From: Marilutibacter penaei
Lineage (GTDB): Bacteria > Pseudomonadota > Gammaproteobacteria > Xanthomonadales > Xanthomonadaceae
NCBI RefSeq assembly: GCF_014145395.1
Contig: NZ_JACHTE010000005.1
Coordinates: 62,001 to 126,000, forward strand
Direction: 5' to 3'
DNA length: 64,000 nucleotides
A program made the translations under genes and the position numbers. Below the pieces are notes generated by a model. That model was not told where the DNA came from. It saw only the letters and a program-made list of their open reading frames with translations, and searched no databases. Positions 1-64,000 of this stretch are shown piece by piece (the first letter of the stretch is position 1; each line of letters begins with the position of its first letter).

Positions 1-355
1 CCGGGGTCGCGATCACGACGTCGTAGTTCAGGTCACCGGCCTGCATCTTCTCGGCCAGGTCGTCCATGCCGACGATGTCGGCACCGGCGGCCAGGGCTTC
101 CTCGGCCTTGGCGCCCGACGGGGCGAACACGGCGACGCGGACGCTCTTGCCGGTACCGGCCGGCAGCACGGTCGAACCGCGGACCTGCTGGTCGGACTTG
201 CGCGCATCGACGCCGAGGCGGACGGCGACGTCGACCGACTGGACGAACTTGGCACCGGTGACGGTCTTGACGATCTTGATCGCGTCCTCGAAAGCGTATG
301 CCTTGCCCGGGACGACGGCGGCCTTGATGGCCTTCTGACGCTTGTTCATTGCCAT
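1..355 (-). CDS. rplA: 50S ribosomal protein L1, partial (N-terminal part)
   Basis: About 118 N-terminal codons of ribosomal protein L1, which binds 23S rRNA at the mobile L1 stalk and in many bacteria represses its own L11-L1 mRNA. The start [14 protein letters not shown] and the following [20 protein letters not shown] block are typical of L1. The reading frame is open to the left edge, so the C-terminal half lies outside the window. The start codon at 355 lies 3 nt after the rplK stop, so the two are co-transcribed and probably translationally coupled. An internal ATG two codons downstream is an alternative start. Confidence 0.97.
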
Positions 356-358
356 GAC

Positions 359-787
359 TTAACCCTCCACCACCAGGCCCATGGAACGGGCCGAGCCCGC
401 GATCGTGCGGACGGCGGCGTCCAGGTCGGCCGCGGTCAGGTCCGGTTCCTTCGCCTTGGCGATCTCTTCCAGCTGCGCACGCGTGACCTTGCCCACCTTC
501 TCGGTGTTCGGACGCTTGGAGCCGGACTGGATGCCCACGGCCTTCTTCAGCAGGATCGACGCCGGCGGCGTCTTGGTGATGAAGGTGAAGGTACGGTCGG
601 AATAGGCGGTGATCACGGTCGGAATCGGCAGGCCCGGCTCCAGCTTCTGCGTGGCGGCATTGAACGCCTTGCAGAACTCCATGATGTTCAGGCCGCGCTG
701 ACCCAGCGCAGGACCCACCGGCGGCGAGGGGTTGGCCTGGCCGGCCTTGACCTGCAGCTTGATGTAGCCCACTACTTTCTTAGCCAT
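359..787 (-). CDS. rplK: 50S ribosomal protein L11
   Basis: 142-residue L11, the usual length for the family. It binds the GTPase-associated centre of 23S rRNA and takes part in elongation-factor action and stringent-response signalling. The N-terminal [21 protein letters not shown] segment (proline-rich switch region) and the C-terminal RNA-binding domain ending in [13 protein letters not shown] are diagnostic. It sits between nusG (upstream) and rplA (downstream), the conserved secE-nusG-rplK-rplA order. The 213-bp spacer to nusG is the longest in this operon and contains a GC hairpin. Confidence 0.99.
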
Positions 788-913
788 TGCTTCTCTCCGG
801 GTGCTAGCGCCCTTGCCGGGCTCCCCATCGGGTCGGGAAAAACGCGTGTCCCGACGTCACGTCTTGAAACTGAATGCCCGCCCTACGGAAACCGGAGACC
901 CCGACACGCCGAC

Positions 914-933
914 GGCCGCCTGGGGTGGCGGCC
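914..933 (-). other. GC-rich stem-loop between nusG and rplK
   Basis: A perfect 7-bp inverted repeat (GGCCGCC / GGCGGCC) with a 6-nt loop lies in the nusG-rplK spacer. There is no U-run, so a simple intrinsic terminator is unlikely. It may be a processing site, or part of a leader where L1 or L11 control acts; both readings are inference. Confidence 0.3.
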
Positions 934-1000
934 GGGGGTCTTGGCCCGCTAAATGGGCAGCGAGCCGGAAATCATAGCAGGTTTTTGGGCGGTTTTGGAA

Positions 1001-1570
1001 TCAGGCCTTCTCGACCTGACCGAACTCCAGCTCGACCGGCGTGGAGCGACCGAAGATCAGGACCGAGACGCGCAGGCGGCTCTTCTCGTAGTTGATCTCT
1101 TCGACCACGCCATTGAAATCGTTGAACGGGCCGTCGATGACGCGGACCATTTCGCCCGCCTCGAACAGCACCTTGGGCTTGGGCTTGGCCACGCCTTCCT
1201 GGACCCGGTTCAGGATCGCATCGGCCTCGTGGTCGGCGATCGGCAGCGGCCGGTCGGCGGTACCGCCGATGAAACCCATGACCTTGGGGGTTTCCTTGAT
1301 CAGGTGCCAGCACTCGTTGTCGATGCGCGGGATCCCGCTGTCGTCGTGGGTGGCGATCTCGACCAGCACGTAACCCGGGAAGAACTTGCGCTCGGACCGG
1401 CGCTTCTGGCCGGAGCGCATTTCCACGACCTCTTCGGTCGGGACCAGCACCTCGCCGAAGCGCTCCTGCATCTCCGCACGGACGATGCGCTCCTTCAGCG
1501 CCTTGGCCACGGACTTCTCGAAGCCCGAGTAGGCGTGGACCACGTACCAGCGCTTGGTGTTCTCGCTCAT
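1001..1570 (-). CDS. nusG: transcription termination/antitermination factor NusG
   Basis: 189 residues, close to the usual 177-181. NusG binds the RNA polymerase clamp as a processivity factor and through its KOW domain links to Rho or ribosomal protein S10. The N-terminal NGN domain begins [20 protein letters not shown], and the C-terminal KOW domain has [21 protein letters not shown]. The start is 4 nt after the secE stop. The order secE-nusG-rplK-rplA matches that of other Proteobacteria. Confidence 0.99.
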
Positions 1571-1574
1571 CGAC

Positions 1575-1952
1575 TCAGCGTCCCAGGATTGATTTGACGA
1601 CCCACTGGATGACCAGGTCGAAGCCGGCCAGGATCAGGCTCAGCACGATCACGGCGATGATCACGACCCAGGTCGTGCGCAGGGCTTCCTGACGGGTCGG
1701 CCAGACGACCTTGCGCAGCTCGAAACGCGCCTCGGACAGGAACTCGCGGGTCTCGCGGCCCTTGCTGCTGGTAAAGAAGACCAGCACGCCGGCCACCAGG
1801 CCCACGGCGACCAGCAGGGCCCGCAACGCACCGGCCCACTGGTCGAACCAGATGTAGCCGAACACGCCTGCCGCGACCAGCGCGATGGCCAGAACATACT
1901 TGACGATGTCGCCGGCACTGGCGGCTTGGGAGTGTTCGACCTTGCTGTTCAT
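1575..1952 (-). CDS. secE: preprotein translocase subunit SecE
   Basis: 125-residue integral membrane subunit of the SecYEG translocon, which clamps SecY. Three hydrophobic segments are visible (about residues 17-37, 41-62 and 95-120), as in enterobacterial three-helix SecE. The conserved cytoplasmic segment [18 protein letters not shown] precedes the last helix. I chose the ATG at 1952 because a longer in-frame opening would run through the tRNA-Trp gene just upstream. Confidence 0.97.
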
Positions 1953-1991
1953 CCGACTCTTCGCGCACAGCCAGGGCTGCACATCTTCAGG

Positions 1992-2067
<76 letters not shown>

Positions 2068-2094
2068 AGATTTCGGTTGGCCCGAAACGGCGAC

Positions 2095-2110
2095 GGCGGC
2101 CTGCGCCGCC
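2095..2110 (-). other. small hairpin in the tuf / tRNA-Trp spacer
   Basis: GGCGGC and GCCGCC arms flank a 4-nt loop downstream of tuf and upstream of tRNA-Trp. It could slow exonucleases or mark an RNA-processing point between tuf mRNA and the tRNA. There is no U-tract. Confidence 0.3.
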
Positions 2111-2228
2111 CTCGCCCTTCCGACCGTGTTCCAGCGCCTCGATGATCAGGCAAGGCGCCGGGATCGAGCAACACCGCCGATGCGAAGGCATCGACAACGC
2201 GGCCACGCCAGGGCGCGGCCGCGGGATA

Positions 2229-3419
2229 TTACTTGATGATCTTGGCGACGACGCCGGCGCCGACGGTACGGCCGCCTTCGCGGATCGCGAAGCGCAGACC
2301 CTCGTCCATCGCCACCGGGTTGATCAGCTGGACGACCATCTTCACGTTGTCGCCCGGCATCACCATCTCGGTGCCTTCCGGCAGCGTCACCGCACCGGTG
2401 ATGTCCGTGGTGCGGAAGTAGAACTGCGGGCGGTAACCCTTGAAGAAAGGCGTGTGACGGCCACCCTCGTCCTTCGACAGCACGTACACCTCGGCCTCGA
2501 AGTCCGTGTGCGGCGTGATCGAACCCGGCTTGGCCAGCACCTGGCCACGCTCCACGTCGTCACGCTTCGTGCCGCGCAGCAGCAGGCCCGCGTTGTCGCC
2601 CGCCTGGCCCTGGTCCAGCAGCTTGCGGAACATCTCCACGCCCGTGACGGTCGTCTTGGTGGTCGGACGGATACCGACGATCTCGATTTCGTCGCCCACC
2701 TTGATCACGCCGCGCTCGATTCGGCCGGTCACCACGGTGCCGCGGCCCGAGATCGAGAACACGTCCTCGACCGGCATCAGGAACGCCTTGTCGATGTCAC
2801 GCTCCGGCTCCGGAATGTAGCTGTCCAGCGCTTCCACCAGCTGGATGATCGCAGGCACGCCGATCTCCGACTGGTCGCCTTCCAGCGCCTTCAGCGCCGA
2901 ACCCTTGATGATCGGGGTGTCGTCGCCCGGGAAGTCGTACTTGCTCAGCAGCTCGCGCACTTCCATCTCCACCAGCTCCAGCAGCTCGGCGTCGTCCACC
3001 ATGTCCGCCTTGTTCAGGAAGACCACGATGTACGGCACGCCCACCTGGCGGGCCAGCAGGATGTGCTCGCGCGTCTGCGGCATCGGACCGTCAGCGGCCG
3101 AACACACCAGGATCGCGCCGTCCATCTGCGCCGCACCCGTGATCATGTTCTTCACGTAGTCGGCGTGGCCCGGGCAGTCCACGTGCGCGTAGTGGCGCGT
3201 CGGGGATTCATATTCCACGTGCGCCGTCGAGATCGTGATGCCGCGCGCCTTCTCTTCCGGCGCCGCGTCGATCGAATCGTACGCCTTGAACTCGCCACCA
3301 AAACGCTCCGCGCCGATCTTCGTCAGCGCCGCCGTCAGCGTGGTCTTCCCGTGGTCAACGTGACCGATCGTGCCGACGTTCACGTGCGGCTTGGTGCGCT
3401 CGAACTTACCCTTGGCCAT
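2229..3419 (-). CDS. tuf: translation elongation factor EF-Tu
   Basis: 396 residues, full length. EF-Tu carries aminoacyl-tRNA to the ribosome as a GTP-bound ternary complex. The G1 motif GHVDHGKT (about residues 18-25), G3 DCPGH and G4 NKAD are all intact, followed by beta-barrel domains 2 and 3 ending [11 protein letters not shown]. The upstream tRNA-Thr, tRNA-Gly and tRNA-Tyr genes match the tufB-type operon of enterobacteria. Proteobacteria often carry a second tuf near rpsG-fusA, outside this window. Confidence 0.99.
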
Positions 3420-3462
3420 GGTTGTCGCTTCTCGTTTTGGGACGGTTGTTACGGTGGAAATC

Positions 3463-3538
3463 TGGTGCTCACGACTGGAATCGAACCAGCGACCTCCTCC
3501 TTACCAAGGAGGTGCTCTACCGACTGAGCTACGTGAGC
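3463..3538 (-). tRNA. tRNA-Thr (GGT)
   Basis: 76-nt tRNA with encoded CCA. The acceptor GCTCACG pairs with CGTGAGC, and the anticodon stem CCTCC/GGAGG encloses loop TTGGTAA (anticodon GGT). It is the third tRNA of the Tyr-Gly-Thr-tuf transcript. Confidence 0.98.
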
Positions 3539-3575
3539 GAAACGGGTTGTCAGGACAGGTGGCGCGCTGCAGCAA

Positions 3576-3649
<74 letters not shown>

Positions 3650-3731
3650 ACCGGGGATCCTGCCTGGGTACTGCACCCGGCCGCTGGTAAGGCGTCCGGT
3701 TGAACCTGCCACCGCCGGCCGGGCCGGAAGG

Positions 3732-3817
3732 TGGTGGAGGGAGGTGGATTCGAACCACCGAAGGCGTAAGCCAGCAGATTTACAGTCTGCCCCCGTTGGC
3801 CGCTTGGGTATCCCTCC
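3732..3817 (-). tRNA. tRNA-Tyr (GTA)
   Basis: 86-nt class II tRNA with a long variable arm and encoded CCA. The acceptor GGAGGGA pairs with TCCCTCC, and anticodon GTA lies in GCAGACTGTAAATCTGC. It is the first gene after the promoter at 3831-3859. Confidence 0.98.
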
Positions 3818-3830
3818 AAAAGAGCCCGCA

Positions 3831-3859
3831 ATTTTGGCGACTGCCCGCGGGCTTGTCAA
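3831..3859 (-). promoter_or_regulatory. sigma70-type promoter of the tRNA-Tyr/Gly/Thr-tuf operon
   Basis: On the minus strand a perfect -35 TTGACA (3854-3859) is followed by 17 nt and -10 CAAAAT (3831-3836), then a GC-rich stretch just before tRNA-Tyr. The perfect -35, optimal spacing and GC-rich discriminator are typical of strong, stringently controlled stable-RNA promoters. Transcription would begin about 6-7 nt before the mature tRNA-Tyr 5' end. Confidence 0.8.
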
Positions 3860-3911
3860 CGCATTGGCCGGATTATTTTACGCTCCGCGGCTGTTGCACG
3901 TCAGGCGCCGG

Positions 3912-5003
3912 TCAGACGTTGAACCGGAAGTGGAGGACGTCGCCTTCCTGTACGCGGTACTCCTTGCCCTCGAGGCGCATCCGCCCGGCCTCGCGCGAAC
4001 CGGCTTCGCCCTTGTACTGGATGTAGTCGTCGTAGGCGATGGTTTCGGCGCGGATGAAGCCCTTCTCGAAATCGGTATGGATCACCGCGGCCGCCTGCGG
4101 GGCCGTGGCGCCCTTCTTCACCGTCCAGGCGCGGACCTCCTTCACGCCGGCGGTGAAATAGGTCTGCAGGCCCAGCAGGGTGTAGGCCGCGCGGATGACC
4201 CGGTTCAGGCCCGGCTCGTCGAGCCCCAGGTCGGCCAGGAAGGCGTCGCGGTCGGCGTCGTCGAGCTGACTGAGCTCCTCTTCGATGGCGGCCGAGACCG
4301 GCACCACCTGGGCACCCTCGCCGACCGCGCGCTCGCGCACGGCATCCAGCCAGGGGTTGTCGGTGAAACCGTCCTCGAGCACGTTGGCGACGTACATCAC
4401 CGGCTTCAGGGTGAGCAGGAACAGGTCGCGGACAACCGCGAGGTCGTCCTCGGACAGGTCCAGCGCGCGTGCAGGCTTGCCGGTGTCGAGCCCGTCGCGG
4501 ATCCGCCCCAGCACCTCGACCCGGACCTTGGCGTCCTTGTCGCCCGACTTGGCGGTGCGCTCGGCGCGCTGGATGGCCTTCTCGACCGACTCCAGGTCGG
4601 CCAGGGCCAGCTCGGTGTCGATGGTCTCGATGTCGGCGATCGGATCGACCTTGCCGGCGACATGGACGATGTCGCCATGCTCGAAGCAGCGCACGACATG
4701 GGCGATGGCGTCGACCTCGCGGATGTGGGCCAGGAACTTGTTGCCCAGGCCCTCGCCCTTGGCCGCACCGGCGACCAGGCCGGCGATGTCGACGAACTCC
4801 ATCGCGGTCGGGATCAGCTTCTGCGGCTTGACGATGTCCGCCAGCGCATTCAGCCGGGGATCCGGCACCGGCACGACGCCCACGTTCGGCTCGATGGTGC
4901 AGAAGGGGAAATTGGCCGCGGCGATACCCGCCTTGGTCAGCGCATTGAACAGGGTCGACTTGCCGACGTTAGGCAGGCCGACGATGCCGCATTTGATGCC
5001 CAT
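3912..5003 (-). CDS. ychF: redox-regulated/ribosome-associated ATPase YchF (OLA1 family)
   Basis: 363 residues, the usual length. This Obg-like P-loop protein prefers ATP and associates with ribosomes. The P-loop GLPNVGKST is near residues 8-16, then [21 protein letters not shown] (switch/G3), with the TGS domain at the C terminus ([14 protein letters not shown]... [13 protein letters not shown]). I chose the ATG at 5003, which gives the canonical [16 protein letters not shown] start; an upstream ATG would add 19 residues without family support. pth lies just upstream. Confidence 0.98.
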
Positions 5004-5075
5004 GGTGCGTCCGGGTCCGGTGGTCGTGATTCGTGATTGGCGGCTCTCGGGAGTCGCCAATCACCAATGACGGCC

Positions 5076-5657
5076 TCAGGGCCGCGGGGTGTGGAGGCGC
5101 TTCATCGCCTCGTTGAAGTCGCCGTTGACGGCCAGCGGAAGGACGTCGATGGCGTCGTCGATGGCACGGAGGATCAGGGTTTCGTCGTCGCCTTTCGCGC
5201 GGCCCAGCACCCACGGGGTGACCAGGTCCTTGTGACCGGGGTGGCCGATGCCGACGCGCAGGCGATGGAAGCGACCGTGGCCCAGCAGGCGCATGGTGTC
5301 GCGCAGGCCGTTCTGGCCGCCGTGGCCGCCGTCGAACTTCAGCCGCGCGGTGCCGGGCGCCAGGTCGAGCTCGTCGTGGGCCAGCAGGGTTTCTTCGGGC
5401 TCGATCTTCCAGAACCGCTGGGCGGCGGTGACCGACTTGCCCGACAGGTTCATGAAGGTGGCCGGCTTCAGCAGCCACACCGGCTCGCCGCCGATCATGA
5501 CCTTGCAGGTCGAACCGAACAGCTTGGCGTCGACATTGAAGCGGCCGCCCAGGCGCTCGGCCAGGGCGTCCACAAACCAGAACCCGGCGTTGTGCCGGGT
5601 CCGGGTGTGCTCGGGACCGGGGTTGCCCAGCCCGACGATGAGGCGCAGTCCCGCCAT
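5076..5657 (-). CDS. pth: peptidyl-tRNA hydrolase
   Basis: 193 residues. Pth cleaves peptidyl-tRNAs released by drop-off and so recycles tRNA. The family start LIVGLGNPG is followed by the catalytic-His region RHNAGFWFVDAL and the HDELDLAPG loop with the catalytic Asp, then GHGGQNGLRD. The ATG at 5657 was preferred over one 6 codons upstream because the family begins MAGLRLIVGLGNPG. It is in the rplY-pth-ychF order. Confidence 0.98.
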   Translation of the reverse strand: MAGLRLIVGLGNPGPEHTRTRHNAGFWFVDALAERLGGRFNVDAKLFGSTCKVMIGGEPVWLLKPATFMNLSGKSVTAAQRFWKIEPEETLLAHDELDLAPGTARLKFDGGHGGQNGLRDTMRLLGHGRFHRLRVGIGHPGHKDLVTPWVLGRAKGDDETLILRAIDDAIDVLPLAVNGDFNEAMKRLHTPRP

Positions 5658-5723
5658 CGATCGGCTTCGCAGCAATCCACGTGCACCGGCCGGCCCGCGG
5701 ACGGGCCAGCCGGCGGGACGCGA

Positions 5724-6377
5724 TTACTCCTCGTCCTTCTCGACCTTGGTGGCCGGGACGTCGGCCGACGCGTCTTCTTCCGCGCCTTCCTCGACCTCGA
5801 CGCGGCCCGCACGGGCGACGACCACGGCGACGTCGTGCTCCTTGCCCAGCTTCAGCTCGGGGATCTCGACGCCCTTGGGCAGCTTGATCTCGGAGAGGTG
5901 GATGGTCTGGCCCAGCTCAAGCGCGGCCAGGTCGACCTCGATGAACTCCGGCAGGTCCTTCGGCAGGCAGCTGATCTCGACTTCGTTCAGCTCATGGGTG
6001 ACGACGACGTCCGCGGCCTTGCCGGCCGAGGAGGTGTCCTCGTTGATGAAGTGCAGCGGCACGCGGGTACGCAGCGCCTGGCCGGCGGTCACGCGCTGGA
6101 AGTCCAGGTGCATGATCAGCTGGCGGAACGGATGGCGCTGCATGTCACGCAGCAGGACCTTCTCGACCTTGCCATCGATGTCGAGATCGATGATGGACGA
6201 ATAGAACCACTCGTTCTTCTGCGCCAACCAGGTCGGCTCGTGCTCGAGCTGGATGGACTTCGGCTCGGACTTGCCGCCGTAGACGATGGCCGGGATCACG
6301 CCCGCGTGACGGAGGCGGCGGCTCGCACCCTTCCCTTCGTCCTTGCGGCTGACGGCCTTGAGGCTGTGTTCGGACAT
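5724..6377 (-). CDS. rplY: 50S ribosomal protein L25, Ctc (long) form
   Basis: 217 residues. The N-terminal L25 domain binds 5S rRNA (RKDEGKGASRRLRHAGVIPAIVYGG). A C-terminal TL5/Ctc beta-domain follows and ends in an acidic tail (VEVEEGAEEDASADV...KVEKDEE). This is the long form found in many bacteria; the enterobacterial protein is only about 94 residues. It lies between prs and pth. Confidence 0.97.
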   Translation of the reverse strand: MSEHSLKAVSRKDEGKGASRRLRHAGVIPAIVYGGKSEPKSIQLEHEPTWLAQKNEWFYSSIIDLDIDGKVEKVLLRDMQRHPFRQLIMHLDFQRVTAGQALRTRVPLHFINEDTSSAGKAADVVVTHELNEVEISCLPKDLPEFIEVDLAALELGQTIHLSEIKLPKGVEIPELKLGKEHDVAVVVARAGRVEVEEGAEEDASADVPATKVEKDEE

Positions 6378-6492
6378 GGTATTGACTCACTTCTCTTGCG
6401 TTGGACCCGCCTCGCGGCGGGGATGACGCTCACCCGCGACCAGGTGAGCGGATTCTGCCGGCGGCCGGGGCCACGCGGCGGATGGGGTGGTG

Positions 6493-7452
6493 TCAGTCGA
6501 CGTACAGCGAACTGACGGACTCGCCGAAGGCGATGCGGCGGATGGTCTCGGCCAGCAGTTCGGCGACGCTGAGCTGGCGGATGCGACCGGTGGCGCGCGC
6601 GGCCTCGGTCAGCGGGATGGTGTCGGTGACCACGAGCTCGTCGAGCTGCGACTTCGTCACGTTGTCGATCGCCGCGCCCGAGAGCACCGGGTGGGTGCAG
6701 TAGGCAACGACCTTGGTCGCGCCCTGCGCCTTCAGCGCATTGGCGGCGGCGCACAACGTGCCGGCGGTGTCGACGATGTCGTCGACCAGCACGCAGGTCT
6801 TGCCCTCCACGTCGCCGATGATATTCATCACCGTGGCGACGTTGGCGCGCGGACGGCGCTTGTCGATGATGGCCAGGTCGGCGTCGTCGAGGCGCTTGGC
6901 GATCGCGCGGGCGCGGACCACGCCGCCGACGTCCGGGCTGACCACCACCATGTTGTCGGTGCCATGCGCGCGCCAGATATCGGCCAGCAGCAGCGGCGAG
7001 GCATACACGTTGTCGACCGGCAGGTCGAAGAAGCCCTGGATCTGGTCGGCATGCAGGTCGACGGTCAGCACGCGGTCGGTACCGACGGCGCTGAACATGC
7101 TGGCGGCGACCTTGGCGGTGATCGGCACCCGCGAGGAGCGCGGGCGACGGTCCTGCCGGGCGTAGCCGAAGTACGGCACCACCGCGGTCACGCTGGCCGC
7201 CGATGCGCGCTTGAGCGCGTCCACCAGCACCAGCAGCTCGACGAGGTTCTCGGCGCTCGGCGCGCAGGTCGGCTGGATGACGAAGACTTCCTGCCGGCGG
7301 ACGTTCTCCTCGATCTCCACCTGGACCTCGCCATCGGAGAACCGCCCGACGAGGGCCTTGCCGATGCGGATGCCCAGTTCCTTGCAGACGGCGTCGGCGA
7401 GGGGGCGGTTGGCGTTGCCGCTGAACACCAGCAGGTTGCGGTCGGTTTGCAC
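6493..7452 (-). CDS. prs: ribose-phosphate pyrophosphokinase
   Basis: 319 residues, the usual length. It makes PRPP from ribose 5-phosphate and ATP for nucleotide, histidine and tryptophan synthesis. The start [21 protein letters not shown], the ATP-binding loop [34 protein letters not shown] and the PRPP-binding signature [13 protein letters not shown] are all present. The family start matches a GTG codon at 7452; an earlier in-frame ATG would run through tRNA-Gln. tRNA-Gln and ispE lie upstream on the same strand. Confidence 0.97.
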
Positions 7453-7517
7453 GATCGGACTCCGGCGAGGCGGTGTTCGTGGAAGGGGCGGTGGCACAAA
7501 TCGCCAACGGGCGGAAC

Positions 7518-7594
7518 TGGCAGGGGCGGTAGGATTCGAACCTACGAATGCCAGGATCAAAACCTGGTGCCTTGGGCCTCTTGGCGACGCCCCT
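7518..7594 (-). tRNA. tRNA-Gln (TTG)
   Basis: 77-nt tRNA with encoded CCA. Acceptor AGGGGCG pairs with CGCCCCT, anticodon stem CCAGG/CCTGG has TTG in the loop, and the T-arm has GGTTCGAATCC. It begins only 7 nt after the ispE stop codon, so it is probably cut out of an ispE-prs transcript. Confidence 0.98.
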
Positions 7595-7601
7595 GTGGCG
7601 T

Positions 7602-8555
7602 TCAGTCCGTTGTCGTCACGCGGCCCGTGCGGGCGCCACGCTGCATCTGGTACGTTTCAAGCGCGGCCAGCAGCGGCGAACGCTCGACGCCCGATGCCAC
7701 CCAGGCCCGCAGGCCGGGAGGCAGGTCCGCCAGCGCGCGTTCGGCGGCCTCGAGCGAATCGAAACCGACGAAGCAGCCGCTGCCCGACCCGGTCAGACGC
7801 GGACGACCGATCCGCGACAGCATGGCGAAGGCAGCCTCGACGGCCGCTTCCCGCGCGCGCAGGACGGATTCGAACACGTTGCCGAGCGGAGCGCCCGAAA
7901 CGAAGTCCGATATTGTCGCGGGCGGGCAATCCCGCGTCAATTCCGGCGCCCGGTACAGCGCGGCCGTCGGCGCATGGACCCCGGGATCGGCGACCACATA
8001 GGCCGCCGCCGGCAACGTGAGCGGCGTCAACCGCTCGCCGACACCCTCGGCCCAGGCGTTGCGGCCGTGCACGAACACCGGCACGTCGGCCCCCAACTGC
8101 AGGCCGAGCGCAGCCAGGCGCGCAGGCCCCAGCCCGGTGCCCCACATGGCATCGAGGGCCACCAGCACCGTGGCCGCATCGGTGGAGCCGCCGCCGAAAC
8201 CACCCCCTGCCGGAATGCGCTTTTCGATGGAGATGTCTACACCATGGGAGACGTTGGCGTGTTTTTTAAGGAGATTCGCCGCCTTGACGGTCAGGTCGTC
8301 CTCGGCGGCGACACCCGGCACGGACGGTCCATGCCGGACGATCCGTCCATCGTCCCGGAGCCGCAGGCGAACGGTATCGCCCCAGTCCAGCAACTGGAAC
8401 ACCGTTTGCAGCAGGTGGTAGCCATCCTCGCGTCGCCCGGTGACATGCAGGAACAGATTGAGCTTGGCGGGTGCGGGCCAGCCGCAGCCGTCGACGCCGT
8501 CCCACCGGGCACCAGAACCTGAATGCCCCGCGACCGGCAGCCCGGGTTCAATCAT
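7602..8555 (-). CDS. ispE: 4-diphosphocytidyl-2-C-methyl-D-erythritol kinase
   Basis: 317-residue GHMP kinase of the MEP isoprenoid pathway; it phosphorylates CDP-ME at the 2-hydroxyl. The start region [22 protein letters not shown] contains the family PAKLNL and DGYH motifs. The ATP-binding loop is [15 protein letters not shown], and the C-terminal glycine motif is [11 protein letters not shown]. The ATG at 8555 overlaps the lolB stop by 8 nt; the roughly 25 residues before PAKLNL are longer than usual, so a downstream start is possible. Confidence 0.96.
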
Positions 8556-9213
8556 CGGTCCCACCCGGCTCGCCCATTCCCACCCCGCCCCACGCGTCGA
8601 CCACCACCCGCACCCGGGCCATGCCGTTGCCTTCGCCCTCGCCACGCTGCGCATCGATCCGGCGGGGCAGTACCGGTTCCGGCCCGGTGGTTTCCGGCCA
8701 CTCGTAGTCGATGCGCCAGCCGGCCTGGCGCAACCTCGCCAGACGTCCGTCCTCACCGTAAAGCGCCTCGTCCACCGGTCCGGTGGCCCGCACGCCACGC
8801 ACCCAGTCGGCCAGGGTCGCCACCGGGAGGTACCAGCCAGTGGCCCGGTACAGCAGCTCGGTCGCATCCGGGCCTTCTCGCGGACCGCCTTCGACACCCT
8901 CCAGCCGGGCCCCGGCCGGGCCGCCGGACAGCCGCCAGCTACGGCGCGTGACCGGCGCACTGATCTCGGCCACGAAGTCCGGGCCCGCCTGTTGCCACTC
9001 CAGCCGGCCGCTGCCCCCTCCGCCCTCGACCGACACCGCCATGCGGCCGGTCATGGACCAGTGATTGACCGCCCGCAGCGCCGCCTCGCGCGCCTGTTGC
9101 GCTGCCTCGGCGCTGGCCTGCTCCGCCGGCGGCAGGCTGCGCGGCGCGGGTGCGGTGGCGCAGCCTGCCAACCCCGCGAGCAACAACGCCCCCGCAAATG
9201 CCCGCAGCCTCAT
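8548..9213 (-). CDS. lolB: outer-membrane lipoprotein receptor LolB
   Basis: 221 residues. LolB receives lipoproteins from LolA and inserts them in the outer membrane. A signal peptide ends in the lipobox LAGC (Cys18). The mature part has the LolB features [24 protein letters not shown] and [17 protein letters not shown]. The start ATG overlaps the stop of the upstream TPR gene in an ATGA tetranucleotide, and its 3' end overlaps ispE. The lolB-ispE-prs order divergent from hemA is the enterobacterial arrangement. Confidence 0.95.
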
Positions 9214-11006
9214 TCCTGCACGCCCTCGTCCGCATCATCCCCATCCGGCGCGGCGGGTGCGGCGGGCTCCACGGGCAGGCCGAGGCCCTCCAGCGCACGC
9301 CTCAACGCCCGGTTGTCGGGGTCGATCACGCGGGCCTGCTCGAACACCTCCAGGGCTTCCTCGCGACGCCCCATCGCCCACAGCACCTCCGCCAGGTGCG
9401 ACGCGATCTCCGCGTCCTCCTGCAGGGCCAGCGCGCGACGCAACTCCACCAGGGCCTCGCGATGACGGCCCAGGCGATAGAGCACCCATCCGTAGCTGTC
9501 GATGATCGCCGCGTTGTCGGGCTGTGCCGCGCGCGCGCGGTTGATCAGCTCGAGCGCTTCCTGGTAACGGTCGGTCCGGTCGGCCAGGGTGTAGCCCAGT
9601 GCATTGAGTGCGGCGACGCTCTCCGGCTCGATGACCAGGATGCGGCGGAAATCCGCCTCGGCGCGCACGATGTCGTCGCGGCGCTCCCAGGCCAGCGCGC
9701 GTGCATAGAGGATCTCCGGCTCGTCCGGGAACATCGACAGGCCGCGTGCGAATGCCTCCATCTCGGCGCGCGGGTCGTCGTCCTCCTGGTGCAACACCGA
9801 CTCAAGCAGGAACGCGTCACGCCGCGCGTCGTCCGGCGCGGTCGGGTCGGCCTGCACGTCCGCGAGCGCATCGAACGCGGCGGGCGTGCGACCCAGTTCA
9901 TGCAGCACGTTGGCGCCGCGCAGCCGTGCCTGCCAGCGCTGCGGTCCGCCGGGCACGCCTTCGTACCACGCCAGCGCTTCGTCGTAGCGCTCCAGGAATT
10001 CCGCGATCTGGCCCAGCAGCAGGCGCCGCTGCGGATCGGGGCTCGCGGCATCGCGACCCAGCTCGCGGTAAAGCGCGGTCAGGCCTTCGGTGTCCTCGTC
10101 GCGGGCGAGCAGCGAAGCCCGCAGCGCATAGGTCTGGTCGTCCTGCGGCCCCTGCGCGAGCGTCTGCTCGGCCAGGTCGAGATCCCCCAGGCGGTCGTAC
10201 TCGTGGGCGACGCTCTGGCGCATGGACGGATCGGTCAGTGCGCGCGGCTCGATCGCCCCCAGCGCCTCGCGCGCCTCGTCCTCGCGGCCGGCCTCGCGCA
10301 ACTGTCCGGCACGGAGCAGGGCGACCCTCGGCTCACCCGGGAAATGCTCGATCACCTTGTCGACGATGTCGTCCACGAGGTCGGGGGCGTCCAGCCGCAG
10401 CGCCAGGCCGCCAAACGCCATCCACGCCTCCAGTTGCGCGGGGATGCGGTCGCGGCGCACCAGGTAACGCAGCACATCGACCGACTGCCCCGGGTCATGT
10501 CCGCCGGTCGCCAGCACGCCGAAGGCCTGGCGCCAGCCGCCCGGTTCGGGCATGCCGATGAGTGCCTCCAGCTGCCGCCGCGCGCGCCGGTCGTGCCCCT
10601 GCCTCAGCGAAAGGGCCGCCTCCGCGGCCAGCATGTCCTCCTCGGCGCCGCCCAGAGCGCCCCAGAGCGCCAGGGAGGCTTCCGTACGGGCATCGTCCTG
10701 GGTCAGCAGGCCGATCCGGGTCGCACGTTCGGCCAGCCCGGCATCGCCGGTTTCACGCGCGGCACGCAGGTAGGCGTCCGCGGCCTCGTCGAGCCGCCCC
10801 GCCTGCAGGGCGAACTCGCCTTCCATGAGCGGCTCCAGTGCCCGCAGCACCGGATCGTCGCTGTCCGCTGCCGGCACGGTGGCCGCGGCTTCGCGAGGCG
10901 CATCGAAAGCCATCGCCGGGACGGTCTGGAACGCGAACGCACAGGCGGCCGCCACGGGAAGAAGGCGCGCAAGCGCCGGTCGATAGATCGAATCCATGAA
11001 TGGCAT
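9210..11006 (-). CDS. exported tetratricopeptide-repeat protein
   Basis: About 598 residues. An N-terminal signal-like segment (LARLLPVAAACAFAFQTVPAMA) is followed by an array of degenerate TPR helices spanning most of the protein; clear repeats near the C terminus include VAALNALGYTLADRTDRYQEALELI and GWVLYRLGRHREALVELRRAL. The C terminus is acidic. TPR proteins next to lolB are common in Proteobacteria and are assumed to act in envelope assembly, but no specific role is visible. The ATG at 11006 was chosen; ATG 10997 is an alternative. Stop and lolB start share ATGA. Confidence 0.85.
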   Translation of the reverse strand: MPFMDSIYRPALARLLPVAAACAFAFQTVPAMAFDAPREAAATVPAADSDDPVLRALEPLMEGEFALQAGRLDEAADAYLRAARETGDAGLAERATRIGLLTQDDARTEASLALWGALGGAEEDMLAAEAALSLRQGHDRRARRQLEALIGMPEPGGWRQAFGVLATGGHDPGQSVDVLRYLVRRDRIPAQLEAWMAFGGLALRLDAPDLVDDIVDKVIEHFPGEPRVALLRAGQLREAGREDEAREALGAIEPRALTDPSMRQSVAHEYDRLGDLDLAEQTLAQGPQDDQTYALRASLLARDEDTEGLTALYRELGRDAASPDPQRRLLLGQIAEFLERYDEALAWYEGVPGGPQRWQARLRGANVLHELGRTPAAFDALADVQADPTAPDDARRDAFLLESVLHQEDDDPRAEMEAFARGLSMFPDEPEILYARALAWERRDDIVRAEADFRRILVIEPESVAALNALGYTLADRTDRYQEALELINRARAAQPDNAAIIDSYGWVLYRLGRHREALVELRRALALQEDAEIASHLAEVLWAMGRREEALEVFEQARVIDPDNRALRRALEGLGLPVEPAAPAAPDGDDADEGVQE

Positions 11007-11130
11007 CGGCAACGTGATGAAGCCCGGAACCGCCCGGACCGTTAGAATGTGCCCGATTCGGCAGCCAGCAGCTTAGCGCAAGCAACTGAACGGGAACGCG
11101 GCCTGCACGCGTCCCGGCGGAAACCCGGCA

Positions 11131-12444
11131 GTGAACCTCTACGTCCTCGGCATCAATCACCAGACCGCACCCGTCGCCCTGCGCGAACGGGTGGCGTTTG
11201 CCGGTGACCAGGTCCCCGCGGCGCTCGCCACGGTGCGTGGCCTGCCCGGCATCCATGAGGCCGCGCTGCTGTCCACCTGCAACCGGACCGAACTCTATGC
11301 CGTCTCCGAGCAGGGCGATCAGGTGCTGGCGGACTGGCTGGCGACCCATCCGCGCGAAGCGGGCGACCTCCACGCCTACCTCTACCGCCATGCCGATGCC
11401 GCCGCGGTGCGCCACCTGTTCCGGGTCTCCACGGGGCTCGACTCGCTGGTCCTCGGCGAGCCCCAGATCCTCGGCCAGGTGAAGGACGCCTGGGCCATGG
11501 CGCGCGGCGCCGGCAGCCTCGGAGGGCAGCTCGACCGGCTGTTCCAGCAGGCCTTCGCCACCGCCAAGCGGGCGCGCACGCACACGCGGATCGGCGCCAA
11601 TCCGGTGTCGGTCGCGTCGGCGGCGGTGCGCCTGGCGCAGGAATCCTTCGCGCGCCTCGAAGACTCGACGGTGCTGCTGCTCGGGGCGGGCGAGACGATC
11701 GAACTGGCCGCACGCCACCTGTCCCAGGCCCGGGTGAAGCGCCTGCTGGTCGCCAACCGCACGCTCGCCCACGCCCAGGACCTGGCGAGCCGCCACGGGG
11801 GCGTGGCCCTGCCCCTGTCCGACCTCGACAAGCACCTGGCCGAAGCCGACATCGTGCTCTCGGCCACCGCCGCGCAACTGCCGATCCTGCACAAGGCGCA
11901 GGTCGAGGCCGCGCTGGTGCGCCGCAGGCACCGGCCCATGCTGCTGCTCGACCTTGCCGTGCCGCGCGACATCGCCCCCGATGTCGCCGAACTGCGCGAC
12001 GTGTACCTCTACACCGTCGACGACCTCGAACGCACCATCGAGGACAACCGTCGCGGACGGCGCGAGGCCGCCGACGAAGCCGAGGCGATCATCGACCTGC
12101 AGGTCGCGCGTTTCGTGGAAACGCTGGCCGCCAGCCAGCGCACCGAACCGCTCAAGCGCCTTCGCGCGCATGGAGAGGCGGCCCGGGCCGACGTGCTGGC
12201 CCGCGCGCGACAGCAGCTCGCGGCCGGCGGCAACCCGGAGGAGGTGCTGGATTTCCTCGCCCACACTCTCACCAACCGCTTGCTGCATGCGCCCACGGTG
12301 GCCCTGCGCGAGGCCGCGCTGAGCGGCAGTGCCGAGTTGGGCCATGCGGTCGACCGGCTGTTCCCGGCCGCCCCCGGCGGCGCACCGGACGCCACGGGCA
12401 CGGACGACGGGACGACCGCACCGGTGATGCCGGACCGGCGTTAG
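11131..12444 (+). CDS. hemA: glutamyl-tRNA reductase
   Basis: 437 residues. It reduces glutamyl-tRNA(Glu) to glutamate-1-semialdehyde, the first step of C5 tetrapyrrole synthesis. The active-site Cys50 lies in [11 protein letters not shown], followed by [24 protein letters not shown] and the NADPH-binding Rossmann motif [17 protein letters not shown]. The start is GTG. A TAGAAT -10-like hexamer lies at 11043-11048 in the 125-bp divergent region. prfA follows 54 bp downstream, as in enterobacteria. Confidence 0.98.
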
Positions 12445-12498
12445 CGACGCCCGCCGCGTCGTCCCCACCCGCGTCCCCATTCGACCGAAGCCCCCTCC

Positions 12499-13584
12499 AT
12501 GCTGGATTCCCTGCGCCACAAACTGCTCGCACTGGTCGAGCGCCGCGAAGAACTCGAGCGCCTGCTGGCCGATCCCGACGTGATCGGCGACGCCAAACGC
12601 TTCCGCTCGCTCTCGCGCGAATTCGCCCAGCTCGAACCGCTGGCCACGGCCCTCGCCGGCGAGCGGCGTGCGCGCGAGGACCTGGCGACCGCCGAGTCGA
12701 TGCGTGCCGATCCGGAGCTGCGGGACCTCGCCGAAGAAGAGATCACCGATGCGCGCGCGCGGCTCGAACTGCTGGAAGGCGAGCTGCTCGGCCACCTCGT
12801 TCCCCGGGACCCGCGCGACGACGGCGACCTCTACCTGGAAGTGCGCGCCGGCACCGGCGGCGACGAGGCGGCGATCTTCGCCGGCGACCTGTTCCGGATG
12901 TATGCACGCTATGCCGAACGACAGGGCTGGCGGGTCGAGGTCGAGTCCGCCAATCCCGGTGAGCACGGTGGCTTCAAGGAAGTCATCGCCCGCGTCGAGG
13001 GCCAGGGCGCGTACTCGAAGCTGAAGTTCGAGTCCGGCACCCACCGCGTGCAGCGCGTGCCGGAGACCGAATCGCAGGGCCGCATCCACACTTCCGCCGC
13101 CACGGTGGCCATCATCCCGGTGGAACCCGAGGGCGAGCCGATCGTGCTCAACCCGGCCGACCTCAAGGTCGACACCTTCCGCTCCAGCGGCGCGGGCGGC
13201 CAGCACGTCAACAAGACGGACTCCGCGATCCGCATCACCCACGTCCCCAGTGGCGTGGTCGTCGAGAGCCAGACCGAACGCAGCCAGCACGCCAACCGGG
13301 ACAAGGCGATGAAGCGCCTGCAGGCGATGCTGGCCGAGGCGCAGGCCGCGCAGGCCGCGGCGGCGCAGGCCGAGACACGCAAACTGCAGGTCGGCAGCGG
13401 CGACCGCAGCCAGCGCATCCGCACCTACAACTTCCCGCAGGGGCGGATCACCGACCACCGGGTCGACGGACTGACGCTGTACGACCTGCCCAACGTGATC
13501 GAAGGCGGGCTCGACGCCCTGGTCGAACGCCTGCAGGCCGAACACCAGGCGGACGAACTCGCGCGCATGACCGAAGGGGCGTGA
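12499..13584 (+). CDS. prfA: peptide chain release factor 1
   Basis: 361 residues. RF1 recognises UAA and UAG and triggers peptide release. The catalytic GGQ is at residues 233-235 in [17 protein letters not shown], and the stop-codon-reading PxT tripeptide appears as PET at 188-190, which marks RF1 rather than RF2. The methyltransferase for the GGQ glutamine, prmC, is at 56857-57696 rather than adjacent to prfA as in E. coli. Confidence 0.98.
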
Positions 13585-13651
13585 CCGGGCCCGGTTGTCG
13601 CCTGCTCACGCATCCGGCACCCTGCCCGCCTGTCTCGTGAGCCCAAGCGCC

Positions 13652-15340
13652 ATGCACGCCGACCCCCGACTCGCCGCGCGCGACGCCGTGCGCCGCCAGC
13701 CCGGCCACCCGATGGCCTGGATCCTGCTGGGCGACGCCGAGCTCGAGGCCGGCGATGCCCGCGCCGGCGAAGCCGCCTGCCGTCGCGCACTCGCGCTGGC
13801 GCCAGGGCATCCCGAGGCGCTCGCGCGGCTGGGCCGGGCCTTGTCGATGCAGGGCCGGCACGCCGAGGCGGCCGGGAGCTTGCGCGCCGCCGCCGACGCG
13901 GCGCCCGGCCACCCCGGCATCCAGGTCTGGCTCGCCCACGTGCTGGAGGATGTCGGTGAAGCAGAAGCCGCCGCCGAGGCCTACGCGCGCGCCCATGCGC
14001 TGGCGCCCGACGAGCCGCAGCTCGCCGCCTACCTGCTGGCCTGGCGACGCAAGCTCTGCGACTGGCGCGACCTCGACCGCCTGTCCGCGCAGGTCCGCGA
14101 CGCGGTGCGCCGGGGTCGCGCGGCCGTCGAGCCCTTCGCCTTCCTGAGCGAGGACGCCAGCGCGGCCGAGCAGTTGCAATGCGCGCGCTTGCGTGCCGCA
14201 CCACTGGCCCGGCACGTGCCGCCCCTGCCCTCACCGACGGCACGGTCGCCGGGTCCGCTACGCGTCGGCTTCCTGTCGAACGGCTTCGGCGCGCACCCGA
14301 CCGGGCTGCTCACCGTCGCCCTGTTCGAGGCCCTGCGCGCACACGACCTCGACCTCCACCTGTTCGCGCTCAACCCGGACGACGGCAGCCCGATCCGCCA
14401 GCGGCTCGCCGCCGCCACGACCCTGCATGACGCCAGTGCGAGGCCGCACCGCGCGGTGGCCGAAGCGATCCGCGCGGCCGGCATCGACGTGCTGTTCGAC
14501 CTGCGCGGCTGGGGCGGCGGTGGCGCCCCCGAAGTGCTGGCGATGCGCCCCGCGCCGGTGCAGGTGAACTGGCTGGCCTACCCCGGCACCAGTGGCGCGC
14601 CCTGGATCGACTGCATGCTTGCCGACGGCTACGTGCTGCCCGCCGGGCTCGAACCGCACTTCAGCGAGCGCGTGGTCCGCCTGCCGCGCGCATTCCAGCC
14701 CTCGGACACCCGCCGCGAAGTGCCGCCCGCGCCCACCCGGGCCGAGTGCGGCCTGCCGGACGAGGGCGCGGTCTATTGTTGTTTCAACAACAGCTACAAG
14801 CTCAACCCGCGCAGCGTTGACCGCGCGCTTGCCGTACTGAGCGAGGTGCCCGGCAGCGTGCTGTGGCTGCTGTCCGGGCCCGGACGTGCGGACGAGCGCC
14901 TGCGCGATCACGCGGCGTCGTGCGGTATCGAACCCGACCGCCTCGTCTTCATGGCCAAGCAACCGCACGCCGACTACCTGGCGCGCCTGCAGCTCGCCGA
15001 CCTGTTCCTCGATACCCACCCCTACAACGCGCACACGACCGCGTCCGATGCGCTGTGGGTCGGTTGCCCGGTGCTGACCTGCCCCGGCGACACCTTCGCG
15101 TCGCGCGTCGCCGGCAGCCTCAACCATCACCTGGGGCTGGACGCGATGAATGTCGCGGACGACGACACCTTCATCGCCGAGGCCGTCCGGCTTGGGCGCG
15201 ACCCCGCAGCGCTGGCGGCGCTGCGTACCGAGGTCGCGCGCCTTCGCGATGAGGGGACGCTGTTCGACATGGACGGCTTTGCACGGGATTTCGCCGACGC
15301 GATCCGCCGGATGGCCGTGCCCGACCCGACTACAGCTTGA
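13652..15340 (+). CDS. TPR / O-GlcNAc transferase-like (SPINDLY, GT41) glycosyltransferase
   Basis: About 562 residues. The N-terminal third holds three to four TPRs (such as GEAACRRALALAPGHPEALARLG). The C-terminal part is a GT41-type catalytic region: RVGFLSNGFGAHPTG, DVLFDLRGWGGGGAPEVLAMRPAPVQVNWLAYPGTSG, VYCCFNNSYKLNP and DLFLDTHPYNAHTTASDALW with GCPVLTCPGDTFASRVAGS. Bacterial members transfer sugars to proteins or glycans; the substrate here is unknown. I chose the ATG at 13652; GTG 13637 and TTG 13595 are in frame upstream. The 3' end overlaps the convergent anti-sigma gene by 11 bp. Confidence 0.88.
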   Translation: MHADPRLAARDAVRRQPGHPMAWILLGDAELEAGDARAGEAACRRALALAPGHPEALARLGRALSMQGRHAEAAGSLRAAADAAPGHPGIQVWLAHVLEDVGEAEAAAEAYARAHALAPDEPQLAAYLLAWRRKLCDWRDLDRLSAQVRDAVRRGRAAVEPFAFLSEDASAAEQLQCARLRAAPLARHVPPLPSPTARSPGPLRVGFLSNGFGAHPTGLLTVALFEALRAHDLDLHLFALNPDDGSPIRQRLAAATTLHDASARPHRAVAEAIRAAGIDVLFDLRGWGGGGAPEVLAMRPAPVQVNWLAYPGTSGAPWIDCMLADGYVLPAGLEPHFSERVVRLPRAFQPSDTRREVPPAPTRAECGLPDEGAVYCCFNNSYKLNPRSVDRALAVLSEVPGSVLWLLSGPGRADERLRDHAASCGIEPDRLVFMAKQPHADYLARLQLADLFLDTHPYNAHTTASDALWVGCPVLTCPGDTFASRVAGSLNHHLGLDAMNVADDDTFIAEAVRLGRDPAALAALRTEVARLRDEGTLFDMDGFARDFADAIRRMAVPDPTTA

Positions 15341-15998
15341 ACAGCGGCTGCAACGTCCGCGCGATCCAGCCCGAGAAGCGCAGCGGTGCATCGGTGGCCG
15401 CCACGCAGATGCAGGGGACACCGGGCGCCGTGACCGGCTGGTGTTCGACGTCGCCATCCAGGTCGGCGACGTCGCCGGGCGCGAAATGGCCCAGCGCGTC
15501 GTCATAGGCCCCCTGCAGGATCATCGTCAGCTCGTTGCCGCCGTGCGTGTGCATGGGGACGCTGCGTCCGGGTGCGGTCCGCAGCAGCATCAGGTGGCCG
15601 TCGTCGACCCCCTGCGCGCGCACATGGTGGACGCCCGGGCCGATCATCCGCCAGCGCAGGCCGCTGAAGCGCTCACCGAAGTACGGACGCAGGGACCGCG
15701 GGATCAGGTCGGGGTCCGTCCGCGCCGGAGCCGCTGCGGCCGGGCGCGCGGCATGCGCGACCGGTGCGCCTTCGGCGTGCAGGCGTTCCAGCAGGGCCTG
15801 TCGCGCCCCATCGGCCAGGGGTGCTCCTTCCTGCTGCGCCACCAGCGCGCCGCCAACACGCTCCGCTCGTTCGAGCTCCTGCCTGCACGCAGCGCACACT
15901 GCGAGGTGCGCTTCGACCACGGCGGAGAACGCGAGCGGCATCGCACCGGCGGCATGGCCGAGCAGGGTCGATGCGTCGAGATGATGATGGGGCTTCAT
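15330..15998 (-). CDS. chrR: ChrR-type zinc-binding cupin anti-sigma factor
   Basis: 222 residues. The N-terminal anti-sigma domain has His6, His31, Cys35 and Cys38 (HLAVCAAC), the zinc ligand set known for ChrR of Rhodobacter sphaeroides. After an Ala/Pro-rich linker comes a cupin fold with PMHTHGGNELTMILQGAYDD and a later HFAPGD. ChrR holds its ECF sigma inactive and releases it on singlet-oxygen stress. It overlaps the sigma gene by 4 nt (ATGA), so the pair is translationally coupled. Confidence 0.92.
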   Translation of the reverse strand: MKPHHHLDASTLLGHAAGAMPLAFSAVVEAHLAVCAACRQELERAERVGGALVAQQEGAPLADGARQALLERLHAEGAPVAHAARPAAAAPARTDPDLIPRSLRPYFGERFSGLRWRMIGPGVHHVRAQGVDDGHLMLLRTAPGRSVPMHTHGGNELTMILQGAYDDALGHFAPGDVADLDGDVEHQPVTAPGVPCICVAATDAPLRFSGWIARTLQPLFKL

Positions 15999-16627
15999 GG
16001 CGCCTCCCCCAGGCTTGCCTTGAGTTTCATGAACGCGCGACGCAATGTCGATTTGACCGATCCGAGCGGCATGTCGAGCTCGGCGGCGATCTCGCTGTGG
16101 CTCTTCGCCTCCAGGTAGGACATGCGGATCAGCCGCGCCTGGACGCCCGGCAGCGCGCCGATGGCGCGGTCAAGGCCGACATGGTCGGTGAAGGCGTCGG
16201 GCGATACCGCGCCTTCGTCCTCGGCATGCAGGGCCATCCAGTCATCGCCATCGTCGACGGCGGTCCAGTGGCCACCGCGCCGGCGTCCGTCGATGTACAG
16301 GTTGCGGGTGATGCGGAACAGCCAGGTGGTGACGCTTGCGCGGGCCGGGTCGAACGTGCCGGCGCGGCGCCAGGCCCGCAGCATGGCTTCCTGCACGAGA
16401 TCATCGGCCTCGACGGCGCTGACGCCCAGGCCCAGCAGGTAGCGCTTCAGCCGGGGCGCGAAGTGGTCGTGGATCTGCATGAATGCATCGGTATCGCCAT
16501 GGTCGGCAACCCGGGCGATCAATGCGCTCCACTGGAGCGCGTCCGAAGCATCGGTGCTCTGGCGGCTGGACACGCGCGGCGAGGCCCGCAAGGGCGTCAC
16601 TTTCCTCGTAGCCGAATCGATCGCCAT
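15995..16627 (-). CDS. ECF RNA polymerase sigma factor, ChrR-partner type (RpoE/ECF11-like)
   Basis: 210 residues. The region 2 core is FAPRLKRYLLGLGVSAVEADDLVQEAMLRAWRRAGTFDP...TWLFRITRNLYID, and region 4 is MSYLEAKSHSEIAAELDMPLGSVKSTLRRAFMKLK. The ATG at 16627 has an AGG Shine-Dalgarno-like element just upstream; a start 10 codons earlier is possible. Partnered with chrR, it is expected to respond to singlet oxygen or organic peroxides. The promoter at 16682-16711 resembles the known target motif, suggesting autoregulation. Confidence 0.93.
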   Translation of the reverse strand: MAIDSATRKVTPLRASPRVSSRQSTDASDALQWSALIARVADHGDTDAFMQIHDHFAPRLKRYLLGLGVSAVEADDLVQEAMLRAWRRAGTFDPARASVTTWLFRITRNLYIDGRRRGGHWTAVDDGDDWMALHAEDEGAVSPDAFTDHVGLDRAIGALPGVQARLIRMSYLEAKSHSEIAAELDMPLGSVKSTLRRAFMKLKASLGEAP

Positions 16628-16681
16628 CTTACCTGTACGCCATCTGCCGTGATCCACCGCGGACGCGGTGACCTGTGACGG

Positions 16682-16711
16682 GTCTTACGTTCGATCGCCC
16701 CGATCGGATGC
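16682..16711 (-). promoter_or_regulatory. candidate ECF-type promoter of the sigma/chrR pair
   Basis: Minus-strand -35 GCATCC (within TGCATCC, 16706-16711), exactly 18 nt, then CG followed by -10 TAAGAC (16682-16687). From memory, the R. sphaeroides RpoE promoter is TGATCC-N18-TAAGA-like. The same layout lies upstream of the desaturase operon and the fasciclin gene. The predicted leader is about 48 nt. Confidence 0.6.
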
Positions 16712-16731
16712 ACTCGCCCGTCCCGGTCGAG

Positions 16732-17292
16732 TCACGGCACGGGCGTGGTCCCGGACTCGGGCCAGCGCTGCGGCACGCGGCGCAATGTCGACGGGTCGTA
16801 TCCCATCTCGACGACCTTCCGAAGCAGGGCTGCATACCGGTCCTCCGGCAGCGTCGGCGTGCGCGCCATGATCCAAGCGTAGTCGCGCTTGCTGCGGGCG
16901 ATGATCGTCTCGGAATGGTCCGGCGACAGGTAGGCGATGACGTACTCCGCCTTGATGGGCCAGACGAACTGCATCCCCCAGACCGCGTTGCCCGTGCCGG
17001 GCTCGACGAAGCCGGTTGGTGTCAGGGTTTCGACCGTCGCATTGAAGCCGCCCTGCCGGAAGCGATAGACCGTGTCGATGTGGCCTTCGGGGGACAGCGT
17101 GTAGCTTTCCACCGCGTTGAACGCCTCGCGATCCATCGGCGTGGGCGTCGATGCGATCACATACCAGTCCCCCATGAACCGCTCGAGGTCGACCCGGGGC
17201 ACCGGCTCGATCGGCGGCTGGCTGGCGCAGCCGGCGACCAGGCCCAGCACGGCGGTCGTCCAGGCCAGGCGTCTCGTCCTCCAGCGGCTCAT
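16732..17292 (-). CDS. lipocalin-family outer-membrane lipoprotein (Blc-like)
   Basis: 186 residues. A signal peptide with lipobox VAGC is followed by the lipocalin motif DLERFMGDWYVIASTP (G-x-W) and the later KRDYAWIMARTPTLPEDRY typical of Blc. Blc binds lysophospholipids and fatty acids at the outer membrane. The start ATG overlaps the stop of the upstream methyltransferase (ATGA), making it the last gene of the lipid operon. The 104-bp gap to the sigma gene holds that gene's own promoter. Confidence 0.92.
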   Translation of the reverse strand: MSRWRTRRLAWTTAVLGLVAGCASQPPIEPVPRVDLERFMGDWYVIASTPTPMDREAFNAVESYTLSPEGHIDTVYRFRQGGFNATVETLTPTGFVEPGTGNAVWGMQFVWPIKAEYVIAYLSPDHSETIIARSKRDYAWIMARTPTLPEDRYAALLRKVVEMGYDPSTLRRVPQRWPESGTTPVP

Positions 17293-18392
17293 GCGACACC
17301 CCGCGTCGAAGGCCGTGCGAAGCGGTAGTGGGCGACCAGCCACTGCTGGCCGCCGTCGTAGCCGAACAGCTCAGCGCAGGCCATCCAGAACATGCGCCAG
17401 CGCTGGAACCACAGGCGCGCCTGTGCTTCGCCCCCGTAGGCGCCCTCGAGGATGGGCATGAGCGGCTCCCGGGACGCGTCCTGGTTGCGCAGCCAGGCCT
17501 CCGCGGTGCGCTGGTAATGCCGGCCGTCGACCAGCCAGCGCTGCTCCAGGTCGAGATCGCGCTGGTGGTGCAGCAGCGTGTCCACCGCCGGCATCAGGCC
17601 GCCGGTGAAGAAATGGCGACCCATCCAGTTCCCGCGCCCTTCGGTCTCGAACGGATAGGCGGCCCAGCGGTGGGCGAAAATATGGACGAACAGCAATCCA
17701 CCCGGACGCAGCCAGCCCGAGATCCGCGACATGAGCCGCGCATGGTTGCGGACATGCTCGAACATCTCGACGGACACGCAGCGATCGAAGGTGCCGGCGG
17801 GCAGCTCCAGTGCATTGACGTCGCGGGTCAGCACGGTGACGTTGGCGAGTCCCCGTTCCCGGCACGCCTGCTCGATCCAGAGGCGCTGCGATGCCGAGTT
17901 CGAAACGGCAGTGATCCGTGCCTGTGGGTAGCGTTCGGCCATCCACAGGGTCAGCGATCCCCAGCCGCAGCCGAGCTCCAGGATCGATTGCCCGTCGGCC
18001 AGCGCCGCACGCTCGGCATACAGCGCGAGCATCGCGTCCTCGGCGTCGGCCAGCGTGCTGTCGGGCTTCTCGAACAGGCAGGCGGAGTACTTGAGGCGCG
18101 GCCCCAGGCAGTGCCGGAAGAACGCGGCGGGCACCTCGTAGTGCTGCGCATTGGCGGCATCCGCGTGGATGGCCAGCGGGGCGCCCGCCAGCGCCGTCAT
18201 CAAGGCCTGCTGGCGACGTGCCTGGGCTTCGACCCCGCCCGCCTCGCAGGCCGCGAGCCGCGCCGCGCAGAGCCGGCGGATGCCCTGCCGCAGCACGGCG
18301 TCCGGCACCCAGCCGCGCTCGGCCAGGCCGACCAGGCCCGGTGCCGCGCCGTCGCCCCGCAGGCGTGCGGGTGTTGCCACGTGGGTGTTCAT
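17289..18392 (-). CDS. SAM-dependent methyltransferase, cyclopropane-fatty-acid-synthase family (divergent)
   Basis: 367 residues. The SAM-binding loop is ILELGCGWGSLTLWMAERYP, with later VSVEMFEHVRNH and a C-terminal YDGGQQWLVAHYRF. The substrate-side segment reads HYEVPAAFFRHCLGPRLKYSACLF instead of the HYDLGNDFF...MYSSAMW seen in the second paralogue, so it is a distinct subfamily. It could methylate unsaturated acyl chains, as in 11-methyl/furan fatty acid synthesis, but that is inference. ATGA overlaps tie it to its neighbours on both sides. Confidence 0.88.
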   Translation of the reverse strand: MNTHVATPARLRGDGAAPGLVGLAERGWVPDAVLRQGIRRLCAARLAACEAGGVEAQARRQQALMTALAGAPLAIHADAANAQHYEVPAAFFRHCLGPRLKYSACLFEKPDSTLADAEDAMLALYAERAALADGQSILELGCGWGSLTLWMAERYPQARITAVSNSASQRLWIEQACRERGLANVTVLTRDVNALELPAGTFDRCVSVEMFEHVRNHARLMSRISGWLRPGGLLFVHIFAHRWAAYPFETEGRGNWMGRHFFTGGLMPAVDTLLHHQRDLDLEQRWLVDGRHYQRTAEAWLRNQDASREPLMPILEGAYGGEAQARLWFQRWRMFWMACAELFGYDGGQQWLVAHYRFARPSTRGVA

Positions 18393-19183
18393 GCGATGTC
18401 CTCCTGTCGGCGCTCCTGGGGAAACCACGGGAACAGCATCGGGGTGCGTGCCCGGTACGCACGGTAGGCGTCGCCGCGCGTCCGCTCGGCCTGGGCTTCG
18501 GTGAAGGGAATGCCGCTGAGGTAGCGCAGGAACAGGTACATCAGCACCGGCCCCAGCCACGCGAGTGCCATCCAGGGTGAGCCGATGGCCAGGCAGACGT
18601 AGGCCCACCACTGCAGCCATTCGAAGAAGTAGTTCGGGTGCCGCGAATAGCGCCACGGGCCCACGTCGCAGACCTTGCCCGCATTGGCGCGGTCCGCGCG
18701 GAACGCCGCCAGCTGCCGGTCGGCAACGGCTTCCCCGACGAGGCCCGCCGCCCACACCAGTACGCCCGCCACCAGCCACGGCACCGACACGACCGGGTTG
18801 GCGGCGACGGCGAGAAAGGGCAACGCGAACAGCACGACCAGCAGCGCCTGCGCCTGGAAGAACAACAGGAACGCCCAGCCGCGGTCCCGCAAGTAGTGGC
18901 GGAGATGGCGATAGCGGCCGTCCTCGTCCTCACTCCGCACCCTCGCCCACAGGTGCAGGGCCAAACGCAGCGACCAGACGCCGGCAAGGATCGCCAGCAG
19001 CAGGCGTGGCCGCGGATCGCCCGACCCGACCCACGCAAGCCAGATGCCCGCGAAGCCCATCCCCGCCGCCCACAGCACGTCGACGATGCCGGCATTGCGG
19101 TGGCGCCGCTCCCAGGCCCACCCAGCGAACATCACCGCGGACATCACGCACCCGATCGTGCCCAGGGCCCAGAGCGGGGTCAT
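18389..19183 (-). CDS. DUF1295 integral membrane protein (steroid-reductase/ICMT-like fold)
   Basis: 264 residues with about six to seven hydrophobic segments (for example PLWALGTIGCVMSAVMFAGWA and FLLFFQAQALLVVLFALPFLA). The C-terminal signature WRYSRHPNYFFEWLQWWAY resembles DUF1295 and the isoprenylcysteine methyltransferase/sterol reductase superfamily, whose NADPH- or SAM-binding site lies in this part. No substrate is known. Co-transcription with cfa-type methyltransferases, desaturase and flavoprotein suggests a reductive or methylating step on membrane fatty acids. ATGA overlaps on both sides. Confidence 0.88.
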   Translation of the reverse strand: MTPLWALGTIGCVMSAVMFAGWAWERRHRNAGIVDVLWAAGMGFAGIWLAWVGSGDPRPRLLLAILAGVWSLRLALHLWARVRSEDEDGRYRHLRHYLRDRGWAFLLFFQAQALLVVLFALPFLAVAANPVVSVPWLVAGVLVWAAGLVGEAVADRQLAAFRADRANAGKVCDVGPWRYSRHPNYFFEWLQWWAYVCLAIGSPWMALAWLGPVLMYLFLRYLSGIPFTEAQAERTRGDAYRAYRARTPMLFPWFPQERRQEDIA

Positions 19184-20472
19184 GCGTCGTCTCCCGCATC
19201 GCGATCCACCCACCGCATGCCCCTCGGTCGTGCCCCCGGTCGGGCGAACAGCAACTGCGACACGCCAATCGAGCGCTCGCGGAACCCGCCTTCGCAATAC
19301 GCCAGGTAGAACAGCCACATGCGCAGGAAACGCTCGTCGCGGCCATGCGTGAGGGCGTCCGCGCGCCGCTCCAGCAGGCTGTGGCGCCAGGCCTCCAGCG
19401 TCCGCGCATAAGACAGGCCGAAGTCCTCCAGGTCGACCAGCGCGAGGTCGCTGGTGCGGCGCTTGGCCACCAGCATGGCCTCGACCGAGGGAATGAAACT
19501 GCCCGGGAACACATGGCGCTTGATGAAGTCCACCGACGCCAGCGCCTGTTCGTAGCGATGGTCCTCGATGGTGATGGCCTGCACCAGCGCCAGGCCGTCG
19601 TCCGCCAGCAGGCGTTCCAGCGCCGCGAAATAGACCGGCAGCTGCGCGGCGCCGATGGCCTCGATCATCTCGATCGAGACCAGCCGGTCGTAGCGCCCTT
19701 CCAGGTCGCGGTAGTCGCGGCACAGCACGCGCACGCGGTCCTTGAGGCCCGCTGCGGCCACGCGCTCGCAGGCCAGCGCGTATTGCGCCTGCGAGATCGT
19801 CGTCGTGGTGACATGGCAGCCGAAGTGCCGCGCGGCATGCAGGGCGAAGCCGCCCCAGCCCGTGCCGATCTCGACCACGTTCATGCCGGGCCCGAGCCCC
19901 AGCTTGCGGCAGATCGCGTCGAGCTTGCGCGCCGACGCCTGTTCCAGCGTGTCGGCCCCGTCCCGCCACATCGCCGACGAATACATCATGTCGGGCGACA
20001 AAAACAGTTCGAAGAAGTCGTTGCCGAGGTCGTAATGCGCGGCGATGTTACGGCGCGCGCCGCGCCGGTCGTTGGGGCGGAGCGCATGGAGCGCCCGCAT
20101 CGCCATGCCGCCCAGGCGTGCCGCCCCGCCTTCCATGCCGTCGAGCAGCGCGCGGTTGCGGACCAGCAGGCGCACCAGACCGACCAGGTCGTCGCTGTCC
20201 CAGTGGCCATCGCCAAAGGCTTCGCCCGCGCCGACGCTGCCATTGAGTGCCAGCGCACGGTAGAAGCGCAGGTCATGGACGCGGACATGCACGGTCGTGG
20301 CACCCGGAGCGTCCTGGCCGACTACCGTGCGCCCCATCGGATCCTCGATGCACAGGCACCCGTGCCGTAGCCGTGCCATGTGGTCGAGCAGGCGTTGCCG
20401 GAGCCACCGGTCCAGTGGCCCTGCCCCGGCAACCGGCCGATCTTCGCGACGGGCATCGATGCTCTGGTTCAT
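19180..20472 (-). CDS. cfa: cyclopropane-fatty-acyl-phospholipid synthase
   Basis: 430 residues, full length. It adds a methylene from SAM to the double bond of unsaturated acyl chains in membrane phospholipids. The family block is RRNIAAHYDLGNDFFELFLSPDMMYSSAMW, then the SAM loop VVEIGTGWGGFALHAARHFGC, VSIEMIEAIG and FIKRHVFPGSFIPSVEAM. The N-terminal domain (about residues 20-110) matches the Cfa membrane-binding domain. The start at 20472 overlaps the DUF1365 stop by 4 nt. Confidence 0.94.
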   Translation of the reverse strand: MNQSIDARREDRPVAGAGPLDRWLRQRLLDHMARLRHGCLCIEDPMGRTVVGQDAPGATTVHVRVHDLRFYRALALNGSVGAGEAFGDGHWDSDDLVGLVRLLVRNRALLDGMEGGAARLGGMAMRALHALRPNDRRGARRNIAAHYDLGNDFFELFLSPDMMYSSAMWRDGADTLEQASARKLDAICRKLGLGPGMNVVEIGTGWGGFALHAARHFGCHVTTTTISQAQYALACERVAAAGLKDRVRVLCRDYRDLEGRYDRLVSIEMIEAIGAAQLPVYFAALERLLADDGLALVQAITIEDHRYEQALASVDFIKRHVFPGSFIPSVEAMLVAKRRTSDLALVDLEDFGLSYARTLEAWRHSLLERRADALTHGRDERFLRMWLFYLAYCEGGFRERSIGVSQLLFARPGARPRGMRWVDRDAGDDA

Positions 20473-21266
20473 CCTCGTTCCTCTCCTGCCGTTCCGAAGC
20501 CGCGCACGCCTGCATCCGGGTGGGTGTGAACGGGCACGCCCTTCAACCAGAGACGGAGGGCCTGCCAGTGGATCGCCCCGAAAACCTGCGCGGTCATCAG
20601 CGGGTACCGCCACAGCAGCCGTGCCAGCTGGCGGCCGTCCAGCGGGCGGCGACGCAGCCACAAGGTGGCGTCGAACTCGGAGTTCTCGCCCTGCCAGGCC
20701 TTCATGTGCACGTGCAGGTCCTCCCCGGGCGTCGTGAAACGCCAGTCGTAATGGCGCTCCATGCCCATGAAGGGCGAGACATGGAAGGTCTTGTCGAACT
20801 GCCAGGCCCACGAGCGTCCGCGGCGCTCCGCTCCTTCAAGGGGCAGGACATACGCATGACGCTCCTTCCAGGGCGTGTTGGTGATGTCGGCCACGATCGC
20901 CTGCAGCGCACCCGCGGGACCGCCATGGCAGTAGTAGAAGGTCACCGGATTGAAGACATAGCCGGCATAGCGCGGATGGCAGAGCATGCGGATCGGGCCA
21001 TCCGGACGCAGGCCGCAGGCCTCTTCGACCCGGGCCATGACCGCTTCGCGCAGACCCAGGTGCCCCGGGCCCAGATAGTCTTCGCGCCGCCACTCGGCGA
21101 GGTTGCGGCCCTTCGAGGACCACAGCAGCCGCTTGCGGAACAGGCCCTCGATCTCGTCCAGGTCGAGGAACAGCTGTGCCAGCGGGAAGGTGAATTCGTG
21201 CCGTCGCGGCAGGTGCCGGCGGTGGGTGACGTGGCCTTCGTAGATCGCGCTGGACGTCGCACTCAT
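20469..21266 (-). CDS. DUF1365 protein
   Basis: 265 residues. Recognisable DUF1365 features are YEGHVTHRRHLPRRHEFTFPL at the N terminus, CHPRYAGYVFNPVTFYYCH in the middle and KTFHVSPFMGMERHYDWRF. The biochemical role is unknown, but the family is almost always next to an FAD-dependent oxidoreductase and a cfa-type methyltransferase, as here, so it is expected to act with them on acyl lipids. ATGA overlaps on both sides. Confidence 0.92.
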   Translation of the reverse strand: MSATSSAIYEGHVTHRRHLPRRHEFTFPLAQLFLDLDEIEGLFRKRLLWSSKGRNLAEWRREDYLGPGHLGLREAVMARVEEACGLRPDGPIRMLCHPRYAGYVFNPVTFYYCHGGPAGALQAIVADITNTPWKERHAYVLPLEGAERRGRSWAWQFDKTFHVSPFMGMERHYDWRFTTPGEDLHVHMKAWQGENSEFDATLWLRRRPLDGRQLARLLWRYPLMTAQVFGAIHWQALRLWLKGVPVHTHPDAGVRGFGTAGEERG

Positions 21267-22540
21267 GCCGCCACCTCCTGTCGCACCGCGACCGCGCCCC
21301 GCAGGCTGGCTTCAAGCGCGCCTGCCGCTTCCACGCCGCTGCGCATGCCGTCCTCGTGGAAGCCCCAGCCCCAGTAGGCGCCGGCATAGAAGGTGCCGCG
21401 GATGCCCTGGATCTCCGCCCGCCTCGCCGCCGCGGCCACCGACGTGCGGGTGAACACCGGATGCGCGTAGCGGCGCACGCGCAACACACGCGACGGGTCG
21501 ACCGCCGCGCTGCGATTGAGTGTCACCACGACGGGCGTCTGCACCGGCAGGCCCTGCAGCAGGTTCATGCAGTAGCTGACCGTGCACGGCGCCCCGGGGT
21601 CGACCGGCACGTGGGCGTTCCATGCCGCCCAGGCCTTGCGGTCTCGCGGGAGCAGGCGACCGTCGGTGTGGAGCACGGCCTCGTTCGGCTGGTAGCGGAT
21701 CGCGCCGAGCAGCTCGCGTTCGATCGGCTCGGGGACGTCCAGCATCGCGAGCGCCTGGTCGGCGTGGCAGGCCATCACGACCCGGTCGAAGGACTCCGCG
21801 CCCCGTGCGTGGCGCAGGTGGATCCCCGCGGCATCGCGCAGCACCCGCTGCACCGGGCAGGCCAGCCGGACATCGACGCGCCACCGGGCCTGCAAGCGAT
21901 CGACATAGCGCGACGAGCCGCCGGCGACGACGCGCCACGGCGACCGCCCGGCCACCTGCAGCATCTGGTGGTGCGCCATGAACGCGACCAGCGATTTCGC
22001 CGGGAAGTCGAGGATCCGGCGCGCCGGCGACGACCACAACGCCGACGCCATCGGCACCAGGTGGTCGTCGCGAAAGGCGGCACCGTATCGGCCCTGCGTG
22101 AGGTACTCGCCCAGGGTCGGGCCATCCCCGGCCACGTCGAGCAGTGCCGGGGCTTCGCGATAGAAGCGCAGCAGGTCGCGCAGCATCCCCAGGAAGCGCG
22201 GGGACACCAGGTTGCGCCGTTGGCAGAACAGGCCATCGAGGGTCGACGCGTTGTACTCCAGCCCGTCCTCGCGCTGCACCGAGAAACCCATCGTGGTGGG
22301 CGCGGTCGCCACGCCAAGCGTGTCGAACAGCGCGGTCAGCAGCGGGTAGTGGTCGCGGTTGTGGACGATGAAGCCGGTATCGACGTCCAGCTCGACGCCG
22401 TCCACCTCGACCGCATGGGTGTCGGTATGCCCGCCGAGCCGGTCCTCGGCCTCGAACAACACGACGTCGTGGTCGCGCCACAGCGACCATGCGGCCGCCA
22501 GGCCCGAGATGCCGCCGCCGATGACCGCGATCCGCGCCAT
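21263..22540 (-). CDS. FAD-dependent amine-oxidase-like flavoprotein
   Basis: 425 residues. The N-terminal dinucleotide-binding fold is RIAVIGGGISGLAAAWSL, with an acidic residue at the end of beta-2 and the DRLGGHTDTHAVEVDG flavin motif. A C-terminal segment GTFYAGAYWGWGFHEDGMRSG binds the flavin. Members next to DUF1365 and cfa are thought to oxidise or desaturate acyl chains; in R. sphaeroides related genes are linked to furan fatty acids (from memory). One base separates it from the upstream desaturase. Confidence 0.92.
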   Translation of the reverse strand: MARIAVIGGGISGLAAAWSLWRDHDVVLFEAEDRLGGHTDTHAVEVDGVELDVDTGFIVHNRDHYPLLTALFDTLGVATAPTTMGFSVQREDGLEYNASTLDGLFCQRRNLVSPRFLGMLRDLLRFYREAPALLDVAGDGPTLGEYLTQGRYGAAFRDDHLVPMASALWSSPARRILDFPAKSLVAFMAHHQMLQVAGRSPWRVVAGGSSRYVDRLQARWRVDVRLACPVQRVLRDAAGIHLRHARGAESFDRVVMACHADQALAMLDVPEPIERELLGAIRYQPNEAVLHTDGRLLPRDRKAWAAWNAHVPVDPGAPCTVSYCMNLLQGLPVQTPVVVTLNRSAAVDPSRVLRVRRYAHPVFTRTSVAAAARRAEIQGIRGTFYAGAYWGWGFHEDGMRSGVEAAGALEASLRGAVAVRQEVAA

Positions 22541-22541
22541 C

Positions 22542-23504
22542 TCAGCGCACCGCCCGGGCCATGACCCACTGCGGCACCGGACGCAGGTCCCAGACCAGGC
22601 CCAGCCGCTCCAGCAGCAACAGCCCGTACCAGGTCAGGTCGATTTCGAACCAGCGGAAGCCCTGGCGCGCCGACCCCGGGTAGAAGTGGTGGTTGTTGTG
22701 CCAGCCCTCGCCAAAGGTCAGCAGCGCCAGCCAGGCGTTGTTCCGGCTGTCGTCGCGGGTCTCGAACCGGCGCCGGCCGTAGCGGTGCGCGAGCGAGTTG
22801 ATGGTCACCGTGGCGTGGAAGAGCACGACGGTGGACACGAAGAAGCCCCACACCAGCATCTGCGGGCCACTGGTGCCCAGGCCCGGCGCCCAGCGCTCCA
22901 GCGCGGCCCCGAGCAGGTACAGGAGCGCGGCCAATGCAACCGGCACCGCTGTGTCGAACCGGTCCAGCCAGCGCAGTTCCGGATAACGCGCCAGATCGCG
23001 GACCCGCCGGCAATCCGTCGCGAAGGCCTCTTCGGTCAGGAACCAGCCCATGTGGCTCCACAGCAGCCCGCGGGGGCCGGGCGCATGCGGGTCGAGGTCG
23101 GTATCCGCATGGCAGTGGTGCCGCCGGTGGTGCGACGCCCACCACATCGGGCCGCGCTGCACGCAGGCCGCCCCCAGCACCGCGAACACGCCCTGGGTCC
23201 AGCGCCCGGTGCGGAAGGCCTTGTGCGAGAAGTAGCGGTGATAGAAGCCGGTCAAGGCGAACATCCGCACCGCGTACAGCAGCACCGCGACGGCGACCGC
23301 GACCGGCGACACACCCACCCAGACGACGCCGAGGCAGCCCAGGTGCAGCGCGACGAAGGGCGTGGCGCGAAGCCAGTCGATCCGGCCCTCCGAAGCGGCA
23401 TCGCGCGACGCGACGGGCGCGCCCGTATCGAACCACGCCCTCAGTCGTTGGGTGCGCACGCCACGGGCATGGGGGCGTGCTTCGGTGTGCATGGGGTCGG
23501 GCAT
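22542..23504 (-). CDS. acyl-CoA/acyl-lipid delta-9-type fatty acid desaturase
   Basis: About 320 residues. Membrane di-iron desaturase with the three histidine boxes HRYFSHK, HHRRHH and HNNHH. Hydrophobic pairs lie around FVALHLGCLGVVWVGV and VPVALAALLYLLGAAL. It would supply the double bond used by the downstream methyltransferases. It is the first gene of the lipid operon. The start at 23504 fits the predicted transcription start near 23529; ATG 23492 is an alternative, and ATG 23540 would overlap the -10 element. Confidence 0.93.
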   Translation of the reverse strand: MPDPMHTEARPHARGVRTQRLRAWFDTGAPVASRDAASEGRIDWLRATPFVALHLGCLGVVWVGVSPVAVAVAVLLYAVRMFALTGFYHRYFSHKAFRTGRWTQGVFAVLGAACVQRGPMWWASHHRRHHCHADTDLDPHAPGPRGLLWSHMGWFLTEEAFATDCRRVRDLARYPELRWLDRFDTAVPVALAALLYLLGAALERWAPGLGTSGPQMLVWGFFVSTVVLFHATVTINSLAHRYGRRRFETRDDSRNNAWLALLTFGEGWHNNHHFYPGSARQGFRWFEIDLTWYGLLLLERLGLVWDLRPVPQWVMARAVR

Positions 23505-23535
23505 GCGCTCGTGTCGGCTCGCGGGATTCACTGCA

Positions 23536-23565
23536 TGCATACGCACGCGGACGGGGTTTGGATGC
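23536..23565 (-). promoter_or_regulatory. candidate ECF-type promoter of the lipid operon
   Basis: Minus-strand -35 GCATCC (23560-23565), 18 nt, then CG and -10 TATGCA (23536-23541). Layout and bases match the motif before the sigma gene (16682-16711) and the fasciclin gene (23615-23644). It gives a leader of about 25 nt to the desaturase ATG. Confidence 0.55.
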
Positions 23566-23614
23566 GGGCGTGCCGCGGGCCACGACCGCAGCGCCCTGGT
23601 CAACGCGGCGTGAT

Positions 23615-23644
23615 GAATCCGAAGCGCAAGCCGCCGCGTAGAGG
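23615..23644 (+). promoter_or_regulatory. candidate ECF-type promoter of the fasciclin gene
   Basis: -35 GAATCC (in TGAATCC, 23615-23620), 18 nt ending CG, then -10 TAGAGG (23639-23644). It faces away from the lipid-operon promoter in the same 201-bp intergenic region, so both flanking units could be switched together. Confidence 0.55.
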
Positions 23645-23705
23645 GACTTCGACCGCGCCATGCGGTCACCCCTTTCCGATGCGCCCCCTCACCAAGGAGC
23701 CCGAC

Positions 23706-24254
23706 ATGAACCGCAATGCCCTCGCAATCGCGCTTTCGCTCGTCCTCGCCGCACCGCTGGCGGCGTCCCTCCCGCATGCTGCCGTCGCCGGCAGCAAGGC
23801 CGCCATGAGCACCGGCGACGTCGTCGACGGTGCGATGGCCTCCGCCGACCACGAAACACTGGTCGCCGCGGTCAAGGCCGCGGGCCTGGTCGACACCCTC
23901 AAGGGCCGCGGCCCCTTCACCGTCTTCGCACCGACCGATGCCGCGTTCGAAGCCCTGCCGGCCGGCACGGTCGACACGCTCCTGCAACCGCAGAACAAGG
24001 CCAAGCTCGGCAGCGTGCTCACCTACCACGTCGTGCCGGGCAAGGTCGATGCGACCACGCTGGCCGGCCAGATCCAGGCCGGGAATGGCAGTGCCCGCCT
24101 GACCACGGTCGAAGGCGAGGCGCTGGTCGCCCGTCTGGATGGCAGCACGGTCACCCTGACCGACGCGCAGGGCAACACCGCCCGCGTCACCGCCGCCGAC
24201 GTGATGCAGAGCAACGGCGTGATCCACGTCATCGACACGGTCTTGATGCCCTGA
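23706..24254 (+). CDS. secreted fasciclin (FAS1) domain protein
   Basis: 182 residues. A signal peptide (NALAIALSLVLAAPLAASLPHAAVA) precedes a single FAS1 domain with the H1 and H2 motifs: GRGPFTVFAPTDAAFEALP and NGVIHVIDTVLMP, plus VLTYHVVPG between them. FAS1 proteins are extracellular adhesion or stress-linked proteins. A clear AAGGAG ribosome-binding site lies 7 nt before the ATG. Divergent from the ECF lipid operon and sharing its promoter motif, it is likely part of the same regulon. Confidence 0.95.
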   Translation: MNRNALAIALSLVLAAPLAASLPHAAVAGSKAAMSTGDVVDGAMASADHETLVAAVKAAGLVDTLKGRGPFTVFAPTDAAFEALPAGTVDTLLQPQNKAKLGSVLTYHVVPGKVDATTLAGQIQAGNGSARLTTVEGEALVARLDGSTVTLTDAQGNTARVTAADVMQSNGVIHVIDTVLMP

Positions 24255-24278
24255 CTCCCACTCCTTGGGTCAGGCATC

Positions 24279-24304
24279 CCGGGGGCGCCTGCCGGCGCCC
24301 CCGG
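24279..24304 (+). terminator. strong stem-loop after the fasciclin gene
   Basis: Perfect 11-bp inverted repeat (CCGGGGGCGCC / GGCGCCCCCGG) with a 4-nt loop, 24 bp after the stop codon, followed by ACTTTC with only a short T-run. A probable terminator for the fasciclin transcript. Confidence 0.6.
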
Positions 24305-24312
24305 ACTTTCGC

Positions 24313-24372
24313 GCCGGGACGCTTCGCAACGTCACTCCCTCGGTCCGCCCTGCGCGGGCGAAGCGTCCCGGC
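24313..24372. repeat. 15-bp inverted repeat with 30-bp spacer
   Basis: The arms GCCGGGACGCTTCGC (24313-24327) and its exact complement (24358-24372) flank a 30-bp GC-rich spacer between the convergent fasciclin and membrane-protein genes. It may be a bidirectional terminator or a dispersed palindromic repeat. Confidence 0.5.
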
Positions 24373-24422
24373 CTCTCCCCGACGCGACGAAAGGACGCCC
24401 GGTCGAAGGCAAACGTAACGTT

Positions 24423-25592
24423 TCAGGCCAGCGTCGACACGATCCGCTTGAGCAGTTCCAGGATCGGAATTTCGATGAACACCAGCGGCAGCAGCGGCAG
24501 CACCGCCACGCCCGCCATCCGCAGCAGGTGGCTGCGCGACAGCGGCACCGCGGACATACCGCTCGCGGTCTGGTGCACGGCACCGTAGTCCGCCATGCCC
24601 GAGGCATCGTCGTCGTCCAGCAAGGTCGTGTCCCCGACCGGCGACAGCGTCCGCCAGCGGCGGTCGAAGGTGCGTGCCGAACGCTGGGCGAGCTGGTCGT
24701 AGGCGCGCATCGCCGCGCGGCGCGCCCGCACCATCGCCGGCCACAGCAGCATCAGCGGCGCCAGCAGCACCAGGGTCGCGATGACCACGTAGCCGCCCAG
24801 CAGGTAGCGCAGTTCGAGCAGCGAGGCGTCGAGGTGGAGCATCAGGTTCATCGCCTCGCCGCAGAGGACGATGCCGCCGACCAGCGCGACCACCGCGAAG
24901 CAGCGCGACTGGGTGTCGCCCAGGAACCCCAGCCCGCCCGCGCCATCGGGATGCGCCGGCCGCAGTACCAGGTCGAGCCGCGACAGCCGCCACAGCAGCA
25001 CGCTCCACAGCACGAAGCGCCACAGCCAGATCAGCGCGATGAAGCGGAACAGCGGCACCGACACATGGTCGAACCAGAACAGCGCCCAGGTCGGGTCGCC
25101 GTCGAGGAAGCGCCAGCTCGATGCGGTGTCGAGCGCGGCGTTCGAACGCGACAGCAGCAGCGAGGGCGAGAACGCCAGCACCAGGCAGACGATCTCCGGC
25201 AGCATCGAATCGCGGGCGCGGCGCATGGCGCCCAGCGCCTGCTGCAAGCGCCCGCGCTGGCCGCGCCGAACGATGTCCAGGCTGATGAGCTGGCGGATGT
25301 CGCGACGGGCCACCGCGTCGGCTCGCGGCGCGAACACCACCAGCAGCGGCACCGCCAGCAGGAAGCGCCCGAGCACCCCGTAGTCGCCCAGCAGGTTCAT
25401 CTCGACCCGGTCGCCGACCAGGGTCCCGTTGAGCGCGCTGGCCACGACCAGCGGCACCAGCGCCAGCGCCACCACCAGCAGCGCGATGCCCAGGCTGACC
25501 GCGCGGCGCCCATGGGCCAGGCCCAGGCCGTCCAGCACGCGATAGACCAGCCCACCGCGCATCATCGAATAGCGCCGATGCCCCTCGTTCAT
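24423..25592 (-). CDS. multi-pass membrane protein of unknown function
   Basis: 389 residues. I do not recognise the family. About six hydrophobic segments are visible, including LGIALLVVALALVPLVVAS, LLAVPLLVVFAP, IVCLVLAFSPSLLLS, AVVALVGGIVLCGEAM, GGYVVIATLVLLAPLMLLWP and AGVAVLPLLPLVFIEIPILELL. A cytoplasmic-type stretch rich in Arg and Asp (LAQRSARTFDRRWRTLSP...LDDDDASG) lies before the last. It is convergent with the fasciclin gene and divergent from an exported hydrolase; the divergent region holds two perfect palindromes. Confidence 0.75.
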   Translation of the reverse strand: MNEGHRRYSMMRGGLVYRVLDGLGLAHGRRAVSLGIALLVVALALVPLVVASALNGTLVGDRVEMNLLGDYGVLGRFLLAVPLLVVFAPRADAVARRDIRQLISLDIVRRGQRGRLQQALGAMRRARDSMLPEIVCLVLAFSPSLLLSRSNAALDTASSWRFLDGDPTWALFWFDHVSVPLFRFIALIWLWRFVLWSVLLWRLSRLDLVLRPAHPDGAGGLGFLGDTQSRCFAVVALVGGIVLCGEAMNLMLHLDASLLELRYLLGGYVVIATLVLLAPLMLLWPAMVRARRAAMRAYDQLAQRSARTFDRRWRTLSPVGDTTLLDDDDASGMADYGAVHQTASGMSAVPLSRSHLLRMAGVAVLPLLPLVFIEIPILELLKRIVSTLA

Positions 25593-25654
25593 GCGTGACG
25601 TCGCCCCTGCCGGAACCCGGATCCAGCTTGCCGTGGCCCCGCATCGAAACGACG

Positions 25655-25697
25655 CCCGTCACGCATTGACGGGGATCGCGCATTCACGGACCGTGAA
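25655..25697. promoter_or_regulatory. two adjacent perfect palindromes in a divergent promoter region
   Basis: CCCGTCA/TGACGGG with a 5-nt spacer (25655-25673) is followed 9 nt later by TTCACGG/CCGTGAA with a 1-nt centre (25683-25697). They lie between divergent genes starting at 25592 and 25774, a typical setting for operators. No regulator is assigned. Confidence 0.35.
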
Positions 25698-25761
25698 GGG
25701 CCGCACGACGTGATCCATCCGCCCCTGACCATCCGCAGTCGGCCGATGCCGGCCGGCGGCC

Positions 25762-25767
25762 TAGAAT
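25762..25767 (+). promoter_or_regulatory. -10 element placed for a leaderless transcript
   Basis: TAGAAT ends 6 nt before the ATG of the hydrolase gene, so transcription would start at or next to the start codon. No good -35 is visible and there is no Shine-Dalgarno sequence. Confidence 0.4.
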
Positions 25768-25773
25768 CGCCGT

Positions 25774-26937
25774 ATGAAGACGCCCCTGTTCAGCCTCGCC
25801 CTCGCGGTGGCCTCGCTTGCCGCCCTCGTCCACCCCACCCCCGCCGCCGCCCAGGCCTGTCCCGATGTCGCACCCTACGCGCCGGCGCGCGAGGTGATCG
25901 CCGATCTGACCCGGATCGTCGCGCCCAACGGCCTGCAGGAGGCGTATGCGACGGAGATCGGTGGCATCCCGCAGTACCTCAACATCCGCGGCCAGGACCG
26001 GGACAACCCGGTGATCCTGTTCGTGCACGGCGGTCCGGCCTCGCCGCTGACGCCCAGCCTGTGGCAGTTCCAGCGCCCGCTGGAGGAGTACTTCACGATG
26101 GTCACCTGGGACCAGCGTGGTGCCGGGCGGACCTTCAACCTCTCGGATCCCGACGCAATCGCCGACACCATCCGCATCCCGCGCTATGTCGACGACGCGA
26201 TCGAGGTCGCCGAGCATGTCCGTGCACGCCTCGGCAAGCGCAAGCTGATCCTGATGGGGCACAGCTGGGGCACCCTGGTGGGCATGGCGGCGGCGCTGGA
26301 GCGGCCGGACCTGTTCCATGCGTATGTCGGCATCGGCCAGGTGATCGACGTGCAGGAGAACGAGCGCATCAGCTTCGACTACGCGCTGGAACAGGCCCGG
26401 GAACACGACAACGCCGAGGCGGTGCAGGCGCTGGAGGCGATCGCGCCCTACCCCGGCGACACCCCGCTGACCCGCGAGCGCATCGTCACCGCGCGGATCT
26501 GGGCGCAGCACTACGGCGGCATGAGCGCGTTCCGCGACGAGACCAATCTGTATTTCTACCGCGCCGGCCGGCTGTCGCCCGAGTACGACGCCGAAGACGT
26601 CTGCGCGATCAACCGCGGCAACGTGTTCACCCTCGGCCGCGTACTCGACGCCTTCCTCGCGACCGACTACAGCAACGTCACCCGCTTCCCGATCCCGGTG
26701 GTGATGTTCATGGGCCGGCATGACTTCACCACGCCCTCGGCTCCGACCGCCGCCTGGCTCGACGCCGTCGAGGCTCCGTACAAGCGCGGCGTGTGGTTCG
26801 AACGCTCCGCGCACATGGTGCCGTGGGAGGAACCCGGCAAGACCCTGGTCAGCCTGCTGGAGACCGTCCGCCCGCTCGCGCTCGGTGCCGAAGCCCGCAC
26901 CGGGGCCGACAGCAGCGAGGGCACGCCCGCGCCCTGA
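25774..26937 (+). CDS. exported alpha/beta hydrolase (proline-iminopeptidase-like)
   Basis: 387 residues. A signal peptide ends near AAAQA. The oxyanion motif HGGP is in VILFVHGGPASPL, then WDQRGAGRTF, and the nucleophile elbow is GHSWGT (S33 prolyl iminopeptidases usually have GGSWGS). The acid and His are probably in GRHDFTTP and RSAHMVPWEEP. The family is right for a secreted serine hydrolase, but the substrate is uncertain. The cytoplasmic prolyl iminopeptidase at 55855-56796 is a separate gene. Confidence 0.88.
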   Translation: MKTPLFSLALAVASLAALVHPTPAAAQACPDVAPYAPAREVIADLTRIVAPNGLQEAYATEIGGIPQYLNIRGQDRDNPVILFVHGGPASPLTPSLWQFQRPLEEYFTMVTWDQRGAGRTFNLSDPDAIADTIRIPRYVDDAIEVAEHVRARLGKRKLILMGHSWGTLVGMAAALERPDLFHAYVGIGQVIDVQENERISFDYALEQAREHDNAEAVQALEAIAPYPGDTPLTRERIVTARIWAQHYGGMSAFRDETNLYFYRAGRLSPEYDAEDVCAINRGNVFTLGRVLDAFLATDYSNVTRFPIPVVMFMGRHDFTTPSAPTAAWLDAVEAPYKRGVWFERSAHMVPWEEPGKTLVSLLETVRPLALGAEARTGADSSEGTPAP

Positions 26938-26952
26938 CCGCCGCGTGCGCGG

Positions 26953-28083
26953 CTACTCCACCTCCATCAGCGGCACCCGCTGGCCGTCCAGCAGGCCGCG
27001 GCTCATCACCCCATCCTCGACGAACAGCAGCTCGCCGTTCTCGCCGTTCTTGATGCTGCTGTCGACGGCGACCACGGTGCCGCCGTGGTGGCCTTCGACG
27101 TGCTCGCGCGAGGTGTGGCCGACGACGATGTGGCGCACGCCCAGCCGCGCGGCCAGCGCGTCGACCGCGGCGGTGTCCAGGCCGTCATCGAGGAAGTACC
27201 CGCGGTACCAGATCGGACTGGCGCTGCCGTCGTACAGCGGTGCGTAGCGCGGGTCCTCACGGGTCGCCTCGCGCGGCAGGCCCAGCGATTCGCGGTAACG
27301 GTCGTTGGCCGTTTCGTTGTCGATGCCCAGCGCGAGGAACTCTGGCGACAGGCCGCCATGCACGAACAGCAGGTCGTTGATCCGCGCGATCACCGGCCGG
27401 CTGCGCAGCCAGTCGCCCAGCACCGTGTCGGGGCCGTACAGGTCGGCATAGGCGATGCCCAGCGTGTTGGTGGTCGTGAAGTAGCGGTCGTTGACGTAGC
27501 GCAGGTCGCGGTAGAGCACCATCGTCTCGTGGTTGCCGAGCAGCAGGTGCAGGCCCCCGCCGGCCGCGCGTGCCTGGCCTTCGAGCCGGTACAGCGTCCA
27601 CAGGATCTCGTTGATCGCCGGGCCACGGTCGAAGACATCACCGACGAGGACCAGGTGGCCGTCGCCCCAGGCCCAGTCGCCGCGGTCGTCCAGCACGCCG
27701 TTGGCGGTCAGCAGCCGCTGCATCAGCGCGTACTGGCCGTGCACGTCGGACAGCGCGACGATCCGCCGCACGTCGCGCAGGTCGACCCGGCTGCGCGCCT
27801 CGACGGGGGCGCGGATCTCGACGGCCGCATCGACGCCGCAGCGCGCCGGAACCGTCGCCGGCCAGCGCCGCACCCGCAGGTGCTCGACCACCGGCTCGCC
27901 CTCGCAGACCCAGCGTGCGGTCAGCCCGCCGGCGTCGCGGAAGACATAGGGGCCGTCGTCGATGCCCTCGGCGGCGAAGCCGGGGCCAATGGCGAGGGTG
28001 AGTGCAAGAGCGAGGGCCACCGCGAGCCGTCGCGTGAACGCGGACAGCGCGCGCGGCGCACGGGTCAAGCGAGGGAGGGCCAT
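26953..28083 (-). CDS. exported calcineurin-like metallophosphoesterase
   Basis: 376 residues. A signal peptide (LAVALALALTLAIGPGFA) leads into a metallophosphoesterase core with the metal motifs LSDVHGQY, VLVGDVFDRG, LLLGNHETM, and the later VHGG and VVGHTSRE. These are the di-metal ligands of PPP-type bacterial phosphoesterases (bis(5'-nucleosyl)-tetraphosphatase/Shelphs-like). Secretion suggests scavenging of phosphate from extracellular esters, which is inference. It converges with the hydrolase gene with only 15 bp between. Confidence 0.9.
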   Translation of the reverse strand: MALPRLTRAPRALSAFTRRLAVALALALTLAIGPGFAAEGIDDGPYVFRDAGGLTARWVCEGEPVVEHLRVRRWPATVPARCGVDAAVEIRAPVEARSRVDLRDVRRIVALSDVHGQYALMQRLLTANGVLDDRGDWAWGDGHLVLVGDVFDRGPAINEILWTLYRLEGQARAAGGGLHLLLGNHETMVLYRDLRYVNDRYFTTTNTLGIAYADLYGPDTVLGDWLRSRPVIARINDLLFVHGGLSPEFLALGIDNETANDRYRESLGLPREATREDPRYAPLYDGSASPIWYRGYFLDDGLDTAAVDALAARLGVRHIVVGHTSREHVEGHHGGTVVAVDSSIKNGENGELLFVEDGVMSRGLLDGQRVPLMEVE

Positions 28084-28168
28084 CGGCGACACCGGTTCGG
28101 AGAGGTCGAAGCGCCGGAGCCTAGCATTGGCAGGCGTGCGGCCGGCGTCCGGGCGGTCCCCCGTGGGG

Positions 28169-28530
28169 TTCGCGGGCGAGTGTGAACGTATTCGCGGGCG
28201 AGCCGAATGTGCTTCGCGAGTTCGGCAACACGCCTCGCGAGCGAGCCATCCACGACGCGCGGTCGAGTGCCCGGCAACTCGCGCGCGGAGCCCACCGGTG
28301 TCGTGCGCGAGCCACGCTGGCTCGTGCGCGAGTGGAATCGCCATCGCGCACGAACCCGAATCCCTCGCCCGCGAGCCAGCCGCTGCCCGCGAGCGACACA
28401 CATGGGACTCGCGAACGAAGCTCGACGCTTCGTGCGCGATACCGGCCGGTCCCACCCGCGAAGCATGGGCGGTCATTCGCGAGCCGTGGGTGGCGCGGGC
28501 GCGAGGCAGGTGGGCCTCGCGAGCGAGCCG
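28169..28530. repeat. degenerate quasi-periodic repeat with CTCGCG(N)CGA-type core
   Basis: On the minus strand the motif CTCGCG followed by A/C/G and often CGA recurs at least a dozen times at intervals that cluster around 18-25 bp. Examples are CTCGCGAGGCC, CTCGCGCACGAGCC, CTCGCGCACGACACC, CTCGCGAAGCAC, CTCGCCCGCGAATAC and CTCGCCCGCGAACCC. Spacers are not conserved and copies are imperfect, so it is neither a CRISPR nor a clean minisatellite. Confidence 0.6.
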
Positions 28531-28555
28531 GCGCACATCAAGTCGAACGTTACCC

Positions 28556-28576
28556 CCTCCGCCAGGGCAGCGGAGG
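28556..28576. repeat. 7-bp stem-loop
   Basis: CCTCCGC (28556-28562) and GCGGAGG (28570-28576) flank a 7-nt loop, just before the REP-like element. Confidence 0.35.
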
Positions 28577-28622
28577 CAGGCCTGATGGGGACGCCCCGGT
28601 GTAACCCGATGGACTTCGAGGC

Positions 28623-28668
28623 GAATGTCCCCCGTCCGCCTGCGGCGGGCCGGTGCCGGGGGACATTC
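28623..28668. repeat. REP-like palindromic element
   Basis: Perfect 12-bp arms GAATGTCCCCCG (28623-28634) and CGGGGGACATTC (28657-28668) enclose a 22-nt spacer that itself has a small hairpin (CCGCC/GGCGG). The GGGGACATTC arm resembles bacterial REP sequences mobilised by RAYT (TnpA-REP) transposases. No RAYT gene is in this window. Confidence 0.5.
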
Positions 28669-28762
28669 ACCCCCCGGGACACCCGATGCCCGCTCCAGCG
28701 CCCCGCCCCCCGTTCCAGTGCCCCGCGCTCCCGCACCCACACGATCGCCCGACCCGATGCGC

Positions 28763-28768
28763 TAGGCT
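28763..28768 (+). promoter_or_regulatory. -10 element placed for a leaderless moaB transcript
   Basis: TAGGCT ends 6 nt before the moaB ATG, as for the hydrolase at 25774 and the Nudix gene at 55252. No Shine-Dalgarno sequence fits between them. Confidence 0.35.
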
Positions 28769-28774
28769 CGTCCC

Positions 28775-29293
28775 ATGACCGCCGCCCACGACTTCAAGCC
28801 CCTGGCCCTCTGCGTGCTGACCGTCTCCGACAGCCGCACGCCCGACACCGACACCTCTGGCGACTACCTTGCCGGTGCCCTCGTCGACGCCGGCCACGCC
28901 CTGGCCGGCCGCGCCCTGCTGCCCGACGACAAGTACCGGCTGCGTGCGCAGGTCTCGCAGTGGATCGCCGACGACGGCGTCGAGGGCATCATCGTCACCG
29001 GCGGCACCGGGTTTACCGGCCGTGACTCCACGCCGGAGGCCCTGCTGCCCCTGCTCGACAAGGTCATGGACGGCTTCGGCGAACTGTTCCGCGCGATCAG
29101 CTTCGAGGAGATCGGCACCTCGACGCTGCAGTCGCGCGCCTTCGCCGGACTCGCCAACGGTACCTTCCTGTTCGCCCTGCCCGGCTCGACCTCGGCCTGC
29201 CGCACCGGCTGGGAGAAGATCATCCGCGCCCAGCTCGACGCGCGTACGAAACCCTGCAACCTCGCCAACCTGCGGCCGCGGCTCAAGGAGTGA
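28775..29293 (+). CDS. moaB: molybdenum cofactor biosynthesis protein B
   Basis: 172 residues, matching E. coli MoaB. The MPT-binding fold shows LTVSDSRTPDTDTSGDYL at the N terminus, VTGGTGFTGRDSTPEAL in the middle and LPGSTSACRTGWEKII near the C terminus. MoaB/MogA proteins adenylylate molybdopterin. No other mo-genes are adjacent, so it is isolated from the rest of the pathway. ppk2 starts 4 bp after its stop. Confidence 0.96.
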   Translation: MTAAHDFKPLALCVLTVSDSRTPDTDTSGDYLAGALVDAGHALAGRALLPDDKYRLRAQVSQWIADDGVEGIIVTGGTGFTGRDSTPEALLPLLDKVMDGFGELFRAISFEEIGTSTLQSRAFAGLANGTFLFALPGSTSACRTGWEKIIRAQLDARTKPCNLANLRPRLKE

Positions 29294-29297
29294 CGCG

Positions 29298-30077
29298 ATG
29301 AAGCGCAAGGCCTACGAAGCGGCGCTGGAACCCCTGCAGGTCGAACTCGGGGCGATGGCCCGCTGGCTGGCCCACACCGGCACCCGCGTGCTGGTGCTGC
29401 TGGAAGGCCGCGACACCGCCGGCAAGGGCGGCGCGATCGGCGCAATCGCCGACCACCTCAACCCGCGCCAGTGCCGCGTGGTCGCGCTGCCCAAGCCCAG
29501 CGAGCGCGAGGCGAGCGAGTGGTACTTCCAGCGCTACGTGCCGCACCTGCCGGCCGGCGGCGAGCTCGTGCTGTTCGACCGCAGCTGGTACAACCGCGCC
29601 GGCGTCGAGCAGGTCATGGGCTTCGCCACGGGCACGCAGGTCGAGGCCTTCCTGGCGCAGGCGCCGGTGTTCGAGAAGCTGCTGGTCGACGACGGCATCC
29701 TGCTGTTCAAGTACTGGCTGTGCTGCGACCAGGAGAAGCAGGAGGAACGCTTCGCCGAACGGCTCGAAGACCCGCTCAAGCGCTGGAAGCTGTCGCCGAT
29801 CGACCTCAAGGCCCGCCGCCACTACGACGACTACACCCGCGCCCGCGAGGCGATGCTCGAGGCCACCCACACCGCGCACGCGCCCTGGACGCTGGTCGAC
29901 TTCAACGACCAGAAGCGCGGCCGCCTGACGCTGATCCGCGACCTGCTCGACCGCCTGCCGGACACCCGGGTCGAACCCGCGCAGATCGACTACCCCGCGC
30001 TCAAGGGCGCGCCGGGCACCGAGCGCTACGGCGTGCTTGCGCCGCTCCCAGCCTGGCCGGACGGCGACGCCACGTAA
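29298..30077 (+). CDS. ppk2: polyphosphate kinase 2 family protein (one-domain PPK2)
   Basis: 259 residues, a single PPK2 domain. Walker A is in LLEGRDTAGKGGAIGAI, and Walker B/lid is in VLFDRSWYNRAGVEQVMGF, followed by YWLCCDQEKQEERFAERLEDPLKRWKLSPID. PPK2 enzymes use polyphosphate to phosphorylate nucleoside mono- or diphosphates. One-domain members with DRSWYNRAGVE usually act on diphosphates. It is probably co-transcribed with moaB. A hairpin/promoter-like element begins within its stop codon. Confidence 0.95.
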   Translation: MKRKAYEAALEPLQVELGAMARWLAHTGTRVLVLLEGRDTAGKGGAIGAIADHLNPRQCRVVALPKPSEREASEWYFQRYVPHLPAGGELVLFDRSWYNRAGVEQVMGFATGTQVEAFLAQAPVFEKLLVDDGILLFKYWLCCDQEKQEERFAERLEDPLKRWKLSPIDLKARRHYDDYTRAREAMLEATHTAHAPWTLVDFNDQKRGRLTLIRDLLDRLPDTRVEPAQIDYPALKGAPGTERYGVLAPLPAWPDGDAT

Positions 30078-30099
30078 CCTTCGGCCGCCCCGGGCCGAA
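30074..30099 (+). promoter_or_regulatory. candidate SigF-type promoter, also an inverted repeat
   Basis: GTAACC (30074-30079), exactly 16 nt, then CGAA (30096-30099). From memory this is the Caulobacter SigF promoter motif, and the downstream gene is a SigF-NrsF type pair. The same bases form TTCGGCC/GGCCGAA (30080-30099), a perfect 7-bp hairpin that could instead end the ppk2 transcript. Confidence 0.5.
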
Positions 30100-30231
30100 A
30101 GCGGGAAGGAACGGGCGCACCGCGGCCCGAACCGGAGAACCCTCGTTCCCGCTGCCTGCTGGCGGCAGCGGACGGACCGCGCGACCATGGGCAGCATCGT
30201 TCAATTCCACAGGACACGGGACCGACGCCCC

Positions 30232-30831
30232 ATGCCTTCCCCGCCCGCTCCCGGCGACACCGACACGGCGCCGCCCACGGTGGCGTGGGACGAGCTCATG
30301 GCGCGCGCGCAGGACGGCGACCGCATCGCCTACCGCACCTTGCTGACCGGCATCACCCCCTACCTGCATGCGATCGCCCGGCGTTACCTCGGCCCCGATA
30401 CCGACGACGCGGTGCAGGAGATCCTGCTGGTCGTCCACGACATCCGCCACACCTATGAGCCCAGCCGGCCGTTCAAGCCCTGGCTGGGGACGATCGCCAG
30501 CCGGCGCTGCATCGACCTGCTGCGGCGTCGCGGGCTGCGCGCCCGCCATGAGCGGGCGCTCCCCGAAGACGGTCCCGAACCCGTCGACACCGGCGCGACG
30601 CCGCTGGACAGGGCGAACCACGACGAAGCGGCGCGTGCGCTGCATGCCGCCATCGAAACGCTGCCACCGCGCCAGCGCGAGGCGGTCCGCCTGCTGCGCC
30701 TGCGCGAGATGTCGTTGGGCGAGGCCGCCGCGCACAGCCGCCAGACCCCGGGGGCGCTGAAGGTGGCCTATCACCGCGCCCTGAAGTCCCTGCGCCGCGC
30801 GCTCGGCCCGGAGGAAACCCCTGATGACTGA
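30232..30831 (+). CDS. ECF RNA polymerase sigma factor, SigF/NrsF type
   Basis: 199 residues from the ATG at 30232; ATG 30187 would give 214. Region 2 is YRTLLTGITPYLHAIARRYLGPDTDDAVQEILLVVHDIRHTYEPSRPFKPWLGTIASRRCID, and region 4 is LPPRQREAVRLLRLREMSLGEAAAHSRQTPGALKVAYHRALKSLRRAL. Sequence type and the following DUF1109 gene place it with Caulobacter SigF, which responds to chromate and other oxidants. The stop overlaps the anti-sigma start by 8 nt, and a GGAGGA site lies before the latter. Confidence 0.92.
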   Translation: MPSPPAPGDTDTAPPTVAWDELMARAQDGDRIAYRTLLTGITPYLHAIARRYLGPDTDDAVQEILLVVHDIRHTYEPSRPFKPWLGTIASRRCIDLLRRRGLRARHERALPEDGPEPVDTGATPLDRANHDEAARALHAAIETLPPRQREAVRLLRLREMSLGEAAAHSRQTPGALKVAYHRALKSLRRALGPEETPDD

Positions 30832-31489
30832 CACCCCCCGCCTGATCGAGCAGCTTGCCGCGCGCGCGACGCCGGTCCGTCCGCTGGCCTCGCCGGGACG
30901 ACGCACCCTGCTCTGGCTGGCCCTGGCCTTTGCAGTCATCGCCACCCTCCTGCTGCTGCGGGGCGGCATGGAGCCGGGCGCGCTCGCCGACCCGGCGGCC
31001 CGCCTGCAATGGGGCGCCAGCCTGCTGGCCGGCGTGCTCGCTGCCTATGCGACCTTCCAGGTGTCGGTACCGGGTCGCGCGGCGAGCTGGGCCTGGTTGC
31101 CCGTGCCGGCGGTGCTGGCGTGGCTGGCCGGCCTCGGCTGGGGCTGCCTGCGGGAACACGCCCGCCTGGGCGACGCGGCCTGGCAGTTCCATGCCGGCAG
31201 CGCGGAGTGCGCCTGGGCCATCACCGTGGTGAGCCTGCCGCTGGCGCTGGTGATGCTGCTGGTGGTACGCCATGCCGGCGCCGTGCGGCCCGCACTGACC
31301 GCCCTGCTCGCGATGCTGGGCACCGCCGCCCTGTCGTCGGCCGGCGTCACCCTGGTCCACGATGCCGGCGAAACGATGGCCATGGTGCTGCTGTGGCACC
31401 TCGGTGTGGTGGTGCTGCTGTCCCTGCTCAGCCTGCTGGCCGGGCGCCCGCTGCTTGGCTGGATCGGCCACGCCCGTCCGCGCCCCTGA
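30824..31489 (+). CDS. nrsF: NrsF/DUF1109 integral membrane anti-sigma factor
   Basis: 221 residues with six hydrophobic segments, including RTLLWLALAFAVIATLLLL, LGWGASLLAG-like and VVLLSLLSLLAGRPLL. Two periplasm-facing cysteines, Cys108 (GWGCLRE) and Cys129 (AECAW), match the pair that NrsF uses to sense oxidants. It overlaps the sigma gene by 8 nt. It would hold the sigma factor at the membrane until stress; the family assignment is strong, the inducing signal is inferred. Confidence 0.92.
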   Translation: MTDTPRLIEQLAARATPVRPLASPGRRTLLWLALAFAVIATLLLLRGGMEPGALADPAARLQWGASLLAGVLAAYATFQVSVPGRAASWAWLPVPAVLAWLAGLGWGCLREHARLGDAAWQFHAGSAECAWAITVVSLPLALVMLLVVRHAGAVRPALTALLAMLGTAALSSAGVTLVHDAGETMAMVLLWHLGVVVLLSLLSLLAGRPLLGWIGHARPRP

Positions 31490-31530
31490 TCCGCGCCACG
31501 ACCGGCGGCCACGGCAGGCACGGCGGCGCG

Positions 31531-31800
31531 TCAACCGATCGCGAACCCGCTGCCTGCCTCGTCCGGGTCGGCGGCTTCACGCCGCACCCCGCCCACCTCG
31601 GCCTGGGGAGGCCCGCGCTGCAGCCAGGCGTCCAGCGCGTCGATCGCCTCTCCCTCGCCGGCCGCCAGCACTTCGACGCGGCCATCGGGGAGGTTGCGGG
31701 CGTAGCCGCGCAGGCCCAGCTGCTGGGCCTGTTCGCAGGTGGAGGCCCGGAACCACACGCCTTGCACCTTGCCCTGGATGAAGAAGCGCGCCGCTTTCAC
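31531..31800 (-). CDS. acyP: acylphosphatase
   Basis: 89 residues, the usual size. It hydrolyses acyl phosphates. The active-site Arg lies in GKVQGVWFRAST and the Asn in GYARNLPDGRVEVLAAG, the two catalytic residues of the family. The start is GTG at 31800, overlapping the stop of the TlpA-like gene in GTGA. Confidence 0.96.
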   Translation of the reverse strand: MKAARFFIQGKVQGVWFRASTCEQAQQLGLRGYARNLPDGRVEVLAAGEGEAIDALDAWLQRGPPQAEVGGVRREAADPDEAGSGFAIG

Positions 31801-32372
31801 GAGGCATCGCCCTGGGTAGCGATGGCGGCCTCGATGTCCTGCGCCGTCACCGGCCCGACGAAGCGTTCGGCCACCCGGCCTTCGGGGTCGATCAACCAGG
31901 TCATCGGCAGGCCACGCGGGGTCTCGAGGTCGGCGGGGGGCGACGCGGTATCGACGATCGCGATCGGGTACACCACCGGGTGGCGCTCCAGGAAGGCCTG
32001 CATCTCGGCCGGGGCGATGTCCTCGTAGGCGAGGCCAATCACCTCGATGTGTTCACGCATGGCGTCCAGCGCGGACAGCTCCGGCATCTCTTTCAAGCAG
32101 GGCGTGCACCACGTCGCCCAGTAGTTCACCACCACCCAGCGGCCGCGGCGCTCGGCCAGCGACCAGGGCGTGCCGTCCACGGTCACGACCTCCAGCGCAG
32201 GCTGCACGGGGGGCTTCGCGGCCTCGGGCACCGGCAAGGGCGCTTCGTCCCCGGCCGGCGTCGACGCCGCGGGCGCGGCGGGGTCGGGCGACGGCTGGCA
32301 GCCTGCCAGCGCGATCGCGAGGCCCGTGGCGAGGGCAAGGCAGGGGGAACGGCGGCACGGGGGAACGGGCAT
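31797..32372 (-). CDS. TlpA/ResA-like thiol-disulfide lipoprotein
   Basis: 191 residues. A signal peptide with lipobox LAGC (…LAIALAGCQPSP) is followed by a Pro/Ala linker and a thioredoxin-like fold with WATWCTPCLKEMPEL (CxxC) and cis-Pro in RGLPMTWLIDPEGRV. It is expected to be anchored in the periplasm and to reduce protein or haem-apoprotein disulfides. The YihY gene ends 2 bp upstream. Confidence 0.94.
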   Translation of the reverse strand: MPVPPCRRSPCLALATGLAIALAGCQPSPDPAAPAASTPAGDEAPLPVPEAAKPPVQPALEVVTVDGTPWSLAERRGRWVVVNYWATWCTPCLKEMPELSALDAMREHIEVIGLAYEDIAPAEMQAFLERHPVVYPIAIVDTASPPADLETPRGLPMTWLIDPEGRVAERFVGPVTAQDIEAAIATQGDAS

Positions 32373-32374
32373 GG

Positions 32375-34658
<2,284 letters not shown>

Positions 34659-34702
34659 GGCGGCGCACGGTCCGGGCGCTGGGGCGGCGACGGACAGGGC
34701 CT

Positions 34703-34708
34703 TATAAT
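34703..34708 (+). promoter_or_regulatory. -10 element TATAAT upstream of the asparaginase-like gene
   Basis: A perfect TATAAT 31 nt before the start codon. No convincing -35 at 16-18 nt. Confidence 0.5.
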
Positions 34709-34739
34709 CGCCGTCCCTCGCTTCGCCCGGGCCTCCGCC

Positions 34740-35225
34740 ATGGACCAGCTTTGCATCGTCACCACCGGTGGCACGATCGACAAGATCTACTTCGACGACA
34801 AATCCGACTACCAGATCGGTGAGCCGCAGATCGGTGGCATCCTGCACGAGCTCGGCGTGGCGTTCCGTTTCAACGTGATCCCGATCCTGCGCAAGGATTC
34901 GCTGCACATCACCGACGACGACCGCGAACTGATGCGCGCCACGATCGCCGCCCAGCCCGCACGCCACGTGCTTTTGACGCACGGGACGGACACCATGGTG
35001 CAGACCGCCCGGGTGCTGTCCAGCCTGTCCGACAAGACCATCGTGCTGACCGGTGCGCTGAGCCCGGCGCGCTTCCGGGGCTCGGACGCGGAGTTCAACA
35101 TCGGCTGCGCGGTCGGGGCGGTGCAGGCGCTACCGCCCGGGGTCTACATCGCCATGAACGGCCGGGTGTGGGACCCGGCCCGGGTCCGCAAGAACGTGGA
35201 AGCGAATCGCTTCGAAGCCATCTGA
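34740..35225 (+). CDS. single-domain asparaginase-like protein
   Basis: 161 residues, only the N-terminal domain of the two-domain (about 330-residue) asparaginase fold. The nucleophile loop IVTTGGTIDKIY and the second catalytic motif LLTHGTDTMVQTA are intact, and the segment ends LTGALSPARFRGSDAEFNIGCAVGAVQAL. The stop is followed by a bidirectional terminator, so the gene is complete and not frameshifted. Whether it hydrolyses asparagine without the C-terminal domain is unknown. Confidence 0.88.
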   Translation: MDQLCIVTTGGTIDKIYFDDKSDYQIGEPQIGGILHELGVAFRFNVIPILRKDSLHITDDDRELMRATIAAQPARHVLLTHGTDTMVQTARVLSSLSDKTIVLTGALSPARFRGSDAEFNIGCAVGAVQALPPGVYIAMNGRVWDPARVRKNVEANRFEAI

Positions 35226-35253
35226 GCCGCGCCGCGGCGCGTGCCGGCCGACG

Positions 35254-35281
35254 TGCCGGGCGGGGCGTGTCCCGCCCGGCA
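35254..35281. terminator. bidirectional terminator hairpin
   Basis: Eleven-bp perfect stem (TGCCGGGCGGG / CCCGCCCGGCA) with a 6-nt loop and a short TTT on the plus side, between the convergent asparaginase-like and M28 peptidase genes. Confidence 0.7.
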
Positions 35282-35287
35282 TTTCCG

Positions 35288-37273
35288 TCAAGGCGTATCC
35301 AGCCAGAGCTGGTAGTTGCCGCTGCCGGAGTAGGACAGCACCTTCCAGTAGTAGTAACCGGCACTGCCGTTGTAGCTCACCGATTCCTCGCTGGTGGGCG
35401 TGGTCGACGAGGCCACTTTGCTCCAGCCCGAGCCGCTCCAGCGGTACAGCTCCAGGTCGAAGTCGGTGCCGGACGGACCGCGTAGCCAGCCCTTCTGCGC
35501 GCCGGCGGCGGACGGGTAGTAGGTCCCGTTCGGCTGCACCGCCGAGCTGCCGGTGCCGCTGAGCGAACCGCTGTACGTGTCGCATCCGGTGCACGGCTCG
35601 CCCGGGTCCGGGTCCGGATTGCCGCCGCCCTGGTAATTGCCCACCAGGCTCACGCCGGAGAAGCTGCTGTAGGCCTTGATGCGCACGTGCCAGGTCCCTG
35701 CCTGCGGAGAGGCGAAGGTGCAGGTTTCGGCGTTGCCGCTCTTGTACGGCCGGCAGTCATAGCTGCTGTCGGTCGGGGCCGTACCGAACTTCACGTACAG
35801 GTCGGCATCACCGCTGCCGCCGCTGGTGGTGAAGCTCAGGTTGCTCGCCCCCGCCGGCACCACCAGCGTGTAGTTCAGCGAGCTGCCGCTGTTGGCCGAC
35901 AGGCCGGTCTTCGGCACGCCCTTCTCCAGCTCGCCGCCCGGCGTCGGATCGGGATCCGGATCGGGGTCCGGACCGCTGCCGCTGGTCTTGCCCAGTTCGC
36001 CGATGAACGCGAGACCGAGCTTGGAGAAGTTGACGCTGGCGTTCGCCGTTCCGCCCATGCCCTGCAGGGTGTCATTGGGCGTGTGCAGCCTGTTGTTGAA
36101 CGTCGGCTCGAACATCATCGCGGCCGGAAATCCGGCATTCGTCCACGAGGCGTGGTCCGAGCAGCCGTAGCCGCAGGTGTACGTACCGCGCGACAGGCCC
36201 ATCGGCGCCAGGTACTCGTCGAACAGCGCGTTGAGGAACTGCTTCAGGCTGGCATTGGAGTAGTCGGCCACCAGGTTCATCGCAACGCTGGATCCGGCCG
36301 CATAGTTGGTCATGTCCATCTGCAGCACACCGACCACGTCCTGCCCCTGGGCCTTGAACTGCTGGGCGATGGCATTGGAGCCGCGCAGGCCGACTTCCTC
36401 CGCGGCGTAGGCCATGAACTTCACCGTGCGCTTGGGCTTCCAGCCGCTGGCCAGGGCCACGCGGATCACCTCGGTGACGCTGGCGATGCCCGATGCATCG
36501 TCGTCGGCGCCGGGCGCGTTCATGGCATTGCCGCTGCCGCTGTTGGAGATCGAGTCGAGGTGGCCACCGACGACCACGATCTCGTCGGCCAGTTCATTGC
36601 CCTGGACGGTGAGGATGACCGAGGGCTGCGTGGCGCAGTTGCCGCAGCTCTCGAACAGCTCCGCGCTGACGTCGCTTCGGCCGTTGCCCAGTGCCTGCCA
36701 CGTGTCCCGGATCCATAGCGCGGCGTTGCGACCGTGGGTGCTCGAGTAATAGCGGTTGTCGTACTGGGTGGAGAGGTGGCTGATGGTGCCGCGGATGCGC
36801 GTTTCCTGGACCTGCCCAAGCCACGGGTCGACGGTGGCCTGGTTGTCGATGCCGTAGTCGACCAGGAAGGCCTGTTGCGTGGCCCTGAGCGCCTCGCCAT
36901 CGGCCACGAAGGCGACCGCTTCCGCACGGGTGGCAAAGGCGAAATAGCCGCCGCATCGTTTCTCGCGGGCATGGATGCGTTCGCTGATGGCCGGCAGCTG
37001 GTGGGCGCTGACCTGCGAGACCACCAGGGCATTGCCCAGGCTGTCGCGCATGATGTCGGCGTTTGTGGCCTGGTCCTTGAGGCTGTGCACGTGGGTGTCG
37101 CGCGAGGTGACGATGTAGACCGGCGCATGCGGATCCTGCTCGAGGGCCATGCCCAAGGCCACGGCTTCGGCCGGATCATGGGGGTGGTCATGCGACTGGG
37201 CGAGGGCCAGGGCAGGCGTCGCCAGCAGGGTGCCGGCCAGCAGGGCCAGCAACGGACGGTGTGAAGTGTTCAT
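35288..37273 (-). CDS. secreted M28 leucyl-aminopeptidase-type metallopeptidase with two PPC-like C-terminal domains
   Basis: 661 residues. Signal peptide (LLALLAGTLLATPALALA), propeptide, then the M28 catalytic domain with zinc ligands and catalytic Glu: GGHLDSIS, GADDDASG, AEEVGLRGS, MDMTNYA and LHTPNDT. A PDPDPDPDPTPGG linker leads to a pre-peptidase C-terminal domain (about 440-540) and, after a second [10 protein letters not shown] linker, another PPC-like domain to the end. These domains are usually removed after secretion. The 3' 662 bp is nearly identical to the 3' end of the next gene. Confidence 0.95.
   Translation of the reverse strand: MNTSHRPLLALLAGTLLATPALALAQSHDHPHDPAEAVALGMALEQDPHAPVYIVTSRDTHVHSLKDQATNADIMRDSLGNALVVSQVSAHQLPAISERIHAREKRCGGYFAFATRAEAVAFVADGEALRATQQAFLVDYGIDNQATVDPWLGQVQETRIRGTISHLSTQYDNRYYSSTHGRNAALWIRDTWQALGNGRSDVSAELFESCGNCATQPSVILTVQGNELADEIVVVGGHLDSISNSGSGNAMNAPGADDDASGIASVTEVIRVALASGWKPKRTVKFMAYAAEEVGLRGSNAIAQQFKAQGQDVVGVLQMDMTNYAAGSSVAMNLVADYSNASLKQFLNALFDEYLAPMGLSRGTYTCGYGCSDHASWTNAGFPAAMMFEPTFNNRLHTPNDTLQGMGGTANASVNFSKLGLAFIGELGKTSGSGPDPDPDPDPTPGGELEKGVPKTGLSANSGSSLNYTLVVPAGASNLSFTTSGGSGDADLYVKFGTAPTDSSYDCRPYKSGNAETCTFASPQAGTWHVRIKAYSSFSGVSLVGNYQGGGNPDPDPGEPCTGCDTYSGSLSGTGSSAVQPNGTYYPSAAGAQKGWLRGPSGTDFDLELYRWSGSGWSKVASSTTPTSEESVSYNGSAGYYYWKVLSYSGSGNYQLWLDTP
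35292..35953 (-). repeat. duplicated C-terminal-module coding segment, copy 1
   Basis: 662 bp, aligned without gaps to 37471-38132 with 13 substitutions by eye (about 98% identity). Only one amino acid differs (Pro in YYPS here, Gln in the other copy). It encodes both PPC-like domains and the linker between. Confidence 0.9.
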
Positions 37274-37378
37274 GTCTGGAATCCTTTCTTCTCGGCGCCC
37301 CTGGTCCTTCCGCACTCACGTGGAAGCCGCCGATGCATGTGTGTGGACCCGCACGTCAGGGCCGGGGCGAACCCGATA

Positions 37379-37411
37379 CCGGGTGGGTCGGGATCGAACC
37401 GACCCACCCGG
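37379..37411 (-). terminator. 13-bp stem-loop after the M4 peptidase gene
   Basis: CCGGGTGGGTCGG (37379-37391) and its exact complement (37399-37411) enclose a 7-nt loop, about 56 bp past the M4 stop codon and before the M28 gene. No T-run follows, so it may act as an mRNA-stabilising or Rho-linked structure. Confidence 0.6.
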
Positions 37412-37466
37412 CCGGCACGCGCGACCAGGCGCATGCCGACGGCTTCAACGACTGCAGGCGTCGCGC

Positions 37467-40170
<2,704 letters not shown>

Positions 40171-40358
40171 GCACATATTCAAGGGGTGCGCCGCAGGTCC
40201 ATAACTCGATTTGATGACCGCCGCCACCGCGGAGTGACCGGAGGCCACCGGACAGGGTAGGCTTGCGGTGCCGGTCAGGCCTCTTGGCTTCTTCTGGCGG
40301 CGGGCTTGTCCGGACAACAACGGACGGGGCCTCGGGGGCGCCGACAGGGCATGAATGT

Positions 40359-40373
40359 CCACGCATTGCGTGG
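40359..40373. promoter_or_regulatory. inverted repeat upstream of the winged-helix regulator
   Basis: CCACGCA-T-TGCGTGG, perfect 7-bp arms, about 120 bp before the regulator start; possible autoregulatory operator. Confidence 0.3.
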
Positions 40374-40490
40374 ATCCAGTCACGCCGATCGGACAGGGGG
40401 TTCGACGACTTGAATCGTGCGGAGGCACGAGCACACCCTGTCCGTACGGGGACCGGGTGTTCATGACGGGTTTTGATCGGAGCACGCCTG

Positions 40491-43448
40491 GTGACAGTTC
40501 CAGCCTCACCGTCCTGGCCTCCCGGGACGCGCCGCCTGCGGATCGACGATCTGCAGATCGACCTGCATTCGCGCCAGGTCATCCGCCCCGATGCCGAGGT
40601 GGAACTGACCCAGCGCGTCTTCGAGTTGCTGCTGGTGATGCTGGGCGAGCCCGATGTCCTGCATTCCCGTTCGGATCTGTTCAAGCGCCTCTGGCCGGAC
40701 GTGGTGGTCGAGGACGCCAACCTGTCCCAGAGCATCTGGATGCTGCGCAAGGCACTGGGCCCGGAGCGCCGCGGGTGGATCAGGACCGTCGCCAAGAGCG
40801 GCTACATCTTCGAACCGCCCACCGCCATCGAGCCGGTGGACGCGGCGTCGGTCGGGGTGGACTCGTCGGGCGCCGTGCCTTCGCAACATGACGAGGCCGC
40901 GGACGGCAGCCCCCCCGCGGCGCATCCGGACGCTACCGGCGCGGATGCCCCCTCGCCCTCCCGTGAGAGCGCCGGTCCCGGTGCGAATGGAGGCGCCATC
41001 GCTGAAGCGGAGCGTGCTCCCCCAGGATCCGGGGCACGTCCCCCCGGTCCCACCCGTCGCCCGCTGCGTCATCTCGCCTTCGGCGTCGCGGCCGCCCTGC
41101 TGCTGGTGGCGGTCGTCGCGTTCACCCGGTTCCACGCCAGCCACCAGGTCGGCACGGACGACACCCTGCGCGTCGCGCTGATCGAGATCGACGACGAGGA
41201 TGCGCCGCCCGAGAACCGATGGCCGATCACCCTCATGCGTGCCTGGCTGGGCTGGAAGCTGAGCATGATGCCGGACGTCACCCTGCTCAACGAGGCCCAC
41301 CTGGCCACGCATGCGTCGGAAGTGTCGCCGCAGATCGTGATGCTGTCAGGCGGGCGTGTCAGTGGCGAGCCGGACCTGATGTACGTCCGCGCCCGGCTGG
41401 ACGGACGCGGCGGCGCCCGCCAGCTGGAAGTCCGGGGTCCGGCGACCCAGATGCCCACCCTGGTCGACGACCTGTCCCGCCAGGTGACCGATGCGCTGAT
41501 GCCCGGGCGCGCCGGCGAGGCCTGGCCCGCGCTGGGCGTGGACGCGCCGCTCGCCCGGCGGTACGCCGATGCCTACAGCGCGCATCGCCGCCGCGACTTC
41601 GCCCGCAGCCGGCGCGACCTCAAGCGCATCGTGATCGACGCGCCCGATTTCGGCCTGGCCCACTACCAGTTGTCGCTGGCGCTGTCCGGCCTGGGCCACG
41701 CCAACGCCGCGATGGAGCACATGGAGGCCGCGGTCGCTTCGCTGCAACCAATGCCCGCCGACGCGCTGGAGGTACTCGACGCACGGCGCCTGTCCGTCGA
41801 CCCCTCGCAGTCGGAAGCGGCAGCCGCGGCGTTCATCGCATTGGCCGATCGCTATCCCGGCAAGCGCGATTTCGTGTTCGACAAGGCCTGGGCCATGATG
41901 GCGACCGGCCGCGCCGCCGATGCCCGCGAGCTGCTCGTCGGCCCCGGCTGGGAGGACATCCCGATCGGTCCGAGCATCCATCGCGAGAGCCTGCTGGCAC
42001 AGGCCAACCTGATCCTGGCGGAGTTCGACGTCGCCCGGGCCCATGCCGAACGCGCCCTCGCCCTTGCCGAGGAAGCCGGCGACGCCTGGGTGTACGAACA
42101 GGCCGGGGCCCTGATGCAGATCGCGGAGGTCGACTACCTCCAGTTCCCCGGCCGCATGGACCTGGGGGTCTACGACGACATCGCGCAACGCTTCGAACGG
42201 GCCGATGCGCCGGCCGACGTGCTGTACACCCGCTTCCTGGCCGAAACCCGCCGCCCGTCCGGCGAGACGTCCAGCCAGTTGGACGCCCTGCTCGCCACGG
42301 CCCGCGCGGACGGGTACCTCGCGATCGAGATCGAGATCCTGCGCCTGGTCGCCCTGCAGCAGCGCGCCAAGGGGGACTACGCCGCCTACCGGCGCTGGCT
42401 GGACCAGGCGCTCGCCACCGCGCACGAGGCCGGCGACATCACCGCCCGCGACGCCATCGAGACCGATCTCCTCTACGAAACCCTGATGACCGGCGAACTG
42501 GACAAGGCCCAGGAACTGATCGAGCACCTCCGCGACAGCCCGCTACAGGGTGACCTGGCGCATTGGATCAGCCAGATCGATGCCTACCTCGCCTTCACCG
42601 ACGGCCAGTACGACAAGGGCCTCGGCATCCTGGATCGCGACGAGCACAGCGCGCGGAACTCGAGCGAAGGCGAGCTCCCGGCGATCTCCGCGGCGCGCGC
42701 CAACTGCCTCAGGGCCCAGATGCAGATGGCGCAGGGCGACCTGGCGTCGGCGCGCAGCGCGTGGTCGCGATGCAGCGAGCCCAACTTCGCCATCACCCAG
42801 CTCCACGCCCTGCACGGCCTGGCGCTGGCCGACCTCCTGGCCGGCGATCGCGAAGCCGCCGTCGAGAAGGTCGATATCGCGCAGGAACGGGCGATGCAGG
42901 ACCTGTCGCAGGGCCCGGATCGACTCGACCTCCAGGTGCAGCTGGGTTACATGCTGGTGCGCGCGGGCGAGCTCGATGCCGCCGACGCGCTCTATGCCAG
43001 CCTGCTGCCGCAACTCGACGGGGGCGGCTACGACTGGCTCAAGGCGGACGTCGAACTGGGGCTGGCCGAGGTAGCGGCCGCGCGCGGCGAATGGGACGCC
43101 AGCCGCAGGCTGACGGAAGCTGCGCGCCGGGCATTGCCGACCGGTGCCTGGATCGTGGAACGTCGCCTGGCCTTGCTGGAAGTCGTGCAGATGCTGGCCG
43201 CTGGCGAACGCGGCCAGGCCGCCGACCGGCTGACCGCCATGGACGCCGCGGCCCACCGCAAGGGCGACGCGATCGCCCAGCTGGAAGCGCACAGCCTGAT
43301 GTCCCCCGACGCCAGCCTGAAGGGCTGCAACCCGGCGTCGCGCGCGGCGCTGCTGGCCCGGACCGGACTGCGCGGTGCGGGGCTGGGCTGGCTGACGCAA
43401 TCACTGACCAGCGCGGAACACGGGATGGCGCTGGAAGACCACTACTGA
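40491..43448 (+). CDS. membrane-anchored winged-helix (CadC/OmpR-type) regulator with large TPR-like periplasmic domain
   Basis: 985 residues from the GTG at 40491. The N-terminal Trans_reg_C winged helix spans about 10-110: LRIDDLQIDLHSRQVIRP, ELTQRVFELLLVMLGEPDVLHSRSDLFKRLWP and LSQSIWMLRKALG...GWIRTVAKSGYIF. An acidic/Pro-rich linker, then one membrane helix (LAFGVAAALLLVAVVAFTRF, about 200), then about 750 residues of helical TPR-like repeats facing the periplasm. This is ToxR/CadC logic: DNA binding inside, sensing outside. Position beside two secreted peptidases suggests control of them. An upstream in-frame TTG at 40473 exists. Confidence 0.9.
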   Translation: MTVPASPSWPPGTRRLRIDDLQIDLHSRQVIRPDAEVELTQRVFELLLVMLGEPDVLHSRSDLFKRLWPDVVVEDANLSQSIWMLRKALGPERRGWIRTVAKSGYIFEPPTAIEPVDAASVGVDSSGAVPSQHDEAADGSPPAAHPDATGADAPSPSRESAGPGANGGAIAEAERAPPGSGARPPGPTRRPLRHLAFGVAAALLLVAVVAFTRFHASHQVGTDDTLRVALIEIDDEDAPPENRWPITLMRAWLGWKLSMMPDVTLLNEAHLATHASEVSPQIVMLSGGRVSGEPDLMYVRARLDGRGGARQLEVRGPATQMPTLVDDLSRQVTDALMPGRAGEAWPALGVDAPLARRYADAYSAHRRRDFARSRRDLKRIVIDAPDFGLAHYQLSLALSGLGHANAAMEHMEAAVASLQPMPADALEVLDARRLSVDPSQSEAAAAAFIALADRYPGKRDFVFDKAWAMMATGRAADARELLVGPGWEDIPIGPSIHRESLLAQANLILAEFDVARAHAERALALAEEAGDAWVYEQAGALMQIAEVDYLQFPGRMDLGVYDDIAQRFERADAPADVLYTRFLAETRRPSGETSSQLDALLATARADGYLAIEIEILRLVALQQRAKGDYAAYRRWLDQALATAHEAGDITARDAIETDLLYETLMTGELDKAQELIEHLRDSPLQGDLAHWISQIDAYLAFTDGQYDKGLGILDRDEHSARNSSEGELPAISAARANCLRAQMQMAQGDLASARSAWSRCSEPNFAITQLHALHGLALADLLAGDREAAVEKVDIAQERAMQDLSQGPDRLDLQVQLGYMLVRAGELDAADALYASLLPQLDGGGYDWLKADVELGLAEVAAARGEWDASRRLTEAARRALPTGAWIVERRLALLEVVQMLAAGERGQAADRLTAMDAAAHRKGDAIAQLEAHSLMSPDASLKGCNPASRAALLARTGLRGAGLGWLTQSLTSAEHGMALEDHY

Positions 43449-43459
43449 CCGGGGCCGGC

Positions 43460-44017
43460 CTACAGCATGCCGGTTTCGAGCCGGGCGGCCTCGGACATCA
43501 TGTTGCGGTTCCACGGCGGATCGAACACCAGCTCGACGTCGGCTTCGGCGACCGTCGGGATCATTTCCAGCTTGCTGCGGACGTCGTCCACGAGGATGTC
43601 GCCCATCCCGCACGCGGGTGCGGTGAGGGTCATGCGCACCTCGACGCGCCGCGTGCCGTCGCGCGCGTCATCGGCCTTGACGGTGGCCTCGTAGATCAGG
43701 CCGAGGTCCACCACGTTGATCGGGATCTCGGGATCGAAGCAGGTGCGCAGCTGCTTCCAGACCAGCGCCTCGACCGCATCGTCGTCGGCGCCTTCGGGCA
43801 GTTCGAGCGGCGGCGGCGGCTCCTTGCCCAGCGCATCGGCGTCCCGGCCGGCGATGCGGAACAGGTTGCCTTCGATGAATACGGTATAGCTCCCGCCCAG
43901 CGCCTGCGTGATGTAGCCGATGCTGCCGGCGGGCAGCTTGACGTGTTCGCCCTGGGGCACGAGCACGGCCTCGCAGTCGCGTTCGAGACGGACGGGTTCG
44001 CTGGTTCTGGAGTACAT
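43460..44017 (-). CDS. sufT: iron-sulfur cluster assembly protein SufT
   Basis: 185 residues. The N-terminal part (EAVLVPQGEHVKLPAGSIGYITQALGGSYTV) is specific to SufT. The C-terminal DUF59/MIP18 domain has FDPEIPINVVDLGLIYEATV and MTLTAPACGMGDILVDDVRSKL with the conserved Cys. SufT takes part in maturation of Fe-S proteins. The usual suf operon is not adjacent. It converges on the regulator gene with 11 bp between. Confidence 0.94.
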   Translation of the reverse strand: MYSRTSEPVRLERDCEAVLVPQGEHVKLPAGSIGYITQALGGSYTVFIEGNLFRIAGRDADALGKEPPPPLELPEGADDDAVEALVWKQLRTCFDPEIPINVVDLGLIYEATVKADDARDGTRRVEVRMTLTAPACGMGDILVDDVRSKLEMIPTVAEADVELVFDPPWNRNMMSEAARLETGML

Positions 44018-44124
44018 GCGTCGGAAATGGGGATGTAGCCGGGGAAGGCAAGCCCATTCTACCGGCACGTCCATCCGGGAGGCGTGCCCGCTATGCTGTG
44101 CGGCCTTCGCCCGAACCGCCCGAC

Positions 44125-44550
44125 ATGCCGGACCGCGACATCCGCCAACGCCCCGCACGCCCCCGCCCCTCGGCCTGGGCCCTGCTTGTACTCAGCATGG
44201 CGGTGCTCACGGTGATGTGGGTGCTGCTGTCGCTCTACACCGAGGGCACCCATGGCTGGATGGCGATCGTGGCCGCGCTCGACGTGGCCTGGGTGCTGCG
44301 CTTCGGGGGCTGGCGTCCCGGCCCAGGCCGCGCCGTCCTCGCGACCTGCGCCGTTGCACTCGTGGTACTGGCCTCGCAGTGGGGCCTGATCGCGGGCCAC
44401 GTCGGCAGCCAGTTCGGGCTGTCGCCCTGGATGTCGGCCCTCAAGCTCGGCCCCGCGCACGCGTGGTGGCTGGCCCAGGCCGCCAATGGTCCGCTGGACT
44501 GGGCGGGGCTGCTCGCGGGGATCCTGCTCGCCGCCCTCGCGTCGCGCTGA
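44125..44550 (+). CDS. small multi-pass membrane protein of unknown function
   Basis: 141 residues from the ATG at 44125. Three to four hydrophobic segments: AWALLVLSMAVLTVMWVLLSLY, WMAIVAALDVAWVLRFG, VLATCAVALVVLASQWGLIAGHVG and LLAGILLAALA. I recognise no family. A -10-like TATGCT at 44092-44097 fits a transcription start near 44104, which rules out the GTG at 44098 as start. It converges with pntB (16 bp). Confidence 0.75.
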   Translation: MPDRDIRQRPARPRPSAWALLVLSMAVLTVMWVLLSLYTEGTHGWMAIVAALDVAWVLRFGGWRPGPGRAVLATCAVALVVLASQWGLIAGHVGSQFGLSPWMSALKLGPAHAWWLAQAANGPLDWAGLLAGILLAALASR

Positions 44551-44566
44551 GGACGGTACGGCCCGG

Positions 44567-45997
44567 TCAGTGCCCGCCGCCGTCCAGCGCTTTCAGCTCC
44601 GACACCAGCGCGCTGGCCATCTCCGCGCCATCGCCGTACAGCATGCGGGTGTTGTCGGCGAAGAACAGCGCATTCTCGATACCCGCGAAGCCGGTGCCCT
44701 TGCCGCGCTTGATGACGATCGTGTTCTTCGAGTCCACCACGTCGAGGATCGGCATGCCGTAGATGGGACTGGCCGGATCGGTCTTCGCCACCGGGTTCAC
44801 CACGTCGTTGGCACCGATCACCAGCGACACGTCGGTGTTGGCGAACTCGGGGTTGATGTCGTCCATGTCGGCGATCAGGTCGTAGGGCACGCCGGCTTCG
44901 GCCAGCAGCACGTTCATGTGGCCGGGCATGCGGCCGGCCACAGGATGGATCGCGAACTTCACCTTGACCCCGCGCTCGACCAGCTTCTGGGTCAGCTCCC
45001 AGATCTTGTGCTGGGCCTGTGCCACCGCCATGCCGTAGCCGGGCACGATCACCACCCGCTCGGCGTAGGCCATCATCGCGGCCACGTCGCCCGCTTCGAT
45101 CGGCTTCAGGCTGCCCTCGATCGCCTGGGCCTGACCGCTCGCCCCGAAACTCCCGAACAGCACGGTGTGGATCGGGCGGTTCATCGCCTTGGCCATCAGC
45201 TTCGTCAGCAGCATGCCGGCGGCGCCGACCATCATGCCGGCGATGATGAGCGCCTCGTTGCCGAGCACGTAGCCCTCGAAGGCCACCGCGAGCCCGGTGA
45301 ACGCGTTGTAGAGCGAAATCACAACGGGCATGTCCGCCCCGCCGATCGGCAGGGTCATCAGGATGCCCAGCGCAAGCGCGACCACGAAGAACGCGATGAT
45401 CCACTGCGTCGAGAGCGTGGTACCGGCCAACACGCCCAGCACCACCATCGCCAGGGCGACCAGCAGGTTGAAGACCTGCTGCCCCGGGAACACCACACGC
45501 CGGTCGAGGCGACCATCAAGCTTGGCCCACGCGATTACCGAGCCGGACAGCGACACCGCGCCGATCGCCGAGCCGAGCACGGCCAGCACCAGGGTGACCA
45601 CCGGTACGCCGGCATCGGTGGCATGCAGGCCGGCCACCGCGCTGGCGCCGGCCACCAGCCCGCTGTACTTGAGCAGTTCCACCGCGCCGATCGCCGCGGC
45701 GGAACCGCCTCCCATGCCGTTGTAGAGGGCGACCATCTGCGGCATGTCGGTGATCGCCACCTTCTTGCCCGACACCCAGGCCAGCACCGTGCCCAGCACC
45801 AGCGCGGTGACGATCAGGCCGAGGTTGTGGAGGTCCGGCAGCAGGAACGTCGCGCCGGTGGCGATGAGCATGCCCCAGCCCGCCCAGCGGATACCGCTGC
45901 GGGCGGTCCGCGGCGAGGCCATGCGCTGCAGGCCGAGCAGGAACAGCGTCGCCGCAACGAAGTAGCTGGCCGATGCCAGCAGCACCTGCAGCGTCAT
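44567..45997 (-). CDS. pntB: NAD(P) transhydrogenase subunit beta
   Basis: 476 residues. The beta subunit carries membrane helices (about the first 270 residues) and the NADP(H)-binding dIII domain with VIVPGYGMAVAQAQHKIWEL, HPVAGRMPGHMNVLLAEAGVPYD, NDVVNPVA and VIKRGKGTGFAGIENALFF. With the alpha subunits it couples proton influx to NADPH formation. The start overlaps the pntAB stop by 4 nt. Confidence 0.98.
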   Translation of the reverse strand: MTLQVLLASASYFVAATLFLLGLQRMASPRTARSGIRWAGWGMLIATGATFLLPDLHNLGLIVTALVLGTVLAWVSGKKVAITDMPQMVALYNGMGGGSAAAIGAVELLKYSGLVAGASAVAGLHATDAGVPVVTLVLAVLGSAIGAVSLSGSVIAWAKLDGRLDRRVVFPGQQVFNLLVALAMVVLGVLAGTTLSTQWIIAFFVVALALGILMTLPIGGADMPVVISLYNAFTGLAVAFEGYVLGNEALIIAGMMVGAAGMLLTKLMAKAMNRPIHTVLFGSFGASGQAQAIEGSLKPIEAGDVAAMMAYAERVVIVPGYGMAVAQAQHKIWELTQKLVERGVKVKFAIHPVAGRMPGHMNVLLAEAGVPYDLIADMDDINPEFANTDVSLVIGANDVVNPVAKTDPASPIYGMPILDVVDSKNTIVIKRGKGTGFAGIENALFFADNTRMLYGDGAEMASALVSELKALDGGGH

Positions 45998-46290
45998 GCC
46001 TTGCCCCCGTCGCGGCTGCTGCGGAACATCTCGAGCATCCGCTCGGTCACCACGTAGCCACCGGCCGCGTTGCCCGCACCGAGCAGCACCGCGACGAAGC
46101 CGATGGCTTTTTCCAGCGTCGTGTCGGCATGTCCCAACACGACCATCGCGCCGACCAGCACGATGCCGTGGATGAAGTTCGACCCGGACATCAGCGGCGT
46201 GTGCAGGATCACCGGCACCCGCGAAATGATCACGTGCCCGGCGATCGCCGCCAGCATGAAGATGTACAACGCCACGAACCCGTCCGTCAT
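45994..46290 (-). CDS. pntAB: NAD(P) transhydrogenase subunit alpha part 2
   Basis: 98 residues, membrane part of the split alpha subunit. Hydrophobic segments include FVALYIFMLAAIAGHVIIS, FIHGIVLVGAMVVLG and AIGFVAVLLGAGNAAGGYVV, and RVPVILHTPLMSGSNFIHG is the family motif. It is coupled to pntB but separated from pntAA by four genes. A TATGAT -10-like hexamer (minus strand, 46321-46326) upstream suggests its own promoter. Confidence 0.96.
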   Translation of the reverse strand: MTDGFVALYIFMLAAIAGHVIISRVPVILHTPLMSGSNFIHGIVLVGAMVVLGHADTTLEKAIGFVAVLLGAGNAAGGYVVTERMLEMFRSSRDGGKA

Positions 46291-46391
46291 CGTCCTTTCC
46301 CCGTGCGCGAAGCCGTCCGCATCATAACCGGCCCTGAACCCGGCGCGTCCAGTGTCAACCCCGACGGGCGCGGTGCGTTCTTGATGTCGAA

Positions 46392-46412
46392 GGACCGGTA
46401 CCGCGCCGGTCC
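46392..46412. promoter_or_regulatory. inverted repeat upstream of the third ECF sigma gene
   Basis: GGACCGG (46392-46398) and CCGGTCC (46406-46412) with a 7-nt spacer, about 47 bp before the sigma start codon. Confidence 0.3.
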
Positions 46413-46458
46413 CGGAGAGGGACGTGGCCGATCACGGCGTCCGCGCCGGGCAGGACGT

Positions 46459-47046
46459 ATGCTCGACGTGGTGAACATCCAGGCGACTCCCGATGCGTCC
46501 GCGGGTCCGGACGAGGCGCCGTCGGCCACCCCCGTCCCGGCGACGCTCGACGCGTTCCTCGCGTCGGTCGGCACGCGTGCGTTCCGCTTCGCGGAAGTCG
46601 CGCTGCGCCAACGCGAGGACGCGCTGGACGCGGTACAGGACGCCATGATGAAGATGCTGGCCTACGAAGACCGCCCCAACACCGAGTGGACGCCGCTGTT
46701 CTGGAGCATCCTGCGCCGGCGCGTTATCGACCTCCAGCGCCGGCGGACGTTCCGGCTCGGCTGGTTGACCGCGGCGCCGCGCCTCGAGGACGGCAGCGAG
46801 GTCGAATGGGCCGACGATGCACCGGATCCATCGCGTGCACATGATGGCCGGGAGGGCTACGCGCGCCTGTCCCAGGCCCTGGGCGCGCTGCCGCCCCGAC
46901 AGCGCGAAGCGTTCAACCTGCGCGTGCTCGAGGAACTGGACGTGGCGACCACCGCCCGGGTGATGGGCTGCAGCGAAGGTTCGGTCAAGACACACCTGTC
47001 GCGCGCCCGCGAGGCGCTGCAACGGCAACTGGAGGAATGGCGATGA
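46459..47046 (+). CDS. ECF RNA polymerase sigma factor
   Basis: 195 residues. Region 2 is weaker than usual (FAEVALRQREDALDAVQDAMMKMLAYEDRPNTEWTPLFWSILRRRVIDLQRRR). Region 4 is clear: LPPRQREAFNLRVLEELDVATTARVMGCSEGSVKTHLSRAREALQRQL. The following genes encode a short membrane protein of anti-sigma type and a DUF3106 exported protein, a set seen in other beta/gammaproteobacteria. GTG 46471 is an alternative start. It is divergent from pntAB. Confidence 0.9.
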   Translation: MLDVVNIQATPDASAGPDEAPSATPVPATLDAFLASVGTRAFRFAEVALRQREDALDAVQDAMMKMLAYEDRPNTEWTPLFWSILRRRVIDLQRRRTFRLGWLTAAPRLEDGSEVEWADDAPDPSRAHDGREGYARLSQALGALPPRQREAFNLRVLEELDVATTARVMGCSEGSVKTHLSRAREALQRQLEEWR

Positions 47047-47453
47047 GCGCCAGGCACGAAATCCCGCACGACCGTGGCGACGCCGCCTTCGACCAGGCGG
47101 CGCGCGACCTGCACCAGGCATCCCTGGCGCACCTGCAACCGGCGACCGCGACCCGCCTGCGCGCGGCACGGCGTGCAGGGGGCAGGACAGCCACGCACGG
47201 CATCCGGCACTGGGGCCTGGCCGGCGTCGCGGCCGCGGTATGCGCGCTGGCCGTCGGTTGGCTCGCGCTGCCGACCGCGCCGGACGCACCGCCTCAAACC
47301 ACGGCCGGCGCCCCCATGCCGGACAACGCGCTCGCAACGGCACTGGCCGACGCGGAAGCGGAAGCGGCACTCGTCCCGTTCGACGAAGACCCTGATTTCT
47401 ACTTGTGGCTGGCCGCCAACGATGACGTCCGCCCATCGATCCTGGAGCGATGA
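47043..47453 (+). CDS. single-pass membrane protein, probable anti-sigma factor
   Basis: 136 residues. A cytoplasmic N-terminal part (FDQAARDLHQASLAHLQPATATRLRAARR) resembles the N-terminal domain of DUF3619-type proteins, followed by one membrane helix (WGLAGVAAAVCALAVGWLAL) and an acidic periplasmic tail ending in EDPDFYLWLAAND. GGAGG lies 7 nt before the ATG at 47043, which overlaps the sigma stop. Position and topology suggest it restrains the sigma factor. Confidence 0.75.
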   Translation: MSARHEIPHDRGDAAFDQAARDLHQASLAHLQPATATRLRAARRAGGRTATHGIRHWGLAGVAAAVCALAVGWLALPTAPDAPPQTTAGAPMPDNALATALADAEAEAALVPFDEDPDFYLWLAANDDVRPSILER

Positions 47454-47454
47454 C

Positions 47455-47901
47455 ATGACTCGCCGCACCCTTCGCCTGCTGGCATTCGCCAGCGCCCTGT
47501 CGATCGCATTCGCCGCTGCGGGCGCGTGGGCGGGTCCGCCCGCTGCGCCCCCGGGCGACGTGGCGCCCCTGCCCGCCTGGGAGCAGCTCACCCCGGCCCA
47601 GCGGGAGGCCCTGGTGGCACCGCTCCGCGAGCGCTGGAACAGCGAACCGCAAAAGCGGCAGCGCATGCTCGATCACGCCCGGCGCTGGCAGGAAATGACC
47701 CCCGAACAGCGCGCCCGCGCCCGGAACGGCCGCGAACGCTGGCAGCACATGGGCCCGGAAGAGCGGGCGCACAGCCGCGTGCTGTTCCGCGAGATGCAGC
47801 AGATGACGCCTGCCCAGCGCGATGCCCTCAAGGCGCAGTGGCGTGCGATGTCGCCCGAACAGAAACGGGCCTGGGTGGAACAGCACCGCGGGAACGATTG
47901 A
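47455..47901 (+). CDS. exported DUF3106 protein
   Basis: 148 residues. A signal peptide (LLAFASALSIAFAAAGAWA) precedes a helical, Arg/Gln/Glu-rich domain with repeated WxxLTPAQREAL / MTPEQRARAR / MSPEQKRAW motifs, the DUF3106 hallmark. It resembles CpxP/Spy-like periplasmic helical proteins in composition. It is the last gene of the sigma operon; its start lies 1 nt past the preceding stop codon. Function unknown, possibly the envelope-sensing or protective output. Confidence 0.85.
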   Translation: MTRRTLRLLAFASALSIAFAAAGAWAGPPAAPPGDVAPLPAWEQLTPAQREALVAPLRERWNSEPQKRQRMLDHARRWQEMTPEQRARARNGRERWQHMGPEERAHSRVLFREMQQMTPAQRDALKAQWRAMSPEQKRAWVEQHRGND

Positions 47902-47918
47902 CGCTTCGGGCGAGGCGC

Positions 47919-49982
47919 TCAGTTCCCCGCCACCAGCGCCGCCACCACGTCTTCCCAGAGACCGCGCGACCCGGTCCGCCGCAAACGCCCCTGGTCGCGC
48001 GCCGCCGCCAGCACGTCGGGTTCGATAGCGATCTGCGCACCTTCGGGGTCGAGCAGCAGATGGCTGCCCCGGCATTGCGTCGCGCCGACCACGAGCAGGG
48101 CACGCGGCGCATCCGGGCCCACGGCCAGCACCACGCGCTCCCCGGGCTGCAACACGCAAGCGGGCGTACGCATCGCATCCGGCAGGTCCCGTCCGGCCGC
48201 CGGTCGCCGCCACTCGACGCGGACCGCATCCGGCTCGGCCAGTTCGGCGACCAGCGCGCCGACGAGTGCGTCCGCGGCCGTCTGGTCCAGACCCGCCACC
48301 ATGCACGCTCGCCGGACATCGGCCTCGGCCTCCAGCAAGCCGTCGGCGACGCTGGCGCCCATGGCCGACGAGGCCGCCTGGTCGAGCGTCATCAGTGCGT
48401 GACCCAGGGCCTGCATGCCGAGGAATGCCTCGGAGTCGGCCCCCTCGCGAAGCCATACACGCTCCAGCGCCACCGGCCAGGTCTCCTGCAGGAACCGGGC
48501 GATCGCCGGTCGCACCGTCTCCCGTGCCGGCAGCCCCTGCTGCGCGGCGTGGACCGCCCCTGCCGCCAGGACCCGCCGCTCCCGGCCGTCCATCGCCTGC
48601 AATGCACGCCGCGCCAGCAAGCGGGCCTTTCGTTCGTGGGACTCGCGCTCCGTCTCCAGCCGCTCCAGCACGTCGCGGAACGGGCGCGGGTCGCCGTTGA
48701 AATCGCGCGCCACCTGCCCGGTCAGCGCAACCGCGATGCCATGCAGGACATCGCCGCCGCGCTGGCCATCCAGCGCCGACACCAGGGCTGCCATGCATCG
48801 GCGCACCGGGTGGCCGGCGTCATCGAGCATCGCGGGCGATTGCCAGATGGCCAGCGTCAGGGGGAGGCCGAGGGCGCTGAGGGCGCGAGCGCCCTCGGCG
48901 TCGAACGCACCCTGGCGGCACACTTCCCCGATCAGCAAGGACGCGACTTCACTGGCGTCGCGTTGCGCATCCGCGAACCTCACTTCGGACGCGGCCATCC
49001 CCAGTCCACCCGCGACGCGCAGCAGCAGGCCTTCCAGGCCGACGGCCTGCCCCACACCCTCCCTGTCCGGGTCAGGCCCTTCGGTCTGGGCCAACGACAG
49101 GACCGCCTGGAACTCGGTGTCGCTCATGGCGCGCCGGCGGTCGTCGGCGGCTGCAGCGGGCGCCTGGCGCGACTGCCAGGACTGCCGGCCGCGACGCAGC
49201 AGGGCGAGGGCCGCCGGCCCGGGTCGCGCCGTCTCGTCCCGCCCTACGGGCGCGGTGCCGGCGAGGGCGCCGGGGGGCGCGGTACCAATGCGACGGGTCA
49301 CCTGCAGGCCGTGCCGGTCCGAGTCGGACATGGCGAGCCCCTGGTCCGCCAACCAGCCGTTGAGCCAGTCGTAGAACCCGCCCAGCCGCTGCATGGCCAT
49401 CTGGAGGAACGTGCGGACCAGGCGCTCACGCAGGACGCGCGGACACTCCTGGGCCGGGAACACCTGCAGCAGCGCATGGACCAGCGCGGCGGGCGAGGTG
49501 GGCGGCGACGGCATGTCGACGACGCCCTTGGCGGCAGCCAACGCGGCATACCGGCTGTTGATGACCGCCAACGGATTGGCGAAACGCCGGTCGAGCATTT
49601 CCACCACCGGCTGGGCCAGCATCTGGGCATCCAGCATGCCATCGGACAGCAGGCTGAGCGGACCGTCGGGGGCCGTCGGCCACGCGCGGATCCCTCGATC
49701 GAGCACGCCCGTCCAGCGCTGCTCCAAGGCCATCACCTGCTTCGCCATCAGCGACAGGTGGATACGGGCGTCGGACAGATGCCCCTCCGGCCCATCCGGA
49801 GGCGCATTCGTGTCCGCCGAGCCGCACGCGGCAGCGTCCAGCGCCGTGCTCGCGGCCTGCAACAGTTCCGGAATCCAGTCCCGCAAACGCTTGACCGCTT
49901 CGACCGCCAGAGCATCCGTGATCCGTTCGGGACGAAACGCAAGCGACGCGGACGACCTCACGTCTTCGTCGATCGCGATCAT
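47919..49982 (-). CDS. large protein of unknown function, possibly DUF1631-related
   Basis: 687 residues. No signal peptide or membrane helix. It is Ala/Leu-rich and mostly helical; recognisable blocks are LSLMAKQVMALEQRWTGVLDRG, MLAQPVVEMLDRRFANPLAVINSRYAAL and RLVRTFLQMAMQRLGGFYDWLNGWLADQG. The C-terminal 90 residues look like a beta-rich domain (ACVLQPGERVVLAVG...RALLVVGATQCRGSHLLL). Position near a DUF1631 gene and loosely similar helical makeup suggest a distant relationship, which I cannot confirm. Confidence 0.7.
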   Translation of the reverse strand: MIAIDEDVRSSASLAFRPERITDALAVEAVKRLRDWIPELLQAASTALDAAACGSADTNAPPDGPEGHLSDARIHLSLMAKQVMALEQRWTGVLDRGIRAWPTAPDGPLSLLSDGMLDAQMLAQPVVEMLDRRFANPLAVINSRYAALAAAKGVVDMPSPPTSPAALVHALLQVFPAQECPRVLRERLVRTFLQMAMQRLGGFYDWLNGWLADQGLAMSDSDRHGLQVTRRIGTAPPGALAGTAPVGRDETARPGPAALALLRRGRQSWQSRQAPAAAADDRRRAMSDTEFQAVLSLAQTEGPDPDREGVGQAVGLEGLLLRVAGGLGMAASEVRFADAQRDASEVASLLIGEVCRQGAFDAEGARALSALGLPLTLAIWQSPAMLDDAGHPVRRCMAALVSALDGQRGGDVLHGIAVALTGQVARDFNGDPRPFRDVLERLETERESHERKARLLARRALQAMDGRERRVLAAGAVHAAQQGLPARETVRPAIARFLQETWPVALERVWLREGADSEAFLGMQALGHALMTLDQAASSAMGASVADGLLEAEADVRRACMVAGLDQTAADALVGALVAELAEPDAVRVEWRRPAAGRDLPDAMRTPACVLQPGERVVLAVGPDAPRALLVVGATQCRGSHLLLDPEGAQIAIEPDVLAAARDQGRLRRTGSRGLWEDVVAALVAGN

Positions 49983-50074
49983 GGGGTGCCCCCTGCCTGT
50001 GACCCATCAGGCAGACGATAGCCGATAAAAACGCGAAACCTGTCACACAATCTTGATCGATCTGAACAACGCCG

Positions 50075-51202
50075 TCAGGCAGCGGCAGGCGAACGCTCCG
50101 GCCAGACGGTCTTTGCGAGCAGTTCGTCGTCCCAGTTGAAGGCCACCTGGCCGTCCACCAGGAACAGGCTGGCGAAATTGAACAGGTTGCGTGCGTACAT
50201 CTCGCTGGCGTGGACGGCGCCGCGACTGGCCAGGTTGAGCGGTCCGGCCACCACGACGCCGTTGGACTGCGTGGTCTCGCCGGGACGGGTCAGTTCGCAG
50301 TTGCCGCCGGTTTCAGCCGCGAGGTCGACCACCACGCTGCCCGGCTTCATGCCGGCGACCATGGCCGCGGTGATGATCCGCGGCGCCGGTCGGCCGGGTA
50401 CGGCCGCGGTGCAGACGACCACGTCCACGCTCTTCAGGTGCTCCCCGAGTCGGCGTTGCTGCTCGGCGCGCTCGTCGTCGGTGAGTGCCCGGGCGTACCC
50501 CCCCTCCCCGGCCGCGCTGACACCGAGGTCGAGGAAACGGCCGCCCAGCGATTCGATCTGTTCGCGCGTCTCCGGGCGCACGTCGAAGCCCTCGACCTGC
50601 GCGCCCAGACGCTTCGCGGTCGCGATGGCCTGCAGACCCGCGACGCCCGCACCGACGACCAGCACCTTGGAGGGCCGGATCGTGCCCGCGGCGGTGGTGA
50701 GCATGGGGAAGAAACGAGGCGCACGTTGCGCGGCCTCGAGCACGGCCTTGTATCCGGCCATGCCTGCCTGGGAACTGAGCACGTCCATGGACTGCGCCCG
50801 GGTGGTGCGCGGCAGGCGCTCGAGCGGGAAGGCATGCAGCCTGCGCTCGCCGATGGCCTGGGCCCGCGCGTCGTCGGACTGCGGCGCCAACAGGCCGACG
50901 ATCGCGGCGCCTTCGCGCAGGGAGGACAGGGTGGCGGCGTCGGGCGCCTGCACGCACAACAGGACGTCGGCATCGTGGACGCGGGCGGCATCCCCGACCT
51001 CGGCGCCGGCCTCGCGGTAGGCATCGTCGGTGAAGGCGGCGGCCTCGCCTGCTCCTTCCTCGACGCGGACCCGCACGCCAGCCGCCACGAACTTCCGGCA
51101 GGTTTCGGGGGTCAGCGCCACCCGGCACTCACCGGGCGCGCGTTCGCGCAGTACACCCACGGTTGCCGCCGTCGATGCCGTCGATGCCGTCTGTTCCGTC
51201 AT
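50075..51202 (-). CDS. pntAA: NAD(P) transhydrogenase subunit alpha part 1
   Basis: 375 residues, the NAD(H)-binding dI domain. Family blocks: GVLRERAPGECRVALTPETCRKFVAAG, LSSQAGMAGYKAVLEAA, VLVVGAGVAGLQAIATAKRLGAQVEGFDVRPETREQ and GSVVVDLAAETGGNCELTRPGE. The alpha subunit is split, as in many bacteria, but its partner pntAB-pntB lies about 3.8 kb downstream with unrelated genes between, so expression must be coordinated from separate promoters. Confidence 0.97.
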   Translation of the reverse strand: MTEQTASTASTAATVGVLRERAPGECRVALTPETCRKFVAAGVRVRVEEGAGEAAAFTDDAYREAGAEVGDAARVHDADVLLCVQAPDAATLSSLREGAAIVGLLAPQSDDARAQAIGERRLHAFPLERLPRTTRAQSMDVLSSQAGMAGYKAVLEAAQRAPRFFPMLTTAAGTIRPSKVLVVGAGVAGLQAIATAKRLGAQVEGFDVRPETREQIESLGGRFLDLGVSAAGEGGYARALTDDERAEQQRRLGEHLKSVDVVVCTAAVPGRPAPRIITAAMVAGMKPGSVVVDLAAETGGNCELTRPGETTQSNGVVVAGPLNLASRGAVHASEMYARNLFNFASLFLVDGQVAFNWDDELLAKTVWPERSPAAA

Positions 51203-51315
51203 GCCGTCGCTCCACGCGGGGGGTCTGCCCCGGACCCTCGCATCCTAACGAAACGCCAGGCGGGCTGGGAACGGCGCCGGCACCGCCGACGGTCCGCCCG
51301 GCCTGTGCGGTGCGC

Positions 51316-53586
51316 TCAGTAGGTTTCGGCCGCGCTGTCGATGCGCTCGCGCACCCGGCGCATGGCCTCGTCGAAGGCGGAGCGCTCGGAGCCCACCACC
51401 AGCCGGCCATCCTGCTCCATGACCGCCAGCTCCTCCGCCGAGGCCACCAGCATGCGCAGGCCGCGGCGGTTGACCAGCAGGAAGCGCGAGGTCATCGGGC
51501 TGACCCAGGCGACCTTCGCCGCGGCCACGTCGCCGTGCACATCGGTCAGGCGGACCCAGTCACCGGGCTCCAGTTTCCGCATGCGCTCGGCCACGGTGGG
51601 GTCGTGGCCGACACCGGTCGTGCCGCCGGCGAGCCAGAGCTTCCGCTCCTCCCCGCTTTCCACGGTCTCGCCGCCCGACAGGGGCTTGGCGCTCTGGGCC
51701 CGACGCGGGCCGTCGGGCGTGGCGAGCGCGCGTACCAGCCCGGCCAGGCCATGCTGTGCGGCGCTTTCGTCCAGGCCGGAACTGGCAAGGCACCGCAGCA
51801 CCAGCGGCTCGATGGCAAGCAGGTGGTCGGCCAGCTCACGCCCCCGGTTCTCGGCGGCGAGGCGGTCGGCCTTGAGCAGGGCGTCGCCCAGGGCGATGGC
51901 TTCCTCGCGCCGGGCGGGATCTTCGTCGCGCAGCTGCGTCTGGACGATGTGGTGCCGCCAGGGCATGGCGAGGAAGTCGGCCACCGCCTGGGTCAGGCGG
52001 GTGCTCCGCAGGCGCTGCACCAGGGCCTCGTCGGCACTCTCCCGCGCCTTGTCGAGGCGCTCGCGGCCGAGGGTCGCCTTGACCAGCCGGTCCTCCTGGA
52101 GCTGGCTGCGCTTGCGGTGCTGCCCCAGCAGCGCGTCCAGCTCGGCATGCGCCAGCTCGAACACTGCGACGTCCTCGTTGTACTCGGCCACCACCCGCTG
52201 GGATGCAGCGGCGGCACGCTCCAGCAGTTCCTTCTCCTGCGGCGTGGCGCCCTGGTTGCCTTCGCAGGCCTCGGTGATGGCGTCCAGCAATTTCCTGGCC
52301 GGGTGCTCGCGTTCGACGAACAGGCCTTCGTCGGTGAGCGCGACCTTCACATAGGGCAGGACCAGGCGGCCGTAGAGGCGGCGCGCACGATCCTGCAGCG
52401 AGTTGGACCGGAAAAGCGAGTCGAAAAGCAGCGCCACGAGATCGATGGCGTCCTCTTCCTGGTCGCTGAAACGGGTCTGCTCCGGGTCCACTCCGATGCG
52501 GCGCGCCCCGTCCCCGAGGTGTTCGCGGATCGCATCGCCGAGCCGGCCGGGGCCGGCGAGTGCACGTGCGAAGGTGTCGGACGGCTCGGGCTGCAGCAGG
52601 TTGACGAGATTGAGCATCTCATCGATACGCAACTCGCGCCGCGGGGTGCCCCCGAGGCCGCGATCGCGCGGGGCCGGTGCCGGGGATCGCGACGTTGCGG
52701 CGCCGGACGACCCTGCCATGCCGCCCTCGCGCCACATCCGGAGCATCGAACGCAGGTCGGCCATGTCGGCATCGGGCATGTGCCCGGCGGCGGGCATCCC
52801 CGCACCGCCATGGAAGTCCTGCATCGCTGCGCCGCTGTTCACGCCTGCGTGTCCCCGGTAAGGCACGGCGTCCACCGTGTCGTGGATGTAGCCACCCGCG
52901 TGGGCGGATGGAGCGGAGGCGCGCGGCATGGCGGCCGGACCCCGGGCGCCGGTCATGGCGCCGAAGCCGGTCGCGGCGAGCAGTGCATTGGCCCGCTGGT
53001 AGACATCGCCCAGGCGACGCACCAGTTCCGCCTCGTACTGTCGGACCAGCAGGCCGCGCACGTTGTCGGTGACTTCGGTTTCGCGGAACGTCTCGACGAA
53101 CGCCGCCGCGAGCCGGTCCGGTCCGATCGGATTGGGCACCTCGGGCATGCCGAGGGTGGCCGCCATGTCGCGCAGGCGCGCGTCCATGGCGTCGATCGCC
53201 TCGCCGAAGCGCCCCTGGAGCGACTCCGCCAGACGCTGGCCGTCTAGGTGATAGGCCAGATGCACGTCATCGATCAGGCCCAGCGGAAGCTCGCTGCGAG
53301 TACGGACGCGGAGGCCGCGGAAGTCGTCGAACCCCTTCGCCAGCTGCTGGCGGAAACGCATGACCAGCGACGCGGCCTGGCCGCGCATCATCCGCAGGGC
53401 GGTCTGGTCCTCGAAATGGCCGGGACCGACATCGCCCGACTGCAACGCCATCGACAGCGCCTGCTCGACGCCCGGGTAGAGGGCATCGGGCAGGCCGCCG
53501 AGCTTCTCGACGGTCTGACGCTTGATTTCTTCGAGGACCCGCAGCGGCTCGCTGCTGGTCGCCTGCGATGCATTTGGCACGCCCAT
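51316..53586 (-). CDS. DUF1631 protein
   Basis: 756 residues. DUF1631 features: VLEEIKRQTVEKLGGLPDALYPGVEQAL at the N terminus, a central low-complexity Gly/Ala/Pro/His linker (about 220-310), EEDAIDLVALLFDSLFRSNSLQDRARRLYGRLVLPYVKVAL, and a C-terminal PilZ-like beta-rich part with LEPGDWVRLTDVHGDVAAAKVAWVSPMTSRFLLVNRRGLRMLV. That last stretch resembles c-di-GMP-effector PilZ folds, but I do not see the full RxxxR/DxSxxG signature. Function unknown. Confidence 0.85.
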   Translation of the reverse strand: MGVPNASQATSSEPLRVLEEIKRQTVEKLGGLPDALYPGVEQALSMALQSGDVGPGHFEDQTALRMMRGQAASLVMRFRQQLAKGFDDFRGLRVRTRSELPLGLIDDVHLAYHLDGQRLAESLQGRFGEAIDAMDARLRDMAATLGMPEVPNPIGPDRLAAAFVETFRETEVTDNVRGLLVRQYEAELVRRLGDVYQRANALLAATGFGAMTGARGPAAMPRASAPSAHAGGYIHDTVDAVPYRGHAGVNSGAAMQDFHGGAGMPAAGHMPDADMADLRSMLRMWREGGMAGSSGAATSRSPAPAPRDRGLGGTPRRELRIDEMLNLVNLLQPEPSDTFARALAGPGRLGDAIREHLGDGARRIGVDPEQTRFSDQEEDAIDLVALLFDSLFRSNSLQDRARRLYGRLVLPYVKVALTDEGLFVEREHPARKLLDAITEACEGNQGATPQEKELLERAAAASQRVVAEYNEDVAVFELAHAELDALLGQHRKRSQLQEDRLVKATLGRERLDKARESADEALVQRLRSTRLTQAVADFLAMPWRHHIVQTQLRDEDPARREEAIALGDALLKADRLAAENRGRELADHLLAIEPLVLRCLASSGLDESAAQHGLAGLVRALATPDGPRRAQSAKPLSGGETVESGEERKLWLAGGTTGVGHDPTVAERMRKLEPGDWVRLTDVHGDVAAAKVAWVSPMTSRFLLVNRRGLRMLVASAEELAVMEQDGRLVVGSERSAFDEAMRRVRERIDSAAETY

Positions 53587-53691
53587 GACCCCTGACCCGG
53601 CGAGGTGACGCGATGCGTCGGTTACCGCACGCTTGGGAGCATAGTGGCAATATGGGGCAGGTCCCCTCTTGAGCTTTCCGAACTGTGACTC

Positions 53692-54300
53692 ATGTCGCCC
53701 ACCCATCTCGACGACGTGCCGCCCGTGCCCCCCGTTTCCCTGCTTGACGCCCTCGACGAACGCCGCTCGGTGCCGGCCCGCCAGCTCGGCACACCCGCCC
53801 CGGACGAGGCCACGCTGCTGCGGATGCTCGCGTCCGCCTGCCGCGTACCGGACCACGGCAAGCGCGTGCCCTGGCGCTTCGTCTCGGTGCAGGGCGATGC
53901 CCGCCTCGCGCTGGGCGAGCGCCTGGCGACGCTGACCGCGTCGCGCGATCCGGAGGCCGCGCCCGCCGCGATCGAAAAGGACCGCGAACGCTTCTCCCAC
54001 GCACCGCTCGTGGTGACCGTGATCGCCCGCCTGGGCGAGGACGCCCAGATTCCCGGACAGGAGCGCCTGCTCACCGCCGGATGCGTGTGTTTCGCGCTGC
54101 TGCAGGCCGCACAGGGGCTGGGCTTCGGTGCCAGCTGGTTGACCGGGTGGCCGGCCTATGACCGGACCGTGCATGGCTGGCTGGGACTGTCGGACGATGA
54201 GGCCATCGCCGGTTTCATCCATATCGGCACGCCACGGCTGGAGGCGCCGGAGCGCGAACGCCCCGACCCTGCGACCCTGTTGACGGACTGGCGCCCCTGA
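53692..54300 (+). CDS. nitroreductase family protein (YdjA-like)
   Basis: 202 residues. The FMN-binding N-terminal motif ALDERRSVPARQL, ACRVPDHGKRVPWRFVSVQGDARLALG, and C-terminal AAQGLGFGASWLTGWPAYD and GFIHIGTP are typical of the short YdjA-type nitroreductases, which use NAD(P)H to reduce small electrophiles. The stop overlaps the following exonuclease gene (TGATG). Confidence 0.93.
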   Translation: MSPTHLDDVPPVPPVSLLDALDERRSVPARQLGTPAPDEATLLRMLASACRVPDHGKRVPWRFVSVQGDARLALGERLATLTASRDPEAAPAAIEKDRERFSHAPLVVTVIARLGEDAQIPGQERLLTAGCVCFALLQAAQGLGFGASWLTGWPAYDRTVHGWLGLSDDEAIAGFIHIGTPRLEAPERERPDPATLLTDWRP

Positions 54301-55211
54301 TGGGGGCCATGCCCACGCTCCACCTGGTGGATGCCAGCCTGTATGTCTTCCGGGCCTGGCACTCGATACCGGACGAGTTCTCCGACGCCGAGGGCTGGCC
54401 GACCAACGCCGTCCATGGGTTCGCGCGCTTCCTCGCCGAGCTGCTGGAACGTGCACGGCCCAGCCATGTCGTCGTCGCCTTCGACGAGGCCCTCGACAGC
54501 TGCTTCCGCAACGCGTTGTATCCGGCCTACAAGGCCAACCGCGAGCCGGCACCCGATGCCCTGAAGCGCCAGTTCGCCCACTGCCGGGCGCTGTGCGGGG
54601 CGCTGGGGCTCGACGTGCTGTCCCACCGCGAGTACGAGGCCGACGACCTGATCGGCAGCGCCGCCCATGCCGCCCGGGCCCGGGGCTTCCGGGCGGTCAT
54701 CGTCTCGGCGGACAAGGACCTCTCCCAACTGCTGGGCGATGGCGACGAGCAGTGGGACTTCGCGCGCAACCAGCGCTGGGGCGCCGCCGGGGTGCCCGCG
54801 CGGCATGGGGTCGAAGCGCGGCAGATCGCGGACTACCTGGCGCTGACCGGCGACAGCATCGACAACATCCCCGGGGTGCCCGGGGTGGGCGCGAAGACCG
54901 CGGCCGCGCTGCTGGCCCACTTCGGCACGCTGGATGCGCTGCTCGACCGCGTCGACGAAGTGCCTTACCTGCGCCTGCGCGGCGCGGCCAGCACCGCGCG
55001 CAAGCTGCGCGAGCACCGCGACCTGGCACTGCTCTGCCGGCGCCTCACCACGATCGCGCTGGATGCCCCGCTTGCCGTGGCTGACGGTGATTTCAGCCGC
55101 CGCACGGGCGATGCCGCGGCATTGCTGGCCCTGTGCGATGACCTGCGTTTCGGCCCGCTGACCCGGCGCCGCCTGCACGAGGCTGCCGGGCTGCCTTACG
55201 CGAACGGCTGA
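54300..55211 (+). CDS. 5'-3' exonuclease / flap endonuclease (Pol I N-terminal-like, Xni-type)
   Basis: 303 residues. The Asp-rich metal-binding core is intact: HLVDASLYVFRAWHS, VVAFDEALDSCFRNALYPAYKANREPAP, YEADDLIGS and IVSADKDLSQLL, then the helix-hairpin-helix DNA-binding motif DNIPGVPGVGAKTAAALLAHFGTL. It is a stand-alone relative of the DNA polymerase I 5' nuclease that would process RNA primers or flaps. Start at 54300 or ATG 54309. Confidence 0.93.
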   Translation: MGAMPTLHLVDASLYVFRAWHSIPDEFSDAEGWPTNAVHGFARFLAELLERARPSHVVVAFDEALDSCFRNALYPAYKANREPAPDALKRQFAHCRALCGALGLDVLSHREYEADDLIGSAAHAARARGFRAVIVSADKDLSQLLGDGDEQWDFARNQRWGAAGVPARHGVEARQIADYLALTGDSIDNIPGVPGVGAKTAAALLAHFGTLDALLDRVDEVPYLRLRGAASTARKLREHRDLALLCRRLTTIALDAPLAVADGDFSRRTGDAAALLALCDDLRFGPLTRRRLHEAAGLPYANG

Positions 55212-55239
55212 GCGTCTGCCGGATGTCACCCGGGCGCGC

Positions 55240-55245
55240 TACGAT
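55240..55245 (+). promoter_or_regulatory. -10 element placed for a leaderless Nudix transcript
   Basis: TACGAT ends 6 nt before the ATG of the Nudix gene; no Shine-Dalgarno fits between. Confidence 0.35.
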
Positions 55246-55251
55246 GGGCGC

Positions 55252-55818
55252 ATGCACAGCACGCCCACGGACGCTGCACACGAGCCGGTCGAGACCCTCC
55301 ACGAAGGCCAGTGGCTGCGCCTCAGTCGCCGCGGCAAGTGGGAATTCGCCGAGCGCACGCACGGCAAGGGGATGGCGGTGATCGTCATCGCCGTCACCCC
55401 TGATGACAAGGTGATATTCGTCGATCAGTACCGGGTGCCGCTGGGCGCCCGCACCATCGAGATGCCGGCGGGCCTGGTGGGCGACGACCATGCGCACGAC
55501 ACCCTGGCCTCGGCGGCGAAGCGCGAACTGGTCGAGGAAACCGGCTGGGAGGCGGGCCGCGTCGACGTGTTGCTGGTCGGCCCTACGTCCTCGGGGATGA
55601 GCAACGAGCGGATCGCCTTCGTGCGCGCGTCGGACCTGCGTCGCGTGGGTCCCGGCGGCGGCATCGACGACGAGGACATCACCGTCCACGAAGTGCCGCG
55701 CGCGGACGCGCCGGCCTGGCTGATGGACCGGCAGGCGGAAGGGTACGAACTGGACCTGAAACTATGGGCCGGGTTGTGGATGATCGACCGCAACCCGGAC
55801 GGTTCACCGGCAGGCTGA
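55252..55818 (+). CDS. Nudix hydrolase (ADP-ribose pyrophosphatase-like)
   Basis: 188 residues. The Nudix box is present as GDDHAHDTLASAAKRELVEETGW, with Asp in place of the first conserved Glu but the catalytic REx2EExG core intact. Upstream, IFVDQYRVPLGARTIEMPAGLVG is the typical ADP-ribose/GDP-mannose pyrophosphatase strand. It probably cleaves ADP-ribose or a nucleotide sugar. Confidence 0.93.
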   Translation: MHSTPTDAAHEPVETLHEGQWLRLSRRGKWEFAERTHGKGMAVIVIAVTPDDKVIFVDQYRVPLGARTIEMPAGLVGDDHAHDTLASAAKRELVEETGWEAGRVDVLLVGPTSSGMSNERIAFVRASDLRRVGPGGGIDDEDITVHEVPRADAPAWLMDRQAEGYELDLKLWAGLWMIDRNPDGSPAG

Positions 55819-55854
55819 GCGGCTGGCCGGGCAGACCCGCCCAGGCGAAACCGC

Positions 55855-56796
55855 TTACGCGAAACCGTCGGTCGCGGTGACCAGCGCGTCGATGTTCTCT
55901 TCTTCGAAGGCCGAATGTCCCGAAGTCGGGGTCATCACCAGCGACGCGCCCGGCCAGGCCTTGTGCAGGTCCCAGGCATTCTGCGGCGGACAGACGACGT
56001 CGTAGCGTCCATGCACGATCACGCCCGGGATCTCGGCCAGCTTGTCGGCATCCCGCAGCAGCTGGTCGTCCACTTCGAAGAACCCGCTGTGGATGAAGTA
56101 GTGGTTCTCGATGCGGGCGAAGGCCAAGGCGAAGTGCGGGTCCTCGTGGCTTCGTGCGAAGTCCTCGTCCACGTGCAGGAAACTCGTGGCGCCTTCCCAC
56201 ACGCTCCATGCCTTGGCCGCGGCCAGCCGGGTGGCCTCGTCGGCCGAGGTCAGCCGGCGGTGGAACGCGCTCATCAGGTCGTGGCGCTCCACCTCGGGGA
56301 TGGCGGCGACATAACGCGACCACGCCTCCGGGAACAGCCGGGACGCGCCCTCCTGGTAGAACCATTCCAGTTCCCAGCGGCGGAGCATGAAGATGCCCCG
56401 GAGCACCAGTTCGGTCACGCGCTTCGGATGGGTTTCGGCATAGGCCAGCGCGAGCGTTGACCCCCACGAACCGCCGAACACCTGCCAGCGATCGATGCCC
56501 AGCCGGCTGCGCAGCTTCTCGATGTCCTCGACCAGGTGCCAGGTCGTGTTGTCCTCGAGGTCCGCATGCGGGGTGGAGCGCCCGGCGCCACGCTGGTCGA
56601 ACAGGACGATGCGGTATTTCTCCGGATCGTGGAAGCGACGCATCTTCGCGCTGCATCCGCCCCCGGGACCGCCGTGCAGGATGACCACCGGCTTGCCTTC
56701 CGGGTTCCCGCACTCCTCGAAGTAAAGGGTGTGGCGATCGTCGACGTCGAGCTTGCCGGTGTTGAACGGTTCGATCTCGGGGTAGAGCTTTCGCAT
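55855..56796 (-). CDS. pip: prolyl iminopeptidase
   Basis: 313 residues, S33 family, cytoplasmic. It removes N-terminal proline. Start MRKLYPEIEPFNTGKLDVDDRHTLYFEECGNPEGKPVV, oxyanion motif HGGPGGGC, FDQRGAGRSTPHA, nucleophile GGSWGSTLALAYAE, and the acid/His pair in GRYDVVCPP and SGHSAFEEEN. ATG 56796 gives the canonical start; 18 more residues upstream lack support. Confidence 0.97.
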   Translation of the reverse strand: MRKLYPEIEPFNTGKLDVDDRHTLYFEECGNPEGKPVVILHGGPGGGCSAKMRRFHDPEKYRIVLFDQRGAGRSTPHADLEDNTTWHLVEDIEKLRSRLGIDRWQVFGGSWGSTLALAYAETHPKRVTELVLRGIFMLRRWELEWFYQEGASRLFPEAWSRYVAAIPEVERHDLMSAFHRRLTSADEATRLAAAKAWSVWEGATSFLHVDEDFARSHEDPHFALAFARIENHYFIHSGFFEVDDQLLRDADKLAEIPGVIVHGRYDVVCPPQNAWDLHKAWPGASLVMTPTSGHSAFEEENIDALVTATDGFA

Positions 56797-56856
56797 GCAG
56801 GTGTCCGGGGGTCTAGGGGCGTGCCGGGCCAAGGGATCGAGTGTAACCACTGCGGA

Positions 56857-57696
56857 TCAAGACGGCGTGCCCGGTGGGACGGGACGACGCCCCAGGGTGA
56901 CGCGGTCCCGTCCCTCGAGGTCGGTCGCGGTCTCCACCGCCACCAGGCCGGCGGCTTCGAACAGTTCGCGCACGGATGCGCCCTGCGCCCATCCGTGCTC
57001 CACCAGCAACCAGCCGCCGGGCGCCAGGAATGCAGTCGCGCCGTCGGCGATCCGTCTCAGGGCATCCAGCCCATCGATCCCGGATGCCAGCGCGCCGCGC
57101 GGTTCCGCCCTCAGGTCGCCAATCGCGAGGTGCGGGTCTTCGCTGGCGATATAGGGCGGGTTGCTGGCGATCAGGTCGAACGCACCCTCCAACGGCTCGA
57201 ACCAGTCGCCCTCGTGGAAGGCGATGCCGTCCACCCCGAGTTCCCGGGCATTGGCCGCGGCCACCGCCAGCGCAGCGGGGCTCGCGTCCACGGCCTCGAC
57301 CCGCGCACGCGGGCGCTCGGTCGCCAGGGCCAGCGCGATGACGCCGCTGCCGGTGCCCAGGTCGGCGACCCGGACATCGGCGTCCGTCGGCAGTCGCTCC
57401 AGCGCCAACTCCACCAGGCGCTCGGTTTCCGGCCGGGGAATGAGGGTGTCGGGAGTGACCTGTACATCGAAGCGCCAGAAGCCGCGACGCCCCGTCAGGT
57501 ACGCGACCGGCACGCCCCGGCGGCGGCGCTCCAGCAGCGTGTCGAACCGGACCCGGTCGTCGCCCTGCAGGGCTTCGTCGCCATGCGCGTACAACCAGCC
57601 CACCGGCTGGCCCAGCACGTGGGCAAGCAGGGCCTCGGCGTCTCCCGGCTCGGTATCCCGGCGGGCTTCACGCAACAGCAGGTTGATGCAGGTCAT
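56857..57696 (-). CDS. prmC: peptide chain release factor N5-glutamine methyltransferase
   Basis: 279 residues. It methylates the GGQ glutamine of RF1 and RF2. The signature FDLIASNPPYIAS (NPPY) and SAM loop VADLGTGSGVIALALA are present, with LTGRRGFWRFDVQVTPDTLIPRPETERL. It is far from prfA here (about 43 kb), unlike E. coli. Confidence 0.97.
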   Translation of the reverse strand: MTCINLLLREARRDTEPGDAEALLAHVLGQPVGWLYAHGDEALQGDDRVRFDTLLERRRRGVPVAYLTGRRGFWRFDVQVTPDTLIPRPETERLVELALERLPTDADVRVADLGTGSGVIALALATERPRARVEAVDASPAALAVAAANARELGVDGIAFHEGDWFEPLEGAFDLIASNPPYIASEDPHLAIGDLRAEPRGALASGIDGLDALRRIADGATAFLAPGGWLLVEHGWAQGASVRELFEAAGLVAVETATDLEGRDRVTLGRRPVPPGTPS

Positions 57697-57798
57697 CTCG
57701 CCCCCGGGTCGCTGGCGACACCATGCTAAGCCGCGGTGGCAGGGCCGTGAACCACCTGTGGATCAAATTCCTTTTAAAACAAGTATTTACAATAATTG

Positions 57799-57835
57799 AT
57801 AGCTTATGGCTATGAAATCAATTCGATTAATCAAA
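57799..57835 (+). promoter_or_regulatory. OxyR-binding site upstream of ahpC
   Basis: ATAG-N7-CTAT (57799-57813) is a perfect OxyR half-operator, followed after 7 nt by a weaker ATTC-N7-CAAA (57821-57835), which gives the 4-7-4-7-4-7-4 spacing of OxyR sites. It abuts the ahpC -35. The region is strongly AT-rich for this genome, and oxyR is three genes downstream. Confidence 0.75.
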
Positions 57836-57864
57836 TTGATGAATTAACAGGGCGCCCTTAAGAT
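57836..57864 (+). promoter_or_regulatory. sigma70-type promoter of ahpC
   Basis: -35 TTGATG (57836-57841), 17 nt, -10 TAAGAT (57859-57864). It starts immediately downstream of the OxyR box, the class-I activator layout. Confidence 0.65.
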
Positions 57865-57957
57865 GCTGCCTATCGCGGCGTCCGCTCCGGTCGCCCCGTT
57901 TGCAAGACCCATGGCCTGGCCATGTTCCCCCCCAAGAGACCAGAAGGATTGATCCGA

Positions 57958-58521
57958 ATGTCGCTCATCAACACCGAAGTCCAGCCGTTCAAGGCCACCG
58001 CGTTCCACAACGGCGAGTTCGTCGAGGTCAGCAACGAGAGCCTCAAGGGCAAGTGGTCCGTCGTGATCTTCATGCCGGCCGCCTTCACCTTCAACTGCCC
58101 GACCGAGGTCGAGGACGCCGCCGACAACTACGGCGAGTTCCAGAAGGCCGGTGCCGAGGTCTACATCGTCACCACCGACACGCACTTCTCGCACAAGGTG
58201 TGGCACGAGACCTCGCCCGCCGTCGGCAAGGCGAAGTTCCCGCTGGTCGGCGACCCGACCCACCAGCTGACCCGCGCCTTCGGCGTGCACATCGACGAGG
58301 CCGGCCTGGCCCTGCGTGGCACCTTCGTCATCAACCCGGATGGCGTCATCAAGACCCAGGAAGTGCACGACAACGCGATCGCCCGCGACGTCAGCGAGAC
58401 CCTGCGCAAGCTGAAGGCCGCCCAGTTCGTCGCCGCCAACCCCAACGAGGTCTGCCCGGCCAAGTGGAAGGAAGGCGAGAAGACCATCGCGCCGTCGCTG
58501 GACCTGGTCGGCAAGATCTGA
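57958..58521 (+). CDS. ahpC: alkyl hydroperoxide reductase subunit C (2-Cys peroxiredoxin)
   Basis: 187 residues. Peroxidatic Cys47 in AAFTFNCPTE and resolving Cys166 in NEVCPAKW, the positions known for enterobacterial AhpC. It reduces hydrogen peroxide and organic peroxides, with electrons from AhpF. AAGGA lies 9 nt before the ATG at 57958. AhpF follows after 270 bp containing two hairpins. Confidence 0.98.
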   Translation: MSLINTEVQPFKATAFHNGEFVEVSNESLKGKWSVVIFMPAAFTFNCPTEVEDAADNYGEFQKAGAEVYIVTTDTHFSHKVWHETSPAVGKAKFPLVGDPTHQLTRAFGVHIDEAGLALRGTFVINPDGVIKTQEVHDNAIARDVSETLRKLKAAQFVAANPNEVCPAKWKEGEKTIAPSLDLVGKI

Positions 58522-58571
58522 TCCACGCGTCAACCGCTCCACACGCAACACCCGTACTACCGGGCGGCCCA

Positions 58572-58606
58572 GCGCCGCCCCGTCCCGCCCCTCCCGGGGG
58601 CGGCGC
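58572..58606 (+). terminator. GC stem-loop after ahpC
   Basis: GCGCCGCCCC (58572-58581) and GGGGCGGCGC (58597-58606) form a 10-bp perfect stem with a 15-nt loop about 50 bp after the ahpC stop. No U-tract; it may attenuate read-through so that ahpC is made in excess of ahpF. Confidence 0.5.
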
Positions 58607-58629
58607 GGCATCCCGAAGTGCCGCAGGGC

Positions 58630-58657
58630 GCGGCCCGGCCTCTTTGCGCCGGGCCGC
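58630..58657 (+). terminator. second GC stem-loop between ahpC and ahpF
   Basis: GCGGCCCGGC (58630-58639) and GCCGGGCCGC (58648-58657), 10-bp stem with 8-nt loop. With the preceding hairpin it forms a tandem pair in the ahpC-ahpF spacer. Confidence 0.5.
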
Positions 58658-58791
58658 CCTTCCCGGCCGCCCCCGGCCATCCGTGGGCGCGCCCCCGTTT
58701 ACCGGGATGCCGCGGCGTCCGGTCGATCCCTCTCTCTCCGACCGGATGCCGTGACATCCATTCCACGCCGTACCTGCCAGGAACCGCACGC

Positions 58792-60381
58792 ATGCTCGAC
58801 GACGCCCTCGCCACACAACTGAAGGCCTACCTCGAAAAGGTCCAGCATCCGATCGAGCTGGCCGCCTCGCTCGACGGCGGCGCAAAGTCGCAAGAGCTGG
58901 AGTCGCTCCTTCAGGAGATCGCCGCGCTGTCCGACAAGGTCGCCTACGCGCGCGTCGACGACGACCTGCGCCGCCCCTCCTTCGCGATCCGCCGGACCGG
59001 CAGCGACGTGCAGGTTCGCTTCGCCGGGCTGCCGATGGGCCATGAGTTCACTTCGCTGGTGCTGGCGCTGCTGCAGGTCGGTGGCCATCCGCCCAAACTG
59101 GACGACGCCGTCGTCGAGCAGATCCGCGGCATCCAGGGCGAGTTCGAGTTCGAAACCTATTTCTCGCTGTCCTGCCAGAACTGCCCGGACACCGTGCAGG
59201 CGCTCAATGTCATGAGCGTCATCAACCCGCGCATCCGCCACGTGTCGATCGACGGCGCCCTGTTCCAGGACGAAGTCGAAGCCCGCCAGGTCATGTCGGT
59301 GCCGACCGTCCTGCTCAATGGCGAAACCTTCGCCCAGGGCCGCATGACCGTCGAGGAGATCCTCGCGAAGATCGACACCGGCGCATCCGACCGCACCGCC
59401 GAGACGATCAAGGGCAAGGCCCCGTTCGACGTGCTGGTGGTGGGCGGTGGCCCGGCCGGCGCCGCCGCGGCGATCTACGCCGCGCGCAAGGGCATCCGCA
59501 CCGGCGTGGCCGCGGAACGCTTCGGCGGCCAGGTGCTGGACACGATGGCGATCGAGAACTTCATCTCGGTGCCGCATACCGAAGGCCCCAAGCTGGCGGC
59601 CGCGCTTGAGCAGCACGTCAGGGAGTACGACGTCGACGTGATGAACCTGCAGCGCGCGACCGGCCTGGTGCCGGCTCGCGAACCGGGCGGCCTGGTCGAG
59701 GTCACGCTGGAGAACGGCGCGACGCTGAAGTCGAAGACGGTGATCCTGTCCACCGGCGCACGCTGGCGACAGATGGGCGTGCCCGGTGAGGACCAGTACC
59801 GCAACAAGGGTGTCGCCTACTGCCCGCATTGCGACGGTCCGCTGTTCAAGGGCAAGCGCGTCGCGGTGATCGGCGGCGGCAACTCGGGCGTCGAGGCAGC
59901 GATCGACCTCGCCGGCATCGTCGCGCACGTCACCCTGGTCGAGTTCGACGACAAGCTGCGCGCCGACGAGGTGCTGCAGCGCAAGCTGCGCAGCCTGTCC
60001 AATGTCGACATCGTCCTCAGCGGCCAGACCACCGAAGTGCTCGGCGACGGCCAGAAGGTCACCGGCCTGAGCTACAAGGACCGCGTGGGCGGCGACCTGC
60101 ACCGCGTCGAGCTGGAAGGCGTGTTCGTGCAGATCGGCCTACTGCCCAACACCGAATGGCTGAAGGGCACGCTGGAGCTGTCGCCGCGCGGCGAGATCGT
60201 CATCGACGACCGCGGCGCGACCAGCCTGCCCGGCGTGTTCGCGGCCGGCGACGCGACGACGGTGCCGTACAAGCAGATCGTCATCGCGATGGGCGCGGGC
60301 TCGACCGCGGCACTCGGCGCCTTCGACCACCTGATCCGCCATTCGGCGCCGGCCGACGCGACGGAGACGAGCGCCGCCTGA
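58792..60381 (+). CDS. ahpF: alkyl hydroperoxide reductase subunit F
   Basis: 529 residues. It transfers electrons from NADH via FAD and two disulfides to AhpC. The N-terminal tandem thioredoxin-fold domain has Cys128-Cys131 (SLSCQNCPD). The FAD domain has [21 protein letters not shown], and the second CxxC is in [30 protein letters not shown] binds NADH. Its partner ahpC is upstream and oxyR downstream. Confidence 0.98.
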
Positions 60382-60462
60382 GCCCTCCACCGTGGCACGA
60401 TCCGGGACGGACACGCAGGCAGCCGACGCGACCCACGCATCCGACCTTCGAGGAGCAGCCCG

Positions 60463-61407
60463 ATGAACCTGCGTGACCTCAAGTACCTGGTGGCCCTGGC
60501 CGAGCACAAGCATTTCGGCCGGGCGGCGGCCGCCAGCTTCGTCAGCCAGCCGACGCTTTCGACGCAGATCAGGAAGCTGGAGGACGAACTCGGGGTCGCG
60601 CTGGTCGAACGCGCGCCGCGCCGGGTGATGCTCACGCCGGTCGGGCACGAGGTCGCCGAGCGCGCGCGCAAGGTGATCGCCGAGGTCGAGCAGATGTCGG
60701 AGATCGCCCGCCGCAGCCAGGACCCGGAGGCCGGCAGCGTCCGCCTCGGCATGTTCCCCACGCTGGGGCCCTACCTGCTGCCGCACGTGGTGCCGGCGAT
60801 CCGCGAGCGCTTCCCGCGACTGGAACTGCTGCTGGTCGAGGAGAAGACCGATCAGATCCTCGCGCGGCTGCGCGACGGCCGGCTCGATGCCGCCCTGCTT
60901 GCGCTCCCCCTGCACGACGACCAGTTGCACGTCGAACCGCTGTTCGACGAACCCTTCCTGCTCGCTGTGCCGCGCGCGCACCCGATGGCCGAGCGTGGGC
61001 CATTGAAACTCCGCGACCTCGACGACCAGCACCTGCTGCTGCTCGAGGAAGGCCACTGCCTGCGCGACCAGGCCCTCGACGTGTGCCGCCTGTCGGGCGC
61101 CGACGAGCGCGACGGTTTCCGCGCCACCAGCCTGGAGACCCTGCGCCAGATGGTGGCCTCCGGCGTCGGCATCACCCTGTTGCCGGTCCTCGCGGTGCAG
61201 CCGCCCGTGCCCCCCTCACCGGACATCCGCCTGCTCGGTTTCGAAGGCCAGCCCCCGCATCGCCAGATCGCGATGGTTTGGCGCCGCAGCTCGGCGATGG
61301 ATGCCTTCCTGCGGAAGCTGGCGGACGAGTTCCGCGCCCTGCCCGCGCACCTGCTGCAGCCTCCCGCCCTCCCCGATGCACCAGTGAACGCGCGACGACC
61401 GGCCTGA
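60463..61407 (+). CDS. oxyR: hydrogen-peroxide-sensing LysR-family regulator OxyR
   Basis: 314 residues. N-terminal helix-turn-helix HFGRAAAASFVSQPTLSTQIRKLE and a LysR effector domain. The redox pair is conserved at exactly Cys199 and Cys208 in GHCLRDQALDVC, so this is true OxyR. It activates ahpC/ahpF through the box at 57799-57835. The ahpC-ahpF-oxyR order is the one described for Xanthomonas. Confidence 0.98.
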   Translation: MNLRDLKYLVALAEHKHFGRAAAASFVSQPTLSTQIRKLEDELGVALVERAPRRVMLTPVGHEVAERARKVIAEVEQMSEIARRSQDPEAGSVRLGMFPTLGPYLLPHVVPAIRERFPRLELLLVEEKTDQILARLRDGRLDAALLALPLHDDQLHVEPLFDEPFLLAVPRAHPMAERGPLKLRDLDDQHLLLLEEGHCLRDQALDVCRLSGADERDGFRATSLETLRQMVASGVGITLLPVLAVQPPVPPSPDIRLLGFEGQPPHRQIAMVWRRSSAMDAFLRKLADEFRALPAHLLQPPALPDAPVNARRPA

Positions 61408-61453
61408 AGCCGGGGCCTGTCGTATCCTGAGACAGCGGCACTGGCACCGGGAC

Positions 61454-62593
61454 GTGCATTACCATCCGGCACGACAGGGGGCAGCGGTGGCCAAACGCGA
61501 CATCCACTGGGTGGTACGACTGAACTGGCGGAACCGTTCGCTGTTCTTCGCGCTCGCGTTCGTGGCGCTGGGCACCCACCTGCACGCACGCGACGCAGGA
61601 CCCGGCGCGTGGTGCGCGCTTGCCCTGCTGTTCCTTGCCTATCCGCATGCGGTGTACTGGCGCGCCGCGCGTGCGCCGCACCCGTTGCGGGCCGAGATGC
61701 ACAACCTGCTGGTCGATGGTGCCCTGCTGATGGCCTGGGCCGTCTCATGGGGGCTGCCGTTGTGGCCGTCGTACATGCTGTTCGTCGGCCTGTGCCTCAA
61801 CCTGATGATCTTCCTTGGCCAACGCGGACTGTTGCAGGTGGTCGGCACCATGTCGGCCGGCGGACTGGCGGCGGCGCTGCTGTTGGGATTCGACTTCCAG
61901 CCCGGCACCACGCCACTGACGACCGCCCTGTGCATGGCCGCGCTGACCCTGTACCTGCTTGTGTTCGCGCGCGATGGGTATGGCCGCGGGGTGGCGCTGG
62001 TGGAGAGTCGCCGGCGGATGCGGGAGCAGCTGGACGAGATCACCCGCCTGCAGGCCCGGCTGCGCGAACAGACCCGGCAGGATCCGCTGACCGGCCTGGC
62101 CAACCGTCGCCATCTCGACGAAGCCCTTCCGCAGGCCCTGGTGGACTGCCACCGCCTCGCCAGGCCCCTGACGGTGGTGATGATCGACATCGACCACTTC
62201 AAGCGCATCAACGATGCGCATGGTCATCTCGCGGGGGACGCGATGATCCGCGAACTGGCGCGCCGACTGTCCCGGCTCGTGGAGGGACATGGACTGGCGT
62301 GCCGCTACGGGGGCGAGGAGTTCCTGCTGCTGTTGCCGGGCCGGGGCATCGAACCCGCCCTCCGGCTGGCCCGGGACTTCGGCCGCGAGGTCGCGGCACT
62401 GGACATGAACTTCGACGGGCAACGCCTGCAGGCGACGGTGTCCTGCGGCATCTCCGAATACCCGACCCACGCCTCCGAGCCGCGCGGGCTGGTCAGGGCC
62501 GCCGACCAGGCGCTGTACGCCGCCAAGCTGCAGGGCCGCAACCGGGTATGCGTCGCGCTGGACGAGGCACCGTTCGCGCTGCCAGCGGACTGA
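61454..62593 (+). CDS. membrane GGDEF diguanylate cyclase
   Basis: 379 residues from a GTG start. The first about 175 residues hold about five to six hydrophobic segments (SLFFALAFVALG, WCALALLFLAYPHAVY, LLVDGALLMAWAVSWGLPLW, YMLFVGLCLNLMIFLG, TALCMAALTLYLLVFA). After a coiled linker comes the GGDEF domain: DPLTGLANRRHLDEALPQ, MIDIDHFKRINDAHGHLAGD and CRYGGEEFLLLLPG. It should synthesise cyclic di-GMP. The inhibitory RxxD site before GGEEF is replaced by EGHG. Confidence 0.93.
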   Translation: MHYHPARQGAAVAKRDIHWVVRLNWRNRSLFFALAFVALGTHLHARDAGPGAWCALALLFLAYPHAVYWRAARAPHPLRAEMHNLLVDGALLMAWAVSWGLPLWPSYMLFVGLCLNLMIFLGQRGLLQVVGTMSAGGLAAALLLGFDFQPGTTPLTTALCMAALTLYLLVFARDGYGRGVALVESRRRMREQLDEITRLQARLREQTRQDPLTGLANRRHLDEALPQALVDCHRLARPLTVVMIDIDHFKRINDAHGHLAGDAMIRELARRLSRLVEGHGLACRYGGEEFLLLLPGRGIEPALRLARDFGREVAALDMNFDGQRLQATVSCGISEYPTHASEPRGLVRAADQALYAAKLQGRNRVCVALDEAPFALPAD

Positions 62594-62611
62594 AGCTCGT
62601 CCGCTCCTGCA

Positions 62612-64000
62612 TCAGCGACGGAAGCCGCCCCGCCTCATTGGACGTCCGCCACCCAGTCCTGGACGGAAACCGCCCGTGGGCCGGGACGGCACGTGCATGG
62701 GCCGGTTGACGGGTGCATGGACCGGCATCGGCCGGGTCGCCGGTCGCGCCTGTTGCGGGAAGTGGCCATCCACCCGCTGCTGGCCCCGTTCGCGCGCGAC
62801 GCGGTCGCGGTCGAGTTGCCGCGTTGCTCCGCCGGGATTCGTGGTGCGGTCGGGACGGGTGACCTGTTGCCACTGGCCGTCCTGGTAGCGATAGACGTTG
62901 CCGTCGTGCCCGGCATAGACATTGTCGTTCACCTGGACCGCGCCGCCGTGGTGGAGGTCACCGGTATCGGCGTTGTAATGGAAGCCGCCCGCCCCCTTCG
63001 CGTCGACCTGGCGTCCATCGCTGTCGAAACCGCCCACGCCCGCCGCGCCGGCATCGCCGCGAGCGGCCGCACCGGCGCTGTCGGTCACGCGCCCCGTGGT
63101 CGTGTTGACGACGGTGCGGTCGCCGGCCACGCCCGCACGGCCCGAGTAGGGGTTGCTGGCAGCGGCCACTTCGCCTGACACCACCCGGCCCGTCTGCGGG
63201 TTGTAACGGATGCCGCTCGCCCGCGTGCGGGTCGTGCCGGTGTAGGCATTGGTGTTGCGCGCGGCCTGGCCGTAGCCGCGGCCCCCGGTCGCTTCGTTGT
63301 AGTAGCCGCCGCGTCCCGCCCGGCCGTAATTGCCCGTCCAGGGGTTGGCCCAGGCGGCCGCGGTGCCACGGACGGTGGCGTTGCCCCAGTGGTCGTACAC
63401 GTTCCAGGCGGCGGCACCGCCTTCCCACCAGCCCCAGGGGTAGACGGGCCCGTACCACGGCCCCCACCAGGGGCTGTAAGGGCCATACCAGCCGCCCCAC
63501 CAGCCGAAGCCGAAGCCGAACGTCCAGCCGACCCACGGGTTCCAGCCGAAGTACACGCCCATGCCGTAGGTGGCCGGGCAGCCGTACCAGTAAGCACCCA
63601 GCCATGGATCGCAGCCGTAGCCGGTGCCATACACCACGACGTTGTTGCTGACGACCGTCCCGTAGTACCCGGGGGTGTAGCCCACGTAGACCTCGTCGCC
63701 GTCCTGGCCGTACACGCGCACGTAGGTCACGTAGTGCAGCGGCGACGAGGTCGGGATGGCGTAGATCTCGGCTGGCACCGATGTCGCGACCTGCCACGGG
63801 CCGTTCGCGGCGGCTGCCGTGAACCAGATGCCCTTGTCGACCGCGTAGTAGCCGCCATCGGAGGTGCGGATCACCGGCACGGGCGTGTTCCATGCGTACT
63901 GCAGCGCCGTGCCGTCGATCGGCCGGAATCGCGGCTCGCCGTCATACGTCACGACGAGGGTCGCGGTGGTGCGATCGACCGTCGCGGTCTGCGGGATGCT
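62612..64000 (-). CDS. Gly/Trp/Tyr-rich protein of unknown function, partial (N terminus beyond window)
   Basis: At least 462 C-terminal residues; the frame stays open to the right edge. It starts within a repeat-like IPQTATVDRTTATLVVTYDGEP segment. The middle is extremely rich in Trp, Gly, Tyr and Pro (for example VGWTFGFGFGWWGGWYGPYSPWWGPWYGP), followed by YDHWGNATVRGT, PQTGRVVSGEVAAASNPYSGRAG and a Gly/Arg-rich tail. Such composition occurs in envelope or surface proteins of Xanthomonadaceae sometimes labelled carbohydrate-binding. I cannot assign a function. Confidence 0.7.
   Translation of the reverse strand, partial: SIPQTATVDRTTATLVVTYDGEPRFRPIDGTALQYAWNTPVPVIRTSDGGYYAVDKGIWFTAAAANGPWQVATSVPAEIYAIPTSSPLHYVTYVRVYGQDGDEVYVGYTPGYYGTVVSNNVVVYGTGYGCDPWLGAYWYGCPATYGMGVYFGWNPWVGWTFGFGFGWWGGWYGPYSPWWGPWYGPVYPWGWWEGGAAAWNVYDHWGNATVRGTAAAWANPWTGNYGRAGRGGYYNEATGGRGYGQAARNTNAYTGTTRTRASGIRYNPQTGRVVSGEVAAASNPYSGRAGVAGDRTVVNTTTGRVTDSAGAAARGDAGAAGVGGFDSDGRQVDAKGAGGFHYNADTGDLHHGGAVQVNDNVYAGHDGNVYRYQDGQWQQVTRPDRTTNPGGATRQLDRDRVARERGQQRVDGHFPQQARPATRPMPVHAPVNRPMHVPSRPTGGFRPGLGGGRPMRRGGFRR

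Follow-up and report, generated by a model that had tools for sequence, protein, structure and literature searches.

A putative RpoE-ChrR (ECF11) regulon in Marilutibacter penaei and its promoter, which accompanies SigK-RskA in relatives

Three promoter sites in the 64 kb stretch of DNA analyzed here (the window) probably belong to a single ECF11 regulon with an unusual -35 element, G[C/A/G]ATCC, whose promoter and targets seem to have been passed repeatedly between two kinds of sigma/anti-sigma pairs, RpoE-ChrR and SigK-RskA. ChrR would hold the sigma factor, which upon release would transcribe its own operon, a membrane-lipid operon and the gene of a FAS1 (fasciclin-domain) protein. The same promoter goes with the unrelated SigK-RskA pair, which adjoins the same lipid operon in relatives; the operon has changed partner several times while its promoter was kept, and RpoE-ChrR is the only one of the two systems present here.

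Promoter sites and genes in the window

The GMATCC-N16-CGTA pattern has three exact matches in the window, as compared with 0.12 expected, and none of 100 shuffled windows contained three. Each match lies 5' of one transcription unit: the ECF11-type rpoE-chrR pair, the lipid operon and the FAS1 gene. An earlier reading of the sequence alone had located these sites, with 18 nt between the hexamers and CG before TA, and all these details were verified. The features are as follows (start codons of rpoE and the desaturase gene are the probable ones).

15330..15998, minus strand: chrR, zinc/cupin anti-sigma factor (Pfam Cupin_7; PDB 2z2s, E 1.2e-36)
15995..16627, minus strand: rpoE, ECF11-type sigma factor (Pfam Sigma70_r2 and r4; tree; PDB 2q1z); ATG start at 16627; recognition helix KSTLRR
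16682..16711, minus strand: rpoE-chrR promoter, GCATCC-N18-TAAGAC (equivalent to GCATCC-N16-CGTA)
16732..17292, minus strand: lipocalin, last gene of the lipid operon (Pfam Lipocalin_2)
17289..18392, minus strand: second CFA-type methyltransferase (Pfam CMAS)
18389..19183, minus strand: DUF1295 protein (Pfam search)
19180..20472, minus strand: cyclopropane-fatty-acid synthase type protein (Pfam CMAS)
20469..21266, minus strand: DUF1365 protein (Pfam search)
21263..22540, minus strand: flavin amine oxidase-like protein (Pfam search)
22542..23504, minus strand: fatty acid desaturase (Pfam search), with which the lipid operon begins
23536..23565, minus strand: lipid-operon promoter, GCATCC-N18-TATGCA
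23615..23644, plus strand: FAS1 promoter, GAATCC-N18-TAGAGG, divergent from the lipid-operon promoter
23706..24254, plus strand: FAS1 protein (Pfam Fasciclin), predicted from its N-terminus to be secreted

Conservation of the sites in the family

The counts on family loci refer to loci from the bacterial family of the window organism, leaving out L060 (which duplicates L143) and L168 (without rpoE), as well as L062 and L063, which lie outside the family. Conservation of the hexamers in relatives, previously set as a test of the regulon, was borne out: all 31 family loci have G[ACG]ATCC-N16-CGTA 5' of rpoE, and all 26 with a desaturase gene have it 5' of that gene. The FAS1 site was present in all five family loci where FAS1 lies inside the retrieved ChrR region. 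In 28 family loci (539,356 bases), the 16-nt spacing gave 83 matches, 55 of which precede the three target genes, and the remaining spacings between 12 and 20, eight in all, gave 25 matches in total.

Identity of the sigma and anti-sigma factors

In a tree constructed without the columns of the recognition helix, the window sigma factor was placed in the ECF11 clade (48 rows, support 99), inside which the window's family forms a clade of its own (support 99 and 99), SigK being separate. Its best solved relative is the RpoE of Rhodobacter sphaeroides (PDB 2q1z). The window ChrR matches Cupin_7 above the cut-off and zf-HC2 below it (20.2 versus 22.2 bits), and has all of H6, H31, C35, C38 and H150, H152, E156, H186, which we take to be the ligand residues. 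All 28 ChrR sequences tested have the zinc pattern, and 18 of them have the strict cupin pattern.

The window therefore carries an ECF11 sigma factor with an adjacent ChrR. Autoregulation and lipid-gene targets, which are ECF11 traits, are indicated here by the conserved promoter sites. Since the -35 element is GMATCC and not TGATCC, the system is a variant of RpoE-ChrR: the promoter agrees with the usual TGATCC-N16-CGTA in the 16-nt spacing and in CGTA, and the sequence-only reading had missed that the -35 element departs from it. In addition to these two promoter features, R. sphaeroides RpoE-ChrR (its sigma factor is in the tree) shares with the window the sigma clade, the ChrR partner, autoregulation, lipid genes of the cyclopropane-fatty-acid type and a FAS1 gene (RSP_1409). 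Other close ECF11 systems are Shewanella RpoE2-ChrR, the -35 element of which is printed as TGATCC (PMC4336711), and PSPTO_1043/1042 of Pseudomonas syringae; the window differs from these systems in its GMATCC element and in a recognition helix of the form KS[HTSN]xRR rather than KSRxRL.

A precedent exists in Stenotrophomonas maltophilia. According to the excerpted text of the report (PMC11832516), the operon genes listed rose 165- to 313-fold in a chrR mutant and this induction reverted in the absence of the sigma factor, RpoEc, which did not affect singlet-oxygen tolerance. The operon (smlt2375-2367) likewise includes a desaturase, an oxidoreductase, two CFA synthases and a lipocalin under a ChrR-controlled sigma factor, with a sigma box inferred by MEME; on the other hand, it is divergent from rpoEc, and chrA follows chrR. 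The word "fasciclin" does not occur in the main text of that report. By analogy with this relative, the lipid operon in the window would depend on the sigma factor. The ECF11 clade, the neighboring ChrR, the conserved sites and this precedent all agree with the earlier proposal of an autoregulated RpoE-ChrR regulon in a gammaproteobacterium. Singlet oxygen is a doubtful signal here, because tolerance to it was unaffected in S. maltophilia.

Sharing of the promoter and targets with SigK-RskA

In the window's family, GCATCC-N16-CGTA occurred 30 times in 19 of 20 SigK loci, which were hand-picked and not random, and other spacings from 10 to 22 gave two matches. Of these 30 sites, 11 precede the desaturase gene and 4 precede FAS1; a further 5 are no more than about 250 nt from the sigma start, and 10 lie some 0.5-1.3 kb upstream of it. 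In SigK loci outside the family, the pattern was found 12 times in 10 of 28 loci, versus 5 times at other spacings, and was absent from the remaining 18. The SigK of the family may read these sites. When longer stretches were retrieved, the lipid operon was found beside (after) sigK-rskA in 15 of 20 SigK loci (14 of the family and 1 of the order), and was not found in the retrieved stretch of the other five; in 13 of the 15 linked operons, GCATCC-N16-CGTA lies 39-90 nt before the desaturase gene, the exceptions, which lack an exact site there, being G017 and G064. Three genomes have both systems (G019, G160, and G177), and in these the operon belongs to the SigK locus, being absent from the retrieved ChrR region.

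The tree of the operon (41 rows, 1739 columns) shows five changes of partner, at least four of which are forced by well-supported branches. Since the operon swapped partners several times and its promoter was kept, the RpoE-ChrR and SigK-RskA modules appear to be interchangeable. Regulons are usually held to evolve by the gain and loss of sites under a fixed sigma factor, whereas here the targets and the promoter would stay and the controlling module would be exchanged repeatedly within one bacterial family, and such an exchange would account for some bacteria having FAS1 and lipid genes under ChrR and others having them beside RskA.

The window has the SigK-associated traits of its family, namely GCATCC-N16-CGTA, the lipid operon and FAS1. 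In its genome, RskA_C had no match over the cut-off (one scored 17.7 bits) and no sigma factor of the SigK clade was found, the best match to the SigK query being the window RpoE itself (34%). A weak RskA match near 47.2 kb in the window was rejected, as it adjoins a different small sigma gene. The sequence-only reading had missed that the promoter and the lipid operon are common to SigK-RskA in relatives.

In Mycobacterium and Yersinia, SigK-RskA occurs with mpt83/mpt70, Mpt83 being a FAS1 protein, and in the window's family the pair accompanies the same promoter, FAS1 and the lipid operon. SigK-RskA (ECF18/19) differs from the window system in its separate sigma clade and RskA-type anti-sigma factor. 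The mpt83-sigK-rskA cassette with a SigK site has also been described in Gram-negatives (PMC7509140). The Rhodobacter capsulatus locus named RpoE-ChrR, which is reportedly induced by singlet oxygen, resembles SigK-RskA according to its authors (PMC7074977, excerpt); this organism is an Alphaproteobacterium, and its locus is possibly a further case of one module being substituted for the other. Neither sharing nor exchange is stated in the excerpts obtained from the open-licence PMC literature on the two systems, FAS1, the promoters and helix specificity, a search not aimed at the operon exchange itself.

Changes in the -35 element and the recognition helix

Among 14 ECF11 loci from outside the family, 11 contain TGATCC-N16-CGTA (16 occurrences) and none contains GCATCC-N16-CGTA. 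In the family, the first base of the -35 element was G in 57 of 57 rpoE and desaturase promoters and never the T of TGATCC, and the second base before rpoE was C in 24 loci, G in 4 and A in 3 (n = 31). The recognition helix has the form KS[HTSN]xRR in all 31 family sigma factors, and differs from that of other ECF11 at two places, Arg being replaced by His, Thr, Ser or Asn, and Leu by Arg. The Arg at the sixth place occurs in 0 of 17 other ECF11, and the SigK helix is KSWIRR in 20 of 20. The Leu-to-Arg place corresponds to R176 of Escherichia coli sigma-E, which together with R173 contacts G-35 (PMC6713349, excerpt). KSxxRR was absent from the 12 other sigma factors of the window genome (the 642-aa L001 being left out), 9 of which, by reading, have Arg at the sixth place; since this Arg is common, the helix change may equally be a return to the general ECF state or a match to SigK. 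The changes in the helix and the -35 element amount to a single event within ECF11, and the former presumably caused the latter.

The full reading, that the cupin-ChrR and RskA modules were swapped at least four times over the lipid operon, FAS1 being the second target in common, owing to helix changes that let the ECF11 sigma factor of the family read the SigK-associated promoter, is the one that we favor, with some reserve. It would provide a natural series for studying how one sigma factor takes over the promoters of another, with few candidate residues. It is rather unlikely, but conceivable, that sharing involved no switch in specificity: ECF11 and SigK would both tolerate NNATCC-N16-CGTA, the -35 element would have drifted, and either pair could always have served. 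The two classes indeed have ATCC, the 16-nt spacing and CGTA in common, the second -35 base varies before rpoE, and ECF11 is listed among groups with similar promoters in a crosstalk study (PMC3817407, excerpt). P. syringae ECF11 promoters are mostly TGATCC, and tctD, one of six core targets, carries gcATCC-N16-CGTA; its ChIP score was weak (4.56) and its level rose 7.15-fold by qRT-PCR (PMC5507510, excerpt), in view of which the -35 switch may have been partial. Drift of this kind, however, fits poorly with a first base that is invariably G and with a change at the place equivalent to R176 in the very same clade.

FAS1 as a target

The idea that FAS1 was an overlooked member of such regulons had to be abandoned: the table of the R. 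sphaeroides RpoE regulon lists RSP_1409, a fasciclin (PMC7074977, excerpt), and an Azospirillum fasciclin under RpoE-ChrR is cited in PMC10949492 (excerpt). We analyzed 90 FAS1 loci (the 30 best matches and 60 hand-picked further down the list), from which three with less than 200 bases upstream were dropped; G122 and G161 were classed as having a system once SigK was found in them. The site is kept in both ChrR-only and RskA-only genomes. In the FAS1 subfamily, 54 rows have a system; the site is exact in 45 of them and differs by one change in the other 9. G040 has the site and neither system. FAS1 subfamily confounds the Fisher test on the table (p 3e-9), and only three pairs entered the independent-pairs test.

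The window sigma factor probably drives FAS1 here. The site might instead be a relic of SigK control or be read by another sigma factor, the true targets being only rpoE and the lipid operon, and the orthologues in RskA-only genomes do carry the same site; this is improbable, however, given that the site is intact in a genome without SigK and RskA, that three genomes of the same genus have FAS1 divergent from rpoE and that FAS1 belongs to the R. sphaeroides RpoE regulon.

Matches elsewhere in the genome

The genome-wide scan suggested earlier gave 21 matches to GMATCC-N16-CGTA, versus 4 to the reversed pattern. Apart from the window sites, 14 of the 18 matches fall under predicted reading frames, one more (L020) lies by eye in an open frame, and 3 are intergenic; the frame heuristic over-calls, since two window sites also fell under predicted frames. 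With most matches inside predicted genes, the scan was rejected as a definition of the regulon: it is conservation, rather than the motif alone, that defines it. That the three sites are chance matches to a short pattern, as the 21 genomic matches, most of them in predicted reading frames, might suggest, has almost no probability in the face of conservation before all 31 rpoE and all 26 desaturase genes and enrichment at the 16-nt spacing only.

The KGATCC-N16-CGTA matches in the genome (9 of 9) are all under predicted frames. GCATCC also occurs as the -10 element of an unrelated group (PMC6180224, excerpt). As regards the sites outside the window, those before L017, which encodes a beta-barrel protein, and L023, which encodes a class I aldolase, are plausibly placed, and the one before ppsA (L015) seems to be too near the start.

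Promoters and genes of the proposed regulon

Reading of both strands verified the three sites claimed by the sequence-only reading, which are the only exact GMATCC-N16-CGTA matches in the window (3 vs. 0.12 expected; at least 3 in 0 of 100 shuffles). A start codon lies at promoter distance from each of them:

16682-16711, minus strand: site of rpoE-chrR, inferred rpoE start at 16627
23536-23565, minus strand: site of the lipid operon, inferred fatty acid desaturase start at 23504
23615-23644, plus strand: site of FAS1, inferred FAS1 start at 23706

The desaturase and FAS1 promoters are divergent, their -35 elements being about 50 bp apart. According to Pfam, the minus-strand genes encode an ECF sigma, ChrR (Cupin_7), a lipocalin, CMAS, DUF1295, CMAS, DUF1365, an amine oxidase and the desaturase, and the plus-strand gene a Fasciclin. 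The nearest solved structures are R. sphaeroides RpoE (2q1z) in the case of the sigma and ChrR (2z2s) in that of the anti-sigma. The window ChrR has residues H6, H31, C35 and C38 as well as H150, H152, E156 and H186. Plausibly placed sites also occur elsewhere in this genome, before a predicted beta-barrel protein (L017 1501-1526) and a class I fructose-bisphosphate aldolase (L023 1501-1526), both named from sequence reading. In another fetched stretch, L020, SE repeats at 1750-1840 close an open frame, and the gene directly after it presumably resembles cytochrome b561.

In a study on S. maltophilia (PMC11832516), expression of smlt2375-2367 rises when chrR is lost; listed genes of this cluster are 165- to 313-fold up and revert without the sigma. 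Singlet-oxygen tolerance is reported to be unaffected.

Conservation and the -35 element

ChrR was identified in 30 of the 198 genomes of the family. G[ACG]ATCC-N16-CGTA is located upstream of rpoE in 31/31 family loci (24 GC, 4 GG, and 3 GA), of the desaturase in 26/26, and of FAS1 in the five loci having this gene in the fetched region, and the 16-nt spacing alone is enriched (83 matches vs. 25 over eight other spacings). The hexamers are thus conserved in relatives, and given these sites, the position of the sigma within ECF11 and the structural match of ChrR, the proposed RpoE-ChrR regulon in a gammaproteobacterium is supported. Five of the 31 loci (G093, G019, G160, G177, and G193) lack the lipid operon in the ChrR stretch that was fetched; FAS1 is divergent from rpoE itself in G019, G093, and G160. 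Three loci of one genus (L149, L150, and L151, ~3300-3900) carry an extra lipocalin gene with its own upstream G[ACG]ATCC-N16-CGTA.

The likeness to the known RpoE-ChrR motif held only in part: N16 and CGTA agree, but the -35 element of the family is G[ACG]ATCC, with G as the first base throughout the 57 promoters of rpoE and the desaturase, whereas published ECF11 promoters have TGATCC-N16-CGTA in Shewanella (PMC4336711) and mostly so in P. syringae, apart from one core target with gcATCC-N16-CGTA (PMC5507510). Among 14 ChrR loci from other gammaproteobacterial families, TGATCC-N16-CGTA gave 16 matches in 11 loci, GCATCC-N16-CGTA none, and G[AG]ATCC-N16-CGTA two, both within the sigma gene.

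SigK-RskA loci and the lipid operon

In family genomes without ChrR, FAS1 often carries the same GMATCC-type site, and many of them encode a sigma paired with an RskA-type anti-sigma; RskA_C scored above cut-off in 57/198 family genomes. GCATCC-N16-CGTA was present in 19 of 20 hand-picked SigK-type loci of the family, where GCATCC-CGTA gave 30 matches at N16 vs. 2 when every other spacing between 10 and 22 is pooled. These 30 sites stand before the desaturase (11) or FAS1 (four), no farther than ~250 nt from the sigma start (five), or 0.5-1.3 kb upstream of that start (10, several of them before a reading frame). In L315, L318, L320, L321, and L323, where the site lies 0.8-1.3 kb ahead of the SigK sigma, a ~260-aa frame starts 56-59 nt past the start of the site. 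Outside the family, 10/28 SigK loci carry the motif (12 matches vs. 5 at other spacings), some sites preceding genes of another kind. Three such loci (L401, L407, and L416) have, after rskA, a site before a ~430-445-aa gene with the motif SSHREAP, presumably resembling DUF4331. Positions 46460-47900 of the window hold a sigma-like gene (weak match) and, after it, genes for a small membrane protein and for an exported, charged protein; the RskA_C match there was weak and not convincing.

Longer stretches were analyzed for 18 of the 20 hand-picked loci (all except G099 and G024), G177 and G561, which belongs to another family of the order; the contig of G160 ends early. The lipid operon lies downstream of sigK, on the same strand, in 15/20 (14 family, one other family), and is absent from the stretch in G125, G069, G122, G096, and G002. 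It comprises the desaturase, amine oxidase, DUF1365 and CFA synthase, and usually also DUF1295 and a second CFA synthase; the lipocalin is included in some cases. Thirteen of the 15 operons have the site, 39-90 nt ahead of the desaturase; in G017 and G064 the exact site is absent there. A tree built from five proteins of the operon (41 rows, 1739 columns) requires five partner changes, at least four of them forced by well-supported branches; the SigK-linked operon of G145, for example, falls within a group that also holds nine ChrR-linked operons and has full support. The operon therefore looks like one orthologous group whose adjoining sigma pair has apparently been swapped repeatedly.

The two systems co-occur in 3/198 genomes vs. 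8.6 expected (p 0.009, kinship ignored). In these three (G019, G160, and G177), the operon sits at the SigK locus and is missing from the fetched ChrR region. The system differs between species of the same genus (g3, g11, g16, g17, g29, and g46, for example); the window genome has ChrR, and SigK and RskA are both absent from it. Since the operon adjoins SigK and its partners change, sharing and exchange gain in probability: we consider it likely that this is a real RpoE-ChrR regulon of a mostly known kind, the promoter and lipid operon of which are common to SigK-RskA across the family, with repeated changes of partner.

FAS1 genes

FAS1 had been put forward as a regulon member that is seldom discussed; it is no novelty in this role, since a fasciclin, RSP_1409, is among the R. 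sphaeroides RpoE-regulon table entries (PMC7074977) and an Azospirillum fasciclin is placed under RpoE-ChrR in PMC10949492. Beyond the family, rpoE-chrR also has FAS1-like neighbors in one further gammaproteobacterium and in an alphaproteobacterium (L332 2925-3263 and L063 9404-9799).

The 87 FAS1 upstream regions include 58 of a single subfamily (support 88), within which ChrR-only and RskA-only genomes interleave. Its 54 regions from genomes with ChrR or RskA/SigK have 45 exact sites and nine with one change; of its four from genomes with neither system, one (G040) has the site and three have none, one of these genomes being 71% complete. The overall association between site and system is confounded, as the remaining 29 regions, without a site, are other FAS1 genes. 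In G040 (L428 = G040:C3, L429 = G040:C5), where these searches found neither ChrR nor SigK-RskA, a further sigma has the helix KSHIRR, and GCATCC-N17-CGTA lies downstream of its start; the adjoining gene presumably encodes a product resembling DUF4394.

Recognition helix

The helix is KS[HTSN]xRR in 31/31 family ECF11 sigmas and KSWIRR in 20/20 family SigK sigmas. Other ECF11 sigmas have Arg at the third place in 16/17 and at the sixth in 0/17; SigK-type sigmas outside the family have it at the sixth in 28/28. In a sigma tree built without the recognition-helix columns, the family ECF11 sigmas form a clade (99) within ECF11 (99), SigK being separate. In PMC6713349, sigma-E R173 and R176 touch G-35, and with our own matching of these residues to the ECF11 helix, this contact would fit the replacement of T by G as first base of the family -35 element. 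By reading of the alignment, Arg occurs at the sixth place in 9/12 other sigmas of the window genome and KSxxRR in 0/12 (L001 left out). Since this Arg is common, its presence in the family reflects a lost ECF11-specific feature no less than resemblance to SigK; together with the gcATCC reported in P. syringae, this holds back the odds of a clean switch of specificity. On balance we somewhat favor the view that ChrR and RskA modules replaced each other at least four times over the lipid operon, with FAS1 also shared, and that changes in the ECF11 helix let the sigma read a promoter also found with SigK.
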